From: Sulfurospirillum oryzae
GTDB taxonomy: Bacteria; Campylobacterota; Campylobacteria; Campylobacterales; Sulfurospirillaceae
Direction: 5' to 3'
DNA length: 64,000 nucleotides
Assembly: GCF_025770725.1 (NCBI RefSeq)
Contig: NZ_JANZKZ010000003.1
Span: forward strand, 186,001 to 250,000
Shown here: one piece after another, positions 1 through 64,000 of the stretch
Position numbering within the stretch: position 1 is the stretch's first letter
How the letters are laid out: each line of letters starts with the position of its first letter
Translations under genes and position numbers: made by a program
Notes under the pieces: model-generated
What the model saw: only the letters and a program-made list of their open reading frames with translations
What the model was told of the DNA's origin: nothing
Database searches by the model: none

Positions 1-1
1 A

Positions 2-685
2 GCCACAACCGCGGCATCGTGCGGTGCGGTCAATGGTATGCACGACAGTCTTACGCCGCTTGCAGGTATGGTCAACTTGGTGCAGATGATGCTCGGTGAG
101 ATCGTCATCGGTGGTGTAGGTGCTGGGTTTTACGGCATGATGGCGTATGTCATTTTAAGTGTTTTTATAGCAGGACTCATGATAGGTCGAACCCCTGAGT
201 ACATGGGCAAGAAGATTGAAGCGAAGGAGATGACCTATACCGTCATAGCCGTGTTGCTTCCGGGTCTGTGCATCCTTCTTTTTACGGGTTTATCACTTTT
301 AATCCCAGATGCCACTAGCTCCATCTCCAACCCAGGGCCGCATGGGCTTTCTCAAGTCCTTTATGCTTTTAGTTCTGCCAGTGCAAACAATGGTAGTGCT
401 TTTGCGGGACTTAGTGGCAATACGCTTTACTATAACTACGCGTTGGCTATCTGTATGTTTGTGGGACGTTTTGGCGTGATTATCCCAATGCTTGCCATTG
501 CGGGAAGTTTGGCACGAAAGAAAGTCGTTCCTTTTGGCAAAGGTACCCTCAATACACAAAGTGCGCTTTTTATCACCCTTTTGGTAGCAACTATTGTGTT
601 AACGGGAGCGCTTACGTTTTTCCCTTCATTGGCACTTGGCCCTGTGATTGAGCATTTGATGATGCTTGAACGCATCTCTTTTTAA
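2..685 (+). CDS. kdpA: KdpA, potassium-transporting ATPase K+-binding/channel subunit (5' partial)
   Basis: C-terminal part (about 227 residues) of the K+-selective membrane subunit of the KdpFABC pump; the start lies outside the window. The reading frame is open from base 2. The Met at base 38 is internal, because the residues before it ([15 protein letters not shown]) match the conserved selectivity-filter region of KdpA. Several hydrophobic membrane segments follow, and a later NNGSAFAG motif is also typical of the family. kdpB starts 9 bases after the stop, so this is the usual kdpA-B-C order. Confidence 0.95.
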
Positions 686-694
686 GGAATAAAC

Positions 695-2731
695 ATGAAA
701 AAACAACCTAATTCTAGCTATAACCAAGCGATTATTAAAGACGCATTCAAAGGATGCCTTACAAAATTAACTCCCAAAGAACAGCTCAAAAATCCGATCA
801 TTTTTGTGGTCTATTTGGGTACATTTATTACCGGTTTTATATGGATTTTTGAAAGCAGTCGTGGCAACATTCCTCTTTTTGGATTTGAATTTTGGGTCTT
901 TGTGTGGCTCTTTTTTACGGTTCTCTTTGCCAATTTTGCAGAAGCATTAGCCGAAGGCAGAGGCAAAGCGCAAGCGAGTGCGTTACGTTCAGGCAAAAAA
1001 AGTAGCAGTGCCAATAAACTAAGGAATGATGGAACGACGACTAAAGTGAGCTCAGAGAGCCTCAGGGTAGGCGATGTGGTCGTTGTGAGTGCCGGTGAAG
1101 TGATTCCTAGCGACGGTGAGGTCATTAAGGGCATTGCGAGCATTGATGAGAGTGCCATCACCGGCGAATCAGCTCCCGTCATTCGTGAATCAGGAGGAGA
1201 TCGCAACTCGGTTACAGGTGGGACGCTTGTTTTAAGTGATGAGATTACGATCAAGATCACGAAAAATCCAGGTGAGACGTTTTTGGATCGCATGATTAGC
1301 CTCATTGAAGGGGCTAAAAGGCAAAAAAGCCCGAATGAAATCGCGCTCTCCATTTTGCTGATGGGCTTGACCGCCATCTTTCTTGTCGTGACGTTGACAC
1401 TTAAGCCAATGGCTTTACATGTAAACGCAGATATTTCTGTTGTCTCCTTGATTGCGCTTTTGGTCTGTTTGATTCCTACAACAATCGGTGGGCTTTTAAG
1501 TGCCATCGGTATTGCGGGGATGGACAGACTCCTTAAAAAGAATGTCCTTGCAATGAGCGGTAAAGCGATAGAGGCTGCGGGTGATGTCAATGTGCTGTTA
1601 CTCGATAAAACAGGCACGATCACCTTTGGTAATCGCATGGCAAGCGTATTTCTTCCCATTGACATCAAGGAGATTGATACCTTGGCGTATGCCGCACTGT
1701 TAACATCGCTGAGTGATGATACGCCAGAGGGGAAAAGTACGGTCACTTTGGCTCAAAATCATTATGGCGCTAAGGAACCGGCTAATCTTGAAAGTGCCCA
1801 GTTTATCCCTTTTAGTGCCTATACGAGAATGAGCGGGCTTGATCTTGATGGCAAGGAGTACCGCAAAGGGGCGGTGGATGCCATTGAAAAATTTGTCACC
1901 GCAAAAGGTGGGAACTTCCCCAAAGAGGCACACGATATGTGTACGCAAATCGGTAAAAAAGGCGGCACGCCTTTGGTTGTATGCGAGGGAAGCATTGTGT
2001 TAGGGGTGATTCATCTCAAAGACATCATCAAACCTTCCATCAAAGAGAAATTTGCCGAGTTTAGAGGTATGGGCATTAAAACTGTGATGATTACGGGAGA
2101 TAATCCCATCACAGCTGCCGCCATTGCCGCCGAAGCAGGCGTGGATGATTTTGTCGCGGAAGCAACACCCGATACGAAAATAGCGCTTATTCGCAACTAC
2201 CAAAAAGAGGGTTTCACCGTAGCGATGACGGGGGACGGCACCAACGACGCTCCTGCTCTTGCACAAGCCGATGTCGGGCTGGCGATGAACAGCGGAACGC
2301 AAGCAGCAAAAGAGGCCGCCAATATGGTGGATATGGACAGCTCTCCGACCAAACTCATTGAAGTGGTTGAGACAGGTAAAGAGCTTTTGATGACCAGAGG
2401 AGCGCTGACAACCTTTAGTTTAGCCAATGACATTGCGAAGTACTTTGCGATCATCCCCGCTCTTTTTGTCGTGGCGTTTCCTCAGATGGAAGTGCTCAAC
2501 ATCATGCACCTCTCATCGCCCGAGAGTGCTATTTTATCGGCAGTTATTTTTAATGCGCTCATTATCATCGCACTGATTCCTCTAGCGATTTCAGGGGTTG
2601 GGTATAAAGCTTTGGGTGCAGATGTGGTGCTAGGAAAAAACTTGGTTATCTATGGACTTGGCGGTATTATCGTTCCGTTTGCGGGGATAAAACTGCTTGA
2701 TATGTTGCTTGCAACATTGCATCTTTTGTAA
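695..2731 (+). CDS. kdpB: KdpB, potassium-transporting P-type ATPase catalytic subunit
   Basis: P-type ATPase that hydrolyses ATP to drive K+ uptake through KdpA. The 678-residue length is normal for KdpB. The phosphorylation motif DKTGTIT is at Asp304. Also visible are the actuator-domain TGES motif (ITGESAPV), the nucleotide-domain region and the hinge [11 protein letters not shown]. Membrane helices lie near the N-terminus, around residues 215-270, and at the C-terminus. It sits between kdpA and kdpC with a short gap. An AAGGA-like ribosome binding site (GGAATAAAC) precedes the ATG. Confidence 0.97.
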
Positions 2732-2741
2732 AAGGAAGACT

Positions 2742-3320
2742 ATGAAAACACTACTTCAATCCGTTAAATTGCTTTTAGTCATGACATTTTTACTAGGCGG
2801 TATCTATCCCCTTGTTATCACCAATTTAGGGGCATGGGTTTTCCCCTCTCAGAGTTCAGGGCTTTTACTGAAAGAAAACGGAGTGGTTATAGGCTCAGAG
2901 TTGATCGGACAAAATTTTTCCAAAGAGGGTTATTTTATCGCTAGACCCTCGAGTGCAGGGGAGGATGGCTACGATGCGCTCTCTTCAAGTGGGAGTAATT
3001 TAGCACCGACAAACAAGCTTTTGTTGGATAGAATAGATGCCAGTAAAGAAGCTTTACATGTAAGATTTGGCGACGGTGTTATTCCCAGTGATTTGGTTAT
3101 GACATCTGGTAGTGGACTTGACCCGCATATCTCGAAATTAGCAGCACTCTATCAAGTTCAGGTTATTGCCAAAGAGCGCCATGTGGATGAAGTTCAGATG
3201 CTAGAACTTGTCAATCAATACATTGAGCGAAAATTTTTGGGTTTTATAGGCGAGGAGAGGGTGAATGTCCTTCTTTTAAACCGTGCGTTAGATAAAAACT
3301 TTGGAGTTTTAAATCCTTAA
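2742..3320 (+). CDS. kdpC: KdpC, potassium-transporting ATPase accessory subunit
   Basis: 192-residue KdpC, a single-span membrane protein that stabilises the KdpFABC complex and assists ATP binding by KdpB. I chose ATG 2742 (MKTLLQSVKLL) because AAAGGA lies just upstream and the length matches the family. A longer in-frame extension back to 2697 would overlap kdpB and is unlikely. One N-terminal hydrophobic helix (about residues 10-30) is followed by the conserved RPSSAG and a TSGSGLDPHIS motif typical of KdpC. Confidence 0.95.
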   Translation: MKTLLQSVKLLLVMTFLLGGIYPLVITNLGAWVFPSQSSGLLLKENGVVIGSELIGQNFSKEGYFIARPSSAGEDGYDALSSSGSNLAPTNKLLLDRIDASKEALHVRFGDGVIPSDLVMTSGSGLDPHISKLAALYQVQVIAKERHVDEVQMLELVNQYIERKFLGFIGEERVNVLLLNRALDKNFGVLNP

Positions 3321-3321
3321 C

Positions 3322-6015
3322 ATGAATGAAGATGTCTTAGAAACGAGTGATCCCGTTCTTCAAGAGATCAAAAACAGACGCGAAACGGGTGAGCTAACGC
3401 TCTTTTTTGGAGCTTTAGCAGGTGTGGGCAAAACCTACACCATGCTTCGTAATGCCAAAGAGCTGCTTCAAAGTGGAAAGCGCGTACTCATCGGTTATGT
3501 TGAGATGCATGGCAGGGCTGAAACAGAACGTTTAACCCAAGGCATTCCTTTCATTGCTCCTAAAAAGATCGTGTACCGTGGAAGCACACTGTATGAACTT
3601 GATATTGATGCCATTTTGGAAGCCAAGCCCGACGTGGTGCTCATTGATGAGTTAGCCCACAGTAATGCTCCCACTTCAAGGCATCAAAAACGTTACCAAG
3701 ATGTTTTAGAAATTTTAGACAATGGCATTGATGTTTACAGCACGATGAATGTCCAACACCTTGAGAGCCTTAACGATTTGGTATTGCAAATTACGGGTGT
3801 GAAGGTCACTGAAACCGTTCCCGATAGCATTTTGGAACGCGTCGATAAAATCCAAATCATCGACATCCCTCCTGAAAAATTGGTCGAGCGACTCAAAGAG
3901 GGGAAAATCTACAAACTGCAAAGCGTTGAAAAAGCACTGATGAACTTTTTCAAGCTTGGCAACATCAATGCGCTTCGAGAAATTGCGCTCAAACAAGCCG
4001 CAGGACGCGTGAGCAAAGACGTTTATGACTTGTATAAAGAGAATAAACTGGAGCGTTGGGAAGCGGTTGAAAAGGTCATGGTGTGCATTGATGGCAGTGA
4101 ATTTTCTGCCAATTTGATTCGCTATGCCAAACGGCTCTCTTCGCAGATGAATGCGGAGTGGATCGCGCTTTATGTCGATGACTTCTCAACCAATAACCGC
4201 GAAAAATTGGCTAAAAATATCCGTTTAGCTGAAGAGTTAGGCGCTGAGGTCAATACGGTTTCGGGGCAAGATGTCGGCGAAGAGATTTTAAAACATGCCA
4301 GAGCGCGATTTGTAACGCACATCGTTGTGGCAAAACGTAAAAAGAACTTTATAGGCAAGTTTTGGCGCATGGATATTGCCGATGAGCTTTTAAATGCAGG
4401 CGATGAATTTTGCATTATTTCGTATATCAACAAAACGCATGAGCAAAAATTAGAAGAGTATGCCCTTGATGAACACAAAAAAGAGGAAGCCTCTTTATGG
4501 CACTATCTTTTTGGACTCGGTTTGTTGGGCATCATTACGTTTGGTTGTATTGTTTTTAGGAGCTATTTAGAACTTCTCAATGTTGCGCTGCTGATTCTGA
4601 TTCCTGTGTTAATCGTTGCTTCCAGAGGCGATATGAAAACCTCTATGGTGATTACTTTTGTTGGCGTTGGGCTTTTTAATTATTTCTTTGTACCTCCTAT
4701 TTATACCTTTGTCGTAAGCGATATTTCGCATCTGTGGAGTTTTTTCATCTTTTTCATTGTGGCGTATCTGATCTCATCGCAAGCGAAAAAGCTGAAGCTT
4801 ATTGGCGAAGTGATACGCGAACGTGAGAAGAGGGTGAGGCGACTGTATAAACTAAGCCGTCGGGTGACTGCTGTTTCTGAGATGAAACAAGTGATTAAGA
4901 TAGCGATGCCTTTAATTGCTGAATCACTTGGCAAAGAGACGTTCTTTTTCTTACGAAAGCATGTGGATGAGATGCCAAAACTCTATGCGCATTATGATCC
5001 TAAAAGTCCGCTTTCCAGTAAAAAATACGATGCGATGTTTGAAAAATTAGAGGCTATTTTTATCTCTTCGAGTGAAAAAGCAGTCCTTGATTGGTGTTTG
5101 GACAATGGCAAAATAGCAGGGGCTGGCACGGACACCTTTTTGGCTTCGGATATGCTCTACATTCCGATTAAAAGCCGCGAGGTCGTTTATGGAGCACTTG
5201 GGCTTAAAATCAAACAAGATGAGATGACCACAGAGCTTAAGATGTTTTTAGACTCCGTAACGAGTGTCATGGCGGTCTCTTTTGAGCGTATCTCTCTTTC
5301 AGAAAAAAACAGTAAAAATGCGATTACTCTAGCACGTGAAGAGCTTAAAAATGCGCTGTATGGCTCGATTTCGCATGATTTACGAACACCCCTTGCTTCC
5401 ATTTTAGGCATGGTTTCCATGCTTAAGACAGATGAAGCATGGTTGGATGATAAAAAACGCGTCATCATTTCGCAAGTCATTTTTAGCGCAAAAAAGATGG
5501 AGCGCTTGATGAACAATTTACTCGATTCTGCACGCTTTGAAAGCCATCAAGTGGTTCTTAAAAAAGATTGGTGCGATGTAGCAGACATCTTCTCGCAAGC
5601 AGCGAGGGAGTTTGAAGATATTTTAAAAGAACGCAATTTTAGCATCAAGATTGAAGAAGAATCGGGTATTTTTAAAGCCGATTGTGTTTTGATAGAACGT
5701 GTGGTTGTCAATCTTTTGGAAAATGCGATTAAATACTCGCAACACGGAAGTGCCATTACCTTAGGGTTCCAAAAAGAGGGTTCATGGTGGAAAATTTTTG
5801 TTTTGAATGAAGACAGTCACATTAGTGATGAAGATCTTAAAATGGTGTTTGAAAAGTTTTTCAGAATCAAAGGTATTAGCGATGACATCAATGGCAGTGG
5901 CTTAGGGCTTTTTATCTGCAAAAAAATTGTTGAAGCGCACGAGGGAACCATTTGGGCAAGAAATGTGGAAAACAGTGTCATTTTTGAGTTTAACATTCCC
6001 ATCGAGGAGGAATAA
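3322..6015 (+). CDS. kdpD: KdpD, potassium-responsive sensor histidine kinase
   Basis: Full-length (897 residues) sensor kinase controlling kdp expression. Domain order: N-terminal KdpD domain with a Walker A-like GALAGVGKT at residues 30-38, a universal-stress-protein-like domain (about 250-370), four clustered transmembrane helices (about 390-490), a GAF-like linker, then the kinase core with H-box SISHDLRTPLAS (phosphoacceptor His685) and the ATPase lid GSGLGLFICKK near the C-terminus. It starts one base after the kdpC stop and overlaps kdpE by one base, so structural and regulatory genes form one operon. Confidence 0.96.
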   Translation: MNEDVLETSDPVLQEIKNRRETGELTLFFGALAGVGKTYTMLRNAKELLQSGKRVLIGYVEMHGRAETERLTQGIPFIAPKKIVYRGSTLYELDIDAILEAKPDVVLIDELAHSNAPTSRHQKRYQDVLEILDNGIDVYSTMNVQHLESLNDLVLQITGVKVTETVPDSILERVDKIQIIDIPPEKLVERLKEGKIYKLQSVEKALMNFFKLGNINALREIALKQAAGRVSKDVYDLYKENKLERWEAVEKVMVCIDGSEFSANLIRYAKRLSSQMNAEWIALYVDDFSTNNREKLAKNIRLAEELGAEVNTVSGQDVGEEILKHARARFVTHIVVAKRKKNFIGKFWRMDIADELLNAGDEFCIISYINKTHEQKLEEYALDEHKKEEASLWHYLFGLGLLGIITFGCIVFRSYLELLNVALLILIPVLIVASRGDMKTSMVITFVGVGLFNYFFVPPIYTFVVSDISHLWSFFIFFIVAYLISSQAKKLKLIGEVIREREKRVRRLYKLSRRVTAVSEMKQVIKIAMPLIAESLGKETFFFLRKHVDEMPKLYAHYDPKSPLSSKKYDAMFEKLEAIFISSSEKAVLDWCLDNGKIAGAGTDTFLASDMLYIPIKSREVVYGALGLKIKQDEMTTELKMFLDSVTSVMAVSFERISLSEKNSKNAITLAREELKNALYGSISHDLRTPLASILGMVSMLKTDEAWLDDKKRVIISQVIFSAKKMERLMNNLLDSARFESHQVVLKKDWCDVADIFSQAAREFEDILKERNFSIKIEEESGIFKADCVLIERVVVNLLENAIKYSQHGSAITLGFQKEGSWWKIFVLNEDSHISDEDLKMVFEKFFRIKGISDDINGSGLGLFICKKIVEAHEGTIWARNVENSVIFEFNIPIEEE

Positions 6016-6698
6016 TGTCCCAACCTAAATATAAAATTTTGATTGTAGAGGATGATAAGCAGATTCAAAAGCTTTTAGAAGTGAGTCTTGAAGAGCACGC
6101 TTTTTTACTCAAAGTGTGTGGTACTCAAAAAGAGGGCATGTCTTATATGATTCAGTTTAATCCTGATCTGATTTTGTTAGATTTAGGGCTTCCCGATGGT
6201 GATGGAAAGCTGTTTGTAGAAAAAATTCGTGAGTTTAGCAACATCCCCATTATTATTGTCTCGGCACGAAATAGCGAACAAGAGATCGTAGATTCACTCA
6301 ATCTTGGAGCGGATGACTATGTGGTAAAACCTTTTTTTACGGGAGAACTGGTTGCGCGCATTAACTCTGCACTCAGGCATGTTGCCAAAAAGGAAAGCAA
6401 CCCATTATTGAAAGTTGAAGGCTTAGAACTTGATCTTGAAAAACGTGAATTTAGGTTAGAGGACATGCCTTTGCATCTCACTCCACTCGAATTTAGCCTT
6501 TTAAAATTTTTCATGCAAAACAGTGGTAAGGCTCTGACACATGCGCAAATTTTAAAAAATGTCTGGGGTGTTGGTTATCAAAACGATACAAAAATCCTGC
6601 GTGTGTTTGTGAATCAACTGCGTAAAAAAATTGAAATCGACCCCAATCGACCTAAATTACTCATCACCATTTCAGGTGTGGGGTATCGGTTTGGATGA
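6015..6698 (+). CDS. kdpE: KdpE, OmpR-family response regulator
   Basis: 227-residue response regulator, partner of KdpD. The receiver domain occupies about residues 1-120, with acidic pair EDD at 12-14, phosphoacceptor Asp56 (LLDLGLPDGDG) and conserved Lys in VVKPFFTGEL. The C-terminal winged-helix DNA-binding domain covers about 130-227 and ends in the typical SGVGYRF. The ATG overlaps the kdpD stop codon by one base (TAATG), implying coupled translation. It closes the kdp operon; I saw no strong hairpin terminator directly after it. Confidence 0.95.
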   Translation: MSQPKYKILIVEDDKQIQKLLEVSLEEHAFLLKVCGTQKEGMSYMIQFNPDLILLDLGLPDGDGKLFVEKIREFSNIPIIIVSARNSEQEIVDSLNLGADDYVVKPFFTGELVARINSALRHVAKKESNPLLKVEGLELDLEKREFRLEDMPLHLTPLEFSLLKFFMQNSGKALTHAQILKNVWGVGYQNDTKILRVFVNQLRKKIEIDPNRPKLLITISGVGYRFG

Positions 6699-6749
6699 AT
6701 TAATGTTTTACATGTAAAGCTTTTTACAGTGTTACCCACCGTTTACCGC

Positions 6750-6789
6750 TTTGGCGCTAGGATTGTCATTGGGAAATCCCCAAGCCAAA
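6750..6789 (+). promoter_or_regulatory. Structured leader / possible sigma-54-like promoter upstream of the EF-hand gene
   Basis: TTTGGC at 6750-6755 can pair with GCCAAA at 6784-6789, enclosing a second stem TTGGG (6769-6773) with CCCAA (6779-6783). The same stretch reads TTTGGCGCTAGGATTGTCA, which resembles a sigma-54 -24/-12 element but has GT where GC is expected. Either a hairpin leader or a weak sigma-54 promoter is possible; they are not easily distinguished from sequence. It lies just before the AAAGGAGGAG ribosome binding site. Confidence 0.35.
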
Positions 6790-6803
6790 CAAAGGAGGAG
6801 AAA

Positions 6804-7736
6804 ATGAATATAACTTCAAATTCTCTTTACGGAACGTCTATGGGCGCGACGTATGGCAGCAGTACCAGCAGTACCAGCTCGTTAAGTTCACAATTCGCAG
6901 AAGCGTTGCTTACTTCTTTGGATAGTGATTCGAGTGGTGCAGTGGACAGTACTGAGTTTAGCAGTGCTGCTTTAGAGCTAGCAAAGGGTGATACAAGCAC
7001 GGTTAGTAACGCTTTCAACTCCCTTGATAGTAATAAAGACGGCAGTATTAGTGTAGATGAGTTAACATCTATGCTTTCGGCACAATCTACTATGGCGTCT
7101 GGAAGTATGCCCCCACCTCCACCGCCATCTTCATCATCAAATGGTAAAGAAGACAATGGCAAAACCCAAGATGAGCTTACCGCTATGGCGAGTGAAGTTT
7201 CATCAACCGATAGCAATTTGGCTTCATTACTTTCTTCTGTTGCACAGAATTTCTCTGCGGCAGATGCCAATGGTGATGGTAAAGTGACTTCTGCTGAAGC
7301 AATGGCGTATCAACAATCTACGCAAGATTCAACTAGTGGAACGGATGCAAACAATGTTGCAGCGTCTGGAAGTATGCCCCCACCTCCACCGCCGCCATCC
7401 TCATCCTCTTCTACGCAAGAAGATACAGGCTATACGAAAGATGAGCTTACCGCTATGGCGAGTTCGACTTCATCGACCGATAGCAAACTTGCTTCGCTTT
7501 TTGATACATTGGCTCAAAACTTTGATGCCGCCGATACCAATGGCGATGGTAAAGTGACTTCTACGGAAGCGAAAGCTTATCAAGACTCAACCAAAGCAGA
7601 GAGTATGGGTGTTGCGAGTAATGCAACAACAGGGACTGACGAAAATACGCTGATGAAAGCGCTTTTAGCACAAATCATCTCGAATTACGCTACCCAAAAT
7701 ACGCTTTCAAGCAGTTCTGTTAGCTTTAGCGCCTAA
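6804..7736 (+). CDS. EF-hand calcium-binding protein with polyproline linkers
   Basis: 310-residue acidic, Ser/Thr-rich protein with four EF-hand loops: DSDSSGAVDSTEF, DSNKDGSISVDEL, DANGDGKVTSAEA and DTNGDGKVTSTEA. Two linkers carry runs of six to seven prolines (GSMPPPPPP). Start ATG 6804 has an excellent AAAGGAGGAG ribosome binding site; an upstream in-frame start has none. The second and third quarters are an internal duplication of about 85 residues. There is no clear signal peptide. It probably binds Ca2+ and may be a sensor or secreted factor, but its role is unknown. A strong terminator follows. Confidence 0.8.
   Translation: MNITSNSLYGTSMGATYGSSTSSTSSLSSQFAEALLTSLDSDSSGAVDSTEFSSAALELAKGDTSTVSNAFNSLDSNKDGSISVDELTSMLSAQSTMASGSMPPPPPPSSSSNGKEDNGKTQDELTAMASEVSSTDSNLASLLSSVAQNFSAADANGDGKVTSAEAMAYQQSTQDSTSGTDANNVAASGSMPPPPPPPSSSSSTQEDTGYTKDELTAMASSTSSTDSKLASLFDTLAQNFDAADTNGDGKVTSTEAKAYQDSTKAESMGVASNATTGTDENTLMKALLAQIISNYATQNTLSSSSVSFSA
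7095..7595 (+). repeat. Internal tandem duplication within the EF-hand gene
   Basis: Two units of about 267 bases start with the same stretch (gcgtctggaagtatgccccc at 7095 and 7362). Each encodes a polyproline linker, a conserved DELTAMAS segment, a helix and a single EF-hand loop. Unit two has one extra proline codon. The near-identical starts suggest recent duplication or copy-number change by recombination. Confidence 0.75.
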
Positions 7737-7738
7737 GC

Positions 7739-7770
7739 CAAAACCACGCTCTAAGCAAGGCGTGGTTTTG
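7739..7770 (+). terminator. Rho-independent terminator after the EF-hand gene
   Basis: Perfect 11-bp stem CAAAACCACGC (7739-7749) with GCGTGGTTTTG (7760-7770), a 10-nt loop and T-rich sequence after it. It lies directly past the stop codon. Confidence 0.85.
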
Positions 7771-7774
7771 TTAC

Positions 7775-7802
7775 TTTCCATTTACTTTATCTTCGTTATA
7801 AT
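7775..7802 (+). promoter_or_regulatory. Promoter of the 7809 response regulator, candidate leaderless start
   Basis: A perfect -10 TATAAT at 7797-7802 and a fair -35 TTTCCA at 7775-7780 (16-bp spacer) put the predicted transcription start at about 7808-7810, on the ATG at 7809. No Shine-Dalgarno sequence precedes that ATG. The mRNA may therefore be leaderless. Confidence 0.5.
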
Positions 7803-7808
7803 CGACTT

Positions 7809-8480
7809 ATGATTAAAATTTTAATGATCGAAGATGATGTCGAACTCGCACAATTGCTTCAAGACTCTCTTGCCAAAGAAGAAATTGAAACAACACTTGC
7901 TTTTACCCCATTAGAGGGATTAACAGCACTCCAAAATGAAAGCTTTGATGCGTTAGTTCTTGACCTCTCTTTACCTCAAATTGATGGTTTAGAAATTTGC
8001 CGTATCGTTCATGCTTCTATTCCAACACTTCCTATTATCATCTCTTCTGCAAGATCTGACATGAGCGATAAAGTCATGGGTTTTGAAAGAGGTGCGGATG
8101 ATTTTCTTCCCAAACCTTATGATCCAAGAGAACTTGCTTTTAGGTTACGTGCAATTTTAAGACGTGGAATTTCTGGTGTGGATTCTCAACCGCAGGTATT
8201 TAGCATTGATGAAGAGCGGCATTTGATCAAACGAGGCAATAGCGAAGTTAAGCTTACCATGGCAGAGTATGACATTGTCTCTTACATGCTTAAAAAAGAG
8301 GGCTTCGTGATTTCAAGAGAAGAACTTTTGATGAACATTGGCTCTATCAAATACGAAAGCAGCCTTAAAAGCATCGATGTGATTATGGGTAGAATTCGTC
8401 AAAAGATTGGAGATGATCCTAGAAAACCACGTTTTATTCTCTCCGTACGTGGGGTTGGTTATAAATTTGTCAATGCGTAA
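7809..8480 (+). CDS. OmpR-family response regulator (ArsR-like)
   Basis: 223-residue response regulator: receiver domain with EDD at 8-10, phosphoacceptor Asp52 (LDLSLPQIDG) and conserved Lys in LPKPYDPREL, then a winged-helix effector ending SVRGVGYKF. It overlaps the following kinase gene by 8 bases and is its partner. It closely resembles the second regulator at 34123-34803, so the window holds two paralogous systems of the type that includes Helicobacter ArsRS. The signal sensed is not known. Confidence 0.9.
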   Translation: MIKILMIEDDVELAQLLQDSLAKEEIETTLAFTPLEGLTALQNESFDALVLDLSLPQIDGLEICRIVHASIPTLPIIISSARSDMSDKVMGFERGADDFLPKPYDPRELAFRLRAILRRGISGVDSQPQVFSIDEERHLIKRGNSEVKLTMAEYDIVSYMLKKEGFVISREELLMNIGSIKYESSLKSIDVIMGRIRQKIGDDPRKPRFILSVRGVGYKFVNA

Positions 8481-9780
8481 AACCTCTATCGTTACCCTGA
8501 TTTCTATCTTCTTTGCATTAACACTGGTGGTGATTAACATTGCTTTTGTGATAGAGTACAAAAGACAAATTAGTGACCAAGAGTTTTTTACATTTCGTCG
8601 TTTTTTATTGGCAATGAAAATGTTGCATGATAATGTAACTGATCGTGAAGCTATCCTTACAAAGCTTGGTGTACGCATCAGCAACAAAAATAAAAATGTG
8701 CTTCTCGAACAAGGAGAGAAGCTTTTAGAAGACCCTTTTGCTGATATGATCTTGTATGAGCATAAACTTTATTTTGTGCCTAAAAAGCCTCCACATCCAC
8801 CTTTACCAGATGATCGAATGAAGCCACCACCTGAGTTTGGACTATTTGATGGAGGATTTGCTCCACCATCGCCTAAAATGAGAAGAGAAGAGCCCCCTTT
8901 GTTGGAAAACGTAGAAGAGATTTCATTTTACAGACTGTGTGTTTTAGGAGGCGTTACCAATGCTCTTTTAGTGCTTTTTTTTGGAATAGTACTGCGTAAG
9001 CTATTACGCCTTAGCAATCTGAAAAGTGCTATTCGTGCTTTTGGCAATACGAAAAAATTTCAAGCTATTGGCGTGGACTCCCAAGATGAATTAGGTGAAA
9101 TTGCCTCAGAGTTTAATCTTGCAATGGAGAAAATTCACTTGCTCAAAGAGGCGCGCACACTTTTTTTACGCAATATTTTGCATGAATTAAAAACGCCCAT
9201 CATGAAGGGGAAAATTCTTTCAAACTCTTTAGCAGACGTCAAACATCAAGCACAAATGGAACGCATTTTTGAGCGCTTAGAGACATTGCTTGGAGAGATG
9301 GTGAAGGTTGAAAAACTGAGCTCAAATGAATGGGTTTTGGAAGCTAAGGAGTATCGTTTAGTTGATGTGTTAGACCATGCGATTGATTTGTTATTGAGTG
9401 ATACCAAACGTATTCACATTTTGCCACAAGAGATGGCACCATTGGTAAGCGTTGATTTTGAGCTTTTTGCCACCGCGATCAAAAATATACTTGATAATGC
9501 ACTCAAACATTCGAGTGAAGAAGTAGAAGTTGATATTGGTATTGAGAGCATGAGTATTTGCAGTTTTGGTGAAAAAATACCCGATGAGCGACTTGATTTT
9601 TCGCGTGCATTTAACCGTGCTGTTGAGGGCTCTAGTAGTGGTCTGGGGCTTGGGCTTTACATCGCTAATGCCATTATTGCAAAGCATGGGTTTGAGCTTA
9701 GTTATTTACATGTAGAAGGGCAAAATCACTTTACAATTCATTTTATAGAGAAAGAGGTGGAGAAAAATTCTCCACGTTAG
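8473..9780 (+). CDS. Sensor histidine kinase with proline-rich periplasmic loop
   Basis: 435-residue kinase. Start ATG 8473 overlaps the regulator's end; a longer in-frame extension would lie inside that gene. TM1 is about residues 7-27 and TM2 about 155-180. The short periplasmic region between them contains a run rich in Pro, Lys and Asp (around KKPPHPPLPDDRMKPPP). H-box NILHELKTPIMKGKIL gives phosphoacceptor His237, and the ATP lid is GLGLGLYIANAI. LHELKTPI..GK is the signature of the ArsS-like kinases of Campylobacterota. Its 3' end overlaps the convergent cheY-like gene by four bases. Confidence 0.9.
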   Translation: MRKTSIVTLISIFFALTLVVINIAFVIEYKRQISDQEFFTFRRFLLAMKMLHDNVTDREAILTKLGVRISNKNKNVLLEQGEKLLEDPFADMILYEHKLYFVPKKPPHPPLPDDRMKPPPEFGLFDGGFAPPSPKMRREEPPLLENVEEISFYRLCVLGGVTNALLVLFFGIVLRKLLRLSNLKSAIRAFGNTKKFQAIGVDSQDELGEIASEFNLAMEKIHLLKEARTLFLRNILHELKTPIMKGKILSNSLADVKHQAQMERIFERLETLLGEMVKVEKLSSNEWVLEAKEYRLVDVLDHAIDLLLSDTKRIHILPQEMAPLVSVDFELFATAIKNILDNALKHSSEEVEVDIGIESMSICSFGEKIPDERLDFSRAFNRAVEGSSSGLGLGLYIANAIIAKHGFELSYLHVEGQNHFTIHFIEKEVEKNSPR

Positions 9781-10133
9781 ATGATATCTTTGAGTTTTTC
9801 TTTGAGAACAAATGCGGTGAAAGGTTTGACAATGTAATTGTTAACACCCTCTTTAATCGCAGTGATCACTTCGCGTTTACCGCCTTCTGTTGTCACCATA
9901 ATGATAGGAATGTGTTTATACTCTTCCATTGCTCTAAGGCTACGGACGAGTTCCAACCCATTCATTTTAGGCATATTCCAGTCTGTCATGATCGCATCAA
10001 ATTTTTGCTCTTTGATCTTTTTGAGCGCGTCTAGTCCATCTTCAGCTTCTGTTGAATTGTAACCGATACTGCCTAAAGTGTTGCACAAAATTCTGCGCAT
10101 TGTTGAGCTATCATCAACCACTAAAAAATGCAT
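9777..10133 (-). CDS. Stand-alone CheY-like receiver protein
   Basis: 118-residue single receiver domain. Acidic residues VDDSS lie near position 7, phosphoacceptor is Asp51 (MTDWNMPKMNG), Thr in MVTTEGGK and Lys in IVKPFT. With no output domain it probably acts through protein contacts, as chemotaxis CheY does. It could be CheY itself or a paralogue; no other chemotaxis gene is nearby. A candidate sigma-54 promoter lies about 34 bases upstream, which would fit a flagellar regulon. Confidence 0.88.
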   Translation of the reverse strand: MHFLVVDDSSTMRRILCNTLGSIGYNSTEAEDGLDALKKIKEQKFDAIMTDWNMPKMNGLELVRSLRAMEEYKHIPIIMVTTEGGKREVITAIKEGVNNYIVKPFTAFVLKEKLKDII

Positions 10134-10166
10134 GTTCCATCCTTTTAAAAATTCTCATTTATCTCT

Positions 10167-10184
10167 AAGCAAAAAGTGTTCTAC
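10167..10184 (-). promoter_or_regulatory. Candidate sigma-54 promoter of the cheY-like gene
   Basis: On the minus strand the sequence reads GTAGAACACTTTTTGCTT. It matches the Campylobacter/Helicobacter RpoN pattern TGGAAC-N5-TTGCTT except for A in place of the first G of the -24 GG. It lies 34-51 bases upstream of the ATG, a suitable distance for a short leader. Confidence 0.5.
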
Positions 10185-10219
10185 TTTTGCTATGATATGG
10201 AAAATTTAGAGGGAATAGT

Positions 10220-11197
10220 ATGAATTATATCGGCTCTAAAGCACAACTACTTCCTTTTCTACGCGCCAATATAGAGGCTTTTGCGGGCGGCGATCTTTCT
10301 TCAAAAGTTTTTTGTGATCTTTTTGCAGGAAGCGGTTGTGTTGGAAAATCGTTTGCAACTGATGTACGATCTCTTATTAGCAATGATCAAGAATATTACA
10401 GCTATGTCCTCAATCGTGCAATGCTCCAAACAGGTATTTTAGAAGGTGTCGATGAAATAATCGCTTCTTTAAATGCACTTCCTCCAACACAAGGGATAAT
10501 TTATAAAAACTACTGTGAAGGTAGCGGTAGCGGACGTAACTATTTTTCGGATAGGAATGGTCAGAAAATAGATGCCATGCGTCAAGGCATTGAAGCCTAT
10601 AAGGAAAACGAAGAGCTCTATTTTTTTCTTTTAGCCTCGCTACTACTCAGTGCCGATAAAGTCGCCAACACCGCTTCTGTTTACAGCGCTTTTTTAAAGC
10701 ATCTTAAACCTTTGGCGCAAGAGGAACTTTGTTTTCAAGCACTTGATTATCAACCAATGTCTAAACTTCATCAAGTCTTTTGCGAAGATGCGAATACGCT
10801 CATTTCAAAGCTAGAAGGTGATATTCTCTATCTCGACCCTCCCTACAATCGTCGTCAATACGGAGCAAACTACCATCTTTTAAATACGATTGCACGCTAT
10901 GATAGTTTCGTGCCTAAGGGTAAAACAGGAGTGCGAAGTTATGAGAGTTCACCTTATTGTAAAACAACCACCGCTTTACAGGCATTAGAAAAGCTGATTT
11001 ACGAAGCAAAGTTTTCATACATTTTCATAAGTTACAACGATGAAGGGATTATTTCATCTTCAATGATTGCACAAATGATGCAGAAATATGGAAAATATGA
11101 GAGCATCAAAATGCCTCATCACCGCTTCAAAGCTTACCAAAATAAACTTCATAAACATTATATTTACGAATACCTTCATTTTTTGGAAAAGTTTTAG
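10220..11197 (+). CDS. D12-class N6-adenine DNA methyltransferase (orphan)
   Basis: 325-residue Dam-like methyltransferase that transfers a methyl group from SAM to adenine N6. The order of motifs fits the D12/alpha class: N-terminal MNYIGSK, motif I DLFAGSG (about residues 33-39), and catalytic DPPY at 206-209 (YLDPPYNRRQYG). No restriction endonuclease or specificity gene is adjacent, so it looks like an orphan enzyme. Campylobacter jejuni CtsM is a known orphan of this class. The recognition site cannot be read from sequence. Confidence 0.9.
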   Translation: MNYIGSKAQLLPFLRANIEAFAGGDLSSKVFCDLFAGSGCVGKSFATDVRSLISNDQEYYSYVLNRAMLQTGILEGVDEIIASLNALPPTQGIIYKNYCEGSGSGRNYFSDRNGQKIDAMRQGIEAYKENEELYFFLLASLLLSADKVANTASVYSAFLKHLKPLAQEELCFQALDYQPMSKLHQVFCEDANTLISKLEGDILYLDPPYNRRQYGANYHLLNTIARYDSFVPKGKTGVRSYESSPYCKTTTALQALEKLIYEAKFSYIFISYNDEGIISSSMIAQMMQKYGKYESIKMPHHRFKAYQNKLHKHYIYEYLHFLEKF

Positions 11198-11244
11198 AAT
11201 TTACATAGTACAATACGGTTTTTATTTCTAAGAAAGGAGAAAAC

Positions 11245-11463
11245 ATGTTTAAACGTTTAACATTAGTCATGGCAATGGTTGCATTTTTATCATCATCGGT
11301 ATTTGCTCAAAGCTATCTTTCATCAGAAGATGCAGCACCAACAAAACATAAAACTGCAAAAACACAAACAGCCAAAAAAACTACAAAAGTAGCTAAAAAA
11401 AGTACTTCTAAACAACACACAGCTGCAAAGAAGAGCAAGAAAAAATCGTCTAAAGTTGCATAA
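11245..11463 (+). CDS. Small secreted Lys/Ala-rich protein
   Basis: 72 residues. The N-terminus is a clear signal peptide (MFKRLTLVMAMVAFLSSSVFAQS, cleavage probably after FA). The mature part is almost entirely Lys, Ala, Thr and Ser in histone-H1-like KKT/AKK repeats. An AGAAAGGAG ribosome binding site precedes the ATG and a strong terminator follows, so it is a genuine monocistronic gene. Strong positive charge suggests binding to DNA, lipopolysaccharide or another polyanion outside the cytoplasm, but no function is known to me. Confidence 0.75.
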   Translation: MFKRLTLVMAMVAFLSSSVFAQSYLSSEDAAPTKHKTAKTQTAKKTTKVAKKSTSKQHTAAKKSKKKSSKVA

Positions 11464-11471
11464 AACTTAAG

Positions 11472-11504
11472 AGTGTTCTGATAGTCCAAAATTATCAGAA
11501 CACT
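11472..11504 (+). terminator. Hairpin terminator after the Lys/Ala-rich gene
   Basis: Perfect 12-bp stem AGTGTTCTGATA (11472-11483) with TATCAGAACACT (11493-11504), a 9-nt loop and a T-rich tail. Confidence 0.85.
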
Positions 11505-11648
11505 TAGGTTTATTTTTAAGCTAATCCACTGTAAAATCCCTCTAATGCACGACGTCTAAGGCTTAGACAAACATAATCGTAAAACCATACTTCATGACTT
11601 CTTTTATGTTTTCACCTCTTCGTGCCATTTTACATGTAAGGATTTTTT

Positions 11649-12737
11649 ATGCAAAGAAGAGTGTTTATGAAAGGGTGTATTGCCCTTGGTGCAAGCAGTG
11701 TCATTTTACCTCAGGTTTCGATTTTAGAAGCGAGTGAGCCAAAGGGTAAAACACGTATTTTTTTCGTCAAAAACAGTTACAACCTCAAACACGAAAATAA
11801 AAATGGCTTGACCAAACTTTGGGTTCCGCTTCCACAAGAGACAAGTTATCAAAAAGTGAGCGATTTTAAATTTAGCTCAAACGCAACCAATGCGTATGTG
11901 ACCGACAAAAACAGCTACAAAGCCAGAACGCTTTATGCGGAGTGGAAAAATGGCGGTGAAAAACTTCTCGAAGTGACCTACACGATTACCACGTATGAGC
12001 GCAATGCCGATCTTAGCAAAGCAACCGCTTCAACCAAATACCCTAAAGATGTTGCGCACTACCTCAAACCAACCGCACACATCCCCACCAGTGGAAAAGT
12101 CAAAGAGTTAGCGCTTAAAATCACAGAAAATAGTAAAACACCTCTCGATAAAGCCAAAGCAATTTACGCGTGGGTCACTGAAAACATGTACCGTGACAAC
12201 GCCGTTGTAGGTTGTGGTGTCGGTGATGCAGGTAAGGCGATAGAGCAGAACATTATGGGTGGAAAATGCACCGATATTAGCTCTGTTTTTGTGGCACTTC
12301 TTAGAAGTGTGGGCGTTCCTGCGCGTGAGATTTTTGGTATTCGTTTGGGAAGTTCTCGCTACTCCAAAGCATGCGGAAGCAGTGATGAAAAAGGGTTGGC
12401 AAAAATCACGGGAGGCGAGCATTGTAGAGCTGAGTTTTACCTTGATGGCGCAGGTTGGGTTCCGTGCGATCCTGCCGATGTGGCTAAGGTCATCTTGACC
12501 GAGAAAATGACGCTGAACGATCCACTTGTGAAAGAGGTGCGTGAGTATTTCTTCGGCAACTGGGAGATGAACTGGATGGGCTATAACACAGCGCGTGATT
12601 TTGTGTTAACTCCAACGCCAGCGCAAAAACCACTCAATATGTTTGGTTATCCGTACGCCGAAGTCGAAGATGAAGTGCTAGACTATTATGCACCTGCGGC
12701 GTTTGCGTATAGCTTTATCTCACAAGAGAAACTCTAG
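11649..12737 (+). CDS. Tat-exported transglutaminase-like protein
   Basis: 362 residues. The N-terminus MQRRVFMKG followed by a hydrophobic stretch looks like a twin-arginine signal, so the protein is probably periplasmic. A transglutaminase-like cysteine-protease fold is supported by the triad Cys207 (GGKCTD), His258 (GGEHCRAEF) and Asp274 (PCDPADV), with an upstream AIYAWVTENM helix typical of the superfamily. Bacterial members are often proteases or amidases rather than cross-linkers; the substrate is unknown. A MerT-like gene starts four bases after its stop, so the two probably share an mRNA. Confidence 0.82.
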   Translation: MQRRVFMKGCIALGASSVILPQVSILEASEPKGKTRIFFVKNSYNLKHENKNGLTKLWVPLPQETSYQKVSDFKFSSNATNAYVTDKNSYKARTLYAEWKNGGEKLLEVTYTITTYERNADLSKATASTKYPKDVAHYLKPTAHIPTSGKVKELALKITENSKTPLDKAKAIYAWVTENMYRDNAVVGCGVGDAGKAIEQNIMGGKCTDISSVFVALLRSVGVPAREIFGIRLGSSRYSKACGSSDEKGLAKITGGEHCRAEFYLDGAGWVPCDPADVAKVILTEKMTLNDPLVKEVREYFFGNWEMNWMGYNTARDFVLTPTPAQKPLNMFGYPYAEVEDEVLDYYAPAAFAYSFISQEKL

Positions 12738-12740
12738 TCG

Positions 12741-13079
12741 ATGAAAAAAGAGATTCTAGGCGTTTTAACAGCGCTCCTCTCAGCGTTTGCGGCAACCGCA
12801 TGCTGTCTGCCACCACTGCTGTTTTTACTCTTTGGAATCTCTTTTGGATTTTTAAGTTTTTTAGAAGTCCTCACCCCTTTTCGCATACCGCTCTCACTTT
12901 TTTCACTCTTTATTTTGTGGCTTTCATGGCGTTCTTACGCGCATCATACCTTTACATGTAATCCTCAAAAGAAAAAGCGTTATGTGTGGTTTTATTCGAT
13001 TGTTTTAGGGTTGATTATAGCGATATTGCTCTATCCTGAATGGGCAAATTTTTTTATAGACTTCTTTTATAACCCTTGA
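12741..13079 (+). CDS. MerT-like heavy-metal transport membrane protein
   Basis: 112 residues with about three transmembrane helices. The first helix contains ATACCLPPLLF, the vicinal Cys-Cys of the MerT family used to pass Hg2+ or another soft metal. The pattern of hydrophobic segments and length fit MerT. A MerP-like protein is encoded 157 bases downstream. No merA reductase or MerR regulator is seen, so the natural metal need not be mercury. The stop codon lies inside the left arm of a large inverted repeat. Confidence 0.75.
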   Translation: MKKEILGVLTALLSAFAATACCLPPLLFLLFGISFGFLSFLEVLTPFRIPLSLFSLFILWLSWRSYAHHTFTCNPQKKKRYVWFYSIVLGLIIAILLYPEWANFFIDFFYNP

Positions 13080-13221
13080 AAAGAAAAAGAGTTTGTTTAG
13101 AGTGCGTTAATTTTTGAAACTCAAAATTGAGTCATAGCTGAAGCTATGGCGATGTTTTTAGTTTCAAAAGGTGTGTGCTATGAGCGATACTCTTTTTTCA
13201 ATGGGTTATAAAAAAAGTCTA
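13057..13221. repeat. Large nested inverted repeat between merT-like and merP-like genes
   Basis: The outer left arm (13057-13092) is nearly complementary to the right arm (13189-13221). Further in, TTTTTGAAACT (13111-13121) pairs with AGTTTCAAAA (13160-13169), and the apex is CATAGC-TGAA-GCTATG (13133-13148). The whole 165 bases can fold as one long imperfect hairpin. The left arm includes the last codons and stop of the MerT-like gene, and the merP-like ribosome binding site begins right after the right arm. It could be a MITE-like insert or an RNA element that separates expression of the two genes. Confidence 0.75.
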
Positions 13222-13235
13222 AAAGGAAACGATGA

Positions 13236-13511
13236 ATGAAAAAATGGTTGATACTGCTTTTACCTTTGATGCTCTTTGCCAAAGAAGAAGTGGTCATTAA
13301 AGTGGCTGAAATGCACTGCCCTATGTGTACAACGGCGGTCAAAAAAGCACTCAAAAGCGTTGAGGGTGTTGAGAATACGAAAGTAACCTTAGAGACAAAA
13401 TTAGCCGTCGTTACTGCCAAAGATGGCATCGACGATAAGACGTTTTTAGAAGCGGTGAAAACGACGGGGTATGAGGGTGTGATTGTAACACGACATCATC
13501 TTAAAGACTAA
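13236..13511 (+). CDS. MerP-like periplasmic heavy-metal-binding protein (HMA domain)
   Basis: 91 residues: a short signal peptide (MKKWLILLLPLMLFA) followed by a single heavy-metal-associated domain. The metal-binding motif is MHCPMCTTAV, with CxxC in the usual first loop; the beta-alpha-beta pattern (VEGVENTKV..., FLEAVKTTGYEG) follows. ATG 13236 is preferred over ATG 13232, which is in another frame. It is likely to hand soft-metal ions to the MerT-like protein. Its stop lies in the left half of a terminator stem. Confidence 0.82.
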   Translation: MKKWLILLLPLMLFAKEEVVIKVAEMHCPMCTTAVKKALKSVEGVENTKVTLETKLAVVTAKDGIDDKTFLEAVKTTGYEGVIVTRHHLKD

Positions 13512-13540
13512 AGCTCGCCTCTTATGAGGCAGAGCTTTAG
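13508..13540. terminator. Bidirectional terminator between merP-like and helicase genes
   Basis: CTAAAGCTC plus GCCTC pairs with GAGGC plus GAGCTTTAG around the loop TTAT, with one bulged A (13531). The genes on either side converge. The GCCTC-N4-GAGGCA-AGCTT core recurs at two other intergenic sites. Confidence 0.8.
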
Positions 13541-13552
13541 AAGTTTGGTTGA

Positions 13553-15325
13553 TTAGTCTTTTTTGTAAGCGTTTCTAGGAGCGGCTTTTGGCGCGCGACC
13601 TGCATCACTGCGTGGTGCGCTTGGTCTATCGCCTCTTGGAGCGCGTGGTGGTCTGCTATCGCCGCCATCACGGTTGCCTTTGTATCCGCCTTCACGTGGA
13701 GCTGAACTGCTTCCCTCTTTTGCAAAAGGGCTACGCTCGCCTCTGTCACTTCGTGGCACACCATCCCCTCTTGGAGGACGTGCATCTCTGCTTCCGCTAT
13801 CGCTACGTGGGTTTGAACCTTTGTATCCGCCGCCATCGCGTGAGCCGCTGCTTGAGTTTCCTCTGTATCCGCCACCTTCACGTGAACCACCAGAGTTTCC
13901 TCTATAACCGCCGCCACTGCTTCTGCCATCACGTGAGCCACCTCTGTAACCGCCGCCGCTTCTGCCACGACCGCCATCACGCTCTTCGATGTTTTTAACA
14001 ACATTTTCCAATGTTTTTTTATCTAAACCGATTTTATCAGGACCGACTGGTGTGTTTTCTTTGAGAAGATTTGAGAGAAGTTTAAGTGCAATTTGCGACA
14101 TATCCATCTCTTCTTCCAAAATAGCGAGAAGTTTTGACGCATTTTCATTAAGCTCTGCATTTTTAATATCATCTGCAATTTTAATCAGTTTGTTCTCTTT
14201 AACGTCTCGTAAACTTGGAACAATTCTGTGCTCAATTTTAGAACCAACTTTTTTACCGATTCTTTGCATAGAGTGAAATTCGATAGGTGTTACAAGGGTA
14301 ATCGCAGTTCCTTTTTTACCCGCACGTCCCGTTCTACCAATACGGTGAACATAACTCTCAGGATCAAATGGCATGTGGTAGTTGAAAACGTGGCTGATGT
14401 CAGCAACGTTTAGACCGCGTGCCGCAACGTCTGTTGCAACAAGGATTTCGATTTGTGAACTACGGAACGCTTTAATAACGCTCTCACGTTGGTTTTGCTC
14501 CATATCGCCATGCAACCCTTTTGCTGCGTAACCGACTGCCATAAGTTGAGTAGAAAGTCTGTCAACCTCTTTTTTAGTACGGCAGAAAACAATTGATTTT
14601 TCAGGCTCTAAAGCGTCCAAAAGACGAATCATCGCATCATCTCTCTCGTATTCGTTGATGACATAGTAAAGTTGTTCAATGTCTTCATTGGTTGTATGAT
14701 CTTTTGGCGTAATGCTTACGAATTTTGGCTCATGTAAGATTTTACTTGCAAGGCGTTTGATAGGATCTGGCATTGTTGCTGAGAAAAGTAGCGTTTGACG
14801 CTCTTTTGGAAGGTAGGTAAAGATCTCTTCGATGTCTTCTAAGAAGCCCATATCAAGCATCTCATCGGCTTCGTCCAAAACGACCATTTTAGGTGAAAAG
14901 CCTGGAAGTCTGCCATTTTTAAGAAGGTCTAACATACGACCCGGAGTTGCTACGATAACGCTCGCACCTTTTTCGATAAGACCAATTTGACGTGAATATG
15001 AACTACCACCATAAATCGTTACGGTTTTAATGCCACAAAAACGACCAAGTGAGTAAAGCTCATCGCTTACTTGTGTAGCGAGTTCACGTGTTGGGGTGAT
15101 AACTAAAAGTTGTACTTTGTTAAGATGTGCATCGATCATGCTCATGGTTGGAAGACCAAAAGCGGCTGTTTTACCTGTACCTGTTTGTGCTTGTGCAACG
15201 ATGTCGTTACCTGCTAATACTAAAGGGATTGCCTCAGCTTGTACGGGACTTGGTTCTGTAAAGCCTGCCTCTGTGACGGCTTTGAGAATATCTTGGTGAA
15301 GACCAAAGGATTCAAATGTTTGCAT
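13553..15325 (-). CDS. DEAD-box ATP-dependent RNA helicase with RGG-rich tail
   Basis: 590 residues. The core shows the Q motif (FESFGLHQDIL...GFTEPSPVQ), motif I AQTGTGKT, motif II VLDEADEM, motif III SAT, motif V VATDVAARGLNV and motif VI HRIGRTGRAGKKG. The last roughly 150 residues are a low-complexity Arg/Gly/Ser tail (GGGYRGGSRDGR type repeats) expected to bind RNA loosely. Similar to DeaD/RhlE proteins used in ribosome assembly and cold adaptation. It is monocistronic, with a long structured leader and a terminator shared with the convergent neighbour. Confidence 0.93.
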   Translation of the reverse strand: MQTFESFGLHQDILKAVTEAGFTEPSPVQAEAIPLVLAGNDIVAQAQTGTGKTAAFGLPTMSMIDAHLNKVQLLVITPTRELATQVSDELYSLGRFCGIKTVTIYGGSSYSRQIGLIEKGASVIVATPGRMLDLLKNGRLPGFSPKMVVLDEADEMLDMGFLEDIEEIFTYLPKERQTLLFSATMPDPIKRLASKILHEPKFVSITPKDHTTNEDIEQLYYVINEYERDDAMIRLLDALEPEKSIVFCRTKKEVDRLSTQLMAVGYAAKGLHGDMEQNQRESVIKAFRSSQIEILVATDVAARGLNVADISHVFNYHMPFDPESYVHRIGRTGRAGKKGTAITLVTPIEFHSMQRIGKKVGSKIEHRIVPSLRDVKENKLIKIADDIKNAELNENASKLLAILEEEMDMSQIALKLLSNLLKENTPVGPDKIGLDKKTLENVVKNIEERDGGRGRSGGGYRGGSRDGRSSGGGYRGNSGGSREGGGYRGNSSSGSRDGGGYKGSNPRSDSGSRDARPPRGDGVPRSDRGERSPFAKEGSSSAPREGGYKGNRDGGDSRPPRAPRGDRPSAPRSDAGRAPKAAPRNAYKKD

Positions 15326-15530
15326 GTTTTATTCCATTATTATAAATTTTTTCAAAACAAAACTAACGTGCGTTTAGCACAAACTCATGTACATAAAAAT
15401 TTTAATGGGGAACAAACCCGTCAATATCGTATGCAAAAACCTACATACTCACTGAGGATTTCTCAAATCTGGTAGGTTTTAGGTGAAGTTCTTTGTTTCT
15501 TAATGAAGTTCTGAAATTAAGGGCATTATA
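15326..15530 (-). promoter_or_regulatory. Promoter and long structured 5' leader of the helicase gene
   Basis: On the minus strand a perfect -10 TATAAT lies at 15530-15525, so transcription should start near 15517 and leave about 190 untranslated bases. The leader contains AAAACCTAC (15472-15480, minus strand) pairing with GTAGGTTTT (15436-15444) around an inner TGAG/CTCA stem. The -35 is poor. Long leaders of cold-shock helicases often control their own translation; here that is inference. Of the gap 15326-15716, the remainder (15531-15716) holds one TTACATGTAA palindrome and presumably the promoter of the ACP operon, but I saw no other gene. Confidence 0.5.
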
Positions 15531-15716
15531 GTGGAATTAGTTTAAAACAATATTAAGGTTTGGAAGTGGTTTGCTTTTACATGTAAGTGTGAGCGAGTAA
15601 AAATTTCATAAATGTTAATTAATAAATGTTATTTTTTGATCTTTTTATAAAAATCCAAGATAGGTTAAAGTACACTTGAAATCAAAATTGAACAATACAG
15701 TTAAAGGCAGAACACG

Positions 15717-15968
15717 ATGGTGGATATGAGAACACTCAAAGAGACTTTGATTAAGAATTTAAAGCTAGAAGATATGACACCTGAAGATATAGACGACACC
15801 ATGCCTCTTTTTGGTGAGGATGGTTTAGGACTTGATTCGGTGGATTCGATTGAGCTTGTATTAACGGTCGATAAAGAGTTTGGTGTCAAGATCGCAGATT
15901 CTAAAGAGTATGAAAAAATATTTGCCAACGTTCAAAGTTTATTAGACTTTATCAATGCCCAAAAATAG
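15717..15968 (+). CDS. Acyl carrier protein of the aryl-polyene-like cluster
   Basis: 83-residue acidic acyl carrier protein. The phosphopantetheine attachment site is Ser41 in GLDSVDSIEL. It carries the growing polyene chain as a thioester between the cluster's ketosynthase, reductase and dehydratases. It is the only ACP in the cluster in this window, whereas many aryl polyene clusters encode two. Its end overlaps the ketosynthase start by 14 bases. Confidence 0.92.
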   Translation: MVDMRTLKETLIKNLKLEDMTPEDIDDTMPLFGEDGLGLDSVDSIELVLTVDKEFGVKIADSKEYEKIFANVQSLLDFINAQK

Positions 15969-17064
15969 TGTTTTTGTAAACAGTTTCGAGTCGGTTTGCT
16001 GTGCAGGTGAGAGTAGTGAAACACTATTTGAAGCGATTTGTGCGCAGCAAAGTGGTATAAAAATTTTTGATGAGTTCATTCAAAATAAGCCCATTGCTTT
16101 AGGTAAAATCGAAAAGCCTTTTTCCATCGAAGCTATTTTGGAACTTACATGTAAAAAGGTTTTAACGCAAAGTGGGCTTGAAAATTTTGCCGACACCCTC
16201 CTTGTTGTAGGTTCCTCAGTGGGTGGTATGCAAATCACCGAGGGCATTTTTTTAAAAGAGCACGCTTACACCAACATAGACCCCAAACTTCACGTGATTG
16301 ATGCCATAGCACACATCCTCTCTTCCAAATTTTCGTTCAAAGATGACATCTCGTTTTCAACCGCTTGTACTTCCAGTGCCAATGCTTTGGGCTATGCGTA
16401 CGAGATGATCGCTAAGGGTGTTTATGAAAATGTTCTAGTGGTGGGTTTTGATACGCTCTCCTTAACGACCATACGAGGGTTTGATGCGCTTGGTGTACTG
16501 AGTTCTCGCCCATGCCAACCGTTTGACGTGAATCGAGATGGCATGAATGTGGCGGAGGGCATCGCGGTTTTACTGCTTCAAAATAAGCCTCATGAAAAGA
16601 GCATTGAACTTCTAGGTGTTGGGTACAGCTCCGACGCGCATCACATGGCACATCCAAGCCCTGATGGTGCGGGTGCGCTTTTTGCGATGCAACAAGCACT
16701 GAAATGTGCCAATGTTGAGCCTCACGCGGTGGGCTATGTTAATGCGCATGGTACAGGAACAAGCGCCAATGATGCGAGTGAGGCGTGTGCCATTGAAAGC
16801 CTTTTTGGAAGCAATGCCTATGTAAGTTCGACCAAATCGATTACGGGGCATACCTTGGGTGCTGCGGGCGCACTTGAGGCGATCATTTGTGTTATGGCAC
16901 TTCAAAAGCAGATCGTTCCTCCTAACACGCATCTCGTTGAACCCGAAAATAAAACGCTGGATTTGGTAAAGGTTGCCAAACCTCACACCTTTCGTTATGC
17001 TCTAAGCAATTCACTCGCTTTTGGCGGCAATAACACCTCACTTCTTTTTGGACTCCTTCAATGA
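15955..17064 (+). CDS. Beta-ketoacyl-ACP synthase (FabF-like) of the aryl-polyene-like cluster
   Basis: 369-residue condensing enzyme of the thiolase fold that extends an ACP-bound chain with malonyl-ACP. The active site is complete: Cys128 (STACTSSAN), His255 (VNAHGTGTS) and His289 (SITGHTLGAAGA), with the conserved Lys284. It is a little shorter than housekeeping FabF (about 410). It is translated in overlap with the ACP before and the chain-length-factor-like gene after it, so the three are likely to work as one unit. Confidence 0.92.
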   Translation: MPKNSVFVNSFESVCCAGESSETLFEAICAQQSGIKIFDEFIQNKPIALGKIEKPFSIEAILELTCKKVLTQSGLENFADTLLVVGSSVGGMQITEGIFLKEHAYTNIDPKLHVIDAIAHILSSKFSFKDDISFSTACTSSANALGYAYEMIAKGVYENVLVVGFDTLSLTTIRGFDALGVLSSRPCQPFDVNRDGMNVAEGIAVLLLQNKPHEKSIELLGVGYSSDAHHMAHPSPDGAGALFAMQQALKCANVEPHAVGYVNAHGTGTSANDASEACAIESLFGSNAYVSSTKSITGHTLGAAGALEAIICVMALQKQIVPPNTHLVEPENKTLDLVKVAKPHTFRYALSNSLAFGGNNTSLLFGLLQ

Positions 17065-17705
17065 CGGTTAATTTAGAAATTTTAAGCAGTGCTTATCTGT
17101 TAGGCGAGAAAAGTTTGGAGTTGCCTCGCATTAAAGAGTTAGTGCCTCAGATGATGACGCGCCGCCGTCTTACCAAAGCGGCTAAAATCGCCGTAGAACT
17201 TCTTAATAGTGTCGAGCATTTTGAGGGTGGGCGCATCCTTTGCGGGAGTGCGTTTGGCGAACTTGAGACGACCGCCAATATCTTAAACGCAATTCACGAT
17301 GAACAGCCTCTAAGCCCGACCGATTTTCAAAATTCGGTTTACAACACCGCTGTTTCGTACCTCTCTATTTTGTACCATAACCACAATGAGATTTTGACCC
17401 TCTCGAGTGGTGACAAGACAGCGCTCAATGTTTTAAAAGCGGGAGCGCTTAAAGCGTTGGACGGCGATGTGTTGCTTCTTTTATGTTTTGAAACGCTGGA
17501 TATTCCAAACATTGAGCAGGTCAATCACTGCATCAGCTACCTTGAAAGTGGTGTGGCTTTGGTTGTGCGAGTTACTGAAGATCAGGCGACTTTGAAGCTT
17601 CAAAAAAGCGAGCTTGCGGGTGTTCCCAACTCCATCAGCGAGATGTTACATGTAGCGCAGAACGCACCACAATTAGAGCGCGCGATTATCGAAGTGAACC
17701 TATGA
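17061..17705 (+). CDS. Ketosynthase chain-length-factor-like protein
   Basis: 214 residues, similar in pattern to the short beta-ketoacyl synthase chain length factor domain found in aryl polyene clusters (ApeC-like; conserved RRRLTKAAKIAVE, GSAFGELETT, FQNSVYNTAVS and TLSSGDKTALN). The catalytic Cys-His-His set is missing. In relatives such a protein pairs with a ketosynthase and sets chain length. Four-base ATGA overlaps with both neighbours support co-translation. Confidence 0.8.
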   Translation: MTVNLEILSSAYLLGEKSLELPRIKELVPQMMTRRRLTKAAKIAVELLNSVEHFEGGRILCGSAFGELETTANILNAIHDEQPLSPTDFQNSVYNTAVSYLSILYHNHNEILTLSSGDKTALNVLKAGALKALDGDVLLLLCFETLDIPNIEQVNHCISYLESGVALVVRVTEDQATLKLQKSELAGVPNSISEMLHVAQNAPQLERAIIEVNL

Positions 17706-18064
17706 ATTTACCGCATCTTCCACCCATTCGTTTTGCCAAAGAGGTGCTTACATGTAAGGACAAAAAGGCTTCCGTATTGTGTGAATTTCCATATTTGCCA
17801 ACACTTCCTATGCTCACTGAAGCTGCCGCTCAAGCCTCCTCAGCCTTTGCAAAATCTGACACACCCCAAAACGGTTTTTTGGTTTTAATCAAAGATGTCT
17901 CTTTACATGTAAAGGTGCAAAGCCTGACGTGCATTATTGTGGTAGAGGAGCGTTTGTCGCTTGGCAATTCGAGTGAGTTTTACTTTGAAGTGTTTGAAAA
18001 AGAGGGCGATGTGATGTATGCGAATGGATCGTTGATGATCGTTCTTGAGGAGTGTGGTGCATGA
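17702..18064 (+). CDS. Hotdog-fold 3-hydroxyacyl-ACP dehydratase (ApeP-like)
   Basis: 120 residues. The N-terminal LPHLPPIRFAKEVL, a central helix MLTEAAAQASSAF and following strands fit the small FabZ/ApeP-type hotdog dehydratases of aryl polyene clusters. These remove water from 3-hydroxyacyl-ACP to make each double bond. The assignment is from fold pattern and context, not from a strong catalytic signature. It overlaps both neighbours by four bases. Confidence 0.7.
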   Translation: MNLPHLPPIRFAKEVLTCKDKKASVLCEFPYLPTLPMLTEAAAQASSAFAKSDTPQNGFLVLIKDVSLHVKVQSLTCIIVVEERLSLGNSSEFYFEVFEKEGDVMYANGSLMIVLEECGA

Positions 18065-19383
18065 AAATTTTTGCGCTAGTTTTCGCTTTTCTTTTAGGAC
18101 TTCACGCCGAAGAGTTAGCGGGAACATTTATTACCGAGCCTGTTTTTAAAGCTTCTGTTTACATGCAAACCATAGGCAATCCCGAAAATCCTGCGGTAGT
18201 TTTGGTACATGGACTGGGTGATGAAGCTTCTACGATTTGGGAAAGTACCATTGAACTTTTGAAAAATGGCTATTTTGTGGTGACCTTTGATCTTCCTGGT
18301 TTTGGGCAATCCAGTAAAGCTAATGAGCTTTATTCTCCCCAAAATTATGCCAAGTTTATTCGCTATGTGACGCAAACATACATCAAAAAACCGTTTCATC
18401 TTGTTGGGCACTCTATGGGTGGGGCGATTGCTCTTAAGTACACTAGTATGTATCCCTCCGATGTGGCGAGTTTAGTGCTGGTGGACGCGGCTGGCATTTT
18501 GCACCGGTCTGAATACAACAACTTTTTAGTGCAAAGTGGTGTCAATGCTTTTTTTGATGAACAAAATGGCCTGATACAAGGGCTTCAAACGCAAAAGGTA
18601 AACTCTTTTATCGATAAAATAGCAGAGAAGATTGATCGAAAAATGTCTTTGGATATGGGGGTTGTTCTTGCCAGTGAAGACCTAAGAAGCACGATTCTTG
18701 GCGGAATGCCTCATAGCATCGCCGCAGTTGCGTTGGTGGAAGAAAGTTTCAATGGCATTCCTCAAAAGATCGATACACGAACAACGATTATCTGGGGTGA
18801 AACAGACACGGTCGCTCCTGTTGAAACAGGCTATGTACTTCATAAATTAATGCCTAATGCTTCATTTAAAATTCTTCCTAATACGGGTCATGTGCCGATG
18901 TTGACACGTGAAGAGGCTTTTTCTCACATGCTACTGACGCATCTTTCAAACCAAGAGGGCATCATTCGCCCCGTTCAGCCAAAAAATACGCAAAGTTATA
19001 GTGTTAAGATTAAAGATGTGAGCGATAAAGTTTATACGGGCAGAATTGAGAGTATGAGCATTCGCAATTCTCAAAAAATCATCATTAAAGATGCGGTGAT
19101 TGAAGAGCTTGTGGTTTTAAATTCGGATGTTGAGATTATTAATAGCACCATTAAAGCAGGAAAAGCAGTAGCGATAACAGCTCAAAATGCCAAAATTTCC
19201 ATTGTCGCAAGTGATGTCTTTGGAAAAATAAAACTGCAAAATACAAAATTGCATCTTCTAGGTATCACCATGGATGTGCTTGGAAAACCCATCGAAGCGC
19301 TCTCGACCTCTATGGTTTACTTCTCGTTGTGTCAAATTAATAACAAATTGATTCATGGAAAAGAGATTTTAGGGTTACAATAA
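18061..19383 (+). CDS. Secreted alpha/beta hydrolase with C-terminal beta-solenoid-like domain
   Basis: 440 residues. Start ATG 18061 overlaps the previous stop (ATGA); an earlier in-frame GTG is less likely. A signal peptide (MKIFALVFAFLLGLHA) is followed by an alpha/beta hydrolase with nucleophile Ser118 (GHSMGGA), Asp249 (WGETDT) and His277 (NTGHVPM), and oxyanion motif VHGLGD. Residues from about 310 on are short strands with repeated Ile/Val and Asn/Ser that resemble a small beta-helix. It is probably periplasmic and may cleave or transfer an ester on the polyene lipid. It is not a standard aryl polyene gene that I recognise. Confidence 0.75.
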   Translation: MKIFALVFAFLLGLHAEELAGTFITEPVFKASVYMQTIGNPENPAVVLVHGLGDEASTIWESTIELLKNGYFVVTFDLPGFGQSSKANELYSPQNYAKFIRYVTQTYIKKPFHLVGHSMGGAIALKYTSMYPSDVASLVLVDAAGILHRSEYNNFLVQSGVNAFFDEQNGLIQGLQTQKVNSFIDKIAEKIDRKMSLDMGVVLASEDLRSTILGGMPHSIAAVALVEESFNGIPQKIDTRTTIIWGETDTVAPVETGYVLHKLMPNASFKILPNTGHVPMLTREEAFSHMLLTHLSNQEGIIRPVQPKNTQSYSVKIKDVSDKVYTGRIESMSIRNSQKIIIKDAVIEELVVLNSDVEIINSTIKAGKAVAITAQNAKISIVASDVFGKIKLQNTKLHLLGITMDVLGKPIEALSTSMVYFSLCQINNKLIHGKEILGLQ

Positions 19384-19392
19384 GTGAAAAAA

Positions 19393-19407
19393 AGCCTATT
19401 CTAGGCT
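19393..19407 (+). terminator. Short hairpin after the hydrolase gene
   Basis: AGCCTA (19393-19398), loop TTC, TAGGCT (19402-19407), with a run of A before and CTT after. A weak terminator at the end of the plus-strand biosynthetic operon. Confidence 0.45.
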
Positions 19408-19481
19408 CTTAAGTACTATTTACTCAGTAATATTTAATCTTAAAATAAATAAAATAAATTAAATTTTTTTAAAGGATTGTA

Positions 19482-19880
19482 ATGAGAAAACTTGTCATGT
19501 TAGCTATGGCTTTTGCCTTGAGTATCGCGTTCTTTGGTTGTGGAACACCACCTGTGTACAATGTAAACAACAATGCAGTTGTAGTTGCTGCTGATAAAAA
19601 AGCAACAATGGCAGATGTTGAAAAAGCCATTATGAGAGCGGCTGGAGGACTTGGTTGGATCATTAAAAAAGAGAAAGATGGTCTTCTTAAAGGAACACTT
19701 ATTTTAAGAACTCACACAGCAGTTGTTGCCATTACGTACAATACTGAAGCATATAGCATCAACTACGAGAGCAGCGTTAACTTAGATTATAATGCAGCAA
19801 ATAACACTATTCACAGTAACTACAATGGTTGGATTCAAAATCTAAACAAAGCAATTCAAGTACAACTTAGTTTGTTATAA
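19482..19880 (+). CDS. Small lipoprotein of unknown function
   Basis: 132 residues. A lipoprotein signal peptide ends in FFGC (lipobox Cys near residue 20). The mature region has a helix (KKATMADVEKAIMRAAGGLGW) followed by beta strands, like small periplasmic lipoproteins of Campylobacterota. Start ATG 19482 is preceded by AAAGGA. It stands alone between two terminators, with its own promoter presumably in the A/T-rich gap before it. I do not recognise a function. Confidence 0.75.
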   Translation: MRKLVMLAMAFALSIAFFGCGTPPVYNVNNNAVVVAADKKATMADVEKAIMRAAGGLGWIIKKEKDGLLKGTLILRTHTAVVAITYNTEAYSINYESSVNLDYNAANNTIHSNYNGWIQNLNKAIQVQLSLL

Positions 19881-19889
19881 AAGAAAGAT

Positions 19890-19920
19890 GCTAGGTGTTA
19901 AGTTAATCTTAACACCTAGC
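19890..19920. terminator. Bidirectional terminator between two convergent lipoprotein genes
   Basis: Perfect 13-bp stem GCTAGGTGTTAAG (19890-19902), loop TTAAT, CTTAACACCTAGC (19908-19920), followed by TTTT on the plus strand and preceded by A-rich sequence that serves the minus strand. Confidence 0.9.
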
Positions 19921-19928
19921 TTTTGAGA

Positions 19929-20588
19929 CTACTTTATCTCTACTTTTGCCTCAGCAATATACTGCTGTAACGCTTTTTGCATGACTTCTAGATAGTTACT
20001 CTCCATACCTGTTTGAAACGAATCAGCCGCTTTTACATGTACGTTATAGGTCTTAGCATCAACCTCTTTTTTGAGGTCGACTTTGGTTTCAATTTCACAA
20101 CTGATGGTTAGCGCTAAAAAGCCCATATTCATCCAAGACCAAAATTTGACAATTTTCACATCAGCCATATAGGTTTGAGGTGTGATTTGATCTTTATTTT
20201 CAATGACCTGGTAGCCTTTTCCTGTTAAAGCTTCTTTGAGAGCATTTTTGACAACACTATTGACATTTTGATCTTCATTGAGAAGAATATCTCCGAGTGC
20301 CATGCCATAACCATTACGTTTTCTTCCAACTGCTCGCGCTTTGATGGTATCACTTTGCGCTTCTGAAGGATCAAGAGAAGGAGTACTAGGATCAGTTGGT
20401 TTTGGCTCAAACATACGCCTATCGACAACAGAATTGATGTAAATTTGTTGACCGTTAGATGGTACTGCTTCAGCTTTGGTGGTTGGCACTTGCAGTGCAA
20501 CTTCTCCACGTTTAGTAGCACAACCACTGAAAAAGAGTGCGCTGGTTGCAAAGAGGAGTGTGAGGAGCGTTCTTAAAACATGATTCAT
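19929..20588 (-). CDS. YajG-like lipoprotein
   Basis: 219 residues with a lipoprotein signal (ALFFSGCATK). The pattern in the mature part (IYINSVVDRRMFE..., VVKNALKEALTGKGYQVIE) fits the YajG family of outer-membrane-associated lipoproteins of unknown role. It lies 25 bases after the AMP-ligase gene in the same orientation and is probably the last gene of that operon, ending at the shared bidirectional terminator. Confidence 0.75.
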   Translation of the reverse strand: MNHVLRTLLTLLFATSALFFSGCATKRGEVALQVPTTKAEAVPSNGQQIYINSVVDRRMFEPKPTDPSTPSLDPSEAQSDTIKARAVGRKRNGYGMALGDILLNEDQNVNSVVKNALKEALTGKGYQVIENKDQITPQTYMADVKIVKFWSWMNMGFLALTISCEIETKVDLKKEVDAKTYNVHVKAADSFQTGMESNYLEVMQKALQQYIAEAKVEIK

Positions 20589-20613
20589 TCGACTTCCTTT
20601 AAGGTTGAGATTT

Positions 20614-21795
20614 TTAGACTAATGGCATACATTTTTTCCCCATCAACGTGGTGGAGATTTTATCAACGATGTGTAATTCAATCGGGAGATTGATTTTTCC
20701 CAGTTTTTGTTTGATGGCACTTTTTAGCTCTTTTGCTGTGATAGGACGCGTGGTTTCAAGAAAAATTTGAACGACTTCATCTTTAAGCTCGGCATTGTTG
20801 TGTTTGACGTGTACGAGAGCTTTTTCGATGCCCTCTATCGCTTCTAAAATCTCTTCAATCTGTGCGGTAGCGTAGCGTTTACCTGCGATTTTGACAATGT
20901 TACTGCTTCGTCCTATGAGTTGAAATTTTCCATTTTCTATCAAAGCATAATCAAAGCTTTGAATTTCTCCACCTGTTTGCACAAAACCCTCTTGCCATAA
21001 GGTTTGGGAGATAAAAGGTGACTTTACATGTAAAAGTCCTTCGGCATTGAGCGAAGTTTGCACTCCTTGAAACGGGCTCCAAAAAGTGTCATCTTGCTTT
21101 TTAAAAGCGATGCTCCCGCATTCGGTGGAGCCAAAGAGTTGAATGAGTGTGGTGTTGAATTTATCGGTAAATTCTTTGGCAATCTCGGCTGGCAATGGTC
21201 CTGTAGAGCTAATAAAAATCGTTTCGCTCAGGTCTTTGGTTTCATCCAGCCTCAAAAGCGATTTGATGTAAAGAGGCGTGGTGACGATAAGGTGATGAGG
21301 CTTTGCAGACTCGAGCAGATCATGTGGTAGAAAATGCTCTTTAAAAAACAGATCAACGTCTAGTTTGAGCGGAAGTAAAAGTGCGGCTAAAAAACCGTAA
21401 ATATGAATGAAGGGAACGGTTGCAACCACTTTTTCGATCTGAAAATTCCCAAATTCTCGCACCAACGCTGCCATGTCCTTTTCGATGTTTTCTCTACTTT
21501 TAAAGGCACCCGTTGGAAAGCCTGTGCTGCCAGAGGTAAAAAACATGGCGGCAAAGTCAATGTCGTTGAATGTTTCTGCGCCCAGTGATTCGATTTTCTC
21601 TTTAAGTGCGATGTTTTCTTGGTCGTACAAAATAGGCTTTGCACCTGAAAGATAGGCTCTTAAAATCTCTATGGCATTCTCTTCTTTGGTTTTGGAAGGA
21701 ATAAGAAGGACTTTATTTTTAAGTGTTGTGTCGATGAGGTGCGCGCTTTCATAGACTTTTTCGCTGCCATTATCGTTTTGTATAATAACTCTCAA
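20614..21795 (-). CDS. AMP-dependent acyl-CoA/acyl-ACP synthetase of the aryl-polyene-like cluster
   Basis: About 393 residues, an adenylating enzyme that probably activates the aryl starter acid and loads it on the ACP. Motifs seen: FFTSGSTGFPTG (ATP loop), LFGSTECGS, and GRSSNIVKIAGKRY near the C-terminus. I prefer a TTG start at 21795: GGAGG lies 8 bases upstream and TTGA overlaps the upstream gene's stop by four bases, as at most junctions of this operon. An in-frame ATG at 21846 would lie well inside the MMPL gene. It is shorter than typical acyl-CoA ligases. Confidence 0.8.
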   Translation of the reverse strand: MRVIIQNDNGSEKVYESAHLIDTTLKNKVLLIPSKTKEENAIEILRAYLSGAKPILYDQENIALKEKIESLGAETFNDIDFAAMFFTSGSTGFPTGAFKSRENIEKDMAALVREFGNFQIEKVVATVPFIHIYGFLAALLLPLKLDVDLFFKEHFLPHDLLESAKPHHLIVTTPLYIKSLLRLDETKDLSETIFISSTGPLPAEIAKEFTDKFNTTLIQLFGSTECGSIAFKKQDDTFWSPFQGVQTSLNAEGLLHVKSPFISQTLWQEGFVQTGGEIQSFDYALIENGKFQLIGRSSNIVKIAGKRYATAQIEEILEAIEGIEKALVHVKHNNAELKDEVVQIFLETTRPITAKELKSAIKQKLGKINLPIELHIVDKISTTLMGKKCMPLV

Positions 21796-23909
21796 TGACT
21801 TTTCCTCCCCATCAATAAAACTAAAATCGCCCCCGTGGCAATACATGAGACAAGCCCCATGGAGTAGAGTGCTCCAATGTCACTGAAAATGAGCACACCA
21901 AAGCCTGCAAAAGTGTCGACAATGGAGAAGAAAATCGCACTTCTCGTTCCATCTTTGAAGCTGTCATCACTGCTCATATAGATGCCATAGTCAATGCCAA
22001 AAAGCATCATGATAAAAAGCATAAAAATGTGTGCAATGGTAAAACCACCCATAAATGCAAGCAATAAAATAAGTGCGGTTGGCAATAAAACAAAGCTAGA
22101 GCTGAGTGCAAGTGTTTTGCGGCACACCATCCAGAGCATAAAAAAGATAAAGGCAATGGCTAAAATACCTCCAAGAAGGAGTTGATGTGCAATTTTTTGA
22201 AGAGCGTTAAAGAACATCTCTTTGGCGTCAATGGAAGAGGCAAAAGCAAAAGGTGTCAATAAGCCTCTGTCGCTGTTTTTCACCAAAGCGTAGGTGTAGT
22301 ACTTGCCATCTTTGAAGACGACATCAAAGCCCATTTCACGAAGTCGCTCCAAAGAGAGCTCTTGATAATTTGGGTGTAAAAGTGCTTCATTGTAGGCGTT
22401 TTTAAAGAAGCCTTCACGAAAGCCAATCTTAGTTGCTTCTTCTTCGATCTGTGCTTTTTTCTCGTTTACATGTAAAGCGTCAATTTCTTGTTTTCTCTGC
22501 TCGTAAAATGATTTGTCAAAAAAATAGGAGAGTGGAGCGGTGGCGTTTTTAAAGCTTTTTTGAATGACATTGCTATGCGCTATAAGCTCGTCAATGGAGT
22601 CTGCTTCGATGAGAAGAGGCATGAAGCCCTCTTTTTTGATCGCATCTTTGAAGAATTTTTCCTCTTTCATTAAGGAGGTATTTTGGTAGTCAAGGTTTTT
22701 GATATTGGTATCAAGATGTAAAAAAGGAACGCTTAAAACAATGGATAAGAGAGAAAGTAGAGCGATGGCACGGTAGGGTAATGGAATGGAAAAGTGAAAT
22801 TTTGAATAAGGCTGTGCTTTTTTGAACCCGATGAGTGGGAAGAGAAAAACGAATTGCAAGTAAGAGAGTATGAGCGAAATCATCGCAAAGACGCACACTT
22901 GTTGGATAAGGGGAAAATCGACCCAAGCGAAGATCAAAAAGCCCCCAAAAGTAGTGAGGAAGCCGTAAAAAACAGAGGTGTTAAACTTCTTTTTGCTCTC
23001 ATAATGTCCGTAAAAATAGTAGTGGAACATATAGTCAATTGCCAATGTTCCTATGGCATTTCCAAAAGCCAACACAAAGACAGAGACTTCACTCCAGATC
23101 ATGCCAATGAGCAAAAACGAAAGCAGAGCAGAGGTCGCAAGGGTGGCAATAGTGTTGATGAGAAGGTAGATATTTCTGATGATGAAAATGTAAAGCACAA
23201 GGAGAAGTACCGTTGAGAGGACAATCAAAAAAGTGACATCATCTTGTATTTTTTGCGAGTTTTCCACAAAGTAAAATGTTGGGCTAAAGACGCGGACATT
23301 TTGTATGCCTTTAAGCTCTTGATGCACGAGATTATAGATGGTTTCATAACTCTCGATGGTATTGGAAGTGTCTTTGATGCTCAAAACGCACAAATACCCA
23401 AAATCGCCTAAGGCTAAGTGACCGTCCCTGATGTTAATGGGAATTTTTTGCTCTTTAGGGCTAAAGTAGCCCAGTGGATCAGAGGCATCTATGGTCGTAT
23501 AGTAGAGACTATTTGACATTTTTTCATAAAGCGATTTTAGCTTTTCATGGATGCTTGCTGAGTCATCTTTGTTTAGGTTTTTCAGATAAAAAGCATTGTT
23601 TTTGGTGTATTCGATCAGTTTGGCATTGGGTGTTATGCTACTCTCTAACTTTAAAAGCTCAGTTGCGAGCAGTTTCTCTTCGATGGTTTTGATTTTGGCA
23701 AGGGATTCTTTATCGAACCCTTCGGTGGCGATGAGCACCTCTTTTGAATTTTTGAAATGCGAATAGATCTCAAACGCCTCTTTGCTCTTTCCTTCTGGTA
23801 AAAAAGAGAGCAGGTTGGTGGAGACATGCACCGAGTTTTGGTAGACGAAAAAAAGTGTGCCTACGATGGCAAAAAGAATGATGTTAAGGCTTTTAGTTCC
23901 TAATTTCAA
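21792..23909 (-). CDS. MMPL/RND-type lipid exporter of the aryl-polyene-like cluster
   Basis: 705-residue membrane protein with one N-terminal helix, a large soluble domain (about residues 30-230), a block of about five helices, a second soluble domain (about 400-560) and a final block of helices. This two-lobed layout fits the MMPL/RND lipid exporters that move aryl polyenes toward the outer membrane. It sits between a LolA-like gene and the AMP ligase with overlaps on both sides, which suggests an export route coupled to synthesis. Confidence 0.85.
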   Translation of the reverse strand: MKLGTKSLNIILFAIVGTLFFVYQNSVHVSTNLLSFLPEGKSKEAFEIYSHFKNSKEVLIATEGFDKESLAKIKTIEEKLLATELLKLESSITPNAKLIEYTKNNAFYLKNLNKDDSASIHEKLKSLYEKMSNSLYYTTIDASDPLGYFSPKEQKIPINIRDGHLALGDFGYLCVLSIKDTSNTIESYETIYNLVHQELKGIQNVRVFSPTFYFVENSQKIQDDVTFLIVLSTVLLLVLYIFIIRNIYLLINTIATLATSALLSFLLIGMIWSEVSVFVLAFGNAIGTLAIDYMFHYYFYGHYESKKKFNTSVFYGFLTTFGGFLIFAWVDFPLIQQVCVFAMISLILSYLQFVFLFPLIGFKKAQPYSKFHFSIPLPYRAIALLSLLSIVLSVPFLHLDTNIKNLDYQNTSLMKEEKFFKDAIKKEGFMPLLIEADSIDELIAHSNVIQKSFKNATAPLSYFFDKSFYEQRKQEIDALHVNEKKAQIEEEATKIGFREGFFKNAYNEALLHPNYQELSLERLREMGFDVVFKDGKYYTYALVKNSDRGLLTPFAFASSIDAKEMFFNALQKIAHQLLLGGILAIAFIFFMLWMVCRKTLALSSSFVLLPTALILLLAFMGGFTIAHIFMLFIMMLFGIDYGIYMSSDDSFKDGTRSAIFFSIVDTFAGFGVLIFSDIGALYSMGLVSCIATGAILVLLMGRKSH

Positions 23910-24375
23910 TGGTGATCCTATCGCCGTTTTTAATCTTTACATGTAAAGATTTGAGTTTCGTTGCTGCACGTAAAATACGCACCTCTTCAAGAACTTCAGC
24001 CGCCACTCCTTTAGGGCTTAGGAGTGTCTCATCGCCTTCTGTTTTTGCCTCAAAAAAAGAGTTCAATAAGACACTGTTTTCATCATGCACCGCTTTAATA
24101 ATCATAAAAAAATAGTTCATCGAAGGCATGCTTTGCGCATCGATGACTTTATAGCCATTTTGGTCTTGAATGGTGAGCTTTTCTTCAAAATAGGTCAATA
24201 CTTTTGATTCGGGCTTGACATATTCGATGATGATATTTTGCTCTCCAAACGTGATGAATCCTTCTAACTCGATGGTTTTATCAAGCGCGTAGAGGTAGCG
24301 TGTCTCTTTAAAAGTGGAAGCGTCGTTGGCAAAAAGGCACAGCAGTGAAAGTAAACACAAAACGATGATTTTCAT
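23893..24375 (-). CDS. LolA-like periplasmic lipid/lipoprotein carrier
   Basis: 160 residues with a signal peptide (MKIIVLCLLSLLCLFA). The predicted strand-rich pattern (KETRYLYALDKTIELEGFITF...) and context match the LolA-like gene of aryl polyene and flexirubin clusters, thought to shuttle the lipid across the periplasm. Sequence similarity to housekeeping LolA is weak by eye, so context carries weight here. It overlaps the exporter gene by 17 bases. Confidence 0.7.
   Translation of the reverse strand: MKIIVLCLLSLLCLFANDASTFKETRYLYALDKTIELEGFITFGEQNIIIEYVKPESKVLTYFEEKLTIQDQNGYKVIDAQSMPSMNYFFMIIKAVHDENSVLLNSFFEAKTEGDETLLSPKGVAAEVLEEVRILRAATKLKSLHVKIKNGDRITIEIRN
23933..23950. repeat. Representative TTTACATGTAAA palindrome (about 31 exact TTACATGTAA in window)
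   Basis: Longest copy: perfect 18-bp palindrome ATCTTTACATGTAAAGAT inside the lolA-like gene. Other exact copies of TTACATGTAA lie for example within 1414-1425, 3053-3064, 6707-6718, 11629-11640, 17901-17914, 25387-25398, 32896-32907, 38051-38062, 43705-43716, 51502-51513, 57440-57451 and 62285-62296. They occur in coding and non-coding DNA and in all reading frames. Confidence 0.9.
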
Positions 24376-24378
24376 GCG

Positions 24379-24912
24379 TTACATCCGTTTTAAGAAGATA
24401 AATTGGCGGTGCAGAAACTGTGCAATCCCGCCCAAAATAAAAACAAAATACCAACCAAAAGAGGAGTAAATAATCCAATAGTGGTCATTTTTGAGAAGAA
24501 GGATGCTTACATGTAAAAGAATGTTGATAGACGCAAGCACTATCCAAAAAAGGGTTGAGCGGTTGATGTATGCCTCTTCTTTGGTTGAAAGAGGGCGTTT
24601 ATGGAGTTTGCGTGCAAAGTGTAAAATGATGGAATCGTTGTCAAAATAGCTCGCCATCAAGAAAAAGATAAATGCTAAAGAGATCAAGAGTGGCAAAAAC
24701 TTCAAGACCAAAAAGTCATCTAAAGCAAAGGCTCCAACGGCTACTGCGATATAAAAAAGAGGAAAGAGTGTGGTTTTAATATCTTTTTGTTTCAGACTGA
24801 AAAGCCAAAGGATACCAAAGCCAAAAAGTCCCATCGAGACGGTTTTAATGTCAAAATAACTCAGCAAAACGACCACAACAGGTGCGTATAGAAACGAAAA
24901 AAGTATGTGCAT
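24379..24912 (-). CDS. Multi-pass membrane protein (COG4648-like) of the pigment cluster
   Basis: 177 residues with five or six hydrophobic helices. Its place between fabG-like and lolA-like genes fits the COG4648-type membrane protein often present in aryl polyene clusters; its function there is unknown. The start overlaps the stop of the ketoreductase gene by one base, and the LolA-like gene begins three bases after its stop. Confidence 0.65.
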   Translation of the reverse strand: MHILFSFLYAPVVVVLLSYFDIKTVSMGLFGFGILWLFSLKQKDIKTTLFPLFYIAVAVGAFALDDFLVLKFLPLLISLAFIFFLMASYFDNDSIILHFARKLHKRPLSTKEEAYINRSTLFWIVLASINILLHVSILLLKNDHYWIIYSSFGWYFVFILGGIAQFLHRQFIFLKRM

Positions 24913-25601
24913 TATCTTACCATCCCACCGCTAATATTGATCACTTCACCGTTCACGTACGTTGCTTTGTCGCCTAAAAAGAAGACCACTTCAGCGACCT
25001 CTTCGGGCTTTCCTACGCGTTTGCAGGGAATGAGGTTGGTGATATTTTTATCCACATTGTGGATCATTTCTGACTCAATAACCCCTGGGGCTACTGCATT
25101 GACTCTGATATTATAGCGTGCTACTTCCACACAAAGCGCTTTGGTGAAAGCGATGATGCCGCCTTTGGTCGTCGAGTAGTTGACTTGCCCGCCATTGCCC
25201 ACCAGCCCTGAGATGGAGGAGACATTGACGATGGAGCCCGCTTTTTCTTTGATCATATTAGGCAGAATTTGTTTGGTGACATAAAAAAGGCTGTTAAGAT
25301 TCGCATCCATCACATCACTCCACTCTTCCTCTTCCATAAAGAAGAAAAGTTTGTCTTTGGTGATGCCTGCATTGTTGACTAAAACGTTTACATGTAAATC
25401 TTCTAAAGCCTTTTTCACTTCTTCTTTTTGGGTGATGTCAAACTGGATAATCTCACCATTTTTGATCTCATCAAGAAGCGCAAGAGCTTTTTCTTTTTGG
25501 TTTCGGTAGTGGATGTACACAAAATAACCCTCTTTGGCAAAGTAGTGCACAATGGCAGCTCCAAGGCTTCCCGTAGCTCCTGTTACCAGCACTTTTTTCA
25601 T
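24912..25601 (-). CDS. 3-ketoacyl-ACP reductase (FabG-like) of the pigment cluster
   Basis: 229-residue short-chain dehydrogenase that reduces 3-ketoacyl-ACP with NADPH. The nucleotide motif GATGSLG is at residues 8-14, NNAGITKD near 76, and catalytic Tyr142 and Lys146 in NYSTTKGG. Start ATG 25601 overlaps the ammonia-lyase stop (ATGA); a start six codons earlier is less likely. Together with the ketosynthase and dehydratases it gives the ketoreduction-dehydration cycle for polyene synthesis. Confidence 0.92.
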   Translation of the reverse strand: MKKVLVTGATGSLGAAIVHYFAKEGYFVYIHYRNQKEKALALLDEIKNGEIIQFDITQKEEVKKALEDLHVNVLVNNAGITKDKLFFFMEEEEWSDVMDANLNSLFYVTKQILPNMIKEKAGSIVNVSSISGLVGNGGQVNYSTTKGGIIAFTKALCVEVARYNIRVNAVAPGVIESEMIHNVDKNITNLIPCKRVGKPEEVAEVVFFLGDKATYVNGEVINISGGMVR

Positions 25602-27118
25602 GCTAAAGCTCCTTTGCAAAGAATATTTTGAATCTTCACGATGTCAACATCCATGCGTCTGTCTTCCAACAGGGGCTGAGCGTGTTCTCTGATAGCATCA
25701 TAATATTTAAGGAGTGTTGGCGAAACGCTCTCTTTGCCCCTGATGTCCACCGCTTGCGCCATGCCCATAAACGCGATGCCAAGCATCAGCTCAAGCGGCT
25801 CCATCATCTTTTTAAAGTCCAGTGCCGCGGTGGTTCCCATGCTCACTTTGTCTTGATTGAGGGATTCGGTTGGGCGAGAGTGAATAGAGGCGGCTGTGGT
25901 GTTTTTAATGACATCGGCACTTAGGGAACTGAGTGTAATTTGCATCGCTTTAAAGCCATGAAAATAGTGCTCTTTAGAGAGTTTAAGATTTTCACCGAGT
26001 CCTCGGTTAAATTTGTGATCGACCAGAAGGGCAAACTCTTTATCGAGTAGGTCAGCAAGGTTTGCAGCGCAGATTTTAAGCGTGTCCATCGCGTGAGCGA
26101 CGTAGCCACCATAGAAATTGCCTGAAGTGTAAATTTTTTGGTTTTTGCCATCAATGAGCGGGTTGTCATTGACCGAGTTGATCTCTTGCTCGACCCATTT
26201 TTTAGAAATCTCCAAGTTATCGCGAATCACGCCTAAAACTTGTGGCGCGCAGCGCATCGAGTAGGTATCTTGGATGTTCAGGTCATTGTCTGCAAAGAAC
26301 TTGTCATAGCGGTCATCGCGCCCGTGCGTGAGCTTCGAGCCTTCGATTTTAGCTTTGATGTTGGCTGCGACTTGAATTTGCCCACTAAAAGGCTTCGCCT
26401 CATGCACAAATGAATCTAAAGGCGTCGTATCGCCCAAAAGCACTTCAAACATGCCAGCTACAAAGGACTCCATACTCGAAAGGAGCACTTCAAAGCGCTC
26501 CAAGCAAGTGAGCGCAATCGCACTCATAATGGTCGTACCATTCATAATGGCAAGGGCTTCTTTGGGTTTAAACACATACGGAGCGATACCCAGTTTTGCA
26601 TACACCTCATTGGTAGGATGTATGGTGCCTTCATACCACACTTCACGCTCGCCTGCAATGACGGCGGCAATGTACGAAAGCGGCGTCAAATCGCCACTAG
26701 CTCCTACCGAGCCAAGGGAAGGAATAACGGGGATGATCTCTTTTTCAAGCAAAAGCTCAAGGCGTTGTAAAAGCTCATACGAGATGCCAGATTTGCCCTT
26801 AGAGAGTGAAACAAGTCTGCAAATCAGCGCGTAACGCGATGTCTGAGGAGTGAGCGATGCACCAACGCCACAGCCATGAAAGCGGTAAAGGTTCTGTTGT
26901 AAAATGGCGCTTTGCTCATACGTCAGGTAGTTTTTGCCACTCGCACCATAGCCTGTGGTGACGCCGTAAATGGGTTTTCCTTTTTTGATTTCATTCATCA
27001 AAAAGGTATGAGAGAGTGAAAAATTCTCTTCAAAGTGGTTCTCTTTAGAGACACTAACACTGCTGGCTTTGCATATCTCTTCTAAGCTGATGTAGCGATC
27101 GTCTATGATTAATTTCAT
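25598..27118 (-). CDS. Aromatic amino acid ammonia lyase (HAL/PAL/TAL family) of the pigment cluster
   Basis: 506 residues. The self-forming MIO cofactor triad Ala-Ser-Gly is at 140-142 (GSVGASGDLTPL), and the catalytic Tyr is in YGVTTGYG (residue 51). Family knowledge: the residue pair at the aromatic pocket separates HAL (Ser-His), TAL (His-Leu) and PAL (Phe-Leu). Here it reads Phe80-His81 (LYRFHGCGVG), an unusual combination. In flexirubin clusters such an enzyme makes 4-coumarate from tyrosine as starter, so that is the likely job here. Starts and ends with four-base ATGA overlaps. Confidence 0.9.
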   Translation of the reverse strand: MKLIIDDRYISLEEICKASSVSVSKENHFEENFSLSHTFLMNEIKKGKPIYGVTTGYGASGKNYLTYEQSAILQQNLYRFHGCGVGASLTPQTSRYALICRLVSLSKGKSGISYELLQRLELLLEKEIIPVIPSLGSVGASGDLTPLSYIAAVIAGEREVWYEGTIHPTNEVYAKLGIAPYVFKPKEALAIMNGTTIMSAIALTCLERFEVLLSSMESFVAGMFEVLLGDTTPLDSFVHEAKPFSGQIQVAANIKAKIEGSKLTHGRDDRYDKFFADNDLNIQDTYSMRCAPQVLGVIRDNLEISKKWVEQEINSVNDNPLIDGKNQKIYTSGNFYGGYVAHAMDTLKICAANLADLLDKEFALLVDHKFNRGLGENLKLSKEHYFHGFKAMQITLSSLSADVIKNTTAASIHSRPTESLNQDKVSMGTTAALDFKKMMEPLELMLGIAFMGMAQAVDIRGKESVSPTLLKYYDAIREHAQPLLEDRRMDVDIVKIQNILCKGALA

Positions 27119-27975
27119 GCTTTTTCTTTCCAAAAGGGGTATAGGTTGAACCATTGTTCAGGGTGTGCGGTAATATGCGTTGCAAAAAAATCGGCATAAG
27201 CTTGCATCGCTTTGTGTATCTCTTCGTTTGCATGGTTGTTTTTATCCATCTTAATTTCGATAAATTCAATGCGGTAATGCTGGGGGTTTTGATAGCTAAA
27301 GGCAATGCCCATGAGTGGTTTTTCGGTTTTGTAGGCGATGCTAAAAGGATTTTTATTGAACTCGGCCTCTTTGCCAAAGAATGTCACGACCTCTTTGTTT
27401 TTAGCTTCAGTGGCACGGTCTGCCATCATCGCGACAATCTCGTTATTTAAAAGGGCCGAGGCGATTTTCATCGTGACATAAACCCCACCTTTGGAGAGAT
27501 CAATGATGTTTAGGTGAGGGTTTTTTGTCTCAAGATTTTCTTCGATACATTTGATGGTCTCCATAAGCGCTTCTTGCATGACAATGTTAATTTTAAGGTC
27601 TGTAAAACAGTTGCCTGCACTCGACCAGCCCCCAAAATGCGATAAGAGCAAAATACCACCACTATGAAGATGGCGCATAAGTTCTTCTTCATTTTTGATG
27701 TCAAATGTGTAATCTTGTGGGCTGACTTTAGAGACAAAGCGGTCGCACATCGTAATCGCGAAATGGCGCAAATGTTCAAAATAAATCCAGTTGTTAAAAG
27801 GTTTGTTGATGTGTTGGTAATAATCACGAAGAGCCTCTTTGACATTGCCAGCGACTAAAAAATAAAAAAAAGTCACAGGGTACATCAAGTAGTAGATAAA
27901 GGTGTAGCCAAAGAGTGTGTAAAAGGTAAAAACGAGCCTGATGCTCCAACCGCTTCCGCGCTGTTTTGTGCTCAT
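27115..27975 (-). CDS. LpxL-like lysophospholipid/lipid A acyltransferase of the pigment cluster
   Basis: 286 residues. One N-terminal hydrophobic region (about 20-45) anchors it at the inner membrane. The HxxxW motif in LSHFGGWSSAG is the acyltransferase catalytic site of the LpxL/HtrB superfamily. In aryl polyene clusters such an enzyme is proposed to attach a fatty acid or the polyene to a lipid or sugar head. Start ATG 27975 overlaps the glycosyltransferase stop by four bases; an upstream in-frame start lies far inside that gene. Confidence 0.85.
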   Translation of the reverse strand: MSTKQRGSGWSIRLVFTFYTLFGYTFIYYLMYPVTFFYFLVAGNVKEALRDYYQHINKPFNNWIYFEHLRHFAITMCDRFVSKVSPQDYTFDIKNEEELMRHLHSGGILLLSHFGGWSSAGNCFTDLKINIVMQEALMETIKCIEENLETKNPHLNIIDLSKGGVYVTMKIASALLNNEIVAMMADRATEAKNKEVVTFFGKEAEFNKNPFSIAYKTEKPLMGIAFSYQNPQHYRIEFIEIKMDKNNHANEEIHKAMQAYADFFATHITAHPEQWFNLYPFWKEKA

Positions 27976-28676
27976 TGGTACCTTTTTTTGAGGAAAAATT
28001 TCCACGGCAAAAGTTTGACATGCACCATAACGATGGCGGCGGTGTCCCAAAACTTTTTAAAGTGACTCACACGCTCTTCGGGAGTTGGGTAGTAGCACTC
28101 GATGATGACCTCTTTGATGAGGCGACCTTTCCACGCGTGTTTGACGAGCACTTCCATCTCCCAGTCAAAGCGCTTGGTTTTGATGATGAGGTCTAGGATG
28201 GAGGTCGGATAAAGCCTAAAGCCCGAGAGCGAATCGGTAATGGTCTGTTCGGTGTCCCAGCACGCCCAAAAGTTACTAAACCAGCGTCCAAATTTTGAGC
28301 CATTGGGGACATGGTTGATCTCAAAATTGCGCGCACCGATGATGATTTGATCGACTCCATCGCAGGCGCTTAGGATTTTTTCAATTTGAGAAGCCAGATG
28401 TTGTCCATCGCCATCCAGGCTTATAAAATAGGGAAAACCTCGCTTTTTTGCCTCTTTCGCTCCTGTGATGATGGCTTCGCCTTTACCTTGGTTGACTTCG
28501 TGGCGTAAAATGGTGAGTTGTTCATGCGGAGTCATCAGCGATGAAACGGGCGTTTGTGAGCCATCATCGACAACGATGAGCGCATAGCCGTGAGAGAGAA
28601 CATCGTTGGCAACATGGACAATGGTAAGAGGGTTGTTGTAAGTGGGGACAACAACGACAATATCATCTTTTTTCAT
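27972..28676 (-). CDS. Family 2 glycosyltransferase of the pigment cluster
   Basis: 234 residues with a GT-A fold: N-terminal VVVVPTYNN, VVDDGS (nucleotide binding) and SLDGDGQH (DxD metal site), like dolichol-phosphate mannosyltransferases but without the membrane tail. It probably adds a sugar to the lipid carrier of the polyene. It overlaps the hotdog gene before it by 14 bases and the acyltransferase after it by four. Confidence 0.88.
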   Translation of the reverse strand: MKKDDIVVVVPTYNNPLTIVHVANDVLSHGYALIVVDDGSQTPVSSLMTPHEQLTILRHEVNQGKGEAIITGAKEAKKRGFPYFISLDGDGQHLASQIEKILSACDGVDQIIIGARNFEINHVPNGSKFGRWFSNFWACWDTEQTITDSLSGFRLYPTSILDLIIKTKRFDWEMEVLVKHAWKGRLIKEVIIECYYPTPEERVSHFKKFWDTAAIVMVHVKLLPWKFFLKKRYQ

Positions 28677-28977
28677 AGGTAAATTCTGCTACTTTTTGTT
28701 CATTTTGATTGACACGAATTTTGAGCGTTTTTTCCTTGGTTTGGATGTTAAACCAAAGAACACTAAGAGGCGGTATGTTTTTTAAAAATTTTGCTTTGGT
28801 AATTTTTACGATTTCGACACCTAAAATTTCAGCGCTCATATCGAGCAGAATAAATCCAGCCACGATAGGGTTTGTGGGGAAATGTGCCTTAAAAATAGAA
28901 TGGTTTGCGTCACACAATTGTACACAAAAGCGCGTTTCATCTTTACATGTAAGCGTATAAAAATCGGTTAAAATCAT
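28663..28977 (-). CDS. Hotdog-fold dehydratase/thioesterase (ApeI-like), first gene of the minus-strand pigment operon
   Basis: 104 residues. HSIFKAHFPTNPIVAGFILLD matches the FabA/FabZ-like active-site region (H-x-FP-x3-P-x-PG-type) in degenerate form. This resembles ApeI, a short dehydratase in aryl polyene clusters. It is the first gene of a ten-gene minus-strand run whose promoter must lie in the 114-bp gap shared with the methyltransferase. Confidence 0.7.
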   Translation of the reverse strand: MILTDFYTLTCKDETRFCVQLCDANHSIFKAHFPTNPIVAGFILLDMSAEILGVEIVKITKAKFLKNIPPLSVLWFNIQTKEKTLKIRVNQNEQKVAEFTYEKR

Positions 28978-29091
28978 ACAATCCTTACAAAAATTCTTAA
29001 ATAAATAGATATTATAGCTAAAATAACAGCTTAAAATCGACCTAATAATCGAAGAGATTCAGACAATGTGTCTAAAAAGAGGAAATTTTTC

Positions 29092-30162
29092 ATGAACCAT
29101 TTTTTTGAAGAAAACGATAGCGCATCTGCCATTGAGGCGCAGTACAACGCCCAGCGCATCGCTTTTGCCCCGATAGTGTTTCAAGTCGCACGCTCTATGC
29201 GTGATCTGGGTGTTTTAAAAGCCCTTTACGAGCATAAAGAGGGTCTTAGCATCGAAGCGTTGGCAAAAGAGACCAACCTAAGTACATACGGCATAACGAC
29301 ACTCATTGAAACGAGCCTGAGTGCGGACATCGTCAAACAAAAAGGCGAGCTTTATTTCATCACCAAAACGGGCTATTTTTTACTGAACGATCCGATGACC
29401 ATTGCCAATATGAACTACAACCACCATGTGAATTACCAAGGGCTTTTTTCTCTGGATGAAGCGATCAAAAGTGGCAAACCAACAGGGTTGAAAGTCTTTG
29501 GCGAGTGGGAGACCATCTACCCCGCACTTTCCATTTTGCCCGAAAATGCAAAACAGAGTTGGTTTACCTTCGATCATTTTTACTCCGACAGTGCTTTCCC
29601 CGAAGCGGTGAAAAAACTTTTGAGCTTCAAACCTCGCAAAATTTTAGATGTGGGCGGCAATACAGGCAAGTTTTCAATGCTGATGGCAAAGAGCGATAAG
29701 GCTTTACATGTAAGCATTATGGATTTACCAGAACAGCTCGCGCTGGCACGTGAAAACATCGAAAAAGAGGGGCTGGAAAAGCAAATTTCTCTTTTACCTG
29801 CCAATGTCTTAGCTCCAACGCATAGCTTCCCAAAAGGGTTTGACATCATCTGGATGAGCCAGTTTTTAGACTGCTTTAGTGAAAATGACATCGTCTCCAT
29901 CTTGAGCAAAGCCAAAGAGGCGATGGATGAAGAAACAATACTGTGCATCATGGAGCCATTTTGGGACAGGCAACGCTTTGAAACTTCCGCCTTTTGCATC
30001 ATCAATACCTCGCCGTACTTTACCGCCATGGCAAATGGTTGCAGCAAGATGTACCACTCAAAAGATTTTATCAAGCTCGTCGAAATGGCGGGGCTTAAAG
30101 TCGATGAAATCAGCGATCATTTGGGTGTTTGCCAGAGTATTTTGAAGATAAAAAGAGGTTGA
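29092..30162 (+). CDS. SAM-dependent O-methyltransferase of the pigment cluster
   Basis: 356 residues. An N-terminal dimerisation winged helix (about 20-95, with LSIEALAKETNLSTYGITTL) is followed by a Rossmann SAM domain with motif I ILDVGGNTGKF (near residue 180). This layout is that of plant-type or acetylserotonin-like O-methyltransferases, and such enzymes decorate the aryl head in aryl polyenes. Start ATG 29092 has AGAGGA upstream; a GTG at 29068 is the alternative. Transcribed divergently from the main minus-strand operon. Confidence 0.85.
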   Translation: MNHFFEENDSASAIEAQYNAQRIAFAPIVFQVARSMRDLGVLKALYEHKEGLSIEALAKETNLSTYGITTLIETSLSADIVKQKGELYFITKTGYFLLNDPMTIANMNYNHHVNYQGLFSLDEAIKSGKPTGLKVFGEWETIYPALSILPENAKQSWFTFDHFYSDSAFPEAVKKLLSFKPRKILDVGGNTGKFSMLMAKSDKALHVSIMDLPEQLALARENIEKEGLEKQISLLPANVLAPTHSFPKGFDIIWMSQFLDCFSENDIVSILSKAKEAMDEETILCIMEPFWDRQRFETSAFCIINTSPYFTAMANGCSKMYHSKDFIKLVEMAGLKVDEISDHLGVCQSILKIKRG

Positions 30163-30194
30163 TGAAGAACAAAATATGGAGCCAAAATAGCGAT

Positions 30195-30216
30195 AAAAGT
30201 AGCTTGTCCCCATTTT
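30195..30216 (+). repeat. REP/RAYT-type half-palindrome, left copy
   Basis: AAAAGTAGCTTGTCCCC followed by ATTTT. Its inverted copy (20 of 22 bases) lies at 32183-32204, so the pair encloses both YWTD lipoprotein genes. Similar GGGGACAGGCTAC-type palindromes accompany IS200-like REP transposases in many bacteria; that family link is from memory. A TATAAT at 30252-30257 may serve as promoter of the downstream gene. Confidence 0.55.
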
Positions 30217-30292
30217 TTTTGCGTGCTTGCTCGATTTAAGGTAATACTTTTTATAATGTATCTCATCAAATCTTACTGTTCAAGGATTTTTT

Positions 30293-31186
30293 ATGAAATA
30301 TCTTATTATGATCGCATTGAGCGTTATAGCTATTTTTTTTAGTGGCTGTGCTACTACAAAACCTACGTATGATCTTTATTGGACAACTACGATCAGTAGC
30401 AATATAGGGGGAGATGTTGGAGGTATCTATGGCGTCAAACGAGATGAGATGGATATTTCAACAAAAATTATTCATTTAAGAGCCGATGTTCGCTCAGCAA
30501 CAGTTGATAAAGCAGGCAATATCTATTGGACAGACATCACCAATCACGGTATCTATAAAGCCAAGCCAGATGGCTCAAATGTTCAAAAAATTATTTCAGA
30601 TATTTATCGTCCTACGGTTATTACGATTGATAATACACGTGGTAGAATCTATTGGATTAATTGGCTCGATGGTTTAAAAGTAGAAGTATGCTTTGCTGAT
30701 CTTGATAATTATGAAAAAAAGATTATTCTTCCAAATTCAAGAATGTCAATACGCTCAGGAAGTGGGTTATTTTATGATGCGATATATGACAAACTCTATC
30801 TCTCTGACTATTCTGGAGGACAAATTATCCGAATCGATTTAAAAACCAATGAATTTAGTAGACTCACTTATGCCCAGCAACCCCAAGGTATCGTTGTTGA
30901 TTATAAAAACAGAAGGGTAATTTGGGCAGATACTAGTGATGATTCGATATCAAGTGTTACATTTGATGGCTCAGACAAAAAAGTTCTTATCAAATTTGAA
31001 AGTCAGTTTGCCAACCCAACCGCACTCACCATCGATAAAGTCAATGAACGTTTGGTTTACATTTATGGTGAACCAAAAAAAGACCTTCACTTCTTAGAAA
31101 CATCCAATCTTGATGGAAGTGATAGAAAAGTGGTGAATCACTCTATAGAACATTCTGGTTCTTCATCACTCTTTAGTATTGATTAA
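30293..31186 (+). CDS. YWTD beta-propeller lipoprotein, copy 1
   Basis: 297 residues. The lipoprotein signal ends IFFSGCATT. The rest is a run of propeller-type repeats with YW[ST]D/IYW motifs (GNIYWTDITNHGIYK, GRIYWINW, KLYLSDYSG, RVIWADTSD), the pattern of LDL-receptor class B (YWTD) domains. About five or six blades are visible. Function unknown; such propellers bind proteins or sugars. It is a tandem paralogue of the next gene and has an AAGGATTTTTT leader at its start, as the second copy does. Confidence 0.82.
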   Translation: MKYLIMIALSVIAIFFSGCATTKPTYDLYWTTTISSNIGGDVGGIYGVKRDEMDISTKIIHLRADVRSATVDKAGNIYWTDITNHGIYKAKPDGSNVQKIISDIYRPTVITIDNTRGRIYWINWLDGLKVEVCFADLDNYEKKIILPNSRMSIRSGSGLFYDAIYDKLYLSDYSGGQIIRIDLKTNEFSRLTYAQQPQGIVVDYKNRRVIWADTSDDSISSVTFDGSDKKVLIKFESQFANPTALTIDKVNERLVYIYGEPKKDLHFLETSNLDGSDRKVVNHSIEHSGSSSLFSID

Positions 31187-31279
31187 CCATTTTTCTTTCA
31201 TTTGTATAGGTCAAAAGGCATAAAGAATCGGAGCTAAACTTTTATATTTGAGCAAATCTTATCTTTATAAGGATTTTTT

Positions 31280-32167
31280 ATGAAAATTTTTTTTATGTTT
31301 GCATTGAGTCTTATAGCGATTGTTTTGAGTGGTTGTGCCACGAAACCTCTCTATGATTTTTATGGAACAACTACGATCGATAACAATATGGGAGGATATA
31401 CTAGCGGTATCTACGGTGTTGAACGAAATGCGATGGATAACGCAACAAAAATTATTTATTCCAATACCCGCATTCAGTCATCAATAGTTGATAAAGCAGG
31501 CAATATCTATTGGTCAGACATCACCAATCACGGTATCTATAAAGCCAATCCAGATGGCTCAAATGTTCAAAAAATTATTTCAGATATTTATCGTCCTATG
31601 TCCATTGCGATTGATAATACACGTGGTGGAATCTATTGGACAAATTGGCTTGAAAATTTAGAAATCGAAGTAGGCTTTGCTGATCTTGATAACTATGAAA
31701 AAAAGATCATTCTTCCAAATTCAAGATTTTATTACATAGGCTCGGGGAATGGGTTATTTTATGATAGGATATATGATAAGCTCTATCTCTCTGACTTTTC
31801 AGCACACCAAATTATCCGAATTGATTTAAAAACCAATGACTTTACTAGGCTCACTTATGCCAAAGAACCTCAAGGTATCGTTGTTGATTATAAAAACAGA
31901 AGGGTTGTTTGGGCAGATACTGGTGATGGTTCAATATCAAGTGTTAAATATGATGGCTCAGACAAAAAAGTTCTTATCAAATTTGAACATCGATTTTCCA
32001 ACCCAAGAGCACTTACCATCGATAAAATCAATGATCGTTTGGTTTATATTTATGATGCAGAAAAAGACCTTGAACTCTTAGAAACATCCAACCTTGATGG
32101 AAGTGATAGAAAAGTGATGAATTACTCCATAGAACACGTCGCCTATTCCCTCTTTAGTATTGATTAA
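31280..32167 (+). CDS. YWTD beta-propeller lipoprotein, copy 2
   Basis: 295 residues with lipobox VLSGCATK and the same repeats as the preceding gene (GNIYWSDITNHGIYK, GGIYWTNW, KLYLSDFSA, RVVWADTGD). By eye the two proteins share roughly three quarters of their residues over the whole length, and the DNA is also highly similar, so this is a fairly recent tandem duplication. Differences concentrate near the N-terminus and in the loop after the WLDGLK/WLENLE segment. Confidence 0.82.
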   Translation: MKIFFMFALSLIAIVLSGCATKPLYDFYGTTTIDNNMGGYTSGIYGVERNAMDNATKIIYSNTRIQSSIVDKAGNIYWSDITNHGIYKANPDGSNVQKIISDIYRPMSIAIDNTRGGIYWTNWLENLEIEVGFADLDNYEKKIILPNSRFYYIGSGNGLFYDRIYDKLYLSDFSAHQIIRIDLKTNDFTRLTYAKEPQGIVVDYKNRRVVWADTGDGSISSVKYDGSDKKVLIKFEHRFSNPRALTIDKINDRLVYIYDAEKDLELLETSNLDGSDRKVMNYSIEHVAYSLFSID

Positions 32168-32182
32168 TACTTATAAAATAGG

Positions 32183-32204
32183 AAAATGGGGATAGGCTAC
32201 TTTT
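32183..32204 (-). repeat. REP/RAYT-type half-palindrome, right copy (inverted)
   Basis: AAAATGGGGATAGGCTAC followed by TTTT, complementary to the copy at 30195-30216 with two mismatches. Together they bracket about 2 kb containing the two YWTD genes. No transposase gene is present. Confidence 0.55.
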
Positions 32205-32266
32205 AAAGAATTTTAGACAACAAAAATAAAAAGTTATATAAAGCAGCCTTATTTAAAATCAAAAGC

Positions 32267-32875
32267 TTAGCTATTTTTCGTCCAGTCAAACTCCATTTGC
32301 CTCGCAGTTTTAACGGCTAAATCTCTATCTATAAGGCGTTCGATAAGATGCAGACTCATATCGATGCCAGCAGATATGCCAGCGGATGTGATGATGGAGT
32401 CTTCATCGACCCAGCGCATTTGCTCTTTGACGTCAAGGTTTGGAAACATCACGCGAAGGTCGTTTATATCTTCCCAGTGTGTGGTTGCAGATTTGCCCTC
32501 AAGCAGTCCCGCTTTTGCTAGTAAAAAGGCACCTGTGCAGATAGAAGCGGTGAGGTGTGTCTCTTTGGAGGTCGTGGCGATCCAGCTTATAACCGAAGCG
32601 TCTTTCAAGGCTTCAGTGACAACACCGCCAGGGATGAGTAAAACATCAATTTTGGGATGGGAGCTAAAGTCAAAGTCAGGGTCGATTTTGAGTCCTGCCC
32701 GCGCTCGAACGGGGGATTTTGTTTTACCAATCGTAAAAACTTCAAAGGGCGTTATGGAGCTTAGAAGATGCTCTTTCCCGTAGACACGTGTTGCGGTGGT
32801 AAAAACTTCATAAGGACCTGCGAAATCAAGCACTTCGACATTGTCAAAGACAAATATGCCAACCGAATAGCTCAT
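32267..32875 (-). CDS. DJ-1/PfpI (class I glutamine amidotransferase-like) protein
   Basis: 202 residues with the flavodoxin-like DJ-1/PfpI fold: N-terminal GIFVFDNVEVLDFAGPYEVF and nucleophile Cys113 in ASICTGAFLLAKAG. This subgroup resembles isonitrile hydratase and the N-terminal half of AraC-type regulators. The substrate is unknown. It lies 22 bases downstream of the ArsS-like kinase gene in the same orientation, so it may be co-transcribed. Confidence 0.82.
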   Translation of the reverse strand: MSYSVGIFVFDNVEVLDFAGPYEVFTTATRVYGKEHLLSSITPFEVFTIGKTKSPVRARAGLKIDPDFDFSSHPKIDVLLIPGGVVTEALKDASVISWIATTSKETHLTASICTGAFLLAKAGLLEGKSATTHWEDINDLRVMFPNLDVKEQMRWVDEDSIITSAGISAGIDMSLHLIERLIDRDLAVKTARQMEFDWTKNS

Positions 32876-32896
32876 ACATCTTCCCCCTTTTTTTCT

Positions 32897-34126
32897 TTAC
32901 ATGTAAATCATAAAATGGTTCATTTCGCCTTCACGCTTGTACTTTAACCTCATGCCATGCAAACGAATGACATGCCATGTGATGAACAGACCAAATCCAA
33001 GACCGCGTGAGCTTTTTTGTTTTTTCCCTTCTAAAAAATAAGGCTCTGCGTAGCGCTCAATAGGAAACTCTAACGCTGGGGCGTGGTTCGAGACGGTGAT
33101 GGTTTTGGCATCATTGCGAAGTATAACGCGGTGGTCATGAGCGTAGTTGACACCATTGTCCAGAAGGTTTTTAAGTACGACGCCAAAAAGTTCAAAATCG
33201 ACATGAAGTTCGACAGGAGTAAGCTGGCAGGTAATGTTCTCTTTTTTATCTTCTAAAATATCGAGTGCAAAGTCCACAACATCTTCGATGTGGTAGGTTT
33301 TTATGTCTAGTTTGAGCTCGTCAGCACTCAGCTTTTCGATGCGCGAAAACTCTTCCAACAGGGCTTCTTGACGTTTAAAGACATTTTGAAGAATGTTGGT
33401 ATAGGTTGCATCTTCGATCATTTCGGCTGCTAGTTTACCTTTGGTGATGGGTGTTTTAAGCTCGTGCATGATGTTGCGTAAAAAGAGCTGTCTGGAATCA
33501 CGGAGCGATTTTATTTTAGCTACCGCACTGTCAAATTCGTTGGCAAGAGCGGCAATTTCATCTTTTTTAGTGCTTTTACATGTAACGTCGTAATTGCCAT
33601 TGGCAAAGTGTTTGATCTGCTCACGCAATGTTTTAAGCGGTAGAATACTTCGGATAATGCCAATGTAGAGAAAGATAACAAAAGCGAGCGTTAGAAATGG
33701 GAAGAGAATTTGAGGAAAAACTTCTTTTTCAAAGGGCACTTGCAAGATGATAGGATCACCATCTCTTTTTTGCAAAATGGCATAAATATGAATGCCATGC
33801 GAAACGACATACATCCCAAATCGTAATTTTTCTTCCATCTGTTTCATAGGAAAAGGACGAGGAGGTTTAGGTAACGATAAAAGTTTTTCTTGCAATTTTC
33901 GGTCGTCTACAAGCGTAAAGCCCATCTCATCGAGTTTGGCAAAATCAAGCTGTTTCGTAAGCGGATCAACCGCTGTACGAACCGCTAGATGCGCGTAGTC
34001 ATGCATACGCCTTATATTGCTTTCACGCTCATGAATCGAGAGTGAAAAAAAGATGGCAGCGATGCCTAAAAGCGCCAGTGCAAAAATGAGCGTAATGCGC
34101 GTGATGATCGAATGATACCATCTCAT
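32897..34126 (-). CDS. ArsS-like sensor histidine kinase
   Basis: 409 residues. TM1 lies at about 10-30 and TM2 about 140-160, with a periplasmic domain between. H-box NIMHELKTPITKGK gives phosphoacceptor His221, and the ATP lid is SRGLGFGLFI. Paralogous to the kinase at 8473-9780. Helicobacter ArsS, the family model, responds to acid; the signal here is unproven. Its start overlaps the regulator stop by four bases (ATGA). Confidence 0.9.
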   Translation of the reverse strand: MRWYHSIITRITLIFALALLGIAAIFFSLSIHERESNIRRMHDYAHLAVRTAVDPLTKQLDFAKLDEMGFTLVDDRKLQEKLLSLPKPPRPFPMKQMEEKLRFGMYVVSHGIHIYAILQKRDGDPIILQVPFEKEVFPQILFPFLTLAFVIFLYIGIIRSILPLKTLREQIKHFANGNYDVTCKSTKKDEIAALANEFDSAVAKIKSLRDSRQLFLRNIMHELKTPITKGKLAAEMIEDATYTNILQNVFKRQEALLEEFSRIEKLSADELKLDIKTYHIEDVVDFALDILEDKKENITCQLTPVELHVDFELFGVVLKNLLDNGVNYAHDHRVILRNDAKTITVSNHAPALEFPIERYAEPYFLEGKKQKSSRGLGFGLFITWHVIRLHGMRLKYKREGEMNHFMIYM

Positions 34127-34803
34127 GCTTGAAGCCTATAACCGATGCCGCGTACGGAATGGATGAGTTTGGGCTCTTTAGAACTCTCACCCAGTTTGGT
34201 TCTGATACGACTAATAAGAACATCTAAACTTCTGCTTTCATTGTCTTCATTAAGACTTAGCGTGCTACTGAGCAGTTCCGTTCTTGAGACAACGCAGTTG
34301 TTCTTTTTGATGAGGTGTGCAAGGACGTCGTATTCGGCAGGGGTAAGTGTCAAAGGTGTATGGTTGAAAAAAATGGTATGGCTCTCTTCTTTGAGTATGA
34401 GGGCTGAAATTGACGCTTCGTCATGAGGTGAATTGCTTTTTTTATAGCGTCTTAGCACACTCATAATGCGTGCATAAAGCTCTTTAGGTTCATAAGGTTT
34501 TGGCAAGTAGTCGTCAGCGCCCAGCTCTAAACCTACGATCTTATCTTCCAGATCACTGCGCGCAGAGGAGATAATAATAGGGATGTCGCTTTTAGCGCGT
34601 ACTTCTTTGCAAATCTCAAGCCCATCCATACCTGGAAGCGAGAGGTCTAAAATCAGCAGGTCATACTTTTTGAGGCTCAGTGCGCTGATACCAAGGTAGG
34701 GGTCATCATAGTTGGTCACGATGATGTTATAGCGTTTTAAAAAATTGCATAAAATTTCGGCGAGTTCGACATCATCTTCAATCATCAAAAGGTTAGGTTG
34801 CAT
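34123..34803 (-). CDS. ArsR-like (OmpR-family) response regulator
   Basis: 226 residues from ATG 34803, which has AAGGA eight bases upstream; an in-frame ATG nine codons earlier lacks this spacing. Receiver domain with Asp53 as phosphoacceptor (ILDLSLPGMDG) and Lys in LPKPYEPKEL, then a winged-helix domain ending SVRGIGYRL. Strongly similar to the regulator at 7809-8480. Partner of the adjacent kinase. Confidence 0.9.
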   Translation of the reverse strand: MQPNLLMIEDDVELAEILCNFLKRYNIIVTNYDDPYLGISALSLKKYDLLILDLSLPGMDGLEICKEVRAKSDIPIIISSARSDLEDKIVGLELGADDYLPKPYEPKELYARIMSVLRRYKKSNSPHDEASISALILKEESHTIFFNHTPLTLTPAEYDVLAHLIKKNNCVVSRTELLSSTLSLNEDNESRSLDVLISRIRTKLGESSKEPKLIHSVRGIGYRLQA

Positions 34804-34841
34804 AGGCGTATCCTTAGAATTTGCTTGCAATAATGATACAT

Positions 34842-35978
34842 CTACTCTTTGAATGGTTTGTTAATGCTAAAGCCACAAAGAAGCTTTTCGTTTTCCTCGT
34901 CAATGATAAATTCGTATAGATGGAAGTGGCTTTGTAACCCTTCTAAAGTAGGCAGTGCAATTTCATGTTCAACAACACCTTCATAAAGCGCAAGGCGGTC
35001 TGTTTCTGCTATGTTTTGGGCAGTTTGAGCATCAAAAAGATCAAAGGCGTTTCTGTTTTTCCATGTTTTAAAACCGATGAACTTTTGGTAAGATTGGTTC
35101 ATATACAGATAGTTTCCCTGCGTGTTTTTGATAAAGGCAAGAGCGGGAATATTTTCTACAAAAGCGATGAATCGCTCTTGTTCTAAATGCTCTTTAACCT
35201 CTTCTTCTTTGCGTTCTGATATGTCACGAATCGTACCAACCATGCGAATGTTTTGGTCGTTTTTACCCCGAATGACACGACCTCGAACATTAATCCAACG
35301 CAGAGGTTCACTCTGGCGAATACGATGATCGACGACAAAAAATTCGGTGTTACCATCAAGATGCGCTTTAAGACGTTCATTGACCAGTGCCATATCTTTG
35401 GTGTGGACAAGGTTAAGCCATGAAGAGAGTGTTGAAGGATTTTCTTTTGGTTCATACCCCATAAGTTGTTTCCATTTTTGGGAGTAAAAGACAACATCGC
35501 TTTTCATATCCCAATCCCAGATCGCCTCATTGCTTCCCTCAAGCGCTAGCTCCAAACGCTCTTTTTGTTGTAAAAGAAGCGATTTGCTTTTATGCAGATG
35601 TGCGATGTCTACGATGATGGCAACAAAATCGTTCGAAGAGCCTAAAAGAGGGGCTGTATAGATCATAGCTTGTTTGGTAATGTCATTATCAAACACCAAT
35701 TCGTGCATGTGCTCGCCACTTTTTGGAAGGGTGTTTAGAAGTTCGGCTGTCTCTTTGCTCATAGCACCAAATGCGCGGCTAAAGGCTTTGTTGGTGTACC
35801 ACTTAGCATTTTTTTTGTAAAGAGTGGGGAGTGGCAATATTTGAAAAACTTCTTCTTCTTGCAATGCGGCATGTTTAGAGCTGGTAGGTTCGTTTTGAAG
35901 TTTTCGAAGACGAAAATAGAGTGTCAATGATAGTGAAAGTAGAAAAACAATAATGGCAAAAAGGACGATTTGAGACAT
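34842..35978 (-). CDS. Membrane-anchored PAS-domain protein without output domain
   Basis: 378 residues. An N-terminal helix (about 5-22) is followed by three PAS-like regions: a degenerate one (about 50-130), a clear PAS/PAC (WDWDMKSDVVFYSQKWKQLMGY ... GTIRDISERKEEE, about 155-270), and a third (FVENIPALAFIKNTQGNYLYMNQSYQKFIGF, about 275-365). No kinase, GGDEF or methyl-accepting domain follows. It lies just upstream of the ArsRS-like genes in the same direction and could feed a signal to them. Confidence 0.78.
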   Translation of the reverse strand: MSQIVLFAIIVFLLSLSLTLYFRLRKLQNEPTSSKHAALQEEEVFQILPLPTLYKKNAKWYTNKAFSRAFGAMSKETAELLNTLPKSGEHMHELVFDNDITKQAMIYTAPLLGSSNDFVAIIVDIAHLHKSKSLLLQQKERLELALEGSNEAIWDWDMKSDVVFYSQKWKQLMGYEPKENPSTLSSWLNLVHTKDMALVNERLKAHLDGNTEFFVVDHRIRQSEPLRWINVRGRVIRGKNDQNIRMVGTIRDISERKEEEVKEHLEQERFIAFVENIPALAFIKNTQGNYLYMNQSYQKFIGFKTWKNRNAFDLFDAQTAQNIAETDRLALYEGVVEHEIALPTLEGLQSHFHLYEFIIDEENEKLLCGFSINKPFKE

Positions 35979-36037
35979 ACAACCTCTTTGTATTGGGGTA
36001 TCCCGCTTTTATGTTCAGCGGGATAAAAAAGCAAAAA

Positions 36038-36757
36038 CTATTTCAAAAGCTCTTTCTCTTTCACAATAAATGGAACGCCTTTGATGCCAGCACCAAAGTA
36101 TTTGTTTTTGAGTTCATCAATGCGAGCAACGTCTGCATCACTGATTTTTTGCTCATATTTAACATTTTCATCGTAATATTTTTTCAAGATTTTGATTTTC
36201 TCAGCGTCTGTTTTCGCTTTGGCTGTCTCGTTGTAGATAATGACTGATTTTTCAAGAGAACTGCGCTCATGAACAGGGGTAAAAATAAGTTTGAGATTGT
36301 TGGTGGTGAGTCTTTGCTCGATTTGAGCAAGCTCTTGCCTACAGTAAGGACACTCAGGATCGGTGAAGACGACTAATGTATCTTTTTTAGGGTCATTGCC
36401 TAAAGAGATTACATTTTTTTTCTCCTCTTTTTTGTAGATTGCTGAAAGCTTTTTCTGAAGCTCTGCCATCTCCATCATCTCTTTAATGCTTCCACCTTGT
36501 TTGATGCTGATAACATCAGGGAAGATCAAATCATCTTTTGTGAAGATGCTGAGTTTTTGTGAACGTGAACCATCGCTAAGATTTAAAGTCACGAAATCCA
36601 TGCCATCAATGCCTTCAACGCCTTTGCGAGAAACGACTTCAATGGTAATATTGGGTACTTGAATCGTTGATTTAAAGTGTTCAACAATCTGTGCATCGGT
36701 TGCTGCAAAAAGTGTGCTAGAAAGAAGCGCAACCAACCATAAAATGTGTTTTTTCAT
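36038..36757 (-). CDS. DsbC/DsbG-like periplasmic thiol-disulfide protein
   Basis: 239 residues with signal peptide (MKKHILWLVALLSSTLFA). A dimerisation-like N-terminal part is followed by a thioredoxin fold with active site CPYC at 136-139 (FTDPECPYCRQ) and cis-Pro in KGVPFIV. This layout fits disulfide isomerases of the DsbC/DsbG type. An AAGGA ribosome binding site precedes the ATG. It is probably monocistronic. Confidence 0.87.
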   Translation of the reverse strand: MKKHILWLVALLSSTLFAATDAQIVEHFKSTIQVPNITIEVVSRKGVEGIDGMDFVTLNLSDGSRSQKLSIFTKDDLIFPDVISIKQGGSIKEMMEMAELQKKLSAIYKKEEKKNVISLGNDPKKDTLVVFTDPECPYCRQELAQIEQRLTTNNLKLIFTPVHERSSLEKSVIIYNETAKAKTDAEKIKILKKYYDENVKYEQKISDADVARIDELKNKYFGAGIKGVPFIVKEKELLK

Positions 36758-36851
36758 TCATTTTCCTTGTAAGTTACAGAAACTAATCTGCATGAAATGT
36801 AAGGTATTATACAATAAAAAGAGTCACAGTTTGGTAATGAAAGGTAAATGA

Positions 36852-37058
36852 ATGCGTGATAATGCCGATAAAATGGCACTTATAGAAGAGATTGAAAAAC
36901 TGATAGAATCCGATCCCAATGCCCCAATCTCTTCATTTTCGATGTTAGAGTTCTTAGAATTGGAAGATTTGGTCTCGGTTCGCGAGACGCTTTTGCGCTC
37001 TAAAAAGAACCGTTCGCAGGAAAATGAAGTCTGGTTCGATGAACTTTGTAAAAAATAG
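36852..37058 (+). CDS. Small conserved-looking cytoplasmic protein, function unknown
   Basis: 68 residues, acidic and helical (MALIEEIEKLIESDPNAP..., LEFLELEDLVSVRETLL). AAAGG lies seven bases before the ATG. It is followed after 28 bases, which hold a TTTACATGTAAA palindrome, by the HD-domain gene. I do not recognise a family. The good ribosome binding site and coding-like composition support a real gene. Confidence 0.6.
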   Translation: MRDNADKMALIEEIEKLIESDPNAPISSFSMLEFLELEDLVSVRETLLRSKKNRSQENEVWFDELCKK

Positions 37059-37086
37059 TTAAAATCTTTACATGTAAAGGTAAATT

Positions 37087-38061
37087 ATGGATAAAAAATG
37101 GGCGTACTTAAATGACATTGAAGGGTGTGACGTCGTTGCACTTTACACGCTTCATAATCTTGTTGAAATCGTCTATCTTAAAGAGGGAAAACCAAAAAGT
37201 CTGAGCATTAATTTTCATGTTGCGGGTGGCTCTATGGGTTATTTTGAATTTTTTAAGTTCGATAACATTCCTCTTCCGCCTGCAAAAACAAAACATTCTT
37301 TAAGTGAAACGCTTCAAAAGATTTTATATGTAAACCTTTACGCCAATGTTGGAGAGCATGAGCGTTTTGAAGAGTTGGAGCTTGTCTGTGAAGGTGGCAG
37401 TTATCTGTTTTTCTTTAGTGAGGATGAAGAAGAAGCTCCATACGCCAAAATCGAAAAAGAGAAAAAGCCCTCTTTGCCATGCGTAAAACGTGTTGAGCAG
37501 AGCTTACCCAAAGAGCTTTTCAGTGTCGAATTTTTCAAAGAAAATCTCGCTTTTGCGCTTGTCGCACACGGTGAGCAAAAGACACCGCATGGGCTTCCTT
37601 ACTCGATGCACCTTCTAAGTGTTGCGAGTGAAGTCATCAACGCTCTTTGTATGGAGCCGCTTAGTTTTGATGAAAACAATGTCGCCATCGCTTGTGCGCT
37701 TTTACACGATGTCAACGAGGATACACCCATAAAAATTACCAAAGAGAGCTCTTTGGCAGGCAATGCCGAAGTCATAGCCAAAGGTGTGCAAGCTCTGACC
37801 AAAGATAAAAGCCTACCTACTAAAGAGCTTCAGATGAGAGATAGTTTGGAACGCCTTAAAAAGCGTCAAAACTGTGTCGCGCTTGTCAAACTTGCCGATC
37901 GCATTACCAATTTGGGTGTGCCACCCAAACATTGGGATGAAGCGAAAAAACGAAAGTACCTTGAAGAAGCAAAGATGATTTTGAGGGAGCTTGGTTATGC
38001 CCATAGCTATTTAGCCAATAAACTTCAAACGAAAATTGAGGCGTACGAGCTTTACATGTAA
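37087..38061 (+). CDS. RelA/SpoT-like HD hydrolase with unusual N-terminal domain
   Basis: 324 residues. The C-terminal half (about 150-320) resembles the (p)ppGpp hydrolase domain of SpoT and of small alarmone hydrolases (MESH1): AHGEQKTPHGLPYSMH (metal His175), HDVNEDT (His207-Asp208) and VKLADRITNL. There is no synthetase, TGS or ACT domain. The N-terminal roughly 145 residues are beta-rich and Glu-rich and not recognised. It may hydrolyse (p)ppGpp or another 3'-phosphorylated nucleotide. AAAGG precedes the ATG. Confidence 0.75.
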   Translation: MDKKWAYLNDIEGCDVVALYTLHNLVEIVYLKEGKPKSLSINFHVAGGSMGYFEFFKFDNIPLPPAKTKHSLSETLQKILYVNLYANVGEHERFEELELVCEGGSYLFFFSEDEEEAPYAKIEKEKKPSLPCVKRVEQSLPKELFSVEFFKENLAFALVAHGEQKTPHGLPYSMHLLSVASEVINALCMEPLSFDENNVAIACALLHDVNEDTPIKITKESSLAGNAEVIAKGVQALTKDKSLPTKELQMRDSLERLKKRQNCVALVKLADRITNLGVPPKHWDEAKKRKYLEEAKMILRELGYAHSYLANKLQTKIEAYELYM

Positions 38062-38113
38062 AGCGTTGGAACGAAGAATGCTTAGGTGCGATACAACAAC
38101 AAAAGGATGAGTC

Positions 38114-38194
38114 ATGCGTGTATGGGTAGCTTACTTCAAATACACCCCTGAGATCATCGCCTTTGTCGCAACCTGTGTTGTTCTAGCGCGATGA
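38114..38194 (+). CDS. Possible 26-residue membrane micro-protein
   Basis: A short ORF with AAAAGGATG upstream of its ATG encodes MRVWVAYFKYTPEI followed by a hydrophobic helix IIAFVATCVVLAR. One predicted membrane span. A strong 12-bp terminator hairpin follows 20 bases after its stop, which argues for a transcribed gene. It was too short to be listed by length-based ORF finding. Confidence 0.5.
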   Translation: MRVWVAYFKYTPEIIAFVATCVVLAR

Positions 38195-38213
38195 TTTATG
38201 TGGGATAAAATGT

Positions 38214-38243
38214 ATCAAAGAGGGAGTTCATTCCCTCTTTGAT
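38214..38243. terminator. Bidirectional terminator
   Basis: Perfect 12-bp stem ATCAAAGAGGGA (38214-38225) with TCCCTCTTTGAT (38232-38243) and a 6-nt loop, between the micro-protein ORF and the convergent DUF234 gene. Confidence 0.85.
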
Positions 38244-38250
38244 GCTCCTT

Positions 38251-39165
38251 CTAGTACTTCTTTCCCTCACATGCAATGAGCTCTTTTTCTTTGATCTCTT
38301 CAATAAGTGGCTTCATACTTTTTAGTGTAAACAGTTTTAGATCATCGCCTTTAAGAGCTTTAAGTTCCGAGCTAAAACCGCTTTTGCTAAAAATCACATA
38401 GATGTCAGCCTCAAGTTCCGCTTTTGCACATTGTTCTTTGAGTTTAGAAAGCTCTGTTTTTTTCACTTTAGCATTCGTGTATTTACAGCTTCCAGCGATA
38501 AGTTTGCCAGATTTCGTCTTCGCTAAAATATCAATTTCAGCGTTTTTATCCCAATAACTTCCTATCTCGACGATAGGGTCTTCCGTAAAACTTTTTTTCA
38601 AAAATGCTTGTGCGAGTTTTTCAAAAATAAGATCACTAAAGCCTTGTTCGCGGTTGGTAAACGCTTTTTCGACTTCGCTAAAATCATTCTCTTTGATGGT
38701 TTTGTAGTACGGTGAAACAAAAGCAAACCAAAAACGCATAAAAGGGGAGATGAAATTCAGTTTATCGGAGTTGTCATCTTCTTCTCTTACGGGGCGCTCT
38801 AGCGAATACTCAAGCTCGATGAGTTCACTGCGCAAAAGTGCATGCAATGCTTCATTGCCTTCTTCTCGGCTCAAACGTGCTTTTTTATACGAGGAAAAAA
38901 CGCGACGATCGCCCGTTGCACACGCGGTGAGGAGTGCGTGGCTTAGTTTGTTGCTGTAAGTGAGTTTGGTAATGTCGGCATGAATGTAGGTGTAGTTTTT
39001 TAAAATTTTCGCCGCGATGAGTTCAAAAAGAGGTTTAGTGGTATCGACATTCCAACTTGTCCCTCCAAAAACGCTGAAGTATTCGATGGCGACTTCAAGA
39101 TCGTTAAGCCTATTTTGAAGATAAAAAGAACGGAATTGCGCTAAAAGAGTAGGGTGGTGTGACAT
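38251..39165 (-). CDS. DUF234-domain protein without the usual ATPase half
   Basis: 304 residues. The C-terminal part has a PD-(D/E)xK nuclease-like pattern (NAEIDILAKTKSGKLIAGSCKY) like the DUF234 domain that normally follows an AAA-type ATPase in about 450-residue proteins. Here no Walker motifs are present and the N-terminus begins in the winged-helix linker region. It is either a stand-alone variant or the remains of a longer gene; no ATPase coding is visible upstream. Confidence 0.65.
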   Translation of the reverse strand: MSHHPTLLAQFRSFYLQNRLNDLEVAIEYFSVFGGTSWNVDTTKPLFELIAAKILKNYTYIHADITKLTYSNKLSHALLTACATGDRRVFSSYKKARLSREEGNEALHALLRSELIELEYSLERPVREEDDNSDKLNFISPFMRFWFAFVSPYYKTIKENDFSEVEKAFTNREQGFSDLIFEKLAQAFLKKSFTEDPIVEIGSYWDKNAEIDILAKTKSGKLIAGSCKYTNAKVKKTELSKLKEQCAKAELEADIYVIFSKSGFSSELKALKGDDLKLFTLKSMKPLIEEIKEKELIACEGKKY

Positions 39166-39248
39166 AGAAAAAGAGCCTTTGATTGTTTTTCGTCATTATA
39201 CACGAAAAAGAGGAGTGAAAGCGTTTTCACTCCTCTAAAGGCATTTAG

Positions 39249-39461
39249 TTATTTAGCGTGACTTCCATCACAAAATGGAGCATTGGCGCTTTTTTTACAG
39301 GCGCACAGATAGTACTCTTTGCTTTCGGTAACCGTAAACGCTTTAGGCGTAAAACTTGTGCCTTTATGGCTACCATCACACAAAACGGTGTCAGCACTTT
39401 TCCCACAGGTGCAGAAGTGGTACTCTTTGTTGGCTTCGAGCGACATTTTGACAGGTGACAT
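39249..39461 (-). CDS. CDGSH iron-sulfur domain protein (two motifs)
   Basis: 70 residues with two CDGSH-type [2Fe-2S] motifs: CTCGKSADTVLCDGSH (first) and CACKKSANAPFCDGSH (second). Each gives the three-Cys, one-His ligand set. The first lacks the usual Pro before the CDGSH. Such proteins are small redox carriers or cluster donors. The start is 19 bases before the pirin gene's end, in the same orientation, so the two are probably one unit. Confidence 0.88.
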   Translation of the reverse strand: MSPVKMSLEANKEYHFCTCGKSADTVLCDGSHKGTSFTPKAFTVTESKEYYLCACKKSANAPFCDGSHAK

Positions 39462-39480
39462 AGTTTATCCTTTATACTTT

Positions 39481-40188
39481 TTAGTGCATTGGCACATCAA
39501 AGACTAAAACCCAAGAGGGCTTCAACGCTTTTAACTCATAGGTTTTATTTTCGGTAATCTGTACTTCATCTCTTGACTCAAGTGCCACACCATCGATTTC
39601 AATTTCACCTTCGACAACGAATACGAGTTTACCACGATTTGAAGAAGAAGGAGCTAGAAAAATCGTTTTACCCTCATCCAGCTCGGTTGTAGCGATGAAT
39701 GCGTCTTGTTTAATGGCGATGGAGTGGTCTCTGCCATCAGGCGAAACGAGCGTTACCCATTGATTGTTTTTGGTGACATCTCTAAAATCGCGTTGATTGT
39801 AAAGGGGCTCACCACCTTTTTGGTTTGGGTGTATCCAGATTTGAAACAGTGCCGCCGTTCCCTCTTTGGATGCAAACTCAGAGTGATAAACACCACTTCC
39901 CGCACTCATGTACTGAATCTCTCCTGCATGGATTTCGCCATGATTGCCAAAAGAATCCTTGTGGACAAGCACCCCTTTGGTGACAATAGAGACGATCTCC
40001 ATGTCGCGGTGAGGGTGCATACCAAACCCCTCTCCCGCTTCGATGATGTCATCATTGATAACACGAAGTGCGCCAAAACCCATTCGAGCTTGATTGTAAT
40101 ACTCCGCAAAGGAGAAGCTAAAATGGCTATGAAGCCAACCATGTTCCGCAACACCTCTTTGGTTTGCTTTATGAATGATAAATGCCAT
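39481..40188 (-). CDS. Pirin-like bicupin protein
   Basis: 235 residues. The N-terminal cupin metal site is HPHRDMEIVSIV with a following H-x-D (GVLVHKDSFG) and AGSGVYHSE, the pirin signature. The C-terminal cupin is degenerate. Pirins include quercetin dioxygenases and redox-related regulators; the exact activity is uncertain. The 60-bp gap to the yceI gene holds a TTTACATGTAAA palindrome, close to its ribosome binding site. Confidence 0.88.
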   Translation of the reverse strand: MAFIIHKANQRGVAEHGWLHSHFSFSFAEYYNQARMGFGALRVINDDIIEAGEGFGMHPHRDMEIVSIVTKGVLVHKDSFGNHGEIHAGEIQYMSAGSGVYHSEFASKEGTAALFQIWIHPNQKGGEPLYNQRDFRDVTKNNQWVTLVSPDGRDHSIAIKQDAFIATTELDEGKTIFLAPSSSNRGKLVFVVEGEIEIDGVALESRDEVQITENKTYELKALKPSWVLVFDVPMH

Positions 40189-40248
40189 TGCTTTCTCCTT
40201 TACATGTAAAGCATGAGACTTCTTTCACAACCCATTGAAAAAAGTCTA

Positions 40249-40815
40249 TTATTTTTGCAAAATGCCCTCAAGCGCTACGTCGATTTTAACCTCTTCGCCT
40301 ACGATAACACCGCCAGTTTCAAGGGTTTTATTCCATGAGATACCAAAATCTGTTCGATTGATTTTTCCCGTTAAACCAAGTCCTACACGTTTGTTGCCAT
40401 AAAGATCAGTCGCTGTGCCACCATTCTCGTAAGCCAAAACAACAGGCTTAGTCACGCCTTTCATAGTGAGTTTTCCATACGCTTTGTCCCCTTTAATTTC
40501 ATCGAGTACAAATGTGATGGTTGGGTACTTTGCAACATCAAAAAGGTCGGCGGAACGTAAGTGTTCGTCTCTGTCTTTAATGCCTGTATCGATGGAAGTT
40601 GCTTGAATGGTTCCATTGAGAGATTTAAGCGTTTTAGTTGCTTCATCGTATACAAAACTTCCGTTAAATGTTGAAAAATTCCCTTTTACGGTTGAAATCA
40701 TGGCGTGTTTGACACTAAAATCCGCACTTGAGTGCATAGGATCGACGTTGTAATTGCCAGCGAATAGGGCAGTTCCTGCCAACAGGGATGATGCGAGTAA
40801 TGTTTTTATTTTCAT
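40249..40815 (-). CDS. YceI-family periplasmic lipid-binding protein
   Basis: 188 residues with signal peptide (MKIKTLLASSLLAGTALFA) and the YceI lipocalin-like pattern (NYNVDPMHSSADFSVKHAM, KITFVLDEIKG-like strands, GLTGKINRTDFGISW). Members bind isoprenoids or fatty acids in the periplasm. A MarR operator lies immediately upstream of its ribosome binding site, so it is very likely a target of the neighbouring repressor. Confidence 0.92.
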   Translation of the reverse strand: MKIKTLLASSLLAGTALFAGNYNVDPMHSSADFSVKHAMISTVKGNFSTFNGSFVYDEATKTLKSLNGTIQATSIDTGIKDRDEHLRSADLFDVAKYPTITFVLDEIKGDKAYGKLTMKGVTKPVVLAYENGGTATDLYGNKRVGLGLTGKINRTDFGISWNKTLETGGVIVGEEVKIDVALEGILQK

Positions 40816-40829
40816 AACGGTTCCTTTTT

Positions 40830-40841
40830 TACTAATTAGTA
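40830..40841. promoter_or_regulatory. MarR operator upstream of yceI
   Basis: Perfect palindrome TACTAATTAGTA, 15 bases before the yceI start. The same 12 bases occur in the marR promoter at 41361-41372. Confidence 0.75.
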
Positions 40842-40877
40842 ATATTTGAGCAAAAAAATAGCAGACTTACACGAAGT

Positions 40878-41333
40878 CTATTGCGCTTTTTGCAGTTTGC
40901 GTAACAGGTCATACAACGTGACCAACTCTTCATCGCTTAAAATGTCAAAATAGCTCTTGAGATTCGCGGCATGTTGTGTAAACATACCACCGATAAGGGC
41001 ACATCCGCTTTCAGTGATGCTTACAATGCGTACACGACTATCTTCCAAAGAGGGCAGCGTTTGCACTAAGCCATCTCGAGTGAGATTTTTGACAACCACA
41101 GTGACATTGCCAGGTGTGCTCGCGATCAATTTTGTAATCGCTCCTACTTGCAAATCGCCACGATGGTAAAGGACTTCTAAGACTTCAAACTGATTCATGC
41201 TAAGGTTAGATGCGTTGATATATTTCAACTCTTTAGCACGGATTTTTTGAAATGCACGCAGGATCTGAATCCATGTTTGCATACTCTTGTCTGTGCGTTC
41301 ACCATAACTTTTAACGTTTGATCTCAGTTTCAT
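40878..41333 (-). CDS. MarR-family transcriptional regulator
   Basis: 151 residues with the winged-helix core: LSMNQFEVLEVLYHRGDLQVGAITKLI, recognition helix region STPGNVTVVVKNLTRDGLV and wing PSLEDSRVRIVSIT. MarR proteins are dimers released from DNA by small aromatic ligands or thiol oxidation; this one has no Cys in the recognition helix. It probably represses itself and yceI through the shared TACTAATTAGTA operator. Gene order suggests read-through into yceI may also occur. Confidence 0.92.
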   Translation of the reverse strand: MKLRSNVKSYGERTDKSMQTWIQILRAFQKIRAKELKYINASNLSMNQFEVLEVLYHRGDLQVGAITKLIASTPGNVTVVVKNLTRDGLVQTLPSLEDSRVRIVSITESGCALIGGMFTQHAANLKSYFDILSDEELVTLYDLLRKLQKAQ

Positions 41334-41353
41334 CTTTTCCTTCCTTTGCCAGA

Positions 41354-41382
41354 ATTATATTACTAATTAGTATTAATGTCAA
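41354..41382 (-). promoter_or_regulatory. Consensus promoter of marR with operator in the spacer
   Basis: On the minus strand, TTGACA (41382-41377) is followed by a 17-bp spacer and TATAAT (41359-41354): both hexamers are perfect. The spacer contains the palindrome TACTAATTAGTA (41361-41372), so bound repressor would block RNA polymerase directly. Confidence 0.88.
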
Positions 41383-41414
41383 GAGTCGTTCATATTTTTG
41401 TTATGAAGCAGAAA

Positions 41415-41657
41415 TTAGGGTTTGAAAAACTCACATATATCAACATCGAGTGCCAACGCAATTTTATAGAGATGTTCGATGTTGAAATGTTTTTTATTGT
41501 GATAGAGTTCAGCTACTGAGATAAGACCTACCGATTTTAAGCCAATCGCTAATGCCAAATCAAGTTGGGTAATTTTTTTTTCTTTGCGTATTTTGGCAAC
41601 ATTTTGACCAATTTGCTTGTGTAATGTGTCAATATTACTAAAAGTTAATTCTTTCAT
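41415..41657 (-). CDS. Small XRE-family HTH regulator
   Basis: 80 residues with a helix-turn-helix of the Cro/C1 type (IGQNVAKIRKEKKITQLDLALAIGLKSVGLISVAEL). It has no other domain and is the size of restriction-controller or toxin-antitoxin regulators, but the divergent neighbour is not a recognisable toxin. A 16-bp perfect palindrome lies in the shared promoter region and is the likely binding site. Confidence 0.82.
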   Translation of the reverse strand: MKELTFSNIDTLHKQIGQNVAKIRKEKKITQLDLALAIGLKSVGLISVAELYHNKKHFNIEHLYKIALALDVDICEFFKP

Positions 41658-41715
41658 AAAAAACTACCTATAGTTAAAGTTCTTGTAAGTATATGCGTAT
41701 TAATATTTTGTAACA

Positions 41716-41731
41716 ACTAACCATGGTTAGT
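41716..41731. promoter_or_regulatory. Palindromic operator between the XRE regulator and its divergent neighbour
   Basis: Perfect 16-bp palindrome ACTAACCATGGTTAGT, 16 bases before the start of the plus-strand gene at 41747 and 59 before the XRE start. Probable XRE binding site. Confidence 0.6.
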
Positions 41732-41746
41732 AAAATATGAGGCGTA

Positions 41747-42184
41747 ATGAAGAAGATATTAAATCCATTTGTGTGGTTTCGTTCTATCATGAAGATATTT
41801 GGATACAGTCGTTGTATTTTAGCTGTGAAAAATAGTACATTAGAGTTTGATCGATCACGTACGATTGGAAAAGTATTTAATACCTATATCTATTTTGAAA
41901 AGATTCTCTGGAAAGAACGTGTAACACATGCGGGTCAAAAAATTGTTCAAGTAGATGGCTTTATAGATATTGACTTTTTATCATTTGATGAAGTGTATAA
42001 AAAAATTTTAAAATCAATCAAAATCATTGCACATTTTAACGTAAGTGCAGATAGGACGGTTAAATTAAATTATATGGGTATTGAAACAACAAATATAAAC
42101 GGCGAAACCATAAAATATGATATTCATGAGCATGAAATGATGCTCTGCATGCAAGATATTTATGATAATAAACCGATCAGATAG
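41747..42184 (+). CDS. Hypothetical protein divergent from the XRE regulator
   Basis: 145 residues. The N-terminus has a short amphipathic/hydrophobic region (MKKILNPFVWFRSIMKIFGY); the remainder mixes strands and helices with no motif I recognise. No good Shine-Dalgarno is seen (GAGGCG is 6 bases upstream). It converges with selB with a four-base gap. The A/T-rich codon use and isolated XRE pair suggest an acquired two-gene unit. Confidence 0.5.
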   Translation: MKKILNPFVWFRSIMKIFGYSRCILAVKNSTLEFDRSRTIGKVFNTYIYFEKILWKERVTHAGQKIVQVDGFIDIDFLSFDEVYKKILKSIKIIAHFNVSADRTVKLNYMGIETTNINGETIKYDIHEHEMMLCMQDIYDNKPIR

Positions 42185-42188
42185 AATT

Positions 42189-44024
42189 CTACCCCAGTAC
42201 CCTTCTATTTCCCTCTTTTTTTACATCTTCAAAGTTATCGAGGTAGTCAAGGTAGGCGACTAGGTATTTTCGGCTCATATCGAAGTGCTCTTTAAAAGCT
42301 TTGATGTCGATGCCGTTTTCTTTGCGCATAATATCCCTTAGGTGCGCCATCATAGCACTTAAAGCGGTTGTGGTGACAAAGAGGTTGTGCTCTAGGCGTA
42401 CGACTTTTTTAGCACGTGTGAGGTTCTTGAGTGCGTCATCACCCATTTTACGGTCAATGTCAAGTTCATCGTAGATGTTGTACGGAGCATCGGGCATAAA
42501 TTCTGCTTTTTGCAAAATGTCATAAATCTTATCTTCGATGAGCGTTTCAATGTTATCAATCTCTATTTGCGCGTTTTTATAGACGCCATTTACAAAGTCT
42601 AGCATGCCTTCATCACTCAGTTTTTGCAGTACACTCTCCACCAAAGCAACACTCGCCCATTTGAGCTTCATTGAGAGTGAGTTTGCCGAAAGGAGGGCGT
42701 AAGCATTTTTAGTGTAAATCGCTTGAACGATGCGTTTTAACTCTTCTTGCATTGTGACAGGATAGAGTACTAAGCCCTTTTCATCGACAAAAACGTCACT
42801 CATTTCATGCGCGATTCTAAGGGCTTCGTCATGATTGAGCCCAAAGCGTTGGTTAGAAGAGATCAGTCCAAAACCGTGTTTGTGCATCTCGACCAAAATG
42901 GTAAACGCGCTTTTAAAATCTTTGGTATCTAGGGCTCTTAGAAGCTCTAATTTAACCCTTTTTTTCATAGGATCATTAATAGGGTTCAGGATGCGTCCAC
43001 CACCGATGGTACGACCACTTGAGCAGATAATGAACGGCTCATCATGAACTAAAAAGAGCTTATGGTTAAATTGCAATTTCGCGTAGCCTTTATCTGCCTT
43101 ATCTTCACTTTCATAAAACAAAATGCGCGCTTCAACTTGCTTTGTACCCACATACAAGATGACTTTTGAGTTGTGTTTGAGAGGGTGTCCACCAATGCTC
43201 TCTACCCAGACATCGGCGACATCAAAACCACGAATAAACCCTTTTTTACACAACAATGCCCCTTTTTCAAAAGAGGTTTTTTGGGCATTTTGAAGATTGA
43301 TGGCGGTTCGCTGAGACGAATAGGCAGCTTCAACATCGTGGTCGTGGACTTGAAGGTTGCGGATGACAAACTCTTTCTCTAGTTCAGGTGCAAAAAGCTT
43401 TTCTCCGACTTTAATCACCCCATCCAAAACCGTTCCGGTAACAACCGTACCCGCTCCCGCGATGGAGAAAGAGCGATCGACGTAGTAGCGAAAGAGATCG
43501 TTGCTTTTTTTAGGCGTTACCGGTAGTGCAAAGAGTGCATTTTTAAGGGTTTGAATGGTGGATGGCTCATACACGCTCACGGGGATGATCTCAACAAGGT
43601 GAAGGTTTTTAAGGGATTTGAGATGCTCGGTTATTTCGTATGTGCGTTGCTCTATGACTTCAATGGGGGCAAGGTCTTTTTTGGTGAGCGCTACGATGAT
43701 GTTCTTTACATGTAAAAGATTCAAAATCTCCAAATGCTCTTTGGTTTGAGGCATTATGCCCTCATTGGCATCCACCACCACAAGGCTTGCGTCAAATCCA
43801 AACGCCCCTGCGATCATGTTTTTTAACAGCTTTTCGTGTCCGGGAACATCAATGAACGCGACATTTTTGTTCTCATTTTGCATGGAAGAAAAACTAAGGT
43901 TGATGGTAATGCCTCGGCGTTTTTCCTCTTCGAGACTGTCGCCTTCAAAGCCTGTAAGTGCCGTTATAAGCGCAGTTTTTCCATGATCAACATGTCCTGC
44001 CGTTCCAACGATGATGTATTCCAT
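42189..44024 (-). CDS. selB: SelB, selenocysteine-specific elongation factor
   Basis: 611 residues. EF-Tu-like GTPase with G1 GHVDHGKTALITAL, switch region RRGITINLSF, G3 DVPGHEKL and G4 TKKD, followed by domains II-III and C-terminal winged helices that bind the SECIS hairpin. It brings Sec-tRNA(Sec) to in-frame UGA codons. Its start overlaps the selA stop by one base. It is needed to make the FdhA encoded 8 kb away. Confidence 0.95.
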   Translation of the reverse strand: MEYIIVGTAGHVDHGKTALITALTGFEGDSLEEEKRRGITINLSFSSMQNENKNVAFIDVPGHEKLLKNMIAGAFGFDASLVVVDANEGIMPQTKEHLEILNLLHVKNIIVALTKKDLAPIEVIEQRTYEITEHLKSLKNLHLVEIIPVSVYEPSTIQTLKNALFALPVTPKKSNDLFRYYVDRSFSIAGAGTVVTGTVLDGVIKVGEKLFAPELEKEFVIRNLQVHDHDVEAAYSSQRTAINLQNAQKTSFEKGALLCKKGFIRGFDVADVWVESIGGHPLKHNSKVILYVGTKQVEARILFYESEDKADKGYAKLQFNHKLFLVHDEPFIICSSGRTIGGGRILNPINDPMKKRVKLELLRALDTKDFKSAFTILVEMHKHGFGLISSNQRFGLNHDEALRIAHEMSDVFVDEKGLVLYPVTMQEELKRIVQAIYTKNAYALLSANSLSMKLKWASVALVESVLQKLSDEGMLDFVNGVYKNAQIEIDNIETLIEDKIYDILQKAEFMPDAPYNIYDELDIDRKMGDDALKNLTRAKKVVRLEHNLFVTTTALSAMMAHLRDIMRKENGIDIKAFKEHFDMSRKYLVAYLDYLDNFEDVKKEGNRRVLG

Positions 44025-45364
44025 TATTTCTTGCCTAAAATATTTTCTATGATAGTGATAAGTTTTTCTTCCGTACTTGGAAGAATGGTGCGAAAATCAA
44101 GTAAAAATTGCTCATTCTCAATGCGTCCGATAACGTGCGATTCTCGAAATTTTCGCTCTAAAACGGTGGCTTTTCCTTTTACATGTAAAGCGATGGTAGG
44201 AAAGCGTCGGTTTGGCAGTGTGCCACCACCCATATAGGTTTCGCTCTTTACGATTTCGCACGCTTCGTTGCCAATTTTCTCTTTGACATGTAACGCTCGT
44301 TGCTCCAATTCCTCGACACTTCTAAAGAGTAACCAAAGGGTTGGAATTTGCTCATACTCTTCTCTCAGATACGCTTTGATGCTCTCTTCAAGCAGACTTA
44401 GAGTGATTTTATCCACACGAAGCATACGAAGCAGTTGATTCTTTTTAAGCTTTGCGATCAAGTCAGCACGCCCCGCGATAATGCCCGCTTGAACACTTCC
44501 AAAAAGCTTGTCACCGCTAAAGCTGATCAGTGAGGGATTACATGTAAGAATTTCGCTGAGGGAATGTTCACGGTTGCCCAAGTTGTACGGCAGCTTTGGC
44601 ACATAGCCACTCCCTAAGTCGTAGTAGTCCAAAAGGTTATGGTTTGCGGCAAGTTGTTTGAGGTTTTCATAAGGCACATCTTCGCTAAATCCTTCGATGG
44701 AGAAGTTGGACTGATGCACTTTCATGAGCATTGCGGTATTTTCATTGATGGCATTGGCGTAGTCGGTGATTTTGGTTTTATTGGTCGCGCCCACTTCATT
44801 TAAAAGTGCGCCGCTTTGCTTCATGACTTCAGGGATGCGAAAACTACCACCGATCTCGACCAGTTCGCCCCTTGAGACCACAACTTCTTGGTTTTTGGCA
44901 AAGGTATTTAAGATGAGAAAGACGGCTGAGGCGTTGTTGTTGACCACCAATACATCCTCAACATTTAAAAGCTCCCTCAGGTGAGTGCTGACATGTTCAT
45001 AGCGTTCACCTCGGCTACCCATTTCCAAGTTGTACTCTAAATTAGAATAGTTGCAGATGACGTCACTTGCACGTTCCAACAAGGTTTTAGAGATGAGACT
45101 TCTGCCCATGTTGGTGTGTAAAATGACACCCGTGGCATTGATGAGAGGTTTGAGTGAAGGCTCAAAGAGGGCATCATAATCCTTTTTGATTTCGCACATT
45201 AAAGTCTCTTCATCAAAACTCTTGATCTCTTGGTTGATCAGTGCTTGACGAATTTCTTCAATTTTTGTTCTGGCAATTTTCATGACTAAGGTTGCATTAG
45301 CGCCTTCAAAAAGCGGATGCGTAAGACACTTGTCAATCTTAGGAAGTGATCTTAATGCGTTCAT
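44024..45364 (-). CDS. selA: SelA, L-seryl-tRNA(Sec) selenium transferase
   Basis: 446 residues, PLP enzyme that converts Ser-tRNA(Sec) to Sec-tRNA(Sec) with selenophosphate. The N-terminal helical domain (MNALRSLPKIDKCLTHPLF) and PLP-lysine motif LISFSGDKLFGSVQAG identify it. The start overlaps the stop of the response-regulator gene by four bases (ATGA), so Sec synthesis is translationally coupled to a regulatory module. Confidence 0.95.
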   Translation of the reverse strand: MNALRSLPKIDKCLTHPLFEGANATLVMKIARTKIEEIRQALINQEIKSFDEETLMCEIKKDYDALFEPSLKPLINATGVILHTNMGRSLISKTLLERASDVICNYSNLEYNLEMGSRGERYEHVSTHLRELLNVEDVLVVNNNASAVFLILNTFAKNQEVVVSRGELVEIGGSFRIPEVMKQSGALLNEVGATNKTKITDYANAINENTAMLMKVHQSNFSIEGFSEDVPYENLKQLAANHNLLDYYDLGSGYVPKLPYNLGNREHSLSEILTCNPSLISFSGDKLFGSVQAGIIAGRADLIAKLKKNQLLRMLRVDKITLSLLEESIKAYLREEYEQIPTLWLLFRSVEELEQRALHVKEKIGNEACEIVKSETYMGGGTLPNRRFPTIALHVKGKATVLERKFRESHVIGRIENEQFLLDFRTILPSTEEKLITIIENILGKK

Positions 45365-46035
45365 GCGTCCCCCGGAAGTGGCAGTTTGGTCTCATCAAAG
45401 AGGTATTTTTTGTTTTGAATTTTCGTGAGAATTCCCTGATCTCCCAGCTGTTTGAAAAGCTTGATGACGGTGGGTTTACTGACATCAACTTGCTCCATAA
45501 TTTCGCTGTAAGAGTAGTTGAGCATATTGTCATTATCCAAATTTTTAATGATAAAACGAATGATCTCTACTTGCTTACTATCGGTCACTGCGGAGATGGT
45601 TTTGATGATGTTGTAAGAACGTTCGATCTCTTTGGCTTGAATTTTTGGCAGCAATACATCGTGCAGAGAGTTTAGGAGCTCCTTGATGTTAACAGGTTTG
45701 ATGATGTAATTATCGACATGAAGTTTAATCGCATCAAGCAGGTACTCGGTATCGGTAAATGCGGTGGTCACAATGGAGGGAAGTTCAATCTCAAGGTCGT
45801 TTTTAACCATGCGCAGAAAGTCCAGACCATTGCTGTATTTGAGGTGAATATCGGCAACGATGACATCTATTTTTTCCGTTTTGATGACTTCTAAAGCTTC
45901 TTCAATGGTTTGAACAGGGTAGATCTTTTTGACAAAATCCTCTAAAACAGAGGTGGTATGCTTCAGTAAATCCGCTTCATCTTCGATGTAAAGAATGGAA
46001 AAACTACCCAGTAGCTCAAAATTGCGCTTGTTCAT
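45361..46035 (-). CDS. Response regulator with winged-helix output, co-transcribed with selAB
   Basis: 224 residues from ATG 46035, chosen because TAAGGG lies eight bases upstream; ATG 46041 and GTG 46044 are alternatives. Receiver with Asp62 phosphoacceptor (VADIHLKYSNG) and Lys in IIKPVN. The C-terminal roughly 75 residues look like a winged helix (YSYSEIMEQVDVSKPTVIKLFKQL) rather than the OmpR type. It partners the overlapping kinase gene. Likely target, by position: the divergent fdh operon and/or its own selAB operon. Confidence 0.88.
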   Translation of the reverse strand: MNKRNFELLGSFSILYIEDEADLLKHTTSVLEDFVKKIYPVQTIEEALEVIKTEKIDVIVADIHLKYSNGLDFLRMVKNDLEIELPSIVTTAFTDTEYLLDAIKLHVDNYIIKPVNIKELLNSLHDVLLPKIQAKEIERSYNIIKTISAVTDSKQVEIIRFIIKNLDNDNMLNYSYSEIMEQVDVSKPTVIKLFKQLGDQGILTKIQNKKYLFDETKLPLPGDA

Positions 46036-47659
46036 CGTCATCACCCTTATTTGTATTGATATGTTTTTTTGGTATTTCTATGGTAAACATGCTGCATGCC
46101 CAAAAAAGTTTAGTGCCTAATTTATGGCGAATATTTTTACATGTAATCTTTCCGTGCATGTGTTTCTCGACCATCTGTTTGGACATGTAAAGCCCGATTC
46201 CAGTGCCTACGCTTTTGTGTTTGGTCGTAAAGTAGGGGTCAAAAACTTTGGGTATTATATCACTTTTTATACCACCGCCATTGTCGATCACATTGATAAA
46301 AATGCGATCAATGCTCTGTCTGGCAATGATATGAATAATCTTGTTATTTTGGTCCGTTTTGCTGGCTAAAACATCTTTTGAGTTACCGATGAGATTGAGA
46401 AGTACATGAATAAGCTCATTTTTAAAACCAAAGACTTCCAAATCATCTTTGATAAAAAGTGCAAGAAAGATCTCCTCTTTTTCCAATTGGTACTTGGAAA
46501 GATCAATTGCTTTTTGAATCACCTCTTTGATGCGAAAGGCTTTTTTGCTTTTATTGGGATTAAAGAACGTACGAAAATCCTCTAAGGTATCGGACATATT
46601 TGAAGAGAGCAGTTGAGCGTCTTTAACACGGGAAGAGATGAAAGGCTCATCGAGCTTTCCTGCTAAAAACTTACTCTCAAAACTTTGAATAATCATCATC
46701 AGCGAGCCAAGTGGTTGACGCCATTGGTGCGCAATATTTTGCAGCATTTCGCCCAAACTTGCCAGTCTGGCTTGTTGGAACATGATGTTATCTTTTTTAC
46801 GGCTGTTCTCAACTTCACGTCTAATGCGAAGTTCCAGTGAATCGTTAAGGTCACGAAGCTCTTTGGTCTTAATTAAAACATTCTCTTCAAGGTAATTGTG
46901 CAAATTTTTGAAGTGGTTGATAATGATAAAAAGCACCATGGTGATAAAAAAGAAAATCATACCGATGAGAAGAATAAGCATAACGGTGCTCGTTTGAAAG
47001 AGGCTGTCGTTGACTTGTTTCTCTGTAATAGCCTGCTTTAGGTGCGTGGTAATGAGGCTGGAGAGATAAATATTGAGTGAGTTAGCTTCCAGCATAATAT
47101 CGTCAATTAAAAAGCTAGCTTCTTCGGTTTTGGAGTATTTTAACAGTTCGAGCATAATGTTGATTTTGGTGTCAATGCTCTGCATTTTGACACTGATTTT
47201 TTCCACAATACCTTGCTGGAAGATCGTTTTTTCAGGAATGTCCGGTGTCACCAAAAAGAGACTGAGCCACTTGCTTGCAAAATAAGGAAGACCGCCGATT
47301 TGACGGTTGGTGGCAAATTGGTAGCTGTTCCACTGTTTGTGAACGATCTGTTGCGCTAAGAAAATGACCTCGATGGCATCGTTGTTGCTGATCTGCTTTT
47401 CTCTGATGTCCCGCAATGTTTCTGCAATATTGACACGGTAATTGTCTTTAATCTCTTCAAGGTCAACTTGCGGTTGCGTGTGTTTTTGAAAGAGGGTTTC
47501 ATAGTCGTATTTGAGCGCAAAAATAGAGACGAACATCAAAAAACCAATGGTGATCGTACCGCTTAAAATAATAAAGATGAGAATCTTCGTTTTGTTAGAA
47601 AACTTGATGGTCTCTAGTTTTTGGTTAATAAACTCTACAAATGTCATCTTAATACTCAT
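46016..47659 (-). CDS. Membrane sensor histidine kinase of the SBP-HK-RR module
   Basis: About 547 residues. TM1 lies near residues 25-45 and TM2 near 225-250, with a helical periplasmic sensor domain between. Coiled linker follows, then H-box NIAHQWRQPLGSLM, N-box VLLNLIGNSKDVL and G-box GTGIGLYMSK. Start ATG 47659 overlaps the upstream stop by 11 bases; ATG 47647, four codons later, is also possible. Because the upstream gene encodes a solute-binding protein, the kinase probably senses the ligand indirectly through it. Confidence 0.88.
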   Translation of the reverse strand: MSIKMTFVEFINQKLETIKFSNKTKILIFIILSGTITIGFLMFVSIFALKYDYETLFQKHTQPQVDLEEIKDNYRVNIAETLRDIREKQISNNDAIEVIFLAQQIVHKQWNSYQFATNRQIGGLPYFASKWLSLFLVTPDIPEKTIFQQGIVEKISVKMQSIDTKINIMLELLKYSKTEEASFLIDDIMLEANSLNIYLSSLITTHLKQAITEKQVNDSLFQTSTVMLILLIGMIFFFITMVLFIIINHFKNLHNYLEENVLIKTKELRDLNDSLELRIRREVENSRKKDNIMFQQARLASLGEMLQNIAHQWRQPLGSLMMIIQSFESKFLAGKLDEPFISSRVKDAQLLSSNMSDTLEDFRTFFNPNKSKKAFRIKEVIQKAIDLSKYQLEKEEIFLALFIKDDLEVFGFKNELIHVLLNLIGNSKDVLASKTDQNNKIIHIIARQSIDRIFINVIDNGGGIKSDIIPKVFDPYFTTKHKSVGTGIGLYMSKQMVEKHMHGKITCKNIRHKLGTKLFWACSMFTIEIPKKHINTNKGDDDEQAQF

Positions 47660-48812
47660 ACTTTTGGATGATCTCAAATTTGCCATTCACATAATTTGAG
47701 AGATAGACTTGATTGAGCAGTTGGGCATGGTGGTAAAAGAGTGGAATGTTATCGAGTGTTTGGGTTGGGACATGTTTGAGTTTATCTAAAAATTTCCCAC
47801 GTGTAATGGTTCCATTGATCGCCCTAAGTGCTGTGACCACTGCTTTTGCCGCAAGATACGATTCGTAAGAGACCAAAGAAGGTTTCTCCTCTGGGTAGTA
47901 AAAAGCAAGATTTTTAAGATATTCGACCGCTTCTTTAGAGTAAAAATCATCGTAAGAGGGAACGGTTTGCGAAAAGAGAATGTTGTCACCTTTGCCGTGT
48001 AACTCATTCATGAGTGCGTCAGCGTTGACAAAAGAGATAGGGCAAAAAATGATTTTTGAGGAAGCATATTCTTTCATTTTTTCGATAAATCGAGCAGTTG
48101 GCTTGTATGCGCCAACGAGGATGATGGCTTCGGGTTTTGCCGCTTCAAGCTCATGGATAGCATGGCGAATGGAGAGGGTGTTGCGTTTATACGTACCTTC
48201 TGCAATGAGTTGCAAGTTGCGTTTTGAGAGGGCATTGGAAAGGGCGATGTACCCTTCTTCGCCATAATCATCATTTTGGTAGAAGATCGCAAAACGGGTA
48301 ATGTTCTTCTGTTGGGTTAAATACTCCACTAAAGCATCAAGTTCTTCGGTGTAGGAGCTTCTAAAGTTGACAATGTTGTCGGTATCTTTGGTGCGTAGAA
48401 ATGAAGCACCTGTGTAAGGTGCAATGAAAGGGATATCGCTTTGTGTAATGAGAGGAAGAACACGTTTAACCGTAGGTGTTCCGACAAAGCCAAAAAGGGC
48501 GAAAACGTCGTCTTTGGTAATTAGTTTTATGGTGTTGCTAAAGGTATTTTCTGGTTCATACTTGTCATCATACTGGATAAATTCGATCTTTTTACCTTGT
48601 ACACCGCCTCTAGCATTGGTATGGCTAAAATAGGTATTGGCTCCAACGACGACATCTTTCCCTAAGTGGCTATTGATACCACTCAGCGGTAAGGATGCGC
48701 CAAGGAGAATGGTGTTTCTTTCCGTGCTTTTAAAAAAAGGGTTAAAGAAAAACATCAATACCATAACGCCTAAGGCTGAAAAACTTAGAATCAGAAAGTT
48801 TTTGTTTACCAA
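47649..48812 (-). CDS. Membrane-anchored periplasmic ligand-binding protein (Leu/amide type)
   Basis: 387 residues. A single N-terminal helix (about 5-28) acts as uncleaved anchor or signal. The rest is a type I periplasmic-binding fold of the branched-chain amino acid/amide class (LLGASLPLSGINSHLGKDVVVGANTYF, KKIEFIQYDD, FAIFYQNDDYGEEGY). No transporter permease or ATPase gene is nearby. It is the first gene of an operon with kinase, regulator, selA and selB, so it most likely serves as a receptor. Confidence 0.85.
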   Translation of the reverse strand: MVNKNFLILSFSALGVMVLMFFFNPFFKSTERNTILLGASLPLSGINSHLGKDVVVGANTYFSHTNARGGVQGKKIEFIQYDDKYEPENTFSNTIKLITKDDVFALFGFVGTPTVKRVLPLITQSDIPFIAPYTGASFLRTKDTDNIVNFRSSYTEELDALVEYLTQQKNITRFAIFYQNDDYGEEGYIALSNALSKRNLQLIAEGTYKRNTLSIRHAIHELEAAKPEAIILVGAYKPTARFIEKMKEYASSKIIFCPISFVNADALMNELHGKGDNILFSQTVPSYDDFYSKEAVEYLKNLAFYYPEEKPSLVSYESYLAAKAVVTALRAINGTITRGKFLDKLKHVPTQTLDNIPLFYHHAQLLNQVYLSNYVNGKFEIIQKYEY

Positions 48813-48897
48813 GATAGAATTACCTTTAATCGTTGATTGAAACTATTATAGCTTAAGAAGATTAACGCAACCTAATTGAGTCAACACCTCTTAATAC

Positions 48898-48913
48898 TTT
48901 GTATATATACAAA
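48898..48913. promoter_or_regulatory. Palindrome in the fdh / SBP-HK-RR divergent promoter region
   Basis: Perfect 16-bp palindrome TTTGTATATATACAAA in the gap of about 200 bases between the two divergent operons. It is a candidate site for the co-encoded response regulator. Confidence 0.4.
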
Positions 48914-49018
48914 TATATAACGTATTGGAGAGCCGATAAACTTTGTCTTGTTAAGAACCATTTAATCCAATTCATTTTACAATTCGGTAAACTATGATTT
49001 ACCAATATGGGAAACACA

Positions 49019-50701
49019 ATGCAAAAAGAGTATGTTTTTTACGATAATATCGGCTTAGACTTTCCACTCAGCGAAGAGATAGCGCTTGTCAAAACGGCTT
49101 CTAAAGGTGAATATCTTGTCTCCAATGACCCTGAAGCAGAAGCGATTATTTACGCGCCAGAGATCAATTTTTACCTCCAACAATCGCGCGATAGCATTGC
49201 CCAAAAAATTAAAAATGTTACAAAACTTTACGCGATGCGCGCACTTGGATTTGACTTTGCGCAAGATATGGACTACGCACAAGAAGTAGGCACTAAAGTT
49301 TTGATTGTTACTGATGATGCAAGCCATGAAGCCCTTAAAGAAGAGCTTAGGGATGAAGATTTTACCGTGATGCTTCTTTCGCCTTCAATGGTTTTAGACG
49401 TCAATGGGCACATCGGAGATTTACATGTAACGCTTAAAAAAGAGGATGAGCTCCTTGAATTAGAGTGCGATCAGATTCTTTGGTGGAACGCTCCAACGTT
49501 TGCCATGAAACAAAGTGGTGTGTATGACCCAGCACTTCTTGGTTTGGAAGGTGCGCTTAAAAAACTTCGTGACAACAAAGGCGAGTACCACTATAAAAAC
49601 TATATCAACTACGATCCTTCCATCTGCCAGTACCATGAAAGACGCGAAGAGATTTGCGGTAAATGTGCTGAGGTGTGTCCAACGGTTGCGATTTTAAAAG
49701 AAGATGAGACTAAGCATTTAGTCTTCTCACACATTGACTGTCATGGGTGTGGCGGTTGTATCAGCGTATGCCCAAGTGGAGCGCTTGATTATACGCAGAT
49801 GCCACGCATTGCTTTTTCGCATTTGAGTGATTATTTTAAAGGTTCAACGGCGCTCATTATTCCGCATAAAATGGATTTAGGCTTGATTGACATTCCTTTG
49901 AAAGAGGGCGTTTTACCTTTGATGATTGAGGGTGAAAAGTATTTGCATGAGGCGCATCTTTTAAATCTGCTTCAAACCAGTGGCAATCCGATCATTTTCT
50001 ATACCGATTTTATCTCTAAAGGTACGGGGGATGTCATTCGCATTCTCAATGAAATTTTTGAGAGAAAGTACCACAAAAAAGCCATTTATGTGTGTGAAGA
50101 CAGTGCTGATTTGGCGCGTATTTTTGAAGGGTTGCAGAGCATTCCTGAGTGCATGTACGGCATCAATGAAGAGGAGCTTCGCAAACGTGAGATTTTCTCT
50201 GCGCGCCTTGCGCATTTAGTGGATGGTGAAGATTTAGGTGTGGTGAAAACGGGTGAACATGTCCATTACGGCGATATTAAAATAGATGAGAGTAAGTGTA
50301 CTTTGTGTCTCAGTTGTGTGGGAGCGTGTAATGTACGAGCACTCACGGCACACCCTGAAGATAATTCATTGCGTTTTAACGCGTCTATTTGTACGAATTG
50401 TGGCTATTGTGAAGTGACCTGTCCTGAGAAGGATTGTCTCACCGTCATTAAAGATGAGATCAGTTTAAAACCAAGTTGGTTCTCTCAGCGCGTTATGGCA
50501 AAAGATGAGCTTTTCACCTGTCTTGAGTGCGGAATGCCTTTTGCGACCGTTAAAGCGGTAGAAAAAATCGCAGCCATTATGACGCCACTCTTTGGCGATG
50601 ATGAAGTAAAACTTCGTACACTTTATTGCTGTGCGGCGTGTAAACCCAAAGTGATGTTTAAAGCCCACATGGAAAATGAAAATAAAGGACTTAGCCTATG
50701 A
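49019..50701 (+). CDS. Polyferredoxin-like Fe-S protein of the formate dehydrogenase operon
   Basis: About 560 residues. Four Cys clusters bind [4Fe-4S] centres: C-x7-C-x2-C-x3-CP (CGKCAEVCP, near 205), CHGCGGCISVCP (near 240), CTLCLSCVGAC (near 425) and CTNCGYCEVTCP (near 455). A C-terminal CxxC/CCxxC group may bind zinc. The start is either ATG 49019 (GGGAA five bases upstream) or ATG 49007. Homologues accompany fdh genes in Campylobacter and relatives, perhaps in maturation or electron delivery. First gene of the fdh operon. Confidence 0.8.
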   Translation: MQKEYVFYDNIGLDFPLSEEIALVKTASKGEYLVSNDPEAEAIIYAPEINFYLQQSRDSIAQKIKNVTKLYAMRALGFDFAQDMDYAQEVGTKVLIVTDDASHEALKEELRDEDFTVMLLSPSMVLDVNGHIGDLHVTLKKEDELLELECDQILWWNAPTFAMKQSGVYDPALLGLEGALKKLRDNKGEYHYKNYINYDPSICQYHERREEICGKCAEVCPTVAILKEDETKHLVFSHIDCHGCGGCISVCPSGALDYTQMPRIAFSHLSDYFKGSTALIIPHKMDLGLIDIPLKEGVLPLMIEGEKYLHEAHLLNLLQTSGNPIIFYTDFISKGTGDVIRILNEIFERKYHKKAIYVCEDSADLARIFEGLQSIPECMYGINEEELRKREIFSARLAHLVDGEDLGVVKTGEHVHYGDIKIDESKCTLCLSCVGACNVRALTAHPEDNSLRFNASICTNCGYCEVTCPEKDCLTVIKDEISLKPSWFSQRVMAKDELFTCLECGMPFATVKAVEKIAAIMTPLFGDDEVKLRTLYCCAACKPKVMFKAHMENENKGLSL

Positions 50702-51417
50702 ATAAAGAGGCAATTAATAAAGCAAGAGCCGTTTATTACGGGCTCTTTGCCTCACTTTTAACGTTTTTTGATAACCACAATGATCTTGAACTTATTCAAA
50801 AAACGATTGAGCTTTTAGCTCAGAATCCACTGGATGATGAGAGTAAACTAGCGTTTAGTAATATGCAAAAATTGCTTATTACTAAAGGATATGATTCCCT
50901 TAAAGAAGAGAGCGATACGGTTTTCTTTAGCCCCTATTCTGCGTACATTCCTGTAACAGCATCTTTCTTTTTAGAAAATCGTGATGATGGAAAAAAACGT
51001 TTGGAGATGGTCAATTATGTCTTAAGCTCCAATTATAGACGCGACAACGAAAAGTTTAAAGAGCTTGAGGATCACATCGGTTTTATTGTTCTGTTTTTGC
51101 AAAAGATGATTGAAGAAGAGTTAAATGGCAATGAGAAGAGCGCCCAGCTCTCTCGTGAAGTGTTTGTGAACATTCTCAATCCGTTTGTGGATGAGTTCAT
51201 TCTTGCCCTTCATGCACATGAAAATAGCTCTTTTTACCAAGAATTTGCGGTTGTCATGCAATCGTTTATAGCGCTCGAACGACTCTATTTGGATGTGAAA
51301 AAACCAACCAAAGAAAAAGAAGATGAAGCACCACGCATCTTTACGAAAGAGCTTAAAAAAACACGCAAACCGATTACGCCAAGACCTAAGAAAAATATGG
51401 AAGAGTTCGTACTTTAA
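50698..51417 (+). CDS. TorD-family chaperone of the formate dehydrogenase operon
   Basis: 239-residue all-helical protein with the pattern of TorD/DmsD-type chaperones, including a central FFSPYSAYIPVTASFFLENRDDGK-type region and helix NEKFKELEDHIGFIVLFLQKM. Such chaperones hold the Tat-exported molybdenum/tungsten subunit until the cofactor is inserted. A basic Lys/Pro tail ends the protein. It overlaps the previous stop by four bases (ATGA). Two hairpins separate it from the Tat and structural genes. Confidence 0.8.
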   Translation: MNKEAINKARAVYYGLFASLLTFFDNHNDLELIQKTIELLAQNPLDDESKLAFSNMQKLLITKGYDSLKEESDTVFFSPYSAYIPVTASFFLENRDDGKKRLEMVNYVLSSNYRRDNEKFKELEDHIGFIVLFLQKMIEEELNGNEKSAQLSREVFVNILNPFVDEFILALHAHENSSFYQEFAVVMQSFIALERLYLDVKKPTKEKEDEAPRIFTKELKKTRKPITPRPKKNMEEFVL

Positions 51418-51427
51418 CGGTTTACAT

Positions 51428-51454
51428 GTAGATATGCCAAGAGGGCATATCTAC
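51428..51454 (+). terminator. Hairpin between chaperone and FDH structural genes
   Basis: 11-bp perfect stem GTAGATATGCC (51428-51438) with GGCATATCTAC (51444-51454) and a 5-nt loop. No U-run follows, so it may be an RNA processing or stability element rather than a full terminator. Confidence 0.55.
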
Positions 51455-51519
51455 GATCTTTCACAGATATTAATATGCTTATTTTGCATAGATGTAAAAT
51501 TTTTACATGTAAAGGATTT

Positions 51520-51551
51520 AGAGCTGAAAAAATAGTGGTTTTTTGAGCTCT
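51520..51551 (+). promoter_or_regulatory. Second hairpin upstream of the FDH Tat peptide gene
   Basis: AGAGCT-G-AAAAAA (51520-51532) pairs with TTTTTT-G-AGCTCT (51539-51551), loop TAGTGG, one G-G mismatch. It lies about 40 bases before the next start codon and could protect the 5' end of a processed mRNA. Confidence 0.5.
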
Positions 51552-51594
51552 CTCTTTGGTGTTCAAAGAGAAATTCTGCAAGGAGAAAATGACC

Positions 51595-51798
51595 ATGCAA
51601 GATCAAAGAAGGAGTTTTCTTAAAAAAACTCTGAGCGTTGGTGCAGTCGCTGCAACGGTGAGTGTCGGAGCAATTGCTGGTGACACAGGTGCAAAAACAG
51701 CAGGAAGTAATGGTGTTGTTAAGGGAAAATCGAAGAAAAAAGAGATTCTCTACACAAAAACAGCCAATTGGGACGCGTATTATCACGCGGCAGTCTAA
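51595..51798 (+). CDS. Formate dehydrogenase-region Tat-signal small protein
   Basis: 67 residues. MQDQRRSFLKKTLSVGAVAATV is a twin-arginine signal, followed by a short basic mature part ending NWDAYYHAAV. This is the small 'formate dehydrogenase region TAT target' protein found before FdhA in related organisms. ATG 51595 has AGGAG nine bases upstream; ATG 51589, two codons earlier, is also possible. Its role is unknown; it may help assembly or be a small subunit. Confidence 0.8.
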   Translation: MQDQRRSFLKKTLSVGAVAATVSVGAIAGDTGAKTAGSNGVVKGKSKKKEILYTKTANWDAYYHAAV

Positions 51799-51807
51799 GG
51801 AGATTAG

Positions 51808-54645
51808 ATGAGTAAAGAGATGTTAAAAGACGCCTCTTTGCACATGGGAAGACGATCATTTCTAAAAATGGCGGCCATCGGAGCGAGTTTTGGAGCAACA
51901 ACAGCGTTTGCATCCAGCGACTCAATCAGACCAGCCACCGAAGAAGAAGTGAAAAATCCATTCCCAGGGTCAAAGAGAGTTAAAACGATTTGTAGTATCT
52001 GTTCTGCAGGTTGCGGTATTATCGCCGAAGTTCAAAATGGTGTGTGGGTTCGCCAAGATGTGGCTGGGGATCACCCAATTAGCGAGGGAAGCCACTGTTG
52101 TAAAGGCATTGACCAGATTGATTTGGTTAAGAGCAAACAACGTATTAAGTATCCTCTCAAAAAAGTCGATGGAAAATGGCAACGAATCAGTTGGGATCAA
52201 GCCGTTAACGAGATTTCAGATAAGATGCTTAAAATGCGCGCCGAAAATGGCCCAGACATCGTAGAATTTTTAGGTTCTGCAAAATTCAGCTTGCAACAGG
52301 CTTTCTATTTTAGAAAATTTGCTGCAATGTGGGGAACAAACAATATTGACCACGTAGCTAGAATTTGACATAGTGCTTCCGTCGCAGGTGCTGCGAATAC
52401 ATTTGGATACGGTGCTATGACACAACAATTTGGTGATGCGGTTAATGCAAAAGTCATTATGATGATTGGTGCAAACTCAGCCGTTGCGAACCCTATTGGA
52501 TTTAAACACTTCTTACAAGCAAAAGACCGTAATGGTACAAAATTGATCGTTGTTGATCCAATTTATACAAGGAGTGCGGCAAAAGCAGATCTCTACCTAC
52601 GTATTCGTTCAGGTACAGACATTGCGTTTGTTTACGGAATGCTTCACATCATCTTCAAAAATGGTTGGGAAGATAAAGAATTTATCGACACACGCTCTTA
52701 CGCGATGGATCAAATCCGCGTGGAAGCTGCCAAATGGACACCCGAACTTACTTCTGATGTTACAGGCATTCCCGTCGATCAAATCATTCAAGCAACAACA
52801 CTTTTTGCTCAAAATACACCAAGCGCTATTGCATGGTCACTGGGTATTACACAGCACAGTGTGGGCTCATCAAATACGAGAATCCTTCCAATCCTTCAAA
52901 TTGCTCTTGGCAACATGGGTAAAAAAGGTGGTGGACTTTACATCATTCGTGGACACGACAACGTTCAAGGTGCAACCGATATGGGTAACCTTGCAGACTC
53001 ACTTTCAGGCTATTATGGTCTTGAAGACCCAGCTTGGAAATACTTCGCGCAGTCTTGGGGTGTGGATTACGAATGGCTCAAAGGCAGATTCTTTGAGAAA
53101 AAATGGATGAATGAAAAAGGGTACTCGCTTTCTCAATGGTGGCAAGGTGTTCTTCAAGAGGTGAAAACATACTCTTCTGCCCCCGTTCGCGCCGTTTGGA
53201 TTCAAGGAACGGGTATTACTTCCATGTCTCAACAAGCGAAAATCAAAGAAGCGCTTGACAAACTTGATCTCGTCGTCATTGCAGAGCCATTTGTCAATGA
53301 AGCCGCTGTTTTAACCAGTCGCAAAGATGGCATTTACATTCTTCCTGTGGCAACACAGTTTGAAAGTGAAGGAACTGTAACCGCAACCAATCGCTCCTCT
53401 CAATGGAGAAGTAAAGTCGTTGAGCCTCTTTATGAGAGCAAAACAGACGAAGAGGTTATGTTCCTTTTCGCGAAAAAATTTGGCTTCTATGATCAGTTTG
53501 TTCAGGGTATGAAAATGGATGTCAAAGAGGGTAAAGTCGTTCAAGTCAAAAATGACTTCAAATGGCCAGATGACGCTGTTCGTGAGATTGCTCGAACGAT
53601 CAAATCCATTGGTTTAAGTGGCTGGACTCCTGAGAGACTTCGTAGCCATCAAGAAAATTGGCACATGTTCGATCCTGTTACCCTAGAAGGAAAAGGAGTC
53701 ATGAAAGGTCAGTATTACGGTCTTCCATGGCCGTGTTGGGATGACAAACATCCGGGTTCTCCGATTCTTTATCGTCGTGATGTGCCTGTGGCTGAGGGTG
53801 GTATGGGCTTTAGAAATCGCTTTGGTTTGGAGCACAATGGTGTGAACCAACTCGCCGATAAGAGCGTAACCGTTGCGGGCTCAAAAATTGAGGGTGGTTA
53901 TCCACAACTCACTAAAGAGAACATCGAAAAAGTGCTTGGCATTACATTGACCGAGGAAGAAAAAGCACAAATGGGCGGAAGCTGGGCGATGGACTTTAGT
54001 GGACTCATTCAGCAAAAAGCGCGTGAAGCGGGTGTGTGTGTTTACGGAAATGCAAGAGCACGTACCATCGTTTGGGAATTCCCAGATCCAGTGCCATTGC
54101 ATAGAGAGCCGATCCACTCACCACGCTGGGATTTGGTTGCGAAATATCCAACCTATGAAGATCAGCCTAAAAACTTCCGTGTTGAGACAAAATTTAAGTC
54201 TGAGCAACAAAAACAAGACTGGTCTAAAGAGTTCCCAACCATGTTGGTCAGTATGAGGGTTGTTAACCTCAGTGGTGCTGGAATGCTAGAGCGTACAAGT
54301 AAATATCTCTCAGCGATTACGCCAGAGATGTTCTGTAACATTCACCCAGATTTGGCACTCAGTCATGGCATTAAAGATCGTGACATGATGTGGATTCATG
54401 CGCCTCAAGGTACCAAAATCAAGGTTAAAGCCTACCATAATCACAGTGTAACACCGGATCGTATCTGTATGCCGTATAACTTTGCGGGTATATTCCAAGG
54501 AATCGATTTGAGTGCGAATTACCCAGAAGGTACGAAACCGTATGCTATCGGTGAGAGTTCAAATACTATCACAAACTATGGTTTTGATGTGATCACGCAA
54601 ATTTCAGAGTTCAACGCCGGTCTATGCCGCGTCGAGAAAGCATAG
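51808..54645 (+). CDS. fdhA: FdhA, selenocysteine-containing formate dehydrogenase catalytic subunit
   Basis: 945-residue molybdo/tungsto-bis-PGD enzyme oxidising formate to CO2. A Tat signal (GRRSFLKMAAIGASFG) sends it to the periplasm; an N-terminal [4Fe-4S] motif (CSICSAGCGII ... CCKG) follows. The in-frame TGA at 52366-52368 is read as Sec187 in VAR-I-Sec-HSASVAGAANTFG, the active-site ligand position of FDH. The frame stays open on both sides, and selA and selB are encoded upstream. C-terminal cofactor domain: VTPDRICMPYNF. Reading it as two separate genes would be wrong. Confidence 0.96.
52366..52395 (+). promoter_or_regulatory. Selenocysteine UGA codon and bacterial SECIS-like hairpin
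   Basis: TGA at 52366-52368 is followed by a hairpin with stem CGCAG (52383-52387) and CTGCG (52391-52395) and apical GTG, or CGCA/TGCG with loop GGTGC. The loop sits about 19 bases after the UGA, in the range of bacterial SECIS elements bound by SelB. The loop keeps the G-U feature expected in such elements. Confidence 0.7.
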
Positions 54646-54655
54646 GGGGTGGATG

Positions 54656-55219
54656 ATGAGTGAATTATCAAAAATGAAATTTTATTGTGATACGAACCGT
54701 TGTATCGAATGTTTTGCCTGTTCAGTCGCCTGTGCGGAAGCGCACGATCTTCCTACAGGCATTAGCAGACGTAAGGTTATTACGCTGTTTAATGGCGTAG
54801 AAGGTAAAGAAATTTCGACTTCCATTGCCTGTATGCATTGTACAGACGCACCGTGTGAGCAAGTATGCCCAGTGGATTGTTTCTATATCAGAGAGGACGG
54901 CATCGTTCTTCATGATAAAAACAGATGTATCGGTTGTGGTTACTGCTTGTACGCATGTCCATTCGGTGCTCCACAATTCCCAAGAGATGGTGCCTTTGGT
55001 GCTAAAGGGGCAATGGATAAATGTACCATGTGTGCCGGAGGTCCTTTGGAGACAAACTCGGTTCATGAGCGAGAACTTTACGGTCAAAACCGTATTGCAG
55101 AGGGAAAAGTACCGATGTGTGCATCTATCTGCTCTACCAATGCCCTTCTTGTGGGTGACGCGGAAAGTGTTTCTGCGATTTACCGCAAAAGGGTCGTAGG
55201 TCGAGGACGAGGCGCTTAA
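54656..55219 (+). CDS. fdhB: FdhB, formate dehydrogenase iron-sulfur subunit
   Basis: 187-residue ferredoxin-type subunit that passes electrons from FdhA to FdhC. Four Cys groups: CDTNRCIECFACSVACAEAH, CMHCTDAPCEQVCP, CIGCGYCLYACPFGAP and CTMCAGGP...CASICSTNAL, enough for four [4Fe-4S] clusters. Start ATG 54656 has GGGGGTGG five bases upstream; ATG 54653 is too close to it. The gene starts eleven bases after fdhA. Confidence 0.95.
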   Translation: MSELSKMKFYCDTNRCIECFACSVACAEAHDLPTGISRRKVITLFNGVEGKEISTSIACMHCTDAPCEQVCPVDCFYIREDGIVLHDKNRCIGCGYCLYACPFGAPQFPRDGAFGAKGAMDKCTMCAGGPLETNSVHERELYGQNRIAEGKVPMCASICSTNALLVGDAESVSAIYRKRVVGRGRGA

Positions 55220-55229
55220 AGGAGCAGCA

Positions 55230-56126
55230 ATGAGAAAGTATGTAACTATGATCATTGCAGCTCTGAGTTTGGCATCAGTGGCATTTGCCACTGAAAGCCA
55301 AATCTGGGGTGAGATGCGCATACAAAATATTTTAGGATACGATAAAGAGGGAAGTACCCATTTAGGACCTTTGTTTACCATGTTACAGCATCAATACTTC
55401 GCATGGATATTCCTAGGAGTTCTAATTGGAGTTCCTTTAGCTTTCTTTATCCATTATAAGATTATAGGACCTAAAGTCTTTCCACACAGTGCAAAGAAAT
55501 ACTATGCCTTTAATCTCTATAATAGAATAATCCACCAAGTAGCAGCCGTCAGCTTCTTGGTGATCGTACCCACAGGATTTATCATCGTCTTTGGTGACTT
55601 CTTTGGAGGTGGAACCTTGGTGAGAATGGCAAAGAACCTTCATGGCATCTTTACCATACCTTTTACCATCGTGGTCATCCCAATGGCACTTATGTGGCTT
55701 AAAGAAGCTCTCTTTAATCTCGATGATATTAAATGGTTTATGATCCTAGGAGGTTACCTCTCTAAAGAGAAAAAACCAATCTTGGCAGGTAAGTTTAATG
55801 CCGGTCAAAAGATGTGGTACTGGGTAGCCATATTAGGTGGTATTACCATGATACTTAGTGGTGCCATAATGTTCTTCCTAGACTTTAAAATGCAAATGTT
55901 GCATGATCTAACCGGTCTGTCTCAAATAGACCTGCTAAGAGCAGCAGCAATCATTCATAATGTGATGGGATTTGCCGTGGTAGCACTCTTTATTACCCAT
56001 GTGTATATGTCTATGTTCGCTATTAAAGGAGCAGTGCAGAGTATTATTACAGGGTATGTTGAAGAAGAAGTGAAGATTCTTCACAGTACATGGTATAAAA
56101 AGCTTAAAGATCAGGGTAAGTTTTGA
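55230..56126 (+). CDS. fdhC: FdhC, formate dehydrogenase cytochrome b subunit
   Basis: 298-residue membrane subunit, four to five transmembrane helices plus an N-terminal signal-like helix. Histidines for haem b are visible in YNRIIHQVAAV, KNLHGIFTIP and IHNVMGFAVVALFITHVYMS. It receives electrons from FdhB and reduces menaquinone. It has an AAGGAG ribosome binding site and lies 10 bases after fdhB. End of the operon. Confidence 0.93.
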   Translation: MRKYVTMIIAALSLASVAFATESQIWGEMRIQNILGYDKEGSTHLGPLFTMLQHQYFAWIFLGVLIGVPLAFFIHYKIIGPKVFPHSAKKYYAFNLYNRIIHQVAAVSFLVIVPTGFIIVFGDFFGGGTLVRMAKNLHGIFTIPFTIVVIPMALMWLKEALFNLDDIKWFMILGGYLSKEKKPILAGKFNAGQKMWYWVAILGGITMILSGAIMFFLDFKMQMLHDLTGLSQIDLLRAAAIIHNVMGFAVVALFITHVYMSMFAIKGAVQSIITGYVEEEVKILHSTWYKKLKDQGKF

Positions 56127-56183
56127 TTTTACACGCTTCCCAAGCCAAGCTTGAAAAGCTACGTTGCACTATGCACTGAAGCT

Positions 56184-56199
56184 TGCCTCTTTCGAGGCA
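56184..56199 (-). repeat. GCCTC/GAGGC hairpin repeat, fdhC-MFS gap
   Basis: TGCCTC-TTTC-GAGGCA hairpin. Its reverse complement with flanks matches the hairpin at 58398-58413 over about 30 bases (TTCTGCCTCGAAAGAGGCA then AGCTTCAG). It lies between convergent genes and may terminate transcription. The rest of the 150-bp gap holds two ACATGTAA palindromes (56208-56232). Confidence 0.6.
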
Positions 56200-56276
56200 G
56201 AATAATTCTACATGTAAGCTTTACATGTAAAGTATGGAAAGTCTTTTTTTAAGGCTTTCCGTATTGATTTATCTGA

Positions 56277-57431
56277 TTATTCTCTGAACGAGTGACGCAC
56301 TAAAAAAAGTGCACAAGAGAGTATAAAAGCGATACTCATTGAAATTGTAAAAAGTAAAGAACTCCCAATGGTGTCCCATAACCATCCTCCAATACTCAGT
56401 GAAAGAAGGGTGCAAACACCGATACTAAAGTAGTAAACGCCATAAGCGCTGGCTTTGAGCTCTTTGGGTGTATTATCTGCAATAATCGCTTTTGCAAGAG
56501 AATTAAACCCACCTGCAAAAAAACCATAAATCGCAAACCCAAGCCAAATTCCGATTTCACCGCCATAGTTCATTAGTGCGGTGGCTATAGCAAAGAAGAG
56601 GTATATAAGTGCCAATAAAAGGGGTTTTCCGTACTGGTCTGCAAATTTTCCTATGTGTATGGCACTGAGCGATAATGTTCCATTGTAGAGTGTGTAGAGA
56701 AGAAGGATAAGCGCTAAAAGAGTCTCATGTTCTTCCGCTTTGAGGATCATAAAGGCGTAGTTCATACTAGCAAGTGCAAAGAGCGATTGAAAAAGGACAA
56801 GGAGATAAAAAGGTTTTGAAAGGGCACTGGGGCGAAAGGCTTTAAGAGGAGCGGGCGTAAAAGGGGCATCTTCGACCCAAAAAAGAATGACGACCAAAGA
56901 GAGAAGACCAGGAATGATGCTAAGTAAAAAAACAGTTCTAAAGGTACTCTCTTTTTCTCCTAAATACCACAGCATAAAAAACGCAAAGAGTGAGCCAGCA
57001 ATAGCGCCTGCACTGTCCATCATCTTATGAAAACCAAAAACAAGCCCTGTTGTCTTGGGCGTCACAAAAGCACTTATGAGAGCGTCTCTTGGCGCACTTC
57101 TAATGCCTTTGCCGACACGGTCTGAAAAGCGCACAAGGGCGACCATGCCTGCACTTTGTGCAAAAAAAGCTAAGGGTTTGATGAGATTGGAAAGGGCATA
57201 ACCCAAAAGCACAAGGTTTTTGCGTTTTCCCATACGATCAGACATAAAGCCAGAAAGCGCTATCAATAAAGCAACACCAAATTCAGCAACACCTTCTATA
57301 AGCCCGATTTCACTTTTGTTAGCATGCAAAAATCGCTCTAAAAAAAGCGGCAATAAAGGCAAAATCATCTCTGTTGAAAAGTCCGTAAAAAAGCTGTTAA
57401 CGCCAAGAGCGATGATGTTTTTTGAGATCAT
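56277..57431 (-). CDS. MFS transporter
   Basis: 384 residues with about 12 transmembrane helices. The motif A-like loop GFMSDRMGKRKNLV sits between helices 2 and 3, and SDRVGKGIRSAPRDALIS between 4 and 5. This sub-type (often annotated arabinose-efflux-like) has unknown substrates. It is followed after 31 bases by DUF190 and crcB in reverse order (those are upstream of it on the minus strand), so it may share their mRNA. Confidence 0.82.
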   Translation of the reverse strand: MISKNIIALGVNSFFTDFSTEMILPLLPLFLERFLHANKSEIGLIEGVAEFGVALLIALSGFMSDRMGKRKNLVLLGYALSNLIKPLAFFAQSAGMVALVRFSDRVGKGIRSAPRDALISAFVTPKTTGLVFGFHKMMDSAGAIAGSLFAFFMLWYLGEKESTFRTVFLLSIIPGLLSLVVILFWVEDAPFTPAPLKAFRPSALSKPFYLLVLFQSLFALASMNYAFMILKAEEHETLLALILLLYTLYNGTLSLSAIHIGKFADQYGKPLLLALIYLFFAIATALMNYGGEIGIWLGFAIYGFFAGGFNSLAKAIIADNTPKELKASAYGVYYFSIGVCTLLSLSIGGWLWDTIGSSLLFTISMSIAFILSCALFLVRHSFRE

Positions 57432-57462
57432 TTCCGGCCTTTACATGTAAAGATGTTAAAGA

Positions 57463-57774
57463 CTAAAGGGTGCCATACTCTATGGCAGTTTTAGTGTAAA
57501 AAAGTCCCAATTTTTCTTCGGTTAAAAGAGCAAAGAGTTTTTCACATTCGGCTTCGCTAACGTTCATAATGATCTCAAGCGGCTCATCGGCAAGTTCAAA
57601 AAATGTGGATGAGTGTAGTTTCCCATCTCTTCCGATGCCTTGTGAGGCATGAAGAATCGTGACACCTTTGATTCCAATTTTTTCAGAAACGTCAACAAGC
57701 CAATGACTGATGTGCTCGCCGTTTGGGTGTTTACGGCTTTGCAGCGTTGAAAAAACGAGTTGAAAACCTTTCAT
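57463..57774 (-). CDS. DUF190 family protein
   Basis: 103 residues with the DUF190 pattern ([51 protein letters not shown] in outline; GIGRDGK and ELADEP are the clearest). This PII-like small protein is often found next to crcB and is part of fluoride-related gene groups. It overlaps crcB by four bases. Function not established. Confidence 0.85.
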
Positions 57775-58163
57775 AAGCTTCCTTTTTGAAGTAGGGTATA
57801 ACTGGCAATGCCAAGGAGTGTCATAGTGATCGAACCCATTACATGTAAAAGGGCTGCCACAATGCTAAGACTTAGACGTCCTTCTTGAATAAGGGTGACG
57901 ATCTCTGCACTAAAGGTACTAAACGTCGTGAGTCCACCTAAAAAACCTGTGATGATGAAAAGTCGCCATTCGGGTGCAAGGGCTGTGTTGGAAGCAAAAA
58001 AAGCAATGAATAATCCGATGAGATAACCGCCAATGAGATTGGCACTCAAAGTTCCTAGTGGAATAGAAGGGTAAATGCTGTTCAGTTTTGTTCCCAAAAA
58101 CCAGCGTAAAAGTGCGCCAAAACCAGCACCTGAAAAAATAGCCAAAACGGTGTAAAACATCAA
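57771..58163 (-). CDS. crcB: CrcB/Fluc fluoride channel
   Basis: 130 residues, four transmembrane helices. [13 protein letters not shown] near the N-terminus, [11 protein letters not shown] and [16 protein letters not shown] are the family signature. The dual-topology dimer exports F-. One copy only. I looked for a fluoride riboswitch in the 140 bases upstream and did not see a convincing one. Confidence 0.93.
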
Positions 58164-58246
58164 AAAGACCTTTTTACAAATTTAAAAAGATTATAACATA
58201 AAAGAGACTAAAAAGATTTTATACATTAGTAAATCGCTTGATATTC

Positions 58247-58275
58247 TTGACAATTCAAAACAAACCTGCTATTAT
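58247..58275 (+). promoter_or_regulatory. Promoter of the sulfate transporter operon
   Basis: TTGACA (58247-58252), 17-bp spacer, TATTAT (58270-58275). Predicted start near 58282, about 217 bases before the sbp ATG, leaving room for a leader ORF and hairpins. Confidence 0.8.
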
Positions 58276-58303
58276 TTCGTCAATTTAAAACAAGGAGGTA
58301 ACC

Positions 58304-58369
58304 ATGAAGTCTCATTTTTCCCTTATTCATGGGAATAGTGCTCATGTTTTTTTTCTGATGTGTTGCTAA
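58304..58369 (+). CDS. Cys-Cys leader peptide upstream of the sulfate ABC transporter
   Basis: 21-codon ORF with an ideal AAGGAGG ribosome binding site (58292-58298) five bases before ATG. It ends FFLMCC-stop: two adjacent Cys codons TGT TGC just before TAA. It lies between a near-consensus promoter and the sbp gene. Known pattern: leader peptides with tandem codons for the pathway's end product act as attenuators; here cysteine starvation would stall the ribosome at the end of the leader and alter downstream folding. Too short for length-based ORF finding. Confidence 0.75.
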   Translation: MKSHFSLIHGNSAHVFFLMCC

Positions 58370-58397
58370 AAAAACGCCTTACAACTGTAAAAATTTC

Positions 58398-58413
58398 TGC
58401 CTCGTAAGAGGCA
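58398..58413 (+). promoter_or_regulatory. Hairpin in the leader region before sbp
   Basis: TGCCTC-GTAA-GAGGCA, 28 bases after the leader stop. A weaker GGCA (58441-58444)/TGCC (58454-58457) stem follows. No U-run follows, so a translational switch or Rho-dependent attenuation fits better than intrinsic termination. The hairpin is a member of the GCCTC/GAGGC repeat group also seen at 13508 and 56184. Bases 58164-58498 otherwise hold only the promoter and the leader ORF. Confidence 0.55.
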
Positions 58414-58498
58414 AGCTTCAGCGCCTTAGCGGCCAGCGTAGGCATAGGGGCTTTGCCATGTGCCGTTCAAAAAATAATGTAACACAAAGGAAAAAAAT

Positions 58499-59518
58499 AT
58501 GAAATTCTTCAAATCAAACAACCTCTTTGGGGTAGCCATAGCAGTTTTGGCGCTCGTAGCGCCTTTTATTCACGCCGCAGACATCTCCTTGCTCAATGTC
58601 TCGTATGACCCAACCAGAGAGTTTTACAAAGAGTACAACCAAGCCTTTGCCAAACACTGGAAAGAGCTTAAAGGCGATAATGTAACTGTGCGTCAGTCTC
58701 ATGGTGGTTCGGGTTCACAAGCCAGAAGTGTCATTGATGGGTTGGATGCTGATGTGGTCACTTTAGCACTTGCTTATGATGTCGATGCCATCGCCCAAAA
58801 AGCAAAAGCAATTGATCCTAATTGGCAAAAACGTTTAGCGCATAACAGTGCACCGTATACCTCTACTATCGTCTTTTTGGTACGTAAAGGCAATCCAAAA
58901 GGCATTAAAGACTGGGATGATTTAGTGAAGTCTGATGTCAAAGTCATCACGCCAAACCCAAAAACCTCAGGAGGTGCTAGATGGAACCATTTAGCGGCTT
59001 GGGGTTATGGACTTGAAAAATACGGCAGTGAAGAGAAAGCCAGAGAGTTTGTGACCAAAATCTATGCCAACGTTCCTGTTCTTGACTCAGGGGCTCGTGG
59101 ATCTACGAACACCTTTGTTCAACGTGGACTTGGTGACGTGCTACTGGCATGGGAAAATGAAGCCTTTCTTTCTATCAACGAACTAGGTCGTGATAAATTT
59201 GAAATCGTTGTCCCCAGTGTGAGTATTCTTGCAGAGCCAAGTGTGAGTGTTGTCGATAAAAATGTGGAGAAAAAAGGGACAAAAGAGGTAGCAACGGCAT
59301 ATCTTGAGTACCTTTACTCTAAAGAGGGACAAAGAATTGCAGCCAAAAATTACTATCGTCCAACTGATCCTGAAATTGCTAAAGAGACAGAGTCAACCTT
59401 TCCAAAACTGAAACTCTTTACGATTGATGCTGTCTTTAACGGATGGGGTGAAGCTCAGAAAAAACACTTTGCCGATGGTGGCGAGTTTGACAAGATCTTC
59501 GCTTCAATCAAGCGATGA
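58499..59518 (+). CDS. sbp: Sulfate/thiosulfate ABC transporter periplasmic binding protein
   Basis: 339 residues with signal peptide ending [20 protein letters not shown], the Sbp/CysP start motif. Conserved [26 protein letters not shown] and [19 protein letters not shown] bind the oxyanion. ATG 58499 has AAAGGA upstream. It overlaps cysT by four bases. Sequence alone does not tell sulfate from thiosulfate preference. Confidence 0.92.
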
Positions 59519-60345
59519 AGTGGCAATTTAGAAAACCGAGTGTCTTGCCAGGTTTTGGCTTGACGCTCGGCTTTAGCCTGACCTATGTGACCCTCTTAGT
59601 GCTCATACCACTCGGAGGGTTACTGCTTTATACGACGAAACTTTCGTGGAGCGAATTTGGTGCGGTCATTCTTGACCCTAGAGTTCTGGCTTCATTTAAA
59701 CTGAGTTTTGGCGCAAGTCTTATTGCGGCGGTTATCAACCTCTTTTTTGGACTGATTGTCGCGTGGACTTTAGCTCGGTATAACTTTTTTGGTAAAAAAA
59801 TTGTCGATGCACTGGTTGATTTGCCTTTTGCACTTCCAACCGCCGTTGCGGGTATTGCCCTAGCGGCAATTTTTGCGCAAAGTGGTTGGATCGGTAGACT
59901 TTTAGATCCATTAGGCATCGTGATCGCCTATTCTAGGGCGGGGGTTGTGGTTGCACTCGTCTTCATCGGGCTTCCTTTTGTAGTACGCACGGTTCAGCCT
60001 GTCATCGAGGAGTTTGAAAAAGAGTTTGAAGAGGCGGCGACAAGTTTGGGTGCGTCATGGTTGCAAACCTTTACAAAGGTGATTTTACCCTCGTTAATGC
60101 CAGCTCTTTTAACAGGGTTTGCACTCTCGTTCGCAAGAGCTCTGGGTGAGTACGGTTCGATCATCTTTATCTCAAGCAATATGCCCTTTGTGAGTGAGAT
60201 CGTACCGCTCATCATCGTGACCAAGCTTTCGCAGTTTGATTATGTGGGCGCGACGGCAGTAGGAACCGTGATGTTGCTTGCGACATTCGTCATTTTGCTT
60301 TTGATCAATCTTATTCAGATTTACAGTCGCGAAAAAAGTTTATAG
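59515..60345 (+). CDS. cysT: CysT, sulfate ABC transporter permease
   Basis: 276 residues, six transmembrane helices, with the EAA loop [23 protein letters not shown] that contacts the ATPase. [20 protein letters not shown] near the C-terminus is typical for CysT (CysU). Starts within the sbp stop region (ATGA) and is followed by cysW after nine bases. Confidence 0.93.
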
Positions 60346-60354
60346 GAAAAGAGA

Positions 60355-61191
60355 ATGCAAACAGAACATCGTTTAGAGCCTAGGTGGCTTAAACCACTTT
60401 TATTGGGTATTACGCTTCTTTTCTTAGGAATTTTTTTAGTGCTTCCTTTGGGAATCGTATTTAGTGAAGCCTTGGCAAAAGGGTGGAAGGTATATTGGGA
60501 ATCTATCACTGAACCAGACGCCATCGCTGCGATTAAGCTAACCCTTTTAGTGGTCTTAATTACCGTTCCGCTCAATACGGTTTTTGGTGTAGCCACGGCG
60601 TGGCTGATCGCTAAGTTTGAATTTCGAGGCAAAGGGCTTCTTATCACGTTGATTGACCTGCCTTTTGCTGTTTCTCCTGTTATTGCAGGTCTGATTTTCG
60701 TGCTTTTATTTGGAAGTCAAGGTTGGTTTGGAGCGTGGCTGAGTGCGCATGATATACGCATTGTCTTTGCGACTCCGGGCATTATAGTTGCGACGTTGTT
60801 TATCACCTCGCCCTTTGTAGCACGTGAGATCATTCCTCTCATGCAAGAGCAAGGCAAAGATGAAGAAGAGTCTGCCTTAACACTCGGCGCCTCAGGGTGG
60901 CAAACGTTTTGGAAAGTGACGCTTCCCAACATCAAATGGGGGCTTTTGTATGGTGTCATTCTCAGTAATGCTAGAGCAATGGGTGAGTTTGGAGCGGTTG
61001 CGGTTGTTTCAGGTCACATCAGAGGCTTGACGACAACAATGCCTTTACATGTAGAGATTTTATACGGCGAGTACCTGTTCACAGCTGCCTTTGCGGTTGC
61101 TTCACTTTTGACCCTTTTAGCACTGGTGACATTGGTGCTTAAAAGTTTCATTGAGTGGCGCATCGGTAAAAAACGCTCACTCGCGCACTAA
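60355..61191 (+). CDS. cysW: CysW, sulfate ABC transporter permease
   Basis: 278 residues, six transmembrane helices. EAA loop [23 protein letters not shown] and C-terminal [21 protein letters not shown] identify the CysW partner of CysT. It lies nine bases after cysT and nine before cysA. Confidence 0.93.
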
Positions 61192-61200
61192 GGATAAACC

Positions 61201-62280
61201 ATGAGTATTCAGATTTCAAATATTAACAAGCGTTTTGATAATTTTGTAGCATTAGATAACATTAACTTAACCATTCCCGATGGCGAGCTCGTAGCACTTC
61301 TTGGCCCTTCTGGTTCAGGTAAAACGACCTTGCTTCGCATTATCGCAGGGCTGGAAGAGGCCGATAGCGGAACGATCTATTTTAACGGAGAAGATACCAC
61401 CGCAACGCACGTGCGTGACCGAGGTGTGGGGTTTGTGTTTCAGCACTACGCGCTTTTTCGGCACATGAGTGTGTTTGAAAACGTCGCCTTTGGACTTCGT
61501 GTCAGACCTAAAGAGACACGCCCGAGCGAAGACGAGATCAAAGAGCGCGTACATAAGCTTCTTAAACTTATTCAACTCGACTGGATTGCCAATCGTTACC
61601 CATCACAACTCTCTGGCGGACAACGCCAACGTGTAGCACTTGCGCGTGCCCTTGCTGTCGAGCCAAAAGTGTTGTTACTCGATGAGCCTTTTGGCGCATT
61701 GGATGCCAAAGTACGCCAAGAACTTCGCCAATGGCTAAGAGCTTTGCACGATGAGATTCACATTACCAGTGTGTTTGTGACCCACGATCAAGAAGAAGCC
61801 CTTGAGGTTTCTGACAAAATTGTCGTGATGAATCAAGGCAAAATCGAGCAAATCGGCACTCCCGAAGAGGTGTACGACAGACCTGCGAATCCGTTTGTCT
61901 ATAGCTTTTTGGGCAATGTCAATCTCTTTCATGCCCGTGTGGAGCAAGGCTCACTGCATCTTGAAAACACAGAACTCAACACGCCCGATCTGGGAAGTTC
62001 TAAAGAAGCATCGCTTTTTGTTCGTCCGCACGAGATCAACATTAGCATCGACAATGCAGAGGGAAGTGGCATTGAAGCCAAACTCACTGGTTGGAGGCTC
62101 GTAGGCCCTAGGGTTCGTGTGGAACTTGAAACCGTGCATGCCCACCAAAGGGTGGAAGCGGAGATTTCAAAAGCACAGTGGCAGACGATTAAAACGCATG
62201 AAAATGACTCTTTATTTGTTCATTTTGAAAGTGCCCGCATCTACACAGGTGAAGCTTCGTGGAATGATTATGTTATCTAA
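61201..62280 (+). CDS. cysA: CysA, sulfate ABC transporter ATP-binding protein
   Basis: 359 residues. Walker [12 protein letters not shown] (residues about 36-46), signature [15 protein letters not shown], Walker [14 protein letters not shown]-loop [10 protein letters not shown], then a C-terminal regulatory/TOBE-like domain from about 240 ([11 protein letters not shown]). Hydrolyses ATP to drive import of sulfate or thiosulfate. Last gene of the operon; a hairpin follows 40 bases later. Confidence 0.95.
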
Positions 62281-62319
62281 AATCTTTACATGTAAAAAGC
62301 AACAAGAATAAAAAAGTAA

Positions 62320-62375
62320 AAAGGGGTCGGTTACCATTTTAGCTTTCAAAAGTTAAAAATTTAGCTGACCCCTTT
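62320..62375. repeat. REP/RAYT-like palindrome acting as bidirectional terminator
   Basis: AAAGGGGTC (62320-62328) pairs with GACCCCTTT (62367-62375); the inner arms (GGTTACCATTTT against AAAAATTTAGCT) pair imperfectly. AAAGGGGTC-type palindromes commonly accompany REP-associated tyrosine transposases; that link is from memory. Located between convergent cysA and the 162-residue gene. Confidence 0.65.
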
Positions 62376-62381
62376 ATTCTT

Positions 62382-62870
62382 TTAATTAATGTATATTTCT
62401 ATATCTACGCTTTTTAATCTATTACCATCAAAATTTAATTGTAATGTGGTTTCATCTAATTGCATTTTTAATGCATCTGCTTTCTCATTTGAGTCTATGC
62501 CAAATCTTTTTAACAGCTTTTTTTTGTCTCTATCTTCAGGATGTATTGCACTGGCATCAAAATGTATTGAAGTAATAAGAATTTTTTCATTCTCTCCTCT
62601 AGATATATACTCAGTTGAAAATCCCTTGCCTTTATAGGTTCTAAAATCCTCTTTATGTAGCATTGCTCCAGCTAAATAAATGAGTTCACTTGTATTATCA
62701 TCATCTTTTTTTGGAGGGTATTTGAGAGTTCTCAAAACTTTATAAACTTCATATTCACGAGCACCACAAAAATCACCTATAGCATCAATGTTAAATACTT
62801 TAATCTCTTTAACTTCGCTCTGAGCAAATAAGAAATGAGCAAAAAGCATCAACAGTATCATTAGCTTCAT
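62382..62870 (-). CDS. Small secreted protein, paralogue of the neighbouring Lcl protein's C-terminal domain
   Basis: 162 residues with signal peptide (MKLMILLMLFAHFLFAQS). After the signal, KVFNIDAIGDFCGAREYEVY matches in pattern HFNHPAVCDFIMAREIEPT of the adjacent protein, and DKKKLLKRFGIDSNEKADALKMQLDETTLQLNF matches DKKNLLTRLGIKPDETASKISL. The domain has no name I know. Starts in a four-base overlap with the upstream gene, so the two are co-translated. Confidence 0.7.
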   Translation of the reverse strand: MKLMILLMLFAHFLFAQSEVKEIKVFNIDAIGDFCGAREYEVYKVLRTLKYPPKKDDDNTSELIYLAGAMLHKEDFRTYKGKGFSTEYISRGENEKILITSIHFDASAIHPEDRDKKKLLKRFGIDSNEKADALKMQLDETTLQLNFDGNRLKSVDIEIYIN

Positions 62871-64000
62871 TTTTGTTCCTTTGTTATTTCGATAAGTTTT
62901 AAGGTATCTGCTTGAAAAAAGAGTTTTAAATGTTTATTGTTACATTGCAAAGAAATTTTAGAAGCTGTTTCATCAGGCTTAATGCCCAGTCTAGTTAAGA
63001 GATTTTTTTTATCAGCCCCCGCATTGTCATTGTTTTCTATCTTGATAGATTCCCAATCTAACGCATTTCCATTTTTAACTAAAACTACTGAAAAATCAAC
63101 TTCTGTATTTTGTTGACCACTTATGTATAAACTTTTGTTTTTAGCAATCTCTTTAACATACCGCCATTTATAATTAGGATCCGTCTCTGTGACGCTTGTA
63201 GGTTCAATTTCTCGTGCCATGATGAAGTCACATACTGCAGGATGATTAAAGTGTTTAATCTCTTTTTCTTTTATTCTATTGTAATTATCTTCCTTATTTT
63301 CAATAGTTAGAATTGAATCTATTTCAAGAGAAGAAGAATTCATAGTGTTATCTCGAACACAATGAACAAAATTGGTTCGAGATTGAGTACTATTATTAGT
63401 AGAATAATTTTCAATAAACCAAAATTTGTCATTATTGTTAGCAGAAATCGTCGAACTCCAATATCGATCAGAAGTTAAATTTACAAAAGCATCATTAATA
63501 GCGGGGATAACTTTGTTATAATCTTTTATGCTATATAACTCTTCAATACGTGGCAATCTCCAATTATCATATCCACCAAGTCTTAATGCTCTACAGTAAC
63601 GATTGGCATCTAACCATTTATTTTTCGTAAATTTCACAGCCTCGTCATCTTGCCATTGAAGATTTGTTTTTGTATCGGTGACGATCTTTTGGTTATCATC
63701 TCTCGTAAAACCAGAACGTTTATACTCAGCAAAAGAGTTAAATGTACCAAAAGTTCCCCCTCTGACACAGCGAAAATGTCTTTTAGAAACTATAGCGCTA
63801 CCCCATAGAGAACCATTCTGTGTTCTAACAATATGAGCAGATTCCATTGAATTAGCATAAATCGTAGAACTCCAGTAGTCATCGAACGAAAAATTGACAA
63901 ACTCTTTCTGTATAGCAGGATTGAAACGACTATAATCCGTAATGGTTTGCAACTCCTCAATACTCGGCACTCGCCAATCATTATACCCACCAAGTTTCAA
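62867..64000 (-). CDS. Lcl/DUF1566 repeat protein (partial at window end)
   Basis: At least 377 residues; the 5' end is beyond base 64000. Two DUF1566/Lcl lectin-like domains: first with GGYNDWRVPSIEELQTITDYS...DDYWSSTIYAN...RCVRGG, second with GGYDNWRLPRIEELYSIKDY...DRYWSSTISAN...HCVRDN. These C-type-lectin-related domains often bind surfaces. A C-terminal domain (about 260-377) is shared with the following small gene. Probably exported; the signal is outside the window. Confidence 0.8.
   Translation of the reverse strand: MKLGGYNDWRVPSIEELQTITDYSRFNPAIQKEFVNFSFDDYWSSTIYANSMESAHIVRTQNGSLWGSAIVSKRHFRCVRGGTFGTFNSFAEYKRSGFTRDDNQKIVTDTKTNLQWQDDEAVKFTKNKWLDANRYCRALRLGGYDNWRLPRIEELYSIKDYNKVIPAINDAFVNLTSDRYWSSTISANNNDKFWFIENYSTNNSTQSRTNFVHCVRDNTMNSSSLEIDSILTIENKEDNYNRIKEKEIKHFNHPAVCDFIMAREIEPTSVTETDPNYKWRYVKEIAKNKSLYISGQQNTEVDFSVVLVKNGNALDWESIKIENNDNAGADKKNLLTRLGIKPDETASKISLQCNNKHLKLFFQADTLKLIEITKEQK

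Follow-up and report, generated by a model that had tools for sequence, protein, structure and literature searches.

A conserved leader ORF with terminal Cys codons upstream of the Sulfurospirillum sulfate transporter operon, a candidate cysteine-responsive translational attenuator

We analyzed a 64,000-nucleotide stretch of the Sulfurospirillum oryzae genome (the window), in which a short ORF ending in two Cys codons lies upstream of genes for sulfate uptake. The promoter, the leader and the operon are arranged as follows:

58247..58275, + strand: promoter TTGACA-17-TATTAT, with an extended TG before the -10 (-35 TTGACA at 58247-58252, -10 TATTAT at 58270-58275)
58292..58299, + strand: leader Shine-Dalgarno sequence AAGGAGGT, recognized from the sequence and conserved in 8/8 genomes
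58304..58369, + strand: leader ORF MKSHFSLIHGNSAHVFFLMCC*, 21 codons (ATG at 58304, Cys20 TGT at 58361-58363, Cys21 TGC at 58364-58366, stop TAA at 58367-58369)
58499..59518, + strand: sbp, sulfate ABC transporter substrate-binding protein (NF008022, 8.6e-166; TIGR00971)
59515..60345, + strand: cysT permease (TIGR02139, 1e-116)
60355..61191, + strand: cysW permease (TIGR02140, 1.9e-123)
61201..62280, + strand: cysA ATPase (TIGR00968; PF17850 CysA_C_terminal)

Curated protein models identify the genes downstream of the leader as sbp-cysT-cysW-cysA, as an earlier sequence-only reading of this DNA had proposed, and the promoter, the ribosome-binding site (RBS) and the 21-codon ORF with two terminal Cys codons that it described are all in place. 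A cluster of Cys codons preceding sulfur genes is also the arrangement of the mycobacterial polycysteine attenuators. The genes upstream of the promoter (crcB-like, DUF190 and MFS genes) lie on the opposite strand, so the + strand promoter serves the sulfate operon. CysD/PAPS-reductase-type genes are also present in sbp-bearing genomes, and sulfate therefore plausibly feeds cysteine synthesis.

The promoter scores 11/12 consensus matches and is the sole promoter match across 600 bp; its -35 and -10 elements and TATTATTTCGTCA are conserved in eight Sulfurospirillum genomes. The leader ATG lies approximately 22 nt downstream of the predicted transcription start site and is preceded by AAGGAGGT, so the transcript does not qualify as a leaderless mRNA. 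Since Cys accounts for 0.86% of the codons of the genome, two terminal Cys codons would arise by chance in about 7e-5 of ORFs. A whole-genome scan for an RBS followed by a short ORF ending in CC, with 15-45 nt between the ATG and the Cys codons, returned 7 matches in any frame, one of which was judged to be in frame.

Conservation was assessed across the genus and the phylum. sbp is carried by 8 of 24 Sulfurospirillum genomes, and the leader occupies the same place in all eight, which are mutually related and so amount to perhaps 4-5 independent cases. The eight peptides (MKSHFSLIHGNSAHVFFLMCC, MKSNFPPIHGNSAHVFCLMCC, MKSNFRPIHGKSTHVFCLMCC, MKSNISLIHGKSTRVFCLMCC, MKSSQAIVHGKNAHVFHLMCC, MKSKQAIVHGKSTHVFCLMCC, MKSSKAIIHGKSTHVFCLMCC and MKSTNTIVHGKSTHVFCLMCC) share the consensus MKSxxxxxHGKSTHVFCLMCC*, with 21 codons, zero indels and an invariant terminal Met-Cys-Cys-stop (ATG TGT TGC TAA). 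Codons 4-8 vary freely in amino acid, and the N-terminal half as a whole is unconserved in sequence at constant length. The leader thus contains codons for the amino acid of the pathway, as trp/his-type leaders do: Cys20-Cys21 is invariant, and codon 17, which is Phe in the window copy, is Cys in 6/8 genomes. It also resembles ermC-type leaders in being a short, Shine-Dalgarno-led ORF upstream of the gene proposed to be regulated. Across 397 genomes of the phylum, the motif was found before sbp in Sulfurospirillum only; of the matches outside the genus, one (L097) lies inside a 4Fe-4S ferredoxin-type gene and is due to chance, and one with 3 mismatches (L222) was treated in the same way.

The sequence-only reading was to be given up if the ORF or its Cys codons proved unconserved among relatives; both are conserved in every sbp-bearing Sulfurospirillum genome. 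Conservation across the genus removes chance as an explanation of the terminal Cys codons, and the ORF is, on its sequence features, very probably a genuine translated Cys leader. By comparison, it is very improbable that the conserved block is a protein-binding site or a non-coding RNA element such as a riboswitch and the ORF incidental: the last codons are near-perfect in nucleotide identity and the window copy has a strong overall fold (z -3.75), but that fold stems partly from a non-conserved repeat, an Rfam search of the leader region gave only chance matches below the gathering score and no family, the start codon, strong Shine-Dalgarno sequence, frame and 21-codon length are kept in 8/8 genomes, and the first half of the ORF accumulates amino-acid changes but no indels.

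Folding of the leader transcripts pointed to a long-range pairing between the end of the leader and the start of sbp. The two strands are:

58342..58366, + strand: predicted anti-RBS strand in the leader (TCATGTTTTTTTTCT, TGTGTTGC), codons 13-21 with both Cys codons, from the minimum-free-energy fold, duplex ranks and synonymous recoding
58479..58502, + strand: predicted sequestered sbp initiation region (GTAACACA, AGGAAAAAAATATGA), comprising the Shine-Dalgarno sequence and start codon, from folding

In the minimum-free-energy fold of the window copy, the HVFFLMCC codons at 58342-58366 pair with 58479-58502 in 23 pairs. The capacity for this pairing is conserved: it appears in all eight genome folds despite linkers of 56 to 198 nt and differing sequence on the RBS side, so that, as in ermC, the RBS is sequestered in the default fold (8/8, weakly in L011). 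Computed on static folds, without co-transcriptional kinetics, the cost of opening the sbp RBS in free RNA was 14.5, 8.2, 4.7, 6.6, 11.6, 12.6, 12.6 and 12.9 kcal/mol in the eight genomes. With a ribosome placed at codon 19 (P site), the corresponding costs were 2.6, 2.6, 1.4, 1.5, 2.3, 2.1, 2.0 and 2.1 kcal/mol. A ribosome at the stall codons thus releases the RBS in silico, as the ermC model demands, with a relief of 3.4-11.9 kcal/mol. Comparable relief was not seen in silico when the ribosome was placed at the start of the leader or when the linker was blocked, and the computed relief was insensitive to the assumed ribosome footprint size.

Two controls were applied. When the sbp RBS was replaced in turn by 120 RBSs from elsewhere in the genome, taken from the window and 14 stretches of 20 kb, the relief equalled or exceeded the real value in 0, 1, 5, 4, 0, 0 and 0 of 120 cases in the seven genomes tested. 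The background duplex mean was about -13.5 kcal/mol, and the U-rich leader end pairs somewhat with any A-rich RBS. When codons 12-21 were recoded synonymously according to genomic codon usage (100 recodings in each of eight genomes), the real relief was reached in 0, 3, 53, 23, 6, 0, 0 and 0 of 100. In six of the eight genomes, synonymous recoding therefore mostly destroys the relief, and codon choice looks fitted to RBS pairing. The weak cases are L011 and L012, whose opening costs of 4.7 and 6.6 kcal/mol are no better than those of average RBS contexts and whose recoding results are not significant.

We consider it fairly probable, on the strength of these folding models and the conservation of the leader, that the leader is a cysteine-starvation sensor acting by translational attenuation; that it responds to cysteine by whatever mechanism is likely. 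We infer that the ORF is translated, that ribosomes stall in it when cysteine is low and that this alters sbp output. When Cys-tRNA is plentiful, ribosomes would complete the 21-codon leader and depart, and the freed HVF(C)LMCC codons would pair with the sbp Shine-Dalgarno sequence and start codon, so that sbp would be poorly translated; cysTWA would be kept low along with it through polarity or coupling. When Cys-tRNA is scarce, a ribosome would stall with Cys20 or Cys21 (or, in relatives, Cys17) in the A site and cover the anti-RBS strand; the sbp start would then be exposed and sulfate uptake would rise.

Between the two strands lies a GC-rich element:

58395..58457, + strand: core of a dispersed GC-rich repeat with the hairpin TGCCTC-GTAA-GAGGCA, 20 genome matches including itself

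The sequence-only reading had stressed this hairpin and noted that it has no U-run. The hairpin is present as described; as a regulator it was rejected, because it belongs to a dispersed repeat whose block is absent at the sbp leader in four relatives (L010-L013), where the linkers measure 56-61 nt. In the window the long-range leader-RBS helix encloses the repeat in its loop, which suggests that a dispersed repeat can enter a regulatory leader and leave the predicted switch intact. Further copies occur at 56173-56202 (- strand) in the window and in L002-L008. A second repeated sequence, the palindrome TTTACATGTAAA, occurs at 17 places in the 64 kb (e.g., 1414, 17902, 57440 and 62285) against 0.01 expected, and several relatives have it, or a close variant, just downstream of the leader; a terminator, an uptake-like sequence and a regulator site are candidate roles.

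The alternatives to translational attenuation were then weighed. One is that the ORF is a constitutive small ORF or protein that does not sense cysteine and acts by translational coupling, by mRNA protection or as a trans-acting peptide, perhaps of a metal- or redox-binding kind. A second leader bears on this reading: in four Sulfurospirillum genomes (L206-L209; L203, L205), a GGDEF-EAL (c-di-GMP) gene follows a leader whose peptide resembles MTFxxAxFHGKxTLVLCLMRCC, and in one of the genomes (G005) this leader lies about 2.5 kb from cysD/PAPS-reductase-type genes. Here HGKxTxVxCLM(R)CC is kept with different codons and in silico tests predicted no RBS sequestration, a hint that the peptide itself may matter. 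At sbp, however, the N-terminal half is unconserved, the Cys codons cluster terminally, as they do in stall leaders, codon choice looks tuned to RBS pairing and, this one paralogue apart, the leader occurs before sulfate uptake only. A constitutive small protein is accordingly unlikely.

The other is transcription attenuation, in which a ribosome stalled at the Cys codons would keep a terminator hairpin from forming between leader and sbp, or translation of the leader would govern a Rho site. Cys codons right before the stop do resemble trp/his-type leaders, and the window genome has a terminator-like CATGGG..CTCATG-T8 within the leader. This in-leader hairpin was rejected as a terminator: it lies upstream of the Cys codons, on the wrong side for such a role, is weak, at -1.5 to -4.8 kcal/mol, and is unconserved, its T-run being interrupted in relatives. 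Between the leader and sbp, neither a U-tailed hairpin nor a conserved terminator was found, the trp/his-type intrinsic terminator thus being absent from this interval; the GC hairpin is a dispersed repeat; and linkers down to 56 nt leave scant room for a Rho site. A case for this mechanism comes from another Campylobacterota genus (lineage f2/g5; L166 and L167), where in two genomes Cys-rich leaders, MAQMCSDCYCQYNMYFK or MAQMCYKYCCQYNMYLTRICA, lie approximately 170-200 nt upstream of sbp and are followed by textbook mutually exclusive hairpins 1:2, 2:3 and 3:4 (-7 to -26 kcal/mol) whose sequences differ while the pairing is kept; by its predicted folds this element looks like a classical attenuator. 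For the Sulfurospirillum leader, we regard transcription attenuation as improbable. The sequence-only reading had left Rho-dependent and translational control side by side; translational control is the better supported of the two.

Cys leaders also occur elsewhere in the phylum. The earlier expectation of conservation in Arcobacter and Campylobacter did not hold for the HVFCLMCC leader, which is confined to Sulfurospirillum, but unrelated Cys leaders are present in an Arcobacter-like genus and in the second lineage described above. In the Arcobacter-like genus (f7/g11; the name is a guess), a leader MMCDMC(K/R)... precedes sbp in most sbp-bearing genomes, as well as a second operon whose first gene encodes a sulfonate-binding SsuA protein (loci L112, L113, L115-L121, L125 and L142-L165; in L142-L165 the ATG is at about locus position 1501 after orientation). 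The leader is followed by the conserved block GGTGAGATTTTTTTAAATCTTTAATTATCACACATTTAGTGTATATTA, and its promoter carries an inverted repeat, TCACC-N9-GGTGA, which may be a repressor operator. RBS sequestration by the MMCDMC leader was tested in silico and not seen, so this leader must work otherwise, if it works. Several sbp matches of this group (L113, L116-L119, L124 and L127) show an in-frame stop codon, TAG in most of them, within the aligned region, which could be the natural stop near the alignment end. No Cys leader was found in genera g37, g54, g39 and g32, and 56 loci scanned outside the phylum yielded no convincing Cys uORF before sbp. On balance, we lean towards the view that cysteine leaders for sulfur uptake arose in Campylobacterota on three or more occasions, with peptides unrelated to one another and with differing architectures: RBS masking by the Cys codons themselves in Sulfurospirillum, mutually exclusive hairpins in lineage f2/g5, and MMCDMC leaders common to sulfate and sulfonate operons in the Arcobacter-like genus. 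The Sulfurospirillum version would then be a minimal one-helix switch.

Comparison with known systems places the proposed switch between established types. In the trp/his/leu/ilv transcription attenuators, the leader has many codons for the amino acid that regulates the pathway. The Sulfurospirillum leader likewise holds codons for the pathway amino acid, but has neither a terminator nor a mutually exclusive terminator/antiterminator pair. In ermC-type translational attenuation, a ribosome stalled in the leader opens up a masked RBS downstream, with no terminator involved. The same release of a masked RBS is predicted here; the signal in ermC, however, is an antibiotic, whereas the signal proposed here is amino-acid shortage, and the Sulfurospirillum leader is itself the sequestering strand, the multi-hairpin rearrangement of ermC being absent.

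The closest parallel in signal is found in mycobacteria, where cysteine-directed attenuation by polycysteine leaderless uORFs was proposed in 2015 by Shell et al., who termed it the first candidate in bacteria (PMC4633059), and is cited in two later articles as demonstrated by Canestrari et al. 2020 (PMC9031893, PMC9094748). The claim of novelty in the sequence-only reading was therefore overstated as regards cysteine-responsive leader attenuation; for Campylobacterota, no report of cysteine leader attenuation was found in the open-licence literature. Cysteine-directed attenuation appears to be known from mycobacteria only. In both systems, sulfur-metabolism genes are preceded by a short ORF in which Cys codons cluster, and both would read cysteine availability through ribosome speed. 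The mycobacterial uORFs are leaderless, actinobacterial and unrelated in peptide, whereas the Sulfurospirillum leader has a strong Shine-Dalgarno sequence and no more than 2-3 Cys codons, lies upstream of sulfate ABC transporter genes in Campylobacterota and forms the anti-RBS strand with its own Cys codons. If the proposal is true, the sensing codons of this one-helix cysteine switch double as its silencing strand, a design that is simple and directly testable: one helix, two Cys codons and one RBS. Taken together, a conserved, Shine-Dalgarno-led version in Campylobacterota and the recurrence of unrelated Cys leaders at sulfate and sulfonate operons suggest that ribosome-based cysteine sensing recurs in bacteria.
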